Under the pieces are notes generated by a model that ran no database searches, was not told where the DNA came from, and was given only the letters and a program-made list of their open reading frames with translations. From Chaetoceros tenuissimus (Eukaryota > Bacillariophyta > Thalassiosirophyceae > Chaetocerotales > Chaetocerotaceae), in NCBI GenBank assembly GCA_021927905.1, contig BLLK01000003.1:1-20481 (forward strand): a stretch of DNA of 20,481 nucleotides, given 5' to 3'. Of the stretch, positions 1-20,481 are shown piece by piece. Every line of letters begins with the position of its first letter. The stretch's first letter is position 1. The translations under genes and the position numbers were made by a program.

Positions 1-15
1 ACATATGGAAGAAGA

Positions 16-37
16 ACGGGTGTAAAATTACACCCGT
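16..37. other. Perfect hairpin at left edge
   Basis: Two perfect 10-base arms (ACGGGTGTAA and its complement) are separated by 2 bases. GC-rich hairpins of this size occur near Helitron 3' ends, and CTAA lies 12 bases beyond at 50-53. However, the next base is A rather than the expected T, and the orientation opposes the Rep gene, so assignment as a terminus is weak. Confidence 0.6.
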
Positions 38-60
38 CCATTGACATGGCTAAATGACTA

Positions 61-548
61 TGGGTTGCGCAATGAGTTAGGACAAATTGATCATAAATAA
101 CATGCGAGTCAGTTAGAATAATTAGCCATTAACAAAGTGAGACCTCTCAAGTTAGTACTTGGAAAGGGGGGTAAGGGGGACGCAGTCCCACCACACCTCA
201 AGTTCCTGATAAGCGGGAATAAAATCAAATATGAATACTTCACTTTTCGTAGAGACTTATCTTTCAATTCTTATAAGAGTGAGGGAAGAGAACATTCTAG
301 GTTTCTCCACTCTAGACATACAATCGATTTGACTCTTTCATATATCTAAAGCTTCACAGTACACTTAGAACCTCAACGCCAAGATGAGACCTTGCTGCAA
401 CAGGAGATGGCGCTATGTCACTTCTCCACAAGGTCAACATCCTCTAACGTGCAATCCAGCACTTTCGAAAATCAGATAAAGACTTTACTACTTGAAAAAC
501 ACTAAGAGCAACGCTATGACTCATAATGTCTTCCGGAAGCTCTTGATC
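61..548 (+). repeat. Direct repeat A, copy 1
   Basis: This 488-bp block recurs at 987-1474 at a constant offset of 926 bp, and no difference was seen in the stretches compared. It contains a G-rich stretch with a small stem (GGGAC, loop GCA, GTCCC) at 177-189. The 70-codon ORF inside resembles no known protein and is simply duplicated with the repeat. It is followed by a 15-bp G-rich spacer (549-563) and then repeat B. Confidence 0.95.
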
Positions 549-563
549 GGGATGGTGGGTGGG

Positions 564-988
564 TAAAAAATTTTCTTTCAAGTTCCATACAAGGTAGCTA
601 GCCTTCCATACAACCAAAATTTCAACTTTCTATGAGCACACTGCAATAAAGTTATTGTTGGCTTTCTTCCTGACACCTTTTCTGACGTGTCTAATTTCAA
701 TGGCCTACATTTTACATTCGTCATTTCTCCTATGTACACCTATCTCTGATTCAAACAATTTCCACCTTCGTACGTCATGCTTATCAGTATTACCTTGCCT
801 GTCAAGTGCATCATACATTGCTACCGTAGAATTCATACTGTAGACTGGCGGCGCTGTCTGGCAGATGCTTACTGACACGGTGTCTTCAAGCGTTAATTAG
901 ACGTTCCGAAGATTCTCCTGATCGGCATTTATTGATCCTCAATTTTCCATTTTCTTTCTTATCCCTATTGAACTGGAGGTGCGAGTTG
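564..988 (+). repeat. Direct repeat B, copy 1
   Basis: This 425-bp block recurs at 3199-3623 at a constant offset of 2635 bp, apparently unchanged. Its last two bases (TG, 987-988) are also the first two of repeat A copy 2, so B and A abut with 2 bp of microhomology. The 62-codon ORF inside is not supported as a gene. Confidence 0.95.
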
Positions 989-1474
989 GGTTGCGCAATG
1001 AGTTAGGACAAATTGATCATAAATAACATGCGAGTCAGTTAGAATAATTAGCCATTAACAAAGTGAGACCTCTCAAGTTAGTACTTGGAAAGGGGGGTAA
1101 GGGGGACGCAGTCCCACCACACCTCAAGTTCCTGATAAGCGGGAATAAAATCAAATATGAATACTTCACTTTTCGTAGAGACTTATCTTTCAATTCTTAT
1201 AAGAGTGAGGGAAGAGAACATTCTAGGTTTCTCCACTCTAGACATACAATCGATTTGACTCTTTCATATATCTAAAGCTTCACAGTACACTTAGAACCTC
1301 AACGCCAAGATGAGACCTTGCTGCAACAGGAGATGGCGCTATGTCACTTCTCCACAAGGTCAACATCCTCTAACGTGCAATCCAGCACTTTCGAAAATCA
1401 GATAAAGACTTTACTACTTGAAAAACACTAAGAGCAACGCTATGACTCATAATGTCTTCCGGAAGCTCTTGATC
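987..1474 (+). repeat. Direct repeat A, copy 2
   Basis: Second copy of the 488-bp block at 61-548. Here A is separated from the following B copy by about 1.72 kb of other sequence instead of 15 bp. Confidence 0.95.
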
Positions 1475-1935
1475 TCCCCCTCATCATTTACTACCTCACC
1501 ATGTCTCTCTGTACAATGTCGATCTCACAAAGTATAATTTCATGCCACGTGCTCTGGCTGAAACCTACTACATTGTACCGAGAAGGCTTGTTTGGTTGGA
1601 AATGCTAGGCTGGTATCCCTGCCTCGCTCTTCATCTGTTTCCAGCTCTTGAATAAAAAGATCTTGATAGAGATGACGTTCTTTTGAAGTCCTTTTTCTAT
1701 GTTCCCTTGAGCAACCTATGCGTATCCTCTCTCCTATGGTAATCAGCCAAAGTATCATAGTCATAGGGTGTAGCTTTACTTGCAGGTTGCTGTAGATCTA
1801 CTTGCAAGCTTCCTGGTTTCTTTAGATATGAACTGAAGAAGTCTGTCGTGAGTGAAATGTTCATAAATAAAATAATGAAACCTGAATACCTAGAGTCAGC
1901 CAACAAGGCGCCTATGCTACAAGTTCTTTGATAAG
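1475..1935. other. No gene recognised
   Basis: This is the stretch between repeat A copy 2 and the 1936-2400 array. Only short overlapping minus-strand ORFs are present, without start context, splice structure or recognisable motifs. Confidence 0.5.
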
Positions 1936-2400
1936 CCATCAACCCATTCGTTGACCTTTCCTAAAATGACGATGTTTCCCAACAGGAAATACCTATGATC
2001 CAACTTCTTCGACAAGTCATTGACCCACTCGCTGACTTTTTCCCATATCAAAAGATGATCTGTGTAAACTTGAACGAACTATGAAACAAATCCTTCGGTA
2101 AGGCATCGACCCATTCGTTGACCTTTTCCCATATCGAAAGATGATATATATATAATATAAAACTGAGTACTGAAAATCACCAACCCATGCGTGATGATCT
2201 TCACAAACAAATACCTATGATGCAAATCCTTCGGCAAGCCATCGACCCATTCGTTGACCTTTTCCCATATCGAAAGATTATATATAATAAAGATTGAGTA
2301 CTGAAAGTCACCAACCCATGCGTGACGATCTTCACAAACGAATACCTATGATGTAACTCCTTCGGCAAGTCATCGACCCATTCGTTGACGTTGCCCAAGC
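1936..2400. repeat. Degenerate tandem array with TCGACCCATTCGTTGACC core
   Basis: The core ACCCATTCGTTGAC, or a close variant, starts at about 1942, 2023, 2109, 2245 and 2376. The first spacings are 81 and 86 bp, then 136 and 131 bp. The longer units gain a segment containing a related AACCCATGCGTGA box and an AT run. Read on the minus strand, each core encodes a recurring peptide like VNEWVDxLPKxLHHRY, but frames shift and stops intervene between units. It may therefore be a decayed coding repeat or simply a minisatellite. Confidence 0.85.
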
Positions 2401-2910
2401 CTAAAAGATCCCAAGTCTATTCCACTTTCTTTTCTATCCCTCCACCTTCTCATGCACTCTTTTCTGATCTCATCGACAGCTATTCCCCATGTGCAACTAA
2501 AAGCTGTGCATGCTAGCAACTATCTAATCTATCCTGAGAAGGCTGCACATTCTCTGAATATTTTCCATCTACCTTCTATCCCTTTCCTTCCAAGCTTTGA
2601 TTCTCTCCTTCATATATTCCATCCAAAATCCTATATGCTCCTCAGTCTATCAGTGATCATTCAGCGGGTATATTTCCTTTGTTGTGTCCTTACGTGATAT
2701 GGATATAAGAAACAAACGAGGAAGTATCGTAACTGACATGGACTGAACATATCTCTATTTCCACTATGCCAATACAAATGGAGACATGCGCTGGCGTTGC
2801 AAGCCTAAAGCATGACCGTCTCCATTTGTGTATTACCTCTTTCCGATGTTGTCCAGCAAAAGGTTGCAATAAACCAATCAAGGTTGGCTTTTGCTGGATT
2901 TCATCCTCCT
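2401..2910. other. No gene recognised
   Basis: AT-rich sequence between two tandem arrays. Short ORFs occur on both strands, but none has a motif, repeat or splice structure supporting a gene. Confidence 0.5.
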
Positions 2911-3153
2911 CTTTCATCCCCCCCTACTTTAGCACACGAATGCTTGTAGTATAAGCAGAGTTTGAAACAAAGGCAGAGGAAACATGTTAATTCTCTTTCA
3001 TCCCCCATCAACTTCAGCACATGAACGCTTGTAATAAGCGGAGTTTGAAAAACAAAATCAGAGAAAAACATGTTCGTCCTTTGTTCCCCCATTTACTTTA
3101 GCAAACAACGCTGGATAGCAGCAGCGAGGTTTGGAGACGAAGTCAGAGACTAA
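2911..3153. repeat. Tandem repeat, three diverged 84-bp units
   Basis: Units begin near 2911, 2995 and 3079, each with a CTTTCATCCCCC-like start followed by ACTTTAGCACA, AACGCTTGTA and GAGTTTGAAA blocks. The period is 84 bp in both intervals. The third unit is the most diverged. The overlapping minus-strand ORFs are by-products of the repeat. Confidence 0.85.
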
Positions 3154-3198
3154 CCAAAAAGAGGTAAAGTAAAATGTTTTGCAATGACTGTTGAAAGT

Positions 3199-3623
3199 TA
3201 AAAAATTTTCTTTCAAGTTCCATACAAGGTAGCTAGCCTTCCATACAACCAAAATTTCAACTTTCTATGAGCACACTGCAATAAAGTTATTGTTGGCTTT
3301 CTTCCTGACACCTTTTCTGACGTGTCTAATTTCAATGGCCTACATTTTACATTCGTCATTTCTCCTATGTACACCTATCTCTGATTCAAACAATTTCCAC
3401 CTTCGTACGTCATGCTTATCAGTATTACCTTGCCTGTCAAGTGCATCATACATTGCTACCGTAGAATTCATACTGTAGACTGGCGGCGCTGTCTGGCAGA
3501 TGCTTACTGACACGGTGTCTTCAAGCGTTAATTAGACGTTCCGAAGATTCTCCTGATCGGCATTTATTGATCCTCAATTTTCCATTTTCTTTCTTATCCC
3601 TATTGAACTGGAGGTGCGAGTTG
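3199..3623 (+). repeat. Direct repeat B, copy 2
   Basis: Second copy of the 425-bp block at 564-988. It closes the A-B-A-(1.7 kb)-B arrangement, which reads as a tandem duplication of an A-to-B unit in which one copy lost, or the other gained, about 1.7 kb. Confidence 0.95.
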
Positions 3624-4775
3624 ATCTGAAGCAACAAAGTAGGACGGCAGATTTTCTTCAACAGCCATCAGCCATCAGAGCACCATCTTACCATCTTCCA
3701 TCTCCATATCTCTTCGATAATGTTGTTTCGCTATCATCACTTGGTTGTTTCAAATAAAACTAAATCAACCTGACGATGATCATAGGTAGTTCGATGCAAA
3801 GAACTCCTCTTTTCCATTGAAGCTCAACAAACGAGAGCGCCGAACCATTCTCCAGCCATGCTACAAGCTAGCTACTCATAGTAGGAGAGAGGATGAGGAG
3901 TGAGCAGAGCGATGTGTCCTAGTAGAACTCAGTAGTTGATACTCTTAGACAAACAAGAACACTAGTTGATGGAGTAGGATATCCAGCTGTGGTGTCAATC
4001 AATTAAAGAGTATTTTTTGTATCAGGTTGTCATGGAGTTGTGATCCTACAAGGAAAGAGAATAGTGGCTGGTGATGCCGTGGACTCGTACATCCGAATGC
4101 TGCGTACTTTCATTCCAGAAGTTACCCCCAAAATTTATCCGTATTGGGAGCGATCTTCAATAAACTTCCCTTCTATTCTTTGAATAATTGCTAAGCTGCT
4201 GTGAGCGAGTATTTTGAATAGAATTTGAGTGGGATACTAACGAAGTAGTCTATCTTTCCAAAAATGGCAGATATTAGACTGCGCAGCAGCTATACTATGT
4301 AAAATTCGTGCGAGAAGTATGAATGCTGATGACATGCATGACAATACGGACCGAAAGTCTACAAAGAGGATGAAGTTCTCAAGAGATCAAATAGAACAGA
4401 GTGCTAAATTTTATTTATAAAAGATTTATTTTACAACTTTGTAATGTTGTTTGGACTTACTTCAATTTTATTTGATCAATCTATTGATATACGAATTAAC
4501 ATGGTACTTCCATCATCTTCTTCATTCATCGGCACATTTTTCTTCGTTTAAGCGACGAATTGATTAAGTGTTTTAACGTTGCATAAATTTATTAACAGTC
4601 AGATCCATATCTCAACGATAATCTCTTAGATCCATATCTCAACGATAAGCTCTCATTCGGGAAATAAATCTGGAATATTCCCTATTTGCGAAACCAATGT
4701 TTGGACGATAATCTCTTAACCCATTGTGAAAATTTTGGATCCAACATGAGATTGATTTATTGGAACAAGAGTCGA
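3624..4775. other. No gene recognised
   Basis: No long ORF, RNA gene or domain was seen on either strand. The only structure noted is a short tandem duplication at 4601-4648. The acidic ORF begins beyond it. Confidence 0.5.
4601..4648. repeat. 27-bp tandem duplication
   Basis: AGATCCATATCTCAACGATA occurs at 4601 and again at 4628, with ATCTCTT between. A partial third copy (GACGATAATCTCTTA) lies near 4702. Confidence 0.8.
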
Positions 4776-5228
4776 TCATGGCACTAGATACTGGCTGATA
4801 ATACGAGCAACAAAATTGTCGCCTCCAGCTTCGTATCTTAAATATTGATCATTCATCTCGCGGTTGCCCAGTGTCCATCCTCTTCTATCGGGCTGCTGCT
4901 GAACCGTATCTATAGTATGATTTCCAGTGCCACAATCTTCTTCTTTAAAATGCAGTATTTGTAATGGTAGTAACCTAGCTGCGTCCCCAACTAATAAAGT
5001 GACTCTAACATCACTTTCAGTATCGTCATCATCTGCTTCATCAGCAGTTTCTTCATCTGATTCCTCTTCATCTCCGCTGCTATTGTCATCACCTCTAGCT
5101 TCCTCTAAAAGGGGTGGCATTTCATCATCAGATTCATCACGATCTAATTCCTCGTCATCGCCTTCCTGCCTATCCTCGTCGTTAGTAGCACTACTCATCG
5201 ATGGATTGTTGCTGGTTTTTCTTGACAT
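4776..5228 (-). CDS. Acidic low-complexity protein, 150 aa, unknown
   Basis: The ORF runs from an ATG at 5228 to a TGA at 4776. Residues about 17-75 are almost entirely Asp, Glu and Ser, interrupted by a short MPPLLEEA segment. The rest (about 76-150) is ordinary composition, with a hydrophobic VTLLVGDAARLLPLQILHF stretch that could fold. No family was recognised. Acidic N-terminal tails of this kind are common in nuclear proteins and DNA-binding transposon proteins, but nothing here decides. It lies downstream of the Rep gene on the same strand, about 0.45 kb away, separated by repeats, so it need not belong to the same unit. The opposite-strand Ser-rich ORF is its complement. It could be a lone exon of a larger gene. 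Confidence 0.45.
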   Translation of the reverse strand: MSRKTSNNPSMSSATNDEDRQEGDDEELDRDESDDEMPPLLEEARGDDNSSGDEEESDEETADEADDDDTESDVRVTLLVGDAARLLPLQILHFKEEDCGTGNHTIDTVQQQPDRRGWTLGNREMNDQYLRYEAGGDNFVARIISQYLVP

Positions 5229-5330
5229 GGTTCCATGATTTATGTTGGGTAGCTATAGATGTTTGTCGAAGCCGTAAATGTAAATGAAGAGAGAGAGAAT
5301 ATTCATGAATGAAACATGTAATGAATAAAC

Positions 5331-5441
5331 TGGAGGGGGGTGACGTAGGTGTGGGGCGGGGTGGGAGGGAATTGGAAGAGAAAGAAGGGGAGAGAAGAGG
5401 GACAGAAAAGAGGTATGAAAGGGGAGGGGTAAGAGAAGTGT
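5331..5441 (+). other. Purine block with G-run cluster
   Basis: The plus strand is nearly all A and G here. Its left part (5331-5370) carries several runs of three to six G separated by short gaps, which fits a G-quadruplex-capable sequence. The minus strand is correspondingly pyrimidine-rich. Confidence 0.6.
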
Positions 5442-5466
5442 GAATAACTCAAAATTATTTTGAGAT

Positions 5467-5644
5467 ATTTCATGTTTTCCAATACAAGCTGTATTGACAC
5501 GTCTCAAATTGGGTATTCTTTTTTCAAGGTTTCCAATTCAAGCTACATTCGTAGTATTTCAAGTTTTCCAATACAAGCTGTATTCACAAGTCTCAAATAT
5601 GGTATTCATATTTCAAGGTTTCCAATACAAGCTACATTCGTAGT
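5467..5644. repeat. Two-copy 89-bp tandem repeat
   Basis: Units 5467-5555 and 5556-5644 are close copies. Each contains two half-units of the form TTTCAAGnTTTCCAATACAAG followed by CTGTATT or CTACATTCG. The repeat sits about 30 bp beyond the Rep-helicase stop codon, in the 3' flank of that gene. Subterminal repeats occur in some rolling-circle elements, but this is position only, not proof. Confidence 0.85.
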
Positions 5645-5673
5645 GTTTTTTTGATCCTATTTATATATTCAAT

Positions 5674-8600
5674 TTAATTAGCTTTATACCGTTTCGAATG
5701 GTTTCTAACAATTTGATACAAGTTTTCTTGACAAGTAACATTGGCTTGTTTTTGATTTAACCACTGCAATATGTTCGTTCGTTCATCATCTGTTGTGTTC
5801 AAATTAGTGAGAGATTCTTTTTGATCTAAAAACATCGTCCAAAATAACCTCTTTTTGACTTTCGTGTATATTTCATTTGTTAGTTGTGGTTCTACAAACT
5901 CATTAGCATTTTCATTGTCCAATTTCCGCTTCACACTTTTTCTTTTGTGGTGTATTTCACGTATTCTTGTGTAAAGTTTAAACTTGCTTTCATAATTGAA
6001 ATAAATAGCAGAATTGTTGACGTCATTTGTTCCCATTGAGGTAGCTCTACTTATTCCAGTGTACAGTAAGCCTGGATTGTTCCCTTCGAATGCTGTTTTA
6101 CCTGGATTAAAAACCATTATTGTAACCGGATGCCCTTCTCCTATTGATTGACCTTGAACTTTATGTAAAGTTCTTGCAAATGCAATTTCTAATGGAACAT
6201 ATTTCATTTCACAACATCTGAGATTGCATTTTGATCTATTTTCTAGCAATGTTTGAATTGGAACTGGAACATATGTTGGGTATCGGTTGTCCCAAGGTGG
6301 ACCACAGTAATTGTCAAAATCTACAATTACAAACAAAGGCAAGTTCCCAGTCAATGGACTTTCTCCTTTAGCAAAGCGAATATCAATCACTGTTCCCAAT
6401 GACCCATTAAATAATCCCTGTAAAGGACATTTGTTTGTTGTTAGTGAAACCCTCGCTCCTCTCGTCAGTACCGTCTTTGCTTCAATTAAAGTTGTCAATT
6501 TGAAATGAGATTTGATTGGTTTGTCTAACTTTGATTTTGGAGTTTTGTGCAATTGATATGGAAATTCCATCAATGGATTTGTCTTGTCTACAATTTCTCG
6601 CAGTTCCTGTTCATTATGTGTGAATACCTCTTCCTTGGTCGTGTAGACGAATAGAGCCTTGTCTTTGATTTGGAGTCTGCGTTCTTTTGTAATGTCTTCG
6701 TTATCTAAGTTCAATCTACAAATCGCCATACTCTGGTCTTTTGTCAACCCAGACTTTGTTCTAAGAGTTTCATTGATTTCTTGCAACATTTCCTGATTAG
6801 GAACTATTCTCTTGACTTGTCGTAATGATTTGACTTGTTGAACAGTTGACTCAAGTATTTGTGCTCCTTTCAAGTCGGATCCAGTCATGGCATCATTTTT
6901 AAAACCTGTTTTTGAGAATAGATCAAAGGCTCCAAGCTTTTTGACTGGTGGCAATTGACTGTCATCGCCTAAAATAAGAATAACTGGGATTCCACCAAAT
7001 ATTTCTTCAGTATTACCTGTACCATGTGCAAATTCACTACAATTTCTGGAGATTGCATTGAGAAGTTCCAAACTAAGCATGCTACGTTCATCTATAACAA
7101 GAAGCAGCACGTTTCTCAACAATTGAAATAGTTTTTCTTTTTTGTATTGAGAGAGTTCTTTTGTTGGGTCATCAATGTCAATACAAAATAGAGAATGAAT
7201 TGTTTTTCCAAAGATGTTGTATGCCGCGCATCCTGTTGGCGCACATGATTCTGATACTTTCACATCAAAGATTGACTCAATTGCATTGACAATAACCTTG
7301 ACTAAGAAACTTTTTCCAGTTCCACCTGCCCCTCTAACAGTAAGAATCAACGGTTCAAATTTTCTAGAAGGTTCTTGAGCCTGGACTTCAGGAAATTCCA
7401 TCCATTCTTTTATTTTTTGAAGCACTTTGAATGTTATTTCCTTCTGTTCTTCATTGTCTCCTATGTCGCTAATTACGTATGGCTTGTTTGTAGAGCTGTT
7501 AATGTATTTTTTTTTCTCTGATGATTGCTGCAAAGCCATAGCGTCTATTGTGTCATCAAGCCAAGTAGGACCAGATTTATTGTCTGGGTCAAAGTCATGA
7601 TGGATTTCATTGAAGTCATATCCGTCGTCACCTTTGTAGAAGTCACTAAGTTTGGAATGATCAAACCTTGCATGACTTACAAGGTTATATAAATTTGTTG
7701 ACTCTTCGTTCAGTTCTCCAATGTCTTTGTTATGGGCTTCTTGAGGGGCACTTCTGTACAGTTTTCTTTCAAATTTATGCTTGGCGATACAATATTGCAA
7801 CTTTACAGACTGTGGACAATCGTCAGACTCAAGGAATTGATAAAATTCATCAATTGGAGTTTTCTTCTTCAATTCGAAATCCAATCTGTTTCTATTGTCC
7901 CATTTCTTATGCAACACCAGCGTAGCAATAGCATAATGATTAGTTGGAGGAAATATGGGACTCGAATTGAACCCAATAGGATGGAGATATCTTTGTTTAG
8001 TTTTGGGGTCAATCCTTTTCAATCTCATATTGTTGTTATTGTTCAAATCATTTCCTTTGTCAAGAATTTTCATATATTCAACGAATGTAAGGTTTTTTTG
8101 AGTATCATGTCTAAACTTGTATTTCTGAATTGGGTCAGTCATTTTCTTTTTTTCTTTCATAAGCTTCTGCAACCCAGTGAGATTTATATGTTTAGCGCTT
8201 TCCGTGCACCAATATAGATCACACCCCATAAGTTCAACAGACGCTTCAGGCTTTGATACTATTCTGCTTGTCAACAATGAGTTCATAGATTTTCTTAACA
8301 TGGCATTCATGTTCATTCGCTCCGATCTAACCCCGCAATTTTCATATGTGCTAATTATAGCTGCTATTGAATTTCTCTCTTCCTGAAATGAAAGATTGCC
8401 TTTTGTACAGTATGAAGTGATGTAACCATTGATTCTTGCAATATCTGCAGGAACTATATTGTTTGGATCAGTAGCATAGACGATGACTGAGACATCACAA
8501 TTTGCTCTCCATGATTCCAACATTGAAGTAGATGTTTTTTTGAGTCTGGAATTATTTCTTTTCAATTTCAGAATATGAATATCCTTTTTGTAGTCTTTTT

Positions 8601-11258
8601 CAATGGAAGCTGTTTCCTTTGGTGATTCAAAGCCAGGTGTACTTGTGTGGTCGTTAGGAATAACTTCTTTACCAGCTCCCATTCTGCATGTTCTCGCTGT
8701 CCCATTACTGAGTAACAAAAGTTAGAATTTTGTTGTTAGTGGTGTGAATAATGTGCTTATTGACTTACGTTGTTTGAGGACCTAAACAGTAATCAGAACA
8801 TTCATGCATGTGTACGTCATAACAAAGTTGGCACATGTCGAGTTTGTGGTTTGACGCAGAAAAAAAATTGGTGGATAGAGGCGACTGTTTTGATAATAGG
8901 TTAGGAACCCTATTTAACTCAAAAAAGTTTAGAGGTAGTTTGTACTTACTGAACTATCGGAACTTTCGCTTGTTTCTCTTAATTTTTGTTGTTCTGATTC
9001 CTAAAGAAAAGTAGGTTTAGTTCTATTCATTTAATGTAAATGGTGTAATGATACAATTTCACTTACCAGTTTTTCTTTATCAAAATCTATTTCCTCTGTT
9101 AAAGACAAAACATTTGTGACATATTCTTCCATTAATTCTGCCCCTAATTCTTCCTTGCGTTCAATACAAAACGTGTGATAGAATTCAGTCAATAGTTCAT
9201 GATCTGCCGTGATTGCTACCATATGCGCATGAATTTGCCCTCTCCCTTTTGCAAATTCAAACCTGAGGTAATAGTGTTTGATATTGAAGATGTTTTTTCC
9301 TATGGTTTCAAGCCAATTGTCTAATTTCTCTTGAAAGAATACTTGAACACTTGCTGTGTATTTATCCACTAGTTTTGCTTGAATTTTTCGTTGTGATTCT
9401 TCATCTCCCTCTTCCAATGACTGTAACAAATGTTCATCTTCAGTGTTCATAATTTTCTTCTTTAGAAAATGCAAAAGATCATTCCACCAGTATTCTGCGC
9501 ATGAAAATGTCATGAAAAGGGTTGGAGGTCCATGTCCCTTGTCTAAATGGTAGGCCACCCAACTGTCCAATTCATGCTTTCTTGAGCGCCACCAGCCATC
9601 ACTCCCTCTAATTTTTTGAGCCGCAAAGTTTTGGATCTTTCCAACAGTTGAGAAGTTGCCATTCTCTATTTCTTCTTTAATGTCGTCAACAGTTTTGTTT
9701 TCAGAGAACATGGACTTGAGAAGTGTAAGAGAAGACCCATTGTTTACATGTCGTTGAATGAAATTAAATGCATGGAAGGTAAAACATGGATCATGTTGAA
9801 ATCGTCCATCTTCCCACAGTAACAATAGTTTTGTCCACTCAATTGCTTTTGAACGTTCAGATTTCACTTCATGGGAAATATCACCATATCCACCTGGAAA
9901 AAGCCACGGGTAACACTTTGCAAAACAATCTTCTTCTGTGTATTCGTCTACTGGGTTTTCGTCTGTTTCTGGCCACATAATTGTAGATGGTGTTGTCTTT
10001 TTTGCAGTTGCTTCTGCTAATTCATCAATGACTTGTTTACTTTCGACTGAGAACAATGAATCCGCTCGATCGGATGCAACCCCACACATTTCCATTGTTT
10101 TTTCTTCTAGTGGATTTACTGTTTGCTTTTTAGCAACAGAACAGTTGCTGTATTTTTCAGACAATGTATGATTTTCCTTAAAGTTTGTGAATTGCGCTTC
10201 TTCTTTATCACCCATCCAATTTAAGTTCTCCTCGACAATTGTGATGTCCCGATAAAATCTATTATGTTTCTTCAACCAATTTAATGCTGCTATTACTTTC
10301 TTTCTCCGAACTTTGAATGTGTCGAAGGTTTGCTGGTCTTTATTCACCGACAGTCTCTTAATTTCAATATAATCCAGTTCACTACGAGGTAACTGCAAAC
10401 AAATACTTGCAATATCTCTCTTGAACATAACAGTATGTCCACATAATCCTTTTCAAATGAATTGTGGCGTCAGTTTATTTCAAGAAATTTGTTTGATTCA
10501 ATTTTTAATGGTTACATCTTACCGAATTTCCCTTTTCCAATATGTATACAAGGAATTAAGAATGACTGTGTTTGTATCAGCATTTTCTCTGTCACAGTAA
10601 GATCTCTGAGTTCTTCAGGCAATTCATAATGAGCTTCTTTGTATTTATCTTCTTTGATCTCATCATCATCATACCAAACTGGGAACATACGAAAGCATTT
10701 CTCTTTGTCTCTGTTGTTCTTGCGACAGTCAGAGCATTTTTTGGTTTCACCACCATTGAATTTGTTCGAAATAAAGGCTCCTTTACATACTGAACATTTG
10801 TGTTGATCAATTGACAGGTTTCTTGCTTCGAAAGCAATCATTTGTAGTATTTCGTGTTGTCTAGATCTCGAAGATTGAAAAAACAGATCCCTTGTTTCAT
10901 CTGAAATAGATAACTGCGGATGATCTTCTTCTGCTTGCAAATCAATAAAGGCTTCCATCATTTCATCCAGTTTGTTTTTACTGTCTCTCCACGTAGATTG
11001 CATCAATGGATCTATTTTTCCATTCAGGAAATATTTGACCTCTCCATAGGTTGCGTAATTTAGGTATAACTCATATACTTTTTCAAAGAATAACGTTGGC
11101 TTTCTACCAACTTTTTTTTTCCGAAACTGTAGGATTTGTTGTACATGCTGAGATCCACAAAAGTCTACTATCTCATGATGTTGGCATGTACTCTCACGAA
11201 CTCTTTTCTTTCGCTTTGCTTTGGATACAGATTTATAATGAGATGCAATATTTTTCAT
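5674..11258 (-). mobile_element. Helitron-type rolling-circle transposon, coding core
   Basis: The span is that of the Rep-helicase gene, the only part that can be assigned securely. Neither terminus was found: no convincing minus-strand 3' hairpin followed by CTRR lies left of 5674, and no matching TC start was identified to the right. The element may extend over the neighbouring genes up to 13840 or to about 20400. The coding region shows no frameshift or stop, so the element is recent or still under selection. Confidence 0.8.
5674..11258 (-). CDS. Helitron Rep-helicase, five exons, 1772 aa
   Basis: Rolling-circle replication initiator fused to a Pif1-family helicase; it would nick and unwind DNA during transposition. 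Exons (minus): 11258-10523, 10448-9067, 9000-8950, 8884-8769, 8707-5674; introns 74, 66, 65 and 61 bp; total 5319 nt. N-terminal zinc-finger cysteines are at about 155, 158, 175 and 178. They are followed by the Helitron segment ELRDLTVTEKMLI and, across the first splice, GLCGHTVMF. HUH motif: GQIHAHM, His 652 and 654. A Cys/His cluster (CQLC, HMHEC, YC, TC) spans exons 4-5. Then come RNNSRL...ESWRANCDV and the two catalytic-type tyrosines in GYITSYCTKG (857 and 861). Helicase: Walker A GAGGTGKS about 1221-1228, Walker B VIDERSM (Asp1301, Glu1302), later LHKVQGQSI and YTGISRA. The length and domain order fit Helitrons. A strong 3' splice site just upstream of the ATG suggests a spliced 5' leader. 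Confidence 0.93.
8885..8949 (-). repeat. Rep intron 3, shares the intron motif
   Basis: A 65-bp GT-AG intron between exons 3 and 4. In sense orientation it has GGGTTCCTAACCTAT just before the acceptor, so the motif overlaps the likely CTAAC branch site. The same motif and neighbouring sequence appear in introns at 12866-12959 and 16421-16527. Confidence 0.8.
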
Positions 11259-11263
11259 ATGTT

Positions 11264-11286
11264 CTATGTGAAAAAAAAAATGTTAG
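11264..11286 (-). promoter_or_regulatory. Strong 3' splice site just upstream of Rep ATG
   Basis: Reading the minus strand there is CTAAC, ten T residues and CACATAG, then five bases (AACAT) before the Rep ATG. That is a complete branch site, pyrimidine tract and acceptor. No good donor lies in the 41-bp gap to the upstream gene's stop codon, and joining from that gene's known donors would not be in frame with the Rep ATG. The site could serve a 5'-leader intron or spliced-leader trans-splicing. Confidence 0.6.
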
Positions 11287-11299
11287 TTTCATTTAGAAT

Positions 11300-13840
11300 T
11301 TAGAAGAAGTTATTCATATTGCGATCATCAAATTGAGTCTTGAAAAGAACCTGTGCAGCCTCTCTGGTATAACCCTTGAAAAAATAGGTTGCGAATGCAG
11401 CAATGTCTTCATCTACTAGAAATTCATCAAGTTTCAATCCAATTTTTGAGACAATAGGAGTACTTCCAAGATCTTGTGAAAGATTGCATCTTGCATCAGT
11501 GATCATCGCTCCGTACAATCCGCCTCTTGCTCTCTGCATTGCAGCACGGAACACTTTTGGCAGACCATTTTTGATCAAGTTGAAGGATGGATTTTCTTCT
11601 TTGCCAGCGGCCTTTGTCCAAAGTTCATTAAGCACATCATCAACTTGCAGAGTATTCTCTGGACAAACATACTCCCAATAAGCTGCAATCTGATAGCATA
11701 GGAACCAATCTGGAGAAGCTAGAATCTTCTGTATTTCAGCAATCAACAGTGGTACTTCATTGTTGGCATCCTGAAGATTGGTAGCTTCCAAATTAACACG
11801 GAGAATCGCTTGATACTTTGCATATGTTCTGAATGATACGAAATCGTTATTCAAAAGCCCTGGGTGAGCTCTGATTCTTCCTGAGTAGGCATGGGATTCC
11901 AAAAGCCTCTCTGTGATGTTTGACATAGATCCAACCTCAAATTTATAGTCATCTTCATCCCAAGTGGAATAACAAGTCTGCCAAGATTTGATAAAGACTG
12001 GAGCTCTAAATTCAAACATGTGTTTGTCTTCGCCTCGGTTCAATTCATTGATGGCTGTAATGCCCAGGACAACTTCAAATTTGTCACTACTGTGATCACT
12101 TTTGATCGGTACAGACGCCTGGACATGACAGTATTTCTTTCCAGTGGTAGTTGTTTTGGGAGATGATTTCAACTTTTTGAAGAAGAATTTGCCGGTTGTT
12201 GTCTTCATTGGAGTTGATGGAGATTCCTTCGACGACTTGGACGGAGAACCAGAAAATGAACAGGATCTAGATGATGCGGATGATGCAGTTCCTGACTTCG
12301 CTGATGTTTTTGATGCAGTTCCTGACTTTGATGCTGATGATGCTGTTCCCAATGCAGATGCGGATCTTCCGGAAGATGTTGAAGATGCAGATGGAAGACT
12401 TTGACTAGGTGAATCCTCACTATTCTTCTTCGCTTGTTTGTTAGCACTATTATCCATACCGAGTTCCCTTTTATTGCTTCTTTAAATCAAGTAAGATTCT
12501 ATTTGGTTCGAAAAAGGTAAATAAAATAGCTATGCACTTACTCCATTTTGAAAAGTGATACCAAATCAACACCATTCAAACCATTTGGCCCTAGGTCAAC
12601 ACCAACCTTTTTCAGGTTTTCAATGAGTTCATTATTATATTTTGCATCAATTTTTTGTTCATGCTTGGTTTGAGCCAAGTGAAACCCAGGAGCAAATCCT
12701 CCACTCAATGTTTTTTCCTCGTTTCCAACAGTACTTGCAACAGGTTTCTCTTCAAGTTCCTCATTATACTCACCTTTCTGCTCAAGAGATTGCTGGATAT
12801 CTTGATTATGATTGACATCAATTGCTGCAACCTTTAGTATCTTCGGAGAATTCAAAAGAGATCCCCTATTGAAAATGATAAGTTAGCAAACCATAGGTTA
12901 CGAACCCAAATATCTCAAAACGATTTCTATCTATCTCAGGTTTGTAACCTATTACTTACTCTTCTATGTCAACCTTGAAATATGTAACTTTTCCTTCAAA
13001 CTCTTTGTTGATAGTCCAAAAACCAGTTTTCTGGTCTACATCCATGTACTTATTCAAGATAGACAAATAAGTGGACAGATACTTAATAGAGTCCCTTCTC
13101 TTTTCTTCGGAGATCTTTGGAAATTTGATTTCATCATTCTCCAGAGTCTTTAGAAAATCCTTCAATTCAATAGATCTGATACAATGGAACAATCCCTTTC
13201 TAAAGAAATCCGCATAGACAACTGCGAGTTTGTTGATTTTCTCATGCTTGGACTCTAAAGCAGCTGCCTTCACAATGGAGGCAATAGACTCATCTCCGGT
13301 TTTTGCAAAGGCCTTGCCAAGTGCAACAATAGGAGCAAAAAGCTCTTTGAACTCATTATCCTTTTTGTCCTTGTTCATTTCCTCAATACTAATGAACTCT
13401 GGAAGATCCTCTATCAAGAGCTGAGTAGCGACAAGTTCTTTCTTGGTTAAGCTGGGAGTGATACGATTGTTAAGTCCAAACCATTCACCTACAGGATAAG
13501 TGTTGGTTGCAAAAGAGTCACTAAGAGCTGCAGAAAGTTCGTTGAGCTGATCGTCAGTGTAGGTGTCCAACAACGCCTCAAGAAGTTCCTTTCTAGAATT
13601 CTTGAACTCACACCCATCCAAAGAAGAGCAGATTTCCTGAACAAAAGCTTCCTTCCCAAAGTCCGCTACCTTTCTAGAATCAGTTGAAAACTTAGGAACC
13701 TCAAAGGTCTATGTATGTGTGAGTATAAACACATATCAGAAAAACTTAAACTACTTCATTGTTCGTACCTTTCCATGTTGAATGAGGAATTTGTTCGCCT
13801 TCTCAAGGAGCGCAGCAACATAAGTTCCGTTAACTTTCAT
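11300..13840 (-). CDS. Unknown two-domain protein with Ser-rich linker, about 774 aa
   Basis: No family was recognised. Exons (minus): 13840-13769, 13708-12960, 12865-12542, 12479-11300 (the last acceptor is AAGAAG, so 12476 is an alternative); introns 60, 94 and 62 bp. The lengths sum to 2325 nt, a whole codon number, and every join is in frame. Residues 1 to about 380 are mostly helical, Lys/Glu-rich and soluble-looking. About 404-480 is a Ser/Ala/Thr linker with repeated SGTAS-type units, ending in a basic KFFFKKLKSSPK stretch. About 500-774 is a second globular region with aromatic residues and MQRARGGLYGAM. No signal peptide or membrane segment is visible. It lies 41 bp upstream of the Rep gene, same strand, and diverges from the 14239 gene. 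Alternative: two genes, with a stop at 12538 and a new ATG at 12457; the strong GTAAGTG donor overlapping that stop favours one gene. Capsid or nucleoprotein-like roles are guesses only. Confidence 0.75.
12866..12959 (-). repeat. Intron 2 of the 774-aa gene, terminal inverted repeats
   Basis: A 94-bp GT-AG intron. It contains ATAGGTTACAAACC near the donor and GGTTCGTAACCTAT toward the acceptor, 14-base inverted repeats with one mismatch, able to fold most of the intron into a hairpin. Its plus-strand sequence aligns with the sense strand of the 16421-16527 intron at roughly 37 of 47 positions, that is, in the opposite orientation relative to its gene. Confidence 0.85.
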
Positions 13841-14238
13841 CTTTGATATGCCTTAAAGTTTTGAAATTTCTTTTTTTATGAAATGAATCAGAATGTTGGA
13901 AACAGAGTCGCTATGAGCAAAATGTTCCTCAACGCATTGAAGTCTACCACGTAGGTTTTCTCAACGCATATAGGCTTATGTAATAGAACAAAATGTTTTT
14001 CTCTATGCGTTGGAAAACACATGTATATCCTCTGTCTCAGTAATAAATCGCTGGTTTTTCTATACTCATTTTTGGTTGGCTCATTTTTGTTTGCTATGTG
14101 TACCTTCAACTAAATTATTCTGTTACATGAAAAAAATAGTTTTTAAGTAAACCTATGTGGCTGGTAACAACATGTCGCCTCTTTCCAGTTCAAACGCAAC
14201 ATGACAGATACAACTGTATACTATCTCTAACTACTATC
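13841..14238. promoter_or_regulatory. Divergent intergenic region with CAACGCAT boxes
   Basis: About 400 bp separates the starts of two divergent genes. CAACGCAT occurs at 13930-13937 and 13962-13969, and inverted (ATGCGTTG) at 14005-14012. The latter two extend to a 9-bp inverted pair CAACGCATA/TATGCGTTG. The arrangement fits shared regulatory sites. Toward the minus gene there is an A-rich CATAAAAAAAG stretch near 13871-13881 that could act as a TATA-like element. A CTCTTTCCAG acceptor-like site ends at 14188. No experimental support is available. Confidence 0.5.
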
Positions 14239-15471
14239 ATGCCTTTCTTTCCACTTAAAAAAGATACCACTTTTGATCAGATCTTCACCAAGAAATCTCT
14301 CAATTTGCATGTTTCTGAACTTCTACTCCTCTTGGCGATTAAGGAAAAGGTTGGCTATATTCAACCAAACGTCAATCACCATTTTGTGAACGACACTACT
14401 ACCTATCGTGAACTAGAGAAGGCCTTCCGTGACTCTATTCAAGGAAAGGGAACTGTAAGCGTTGAATATGATGCTGTTGTTGGAAGTCTCAAAAAGCCTG
14501 ATCATGCTGCAGCCTCTTTAGAGCTTCCGATGTATCATGTTGTGTCGGAAGACAGAATTGATTCTGTTGCGTTTAAATTGGAGGATGCCAATTATGTAAA
14601 AAAACTGATCAAGAATTGGAGAGAGGGAGACATAAAGAAGTTGCTCTCCGAGTTTAAAGGAAAAAATCTTCCATTCAAGACTCTTCTAAAGAAGATTCCT
14701 TCTGCTACTCTTGGTGCCATCTTTGCATTCTTGGACGGTTTACATAGATCCAACTGCTTGGTGGACATGGCCCTGGAAAGCGATCGTCTTTTCAACGCCA
14801 TCCTAAAGAGCTCAGTATATGTTACAGTCAATTTGTATTCATTGAAGATCAATCATCTCATTAGAAGCGAAGACAAGGAACTGTTGCTTCAAATTGTTCA
14901 GGACAAATCTGGTAATCTTATGGTTCAGAAGAAAACCACTGTTGGACATACAGTTGTAGATGCATTCTCTGTTCTATCAAGAGCCATTCGTAATAATGAC
15001 AAAAATGCCTACTTGTCTATTGCGACCTTTGATGTTCAAAAACGCGGCAAAAAAGTCTTGAGTCATGTTTTGCTTAATTGGGCAATGGGAGAGGGCAATT
15101 CCGACAAAATTGATGACCTCAAAACTCGTGTCTATCTAGAGAAATTCTTTAAAACCTTTTTCTTCAATTCAGGCTTTGAAGAATGGGCAAAACAAGGTCT
15201 TCCAATGCAATACAAGCAAGATATATTGAGAAATGATGGGCAATACAATGTTACTGAAGTATTTGAAAAATTCTTTTCACATTTCAAGTGGGAGATTCTT
15301 TTTACTCTTCGTGCTGATTTGTCTACAGTTAGAAGCATAATTGTTGAAAGTGGTCCAAGTGGGTTTGGAAGAAGCAATCGCATTTTTGGCGAAACTAACT
15401 TGCCATATGCGAATATGCTTTTGATTTCTATGGCGAGACTCTGCTTGTTGACACCGAAAATTCGTGAATAA
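14239..15471 (+). CDS. Unknown protein, first segment of the large plus-strand gene, 410 aa
   Basis: The chosen start is the ATG at 14239 (MPFFPLKKDTTFDQIF); an in-frame ATG at 14155 would add 28 residues of poorer composition. The product is a soluble-looking, mixed helical protein, Lys/Leu-rich, without signal peptide, membrane segment or recognised motif. The frame ends at a TAA (15469-15471) but stays open beyond it to a GTATGT donor at 15525, and splicing to 15581 keeps frame with the next exon. So this is either exon 1 of a 1480-codon gene with a nonsense mutation at codon 411, or a separate ORF followed 12 bp later by another. It is transcribed away from the 774-aa gene. No function can be assigned. 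Confidence 0.7.
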   Translation: MPFFPLKKDTTFDQIFTKKSLNLHVSELLLLLAIKEKVGYIQPNVNHHFVNDTTTYRELEKAFRDSIQGKGTVSVEYDAVVGSLKKPDHAAASLELPMYHVVSEDRIDSVAFKLEDANYVKKLIKNWREGDIKKLLSEFKGKNLPFKTLLKKIPSATLGAIFAFLDGLHRSNCLVDMALESDRLFNAILKSSVYVTVNLYSLKINHLIRSEDKELLLQIVQDKSGNLMVQKKTTVGHTVVDAFSVLSRAIRNNDKNAYLSIATFDVQKRGKKVLSHVLLNWAMGEGNSDKIDDLKTRVYLEKFFKTFFFNSGFEEWAKQGLPMQYKQDILRNDGQYNVTEVFEKFFSHFKWEILFTLRADLSTVRSIIVESGPSGFGRSNRIFGETNLPYANMLLISMARLCLLTPKIRE

Positions 15472-15483
15472 TCAATCTCGTAT

Positions 15484-18400
15484 ATGACTGAAATGCAAGG
15501 TATTGGAATTTTGTCCAAAGAAAGGTATGTGAGTTTCATTATTAATAGGTTTCAACAGATGCATTCTAACAATATATTAGATTGCTTTTTGTTACTGGAA
15601 TAGCTGATGATGCAGCTTCTATTCTTTGGAAATTCTTCAAAAATTTCAATGGAAACCCGAAGCTAATATACCAAACCAAGTTAATCCTGCGCACAAATAT
15701 CGAGAATTTGATTTTGTCCCTCTACACAAAAGAAATTTTCGAAATGCTCGGAAAAGACTTCAAGGTAAAATATCAAGTACCTTACAAGTTGAAGTTTGAG
15801 CAGACTCTTTTGGTCTCCCTCTGGGAAACGGACGTCTCTCTCCCTCAAGATATCTCTCTCATAGTTTCATTCCTAGACGCGATTGCCCTGTCATACGGCC
15901 GATATCTACTATATTTTCTAATGGCTTCCCCATATTTTATTGAGGAGATGCTACCAATACTATCATCGCTATTAGGCTCAGAAACTACGAACAAAAAATC
16001 TGAAAAGCTAGGCGCTATGATCGAGAATGCTATAAATGGATGCGAAGAACAAAATCTCAGCGAACTACATCATCAATTTGAAATCAATACAGAACTCCCT
16101 ATTCTGGCAGACCTAAATCTGACTGCAAAGGATTTTGTTAAGGCTGTACATGAAATTTCTCCAGAAATGATACTGAAAAAGAGCCAGATTGACAAAATTC
16201 CTGGTTACATTAAATGGAACCCTTTCTATCCAATTCCATTTATCATATCCCAGCTCCAAGCTCTATCTGATTCTAACCGAATTAGTTTTCGTGGAGACAA
16301 AAGACATCTATTCCCAAAGCTGTTAGACAAGATGAGAGAATTTCACAACAACGACATAGCTTTCAATGAGGAAGTTTCTCCAAAGAAGAGGAAGTCTTCT
16401 CCCGAATCAACCGAAACAAGGTAAGTATTGGTATGGTCTCTTAACCTATTTGTTGAATATCTGAATATCTCAAATTGTTTTTTATCTATTTCGGGTTCAT
16501 AACCTATCATGGCTTTGATTCAAACAGGAAAAAAAGAAGAAGTGGAAGAAGTAAGAACGTTTCTGCAGAGAATCTAGAATCTGAGTTCAATAAGGATACT
16601 GATGATGAGGATGATAATAATGATACAATGGACAACAAGCGTGCACCATTTGAATATTCCTTTATTGGTAAACCAGTTCAAGCAGATGTAAAAGTTGAAT
16701 CCGATGATGATGAACATACCGAGGAAGTTGTTGACAAATCGCAACAGGAAATCGATGGTAAACCGAAACCAAAGAAAAAAAAGACAACTCGGAAACTTCC
16801 AACCAAGAAAAAGAAAGGGAAAACACGCAAAAAGAGTTCTGATGATTCAAGTGATGATTCAGATGATGGTGATGATGTAGTTGAAGAACCACTTCAACAA
16901 ATTACCAGAATATATGCCAATATGGAAGAAAAGAAATATGTGCTCGAAAAGGTTTACCGTACCTACAATTTCCTTTTCCCGGACCGACAACACATTTGTT
17001 CAAATTACTGTTCAAAAAAAGCTACGTAAGTCAAAATGACTTTTTGTTTCAATTTCCATTAACATATTTCTAACTACATCAACTCAGTGATGGTCAACGA
17101 GGAACTTGTCAAATGGACAATCAAATGGAAATATCAACTAATGAAACAACAGGTTCAACCCAACAGGAAGTTCAACAAGAAATAACTGCAGGCGTGGATG
17201 GTGAAAGCCCAGAAAGTCAACAGCCTCAAACAAGTAAGGACCAAGAGACCGTACAAACGCAAGAACTTCAACAAGAAATTACTGCAGGCGTTGATGGAGA
17301 AGATCAGAGACAAATTGAACCAGAAGATGAAGAACATCATGGACAAGAAAAGGAGTCTGAGACTGTAGAAAAAAATACAGAAGTAGAATATCAAGAGAAG
17401 CAACAACCTCCAAATGAACAAGAGCACAAACCAAATACAGAAAACGAAGAGACTCCGTTGTATGAGAATCAATTGAACCAGTTCACCACCATGGCAGAAG
17501 TGGCAACAAAGATTTTCTTCCTTCGACAAATGAATAAGAAAAAAAGAGAATACATCTTTAGCTCGTTTCCATCAGTACTGTCCGAAACAGTTTTCGATAC
17601 AGTATCACAGAGATCTATGTTTCCATTAAGCAGGCTAGATTCTGTTGGTCCATTCATGGATCAATATCTTCTGAAACTCAGATTGTCATTCAGTGGTCCT
17701 GTTTCGATTGAAGACAAGCTATTCGGTTATGTGAAGGATAGAGTACAATCCATGCAACACATTCAATTGAAGTTGCATAGTATTCTTGCAAAGTTCCCCT
17801 TCTCCTCAACAGCATTTTCCACCAAGGTTATGCATGATCACTACTACTACGAAGGATTTTTTGATCTTAAACGAGATGTTATATCCACATTTTTGACACC
17901 TTTAAGACAACCAAGAAAGGTATCATTCGACACGAATATTCCCCAAGAGAGATTTGACCAAGAGTTAACCAATACGTTTCACTTTGAACATGCAGAAAAG
18001 AAAGGTCATTTGGTTAGACCTTGGAATCGATTTGAATATTTGGTCCTTGACAATGCAAGATTCTACCAGGAAATATTTATAGAGAATAGTGTCATCTCAT
18101 GCAGAAATTTAATTAAATTGCCAACGAGAGATGAATTCATGAGAATAAAGCTTTACGAAGAACACGACAAAATGTTCTTGGAGGAATTGAAGTTTGACAA
18201 ACTGTTCAAACTAACCACTATTGACAACAGAGTTCAAGTTTCACCCTATTCATCAGAGACTGGGTATCCACGCTACCATGACTATTTCAGAATTACACCA
18301 CCTCTTTCTTTAGACGAATACAAACGTTTTAATTGTATCAAGATAGAAAATGTAGTTGCGGAAATTATTGGAGTAGATTGGGGAATTATTCATAAACCAT

Positions 18401-18903
18401 CAGAAGAGATTGGAGAAGAGAATGAACAGTGGTTTTGTTGCTCAGACAGAGTCGAATTGTTCAAAGCAATCTCAGTTGATCCACATCTATTTGATGCAAA
18501 TAGCGATGATGAAGATGAAGATGAAGATAAAAATGATAGTGGAGAGAAAGACAATGAAGATAGTGGAGATGAAGATAGTGCAGAAGAAGACAGTAGTAGT
18601 GATGAAGATAGTGCAGATGAAGATGAACAAGGTCAAGAGAATGACAAAGACAATGAAAATGAGAACTGTGAAGATGAACAAACACAAACCGTCGATGATG
18701 ACTTTACATTTCGTCGAATAGTAAAAAAAGAAGAAGAAGAATACATATACACATTTACGACGACTGACGAGAAAGGTAAAAACCCGAATATATATGAACT
18801 TCAATTTGGAATAATTCATTCGAAAAAAGACATTCAATTTTATAATTTCGACGAGGACATATATGACCTACATCAGTTTCATCATAAGTTCATTCAAAAT
18901 TAA
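15484..18903 (+). CDS. Unknown large protein with Helitron-type Cys module and acidic tracts
   Basis: Exons: up to 15524, 15581-16420, 16528-17025, 17088-18903; introns 56, 107 and 62 bp, all phase 2. An in-frame ATG at 15484 could start it alone (1064 aa); otherwise it continues the 14239 exon. Exon 2 encodes a helical domain with a hydrophobic stretch (ALSYGRYLLYFLMAS). Exon 3 is disordered: acidic runs, a Lys-rich block (KPKPKKKKTTRKLPTKKKK) that looks like a nuclear localisation signal, then at its end HICSNYC. The module is completed in exon 4 by TDGQRGTCQM. Exon 4 continues with a Gln/Glu-rich tract holding a 32-residue tandem duplication (ITAGVDGE twice, 96-bp period). A roughly 330-residue globular region follows, then an Asp/Glu/Ser tract (about 18500-18690) and a folded C-terminal tail. 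No enzyme motif was seen. Nuclear DNA- or chromatin-associated function is inference. Confidence 0.75.
16421..16527 (+). repeat. Intron 2 of the plus-strand gene, shares the intron motif
   Basis: A 107-bp GT-AG intron (GTAAGTATT to CAAACAG). It carries GGGTTCATAACCTAT near the acceptor, preceded by a segment (AATATCTCAAA, TTTTATCTATTTC) matching the plus strand of the 12866-12959 intron. Confidence 0.85.
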
Positions 18904-18926
18904 GTTAAATCGTCTAATCTGATCAA

Positions 18927-19961
18927 TTAACATCCCAACAACTGCGTAATAAGGAAATTATTTGCTTTGATTGCAAATGATGAACTATGACTCAGTAAAT
19001 AATCAATAGGATAAAGATTCAAATCATCTTTCTCAGCGAACACATCCAAGACATCTTTTTTTTCCACCAAACGTCGAAAATTACTGAACTCGTCTACGTC
19101 GCCATGAATACATATATAGTGTAGCATCTTACGAATTCTTCCTTCGAACATTACCTTGACGCCTTTACCATTCTTGATCAAAAAGGACATAGAAGCACTT
19201 AATTCTCCATATTCCCCGTGGTCATAGAAGTCTTCGTTAATTTCTTCTTCCGATGGAGAAATAATCGTAGTATTAAAGTATTCCATAAATCTTCTCTTTT
19301 GGTAATCCCTTTTCATGATAGTAGCAACTTCGTGAAATAAACCTCTATTAACACAGTTGAATGAATCAGATGAAAATTTCAATTTTAACAAGTGAACTGC
19401 AGACATTTTTTTTGGAAGTCCCAAATCATGTGATTTCTTCAACAAACGACACAAAGAAGTAGCTGGTGTTTCGAATGTAACTACTTCCAGAACTCTAGAA
19501 GAAAGAAAACTCTTGTAATCCTCAGTTATCACAACTCCCCCAAGATTACCATTCACCATGTTTAGTTCATAACCAACCTGACAGCAATTGATGTCAAAAA
19601 ACTTGAGTAAATGATGAATACTGCTGCATTGTTTAACAAAAACAACATTCAATTTCTTGCATTTAGAATTCATAAAAATGCATCCATCCTTATCCTTCAA
19701 CGGAACTTTGTAGCTATCTTTGATTTTATAGCTCAGACTTTCGTCTACTTCAACAATCTTGTCTGTACTGAAGTCTATAACAAAAACATCAATGTCATTG
19801 TATAAATATTTCCCGTTATGCAAAAATGTAGCAAACGACCCTGCAATGTAATACTTCAATTCCTTTCCCAAGCAGTTATGAATGAATGTCTCCTCATGCT
19901 TTAGAGTACACCATACGAGCTCACAAATCTTAGATGATGAAAACACTTCATTGGTACTCAT
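18927..19961 (-). CDS. Pol-beta-type nucleotidyltransferase-like protein, 344 aa
   Basis: Single exon from an ATG at 19961 to a TAA at 18927; its stop lies 23 bp from the converging stop of the plus-strand gene. Residues 38-60 contain a GS motif (IAGSFATFL, Gly41-Ser42) followed by a DxD (NDIDVFVID, Asp56 and Asp58), the signature of the Pol-beta nucleotidyltransferase superfamily, which transfers a nucleotide to nucleic acid or protein. The third metal-binding carboxylate expected on a later strand is not evident; the matching strand reads LNVVFV, so activity is uncertain. A distinctive FDINCCQVGYEL follows at about 122-133. The C-terminal third (CIHGDVDEF, LYPIDYLLSHSS) is weakly ankyrin-like. 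There is no signal peptide or membrane segment. The absence of introns sets it apart from its neighbours. Substrate unknown. Confidence 0.7.
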   Translation of the reverse strand: MSTNEVFSSSKICELVWCTLKHEETFIHNCLGKELKYYIAGSFATFLHNGKYLYNDIDVFVIDFSTDKIVEVDESLSYKIKDSYKVPLKDKDGCIFMNSKCKKLNVVFVKQCSSIHHLLKFFDINCCQVGYELNMVNGNLGGVVITEDYKSFLSSRVLEVVTFETPATSLCRLLKKSHDLGLPKKMSAVHLLKLKFSSDSFNCVNRGLFHEVATIMKRDYQKRRFMEYFNTTIISPSEEEINEDFYDHGEYGELSASMSFLIKNGKGVKVMFEGRIRKMLHYICIHGDVDEFSNFRRLVEKKDVLDVFAEKDDLNLYPIDYLLSHSSSFAIKANNFLITQLLGC

Positions 19962-20358
19962 CTTTCATGTTATGTTGCTTGCAACATATATGTGTTGCAC
20001 CAACGAAAGAATTACAGTTTACAATCTGTAACGATAAAAATACAATAGTATCAAGAAATAACAATTTAGTCTAAAAACAGCAAACCGGAATATCACAAAA
20101 AAATTTTTAGATATTCTGATTTTTTTTAGCACGATTTCCGACACATTAGCTCAGTCGTGTCTTTCAATTCTTATTCCCACCTAATTTCATTACTCGTTTT
20201 TCTAAACAGATATAAAACACGATTGATGTTGACCGTTGAGTTTTCCTACTTTTTCTTGACAACTGTCAATATACCGTCTACTAATGTCAAAACGAGGTCA
20301 ATCGGCTAAAACTCATGTAAATTGACATATTCAAAAAGACCTTGGATTATAAGCTTAC
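19962..20358. other. Non-coding region upstream of the nucleotidyltransferase
   Basis: It starts with a perfect 8-bp palindromic arm pair TATGTTGC/GCAACATA (19971-19988, 2-base gap) right upstream of the ATG. A shorter imperfect palindrome TTGACA-AC-TGTCAA is at 20256-20269. The region probably holds the promoter of the minus-strand gene; no ORF or RNA gene was seen. Confidence 0.5.
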
Positions 20359-20398
20359 GATCATAAAATATCTTAAGTCATGAAGATATTTTATGATC
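20359..20398. other. Perfect 16-bp stem hairpin
   Basis: GATCATAAAATATCTT (20359-20374) is exactly mirrored by its complement at 20383-20398 around an 8-base loop. It is followed by an AT-rich run, then an abrupt change to GC-rich sequence at about 20435. It could be a terminal structure of the mobile unit, a small inverted-repeat element or a transcript 3' structure. CTAG occurs about 30 bases beyond, farther than is usual for a Helitron end. Confidence 0.85.
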
Positions 20399-20481
20399 CA
20401 AATTTTTTTGCCATCAGCATATATTACTAGAAGTGGCCTCCGGGTCCGGTGAGCAAGTCACCCCCCTCCAGGATAATGAAT

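Follow-up and report, generated by a model that had tools for sequence, protein, structure and literature searches.

A window of 20,481 nucleotides, the whole stretch of DNA analysed here, contains three predicted introns, in three genes on both strands, that resemble one another in part of their sequence. The question is whether they were left by an intron-generating transposon, as the preliminary description suggested in calling them introner-like, or owe their likeness to something else. An orientation-independent palindromic unit, extending beyond the splice motif in non-homologous genes and linked to a transposon, stands; the introner itself is not supported. In our best reading of the sequences, the three introns are not an intron family and would instead carry a palindromic signal that belongs to the element, with its arms under constraint, alike within each family of the element. 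The features concerned are collected in Table 1.

Table 1. Predicted and repeated features of the window that bear on the three introns.
Feature	Position	Strand	Remarks
Helitron2-like element F1	5284..20474	- (Rep-Hel strand)	repeated genomic unit
Asymmetric terminal inverted repeat CTGGAGGGGGGTGAC, subterminal arm	5330..5344	+	3' side of Rep-Hel strand
Subterminal hairpin AATAACTCAAAATTATTTTGAGATATT	5443..5469	.	weak similarity to unit interior, not significant (5/60 shuffles reach score)
Rep-Hel gene, predicted	5674..11258	-	1772 aa; Helitron_like_N, DUF6570, PIF1 helicase
Rep-Hel exons	11258-10523, 10448-9067, 9000-8950, 8884-8769, 8707-5674	-	open-frame model
Rep-Hel intron 3	8885..8949	-	65 nt, one arm of unit
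Arm GGGTTCCTAACCTAT in Rep-Hel intron 3	8896..8910	-	motif search
Gene A, predicted	11300..13840	-	774 aa; no Pfam family in two exons scanned
Gene A exons	13840-13769, 13708-12960, 12865-12542, 12479-11300	-	open-frame model
Gene A intron 2	12866..12959	-	94 nt, complete unit
Complete 60-bp palindromic unit	12893..12952	.	14-bp arms ATAGGTTACGAACC, 32-bp loop
Gene C1	14239..15471	+	410 aa, no Pfam family
Gene C2, predicted	15484..18903	+	1064 aa; exons 3 and 4: module resembling Rep-Hel cysteine module
Gene C2 exons	15484-15524, 15581-16420, 16528-17025, 17088-18903	+	open-frame model
Gene C2 intron 2	16421..16527	+	107 nt, partial unit
Second, degenerate arm GGTCTCTTAACCTAT in C2 intron 2	16435..16449	+	2 mismatches
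C2 intron segment matching the 12866 intron inverted	16464..16507	+	36/44
Gene D	18927..19964	-	344 aa from first ATG; no Pfam family; no unit
Asymmetric terminal inverted repeat CTGGAGGGGGGTGAC, terminal arm	20457..20471	-	5' side of Rep-Hel strand, inverted

The boundaries proposed earlier for the three introns (8949-8885 and 12959-12866 on the minus strand, 16421-16527 on the plus strand) were reproduced exactly by the best open-frame splicing models, which are sequence-only and without transcript support. As described, each intron contains GGGTTCNTAACCTAT exactly and in sense orientation (8896-8910 and 12893-12907, minus; 16493-16507, plus); at up to three mismatches the motif has eight matches against a shuffle mean of 1.12, and none of 100 shuffles reaches eight. 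The introns of genes A and C2 align at 82% identity, antisense relative to their genes as had been noticed, and without the motif their match still outscores each of 400 dinucleotide shuffles, as one of the 60 comparisons that made up the motif-removed analysis. The reported likeness of the Rep-Hel and gene A introns is found in sense at 24 of 28 positions, but it loses significance without the motif (46/400 shuffles reach the score), and the match between the Rep-Hel and C2 introns is limited to the arm (14/15). The 14-bp inverted ends of the gene A copy are present, at 12893-12952.

All three intron-bearing genes are housed in a Helitron2-like element of about 15.2 kb, family F1, with other copies in the 41-Mb assembly. 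Copies on contigs C33, C34, C59, C32 and C27 share sequence bounded by 5282/5284 and 20474-20480, and outside it the flanks differ from copy to copy; by eye, the insertion flanks have no common target-site duplication, and one copy has 8-bp flank similarity. The repeat CTGGAGGGGGGTGAC is an asymmetric terminal inverted repeat, as in Helitron2, whose 3' arm here is set back from the end by 46 bp, and hairpins lie within 160 bp of both ends. One spliced frame of Rep-Hel matches both Helitron_like_N (4.3e-18) and PIF1 (1.2e-21), which gives a Rep plus a PIF1-type helicase in a single protein. Gene D gave a single match to solved structures, with an E-value of 0.36. The genes regarded earlier as unrelated are parts of one repeated Helitron, not independent host genes.

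A diverged sister family, F2 (with an estimated length of about 18 kb), has a Rep-Hel protein 54% identical to that of F1 and also possesses genes A, C1, C2 and D, the last with 36% identity. As in F1, the unit occurs in one intron each of A, Rep-Hel and C2; a fourth F2 unit, the E/D copy, is non-intronic and lies in the gap where two convergent genes face each other with their 3' ends. Comparison of the copies defines an imperfect palindrome of about 60 bp with arms ATAGGTTANRAACC and GGTTYNTAACCTAT. Both arms are present in F1 A, F2 A and F2 E/D, and the other four units have one arm, or one and a degenerate one; neither F1 gene D nor the F2 leucine-rich-repeat gene nor the F1 C2-D gap has a unit. 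An origin from the terminal hairpins of the element was considered and rejected, the similarity being not significant: two of the three F1 units have their best match in the rest of F1 near an element end, at scores attained by 5/60 and 3/60 shuffles. For the third unit the best match is exonic, and for the F2 C2 unit there is one at the level of 1/60 shuffles between genes A and Rep-Hel.

Between the two families the matches are mostly of the arm, about 14 bp, and the interior is common mainly within a family, where matches extend over 36-59 bp at 81-87% in F2 and over 44, 28 and 15 bp in F1. The arm is common to orthologous introns (14/14, 14/14 and 15/16). Scores are higher on average within families (25-62) than between them (18-30), and the F1/F2 grouping is the best of the 35 possible 3+4 splits of the seven units, a test with a floor of 1/35 and with unit boundaries chosen by the analyst. 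All three F2 intron pairs, like F1 A/C2, remain similar without the motif (0/400 shuffles); so do the two C2 introns (3/400) and, weakly, the two gene A introns (18/400), and F1 Rep and F2 A align inverted at 25 of 28 positions, a between-family match beyond the arm. Three of the six within-family intron pairs match best in antisense. The between-family comparison is one of two families: a third Helitron-like match (C38:1691312), read over 5 kb, has no GGTTNNTAACC core, and protein and pattern scans of viral contigs and a protein scan of prokaryotic genomes found no third-family DNA.

The preliminary description also allowed that the Rep-Hel and C2 introns descend from one ancestral intron together with the cysteine module, and indeed in F1, where Rep-Hel and C2 share the module, the intron that goes with it corresponds in place and phase. 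Such joint duplication is unlikely, since F2 C2 carries the unit with no CSxYC-like stretch in its coding frame. The C2 unit introns of F1 and F2 are probably orthologous, judging from a poor alignment (24.5%) that leaves out the F2 C-terminal end and from an F2 C2 model with uncertain N-terminal exons.

Many intronic copies across the genome had been expected. The search of the assembly with the six unit introns of F1 and F2 gave 40 matches, all 40 inside Helitron copies. The exact motif has 17 matches in the assembly, 16 of them in F1 or F2 (reversed control, 0); outside the elements, at no more than one mismatch, it has 15 against 25 for the reversed-pattern control, with no excess; and the both-arm pattern occurs at eight places, all of them gene A introns (control, 0). 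Sensitive local BLAST of the seven units against the 222,561 bases examined together with the window, by estimate about half of them outside the elements, revealed no further unit. F1 was represented in the genome search by 12866-12959, 16421-16528 and 8880-8955, the last of these including a few exon bases; these introns do not retrieve one another at E <= 1, so that the A/C2 match too went undetected there. The confinement to the elements is a lower bound, because the genome DNA search with intron queries missed the known F2 E/D unit, which local BLAST detects at E 4e-9. Diverged host copies may exist beyond the sensitivity of the search.

With its ends preserved in a sister Helitron that is only distantly related, the unit looks like a repeated signal of the element itself, for control or for structure, and not like an intron-making transposon. 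We give an even chance to the proposal that the three introns are slots for full or partial copies of one palindromic unit of about 60 bp that belongs to a Helitron2-like transposon, subject to recognition and template switching. The arms would be a putative site at which a protein of the element or of the host recognises the DNA or the nascent transcript, with roughly one such site per multi-exon gene. Template switching or gene conversion between palindromes could keep the copies in one element alike, and could also turn them round or leave half copies, an exchange that might occur during single-stranded DNA copying in rolling-circle transposition. Template switching is something we infer from the pattern alone; the element association, free orientation, within-family sameness and half copies would follow from such a mechanism. 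Against the proposal, the arm-only picture is not clean in the comparison between families, and within F1, Rep and C2 have only the arm in common. A bolder version is decidedly tentative: a transposon with its own dispersed palindromic control signal, about one for each multi-exon gene and confined to non-coding gaps (introns or 3' ends), homogenised within each element by rolling-circle template switching, the arms co-evolving with a trans-acting factor. If true, it would mean an internal homogenised regulatory network within a eukaryotic rolling-circle transposon.

The strongest rival, which we regard as possible but rather unlikely, is a nested micro-element, a MITE-like non-autonomous palindrome of about 60 bp whose arms are terminal inverted repeats and which inserts secondarily into non-coding gaps of Helitrons without creating introns. 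It would agree with arms that are better conserved between families than the interiors, with the occurrence of both orientations and of one non-intronic copy, and with the position of the Rep-Hel copy, which occupies different introns in F1 and F2; moreover, diverged copies elsewhere would escape a search that missed the E/D copy. However, the searches revealed no copy beyond the two Helitron families, the edges of the unit show no evident target-site duplication by eye, and two copies reside in the same introns of both families, orthologous in A and probably so in C2.

Next, and improbable in our estimate, the unit could function as an RNA hairpin that regulates splicing or the retention of introns, coordinating the genes of the element. 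Retention of the F1 unit introns would give early stops (at amino acids 274 of 774, 729 of 1772 and 294 of 1064), but so would that of all seven other F1 introns. Hairpins are strong in three of the six unit introns (z -3.1, -3.2 and -3.5 in F1 A, F2 A and F2 C2), and by inspection the inner stem stays paired among the F2 copies though its sequence varies. Nevertheless, one of the other three is weak and two lack a hairpin, none being stable in F1 Rep (z -0.5) or F1 C2 (z +0.5), and one unit copy lies outside introns; as a general explanation, a conserved RNA hairpin was rejected on its failure in two of six introns.

A true introner, that is, an intron-generating transposon that made these introns by insertion into exons, is very unlikely. 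Introns of non-homologous F2 genes do match beyond the E-value of 1e-5 (C2 against A, 87% over 45 bp, E 8.7e-8), three units begin close to the donor (5 nt in F2 C2, 7 in F1 A and 12 in F2 A), and the F1 Rep-Hel unit intron sits where F2 has no intron, while the F2 one coincides with an F1 intron that has no unit. The pipeline of a published study of introners demands similarity that sets in close to donor and acceptor alike and has the expected orientation, and it discards internal similarity as secondary insertion (PMC9860276). Here the similarity falls short of the acceptor in all introns but one (unit ends lie 27 nt from it in F1 A, 30 in F2 A, 36 in F2 Rep, 20 in F1 C2 and 11 in F1 Rep), and the antisense pairs would be excluded by that filter. 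In addition, the gene A intron looks old, because its position and phase are identical in F1 and F2 and five of five non-self relatives of the gene A exon end exactly at the same donor. The non-intronic fourth copy is not decisive, since introners between genes were also sought in the same study (PMC9860276). We set the introner reading aside on the internal similarity, the lack of host copies in searches of limited sensitivity and the old position in gene A. Finally, a convergent motif, the introns sharing merely a strong branch-point sequence, is the least credible reading and was rejected: the motif, earlier taken for a branch site, may serve as one in the Rep-Hel and C2 introns, where the acceptor follows TAAC by about 20-30 nt, but by inspection the gene A intron has a separate, likelier CTAAC downstream and an antisense motif copy, the motif is not in excess genome-wide, and F1 A/C2 and the F2 pairs stay similar after its removal.

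Seen as an element-borne signal, the unit has consequences for the way introners are recognised. An intron-rich virus study grouped at least two introns below a BLAST E-value of 1e-5 (PMC12768974); sequence-similar introns in one genome can get counted as introners in this way, and the present case illustrates how an introner family can be mimicked by a palindromic unit that a mobile element carries within its introns. The locus also offers a compact test case for exchange between palindromes as Helitrons replicate, and a candidate regulatory site that the genes of a large multi-gene Helitron would have in common. Among the top-listed papers of the open literature for the terms tried, we found no report of such a unit.

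Among known systems, Helitron2 (non-canonical Helitrons, including Helentrons) has asymmetric terminal inverted repeats among its features (PMC5148889). F1 resembles it in this repeat, in a Rep-Hel with Helitron_like_N and PIF1 helicase, in hairpins near both ends and in multiple copies with differing flanks; F1 and F2 (~15 and ~18 kb) differ from it by the extra genes A, C1, C2 and D and by the shared palindromic unit in introns. In F1, moreover, a scan of ten open frames found no endonuclease and no OTU domain. Introners and introner-like elements are alike in being similar introns in non-homologous genes, palindromic and transposon-associated, but the unit introns are similar in the interior and not end to end, often in antisense, with no host copies found and with a gene A position that looks old. 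MITEs are short and palindromic, with conserved inverted ends and family-specific interiors. The unit shares all these properties, its arms corresponding to terminal inverted repeats, but it differs in having no evident target-site duplication and no dispersed copies found outside the two Helitron families, where diverged ones could be missed. The symmetrical sister (stw)introns of Hypoxylaceae are likewise similar introns with inverted repeats and are reported to have no flanking short tandem duplications (PMC8469720). There, however, whole introns with terminal inverted repeats of 45-55 nt multiply at new gene positions, whereas the 60-bp unit described here is found inside and also outside introns, within one transposon.

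The window is one complete contig, C3 (20,481 bases, in an assembly of 41 Mb and 68 contigs, perhaps from a diatom), and from about 5284 to 20474 it is one mobile element, F1. The Rep-Hel gene of this element, on the minus strand and with a spliced model of 1772 aa, contains the Pfam domains Helitron_like_N (E 4.3e-18), DUF6570 and PIF1 helicase (1.2e-21). Judged by sequence, the ends of F1 form an asymmetric terminal inverted repeat of the Helitron2 type, such a repeat being a Helitron2 hallmark in the account given in PMC5148889. For the other genes, A, C1, C2 and D, no Pfam family exceeded the cut-off in the frames scanned (those of A without its third exon). Comparison of contigs revealed further F1 copies with 99.7-100% identity over long pieces and 98.6% in one 218-bp piece. 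The copy on C33 has full length. In the copies on C34 and C59 an internal stretch is missing, so that 13393 abuts 16329, and in those on C32 and C27 12051 abuts 19615; the deletion-spanning alignments overlap by about 3 bp at the join. Each deletion is found in two copies on separate contigs, which suggests that elements already shortened continued to transpose. The flanks of the copies are unlike each other, with the exception of two facing right ends on C33 with an identical flank, which reflect either a duplication in inverted orientation or an artefact of assembly.

Coordinates of features in the window and in other stretches (L) and contigs (C) of the assembly
Feature	Position	Strand	Remark
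F1 element	~5284-20474		
Terminal inverted repeat CTGGAGGGGGGTGAC	5330, and inverted at 20457		20457 copy adjoins element end; 5330 copy 46 bp inside
Rep-Hel unit intron, F1	8885-8949	-	
Gene A unit intron, F1	12866-12959	-	
Complete palindrome in gene A intron, F1	12893-12952		14-bp arms
C2 unit intron, F1	16421-16527	+	
Cysteine module, F1 Rep-Hel	8884-8707	-	HxCS[DN]YC ... TC[RQ]M
Cysteine module, F1 C2	16528-17088 and onward	+	HxCS[DN]YC ... TC[RQ]M
Gene D, F1	18927-19964		
Hairpin, F1	20359-20398		18-bp stem, close to 5' end of Rep-Hel strand
Identical segment pair, left non-Helitron part	61-360 / 987-1286		>=300 bp
Identical segment pair, left non-Helitron part	564-863 / 3199-3498		>=300 bp
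Facing F1 right ends	C33:1012863 and C33:1016536		identical flank
Fourth F2 unit	C32:1277272-1277332 (L045 1272-1332)		between genes E and D
Gene D, F2	L045 1351-2553		
BspA-type leucine-rich-repeat gene, F2	L036 8448-9257		PF13306, 3.2e-18
F2 copies	C54:1794k, C56:7k, C56:118k		gene A and C2 unit intron

The preliminary description had reported three related introns, each with an exact copy of one motif. All three introns and motifs are present, in genes A, Rep-Hel and C2 of one element, and the motif is the arm of an imperfect palindrome of about 60 bp, the unit. The match in opposite orientation between the gene A and C2 introns was reproduced (82% over 44 bp, inverted) and persists when the motif is deleted, with 0 of 400 shuffles as good. 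The reported match between the Rep-Hel and gene A introns exists (24/28 over 28 bp), but without the motif it is not significant, 46 of 400 shuffles reaching its score; the Rep-Hel and C2 introns have the arm alone in common (14/15). The 14-bp inverted ends noticed in the gene A copy belong to a complete palindrome. The initial observation is confirmed, and the part of its interpretation that concerns related introns is supported and extended.

A diverged sister family of elements, F2, has protein identities to F1 of 54% (Rep-Hel), 37% (gene A), 24.5% (C2) and 36% (D), and the unit is likewise found in one intron each of gene A, Rep-Hel and C2. In F1 the introns with a unit are 94, 65 and 107 nt long; those of F2 have lengths of 104, 112 and 101 nt, and the 11 other modelled introns measure 43-74 nt. 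A fourth, full F2 unit lies outside any intron, in a gap of about 100 bp separating the stop codons of the convergent genes E and D, and matches the F2 gene A unit at 83% over 59 bp, inverted. In addition, F2 has a leucine-rich-repeat gene beside Rep-Hel. Three F2 copies lack a nearby Helitron_like_N match; the two on C56 were assigned to F2 from gene A and intron matches, and the one on C54 shows a clean join of F2 sequence across the absent Rep-Hel. Each of the two cysteine modules, in F1 Rep-Hel and C2, has an intron, and the two introns agree in place and phase; the module was not seen in the F2 C2. Gene D of both families has the stretch GSFATxxxxxxYxxNDIDVFxI, which we take to be reminiscent of nucleotidyltransferases; gene D gave nothing above cut-off in Pfam and one match in a PDB search, at E 0.36.

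In gene A the unit intron of F1 agrees with that of F2 in both position and phase. The protein collection contains six relatives of the gene A exon. Leaving aside the protein of the window itself, the remaining five have 51-89% identity and stop at one shared residue, the pattern that would be expected from a GTAA donor there and thus an indirect indication of one. The C2 unit intron is probably orthologous between the families. The Rep-Hel unit is not: the F1 unit intron is absent from F2, and the F2 unit intron corresponds to a unit-less intron in F1. Hence the Rep-Hel unit, or the intron that holds it, was relocated one or more times, and gene A retained its unit.

When the seven units (three F1, four F2) were compared, local-alignment scores were 25-62 inside families and 18-30 across them, and the true F1/F2 split ranked best among the 35 possible. 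Matching stretches cover 36-59 bp at 81-87% inside F2, and 44, 28 and 15 bp inside F1. For orthologous introns of F1 and F2, the strongest likeness is that of the arm (14/14, 14/14 and 15/16). Thus constraint seems to act on the arm, with an interior common mainly inside a family. Arm-only likeness across families is not clean: with the motif deleted, the two C2 units are still alike (3 of 400 shuffles reach the score) and the two gene A units weakly so (18 of 400), and the F1 Rep-Hel unit matches the F2 gene A unit in 25 of 28 bp, inverted. RNA folding is not what the unit introns have in common, with z-scores of -3.1 (F1 A), -3.2 (F2 A), -3.5 (F2 C2), -1.6 (F2 Rep-Hel), -0.5 (F1 Rep-Hel) and +0.5 (F1 C2).

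The exact motif has 17 matches in the genome (0 for the reversed control), with 13 in F1 copies, 3 in F2 and one, at C48:2243383, in neither. Allowing at most one mismatch gives 43 matches, 28 inside F1 or F2 and 15 elsewhere; as the reversed control gives 25, there is no excess of the motif outside the elements. The proposed check for copies in host introns, a seeded DNA search of the assembly with the six unit introns (E <= 1), returned 4, 4, 5, 8, 3 and 16 rows, all 40 inside F1 or F2 copies. The two-arm pattern occurs at 8 places, every one a gene A intron (reversed control 0), and it passes over the C34 and C59 copies of F1 owing to a single C-to-T in one arm. The seeded search missed the F2 unit between E and D, although local BLAST gives it E 4e-9. 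In a local control, the seven units were compared, with short words and unfiltered, to the window and stretches L024-L048 (222,561 bases, by estimate about half outside the elements); all unit-length matches fell inside F1 or F2, the sole other match being the known 15-mer in L038. Given the known miss and the small part of the genome covered by the control, diverged host copies may exist.

The unit is element-associated and palindromic, lies in non-coding gaps, and has conserved arms and an interior more alike inside a family. We infer that the arms may be a putative recognition site, and that the units would be kept alike by gene conversion or template switching on the single strand made by rolling-circle copying of the element, a strand on which palindromes could pair in either orientation. 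The main rival, a nested MITE-like micro-element, seems to us rather unlikely. Regulated intron retention is a possible role of the unit, because keeping any of the three F1 unit introns would truncate the protein (at aa 274 of 774, 729 of 1772 and 294 of 1064), but retention of any one of the 7 remaining introns of F1 would do likewise.

Finally, the introner origin suggested in the preliminary description is not supported. By the test set out in the relevant part of PMC9860276, likeness between introners begins near both splice sites and has the expected orientation, internal likeness being discarded as secondary insertion; towards the acceptor the units do not pass this test, and in orientation 3 of the 6 intron pairs inside families do not. 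The copy between E and D by itself does not exclude introners, since introners between genes are also recovered in PMC9860276. Mirusvirus introns were grouped, in the portion of PMC12768974 dealing with them, by a criterion of two introns at E < 1e-5, which an F2 intron pair (E 8.7e-8) would satisfy. In the symmetrical stwintrons of Hypoxylaceae, as presented in the corresponding part of PMC8469720, whole introns multiply, in contrast to the unit described here. The element in the window is a Helitron2-like element carrying a dispersed, partly homogenised palindrome.
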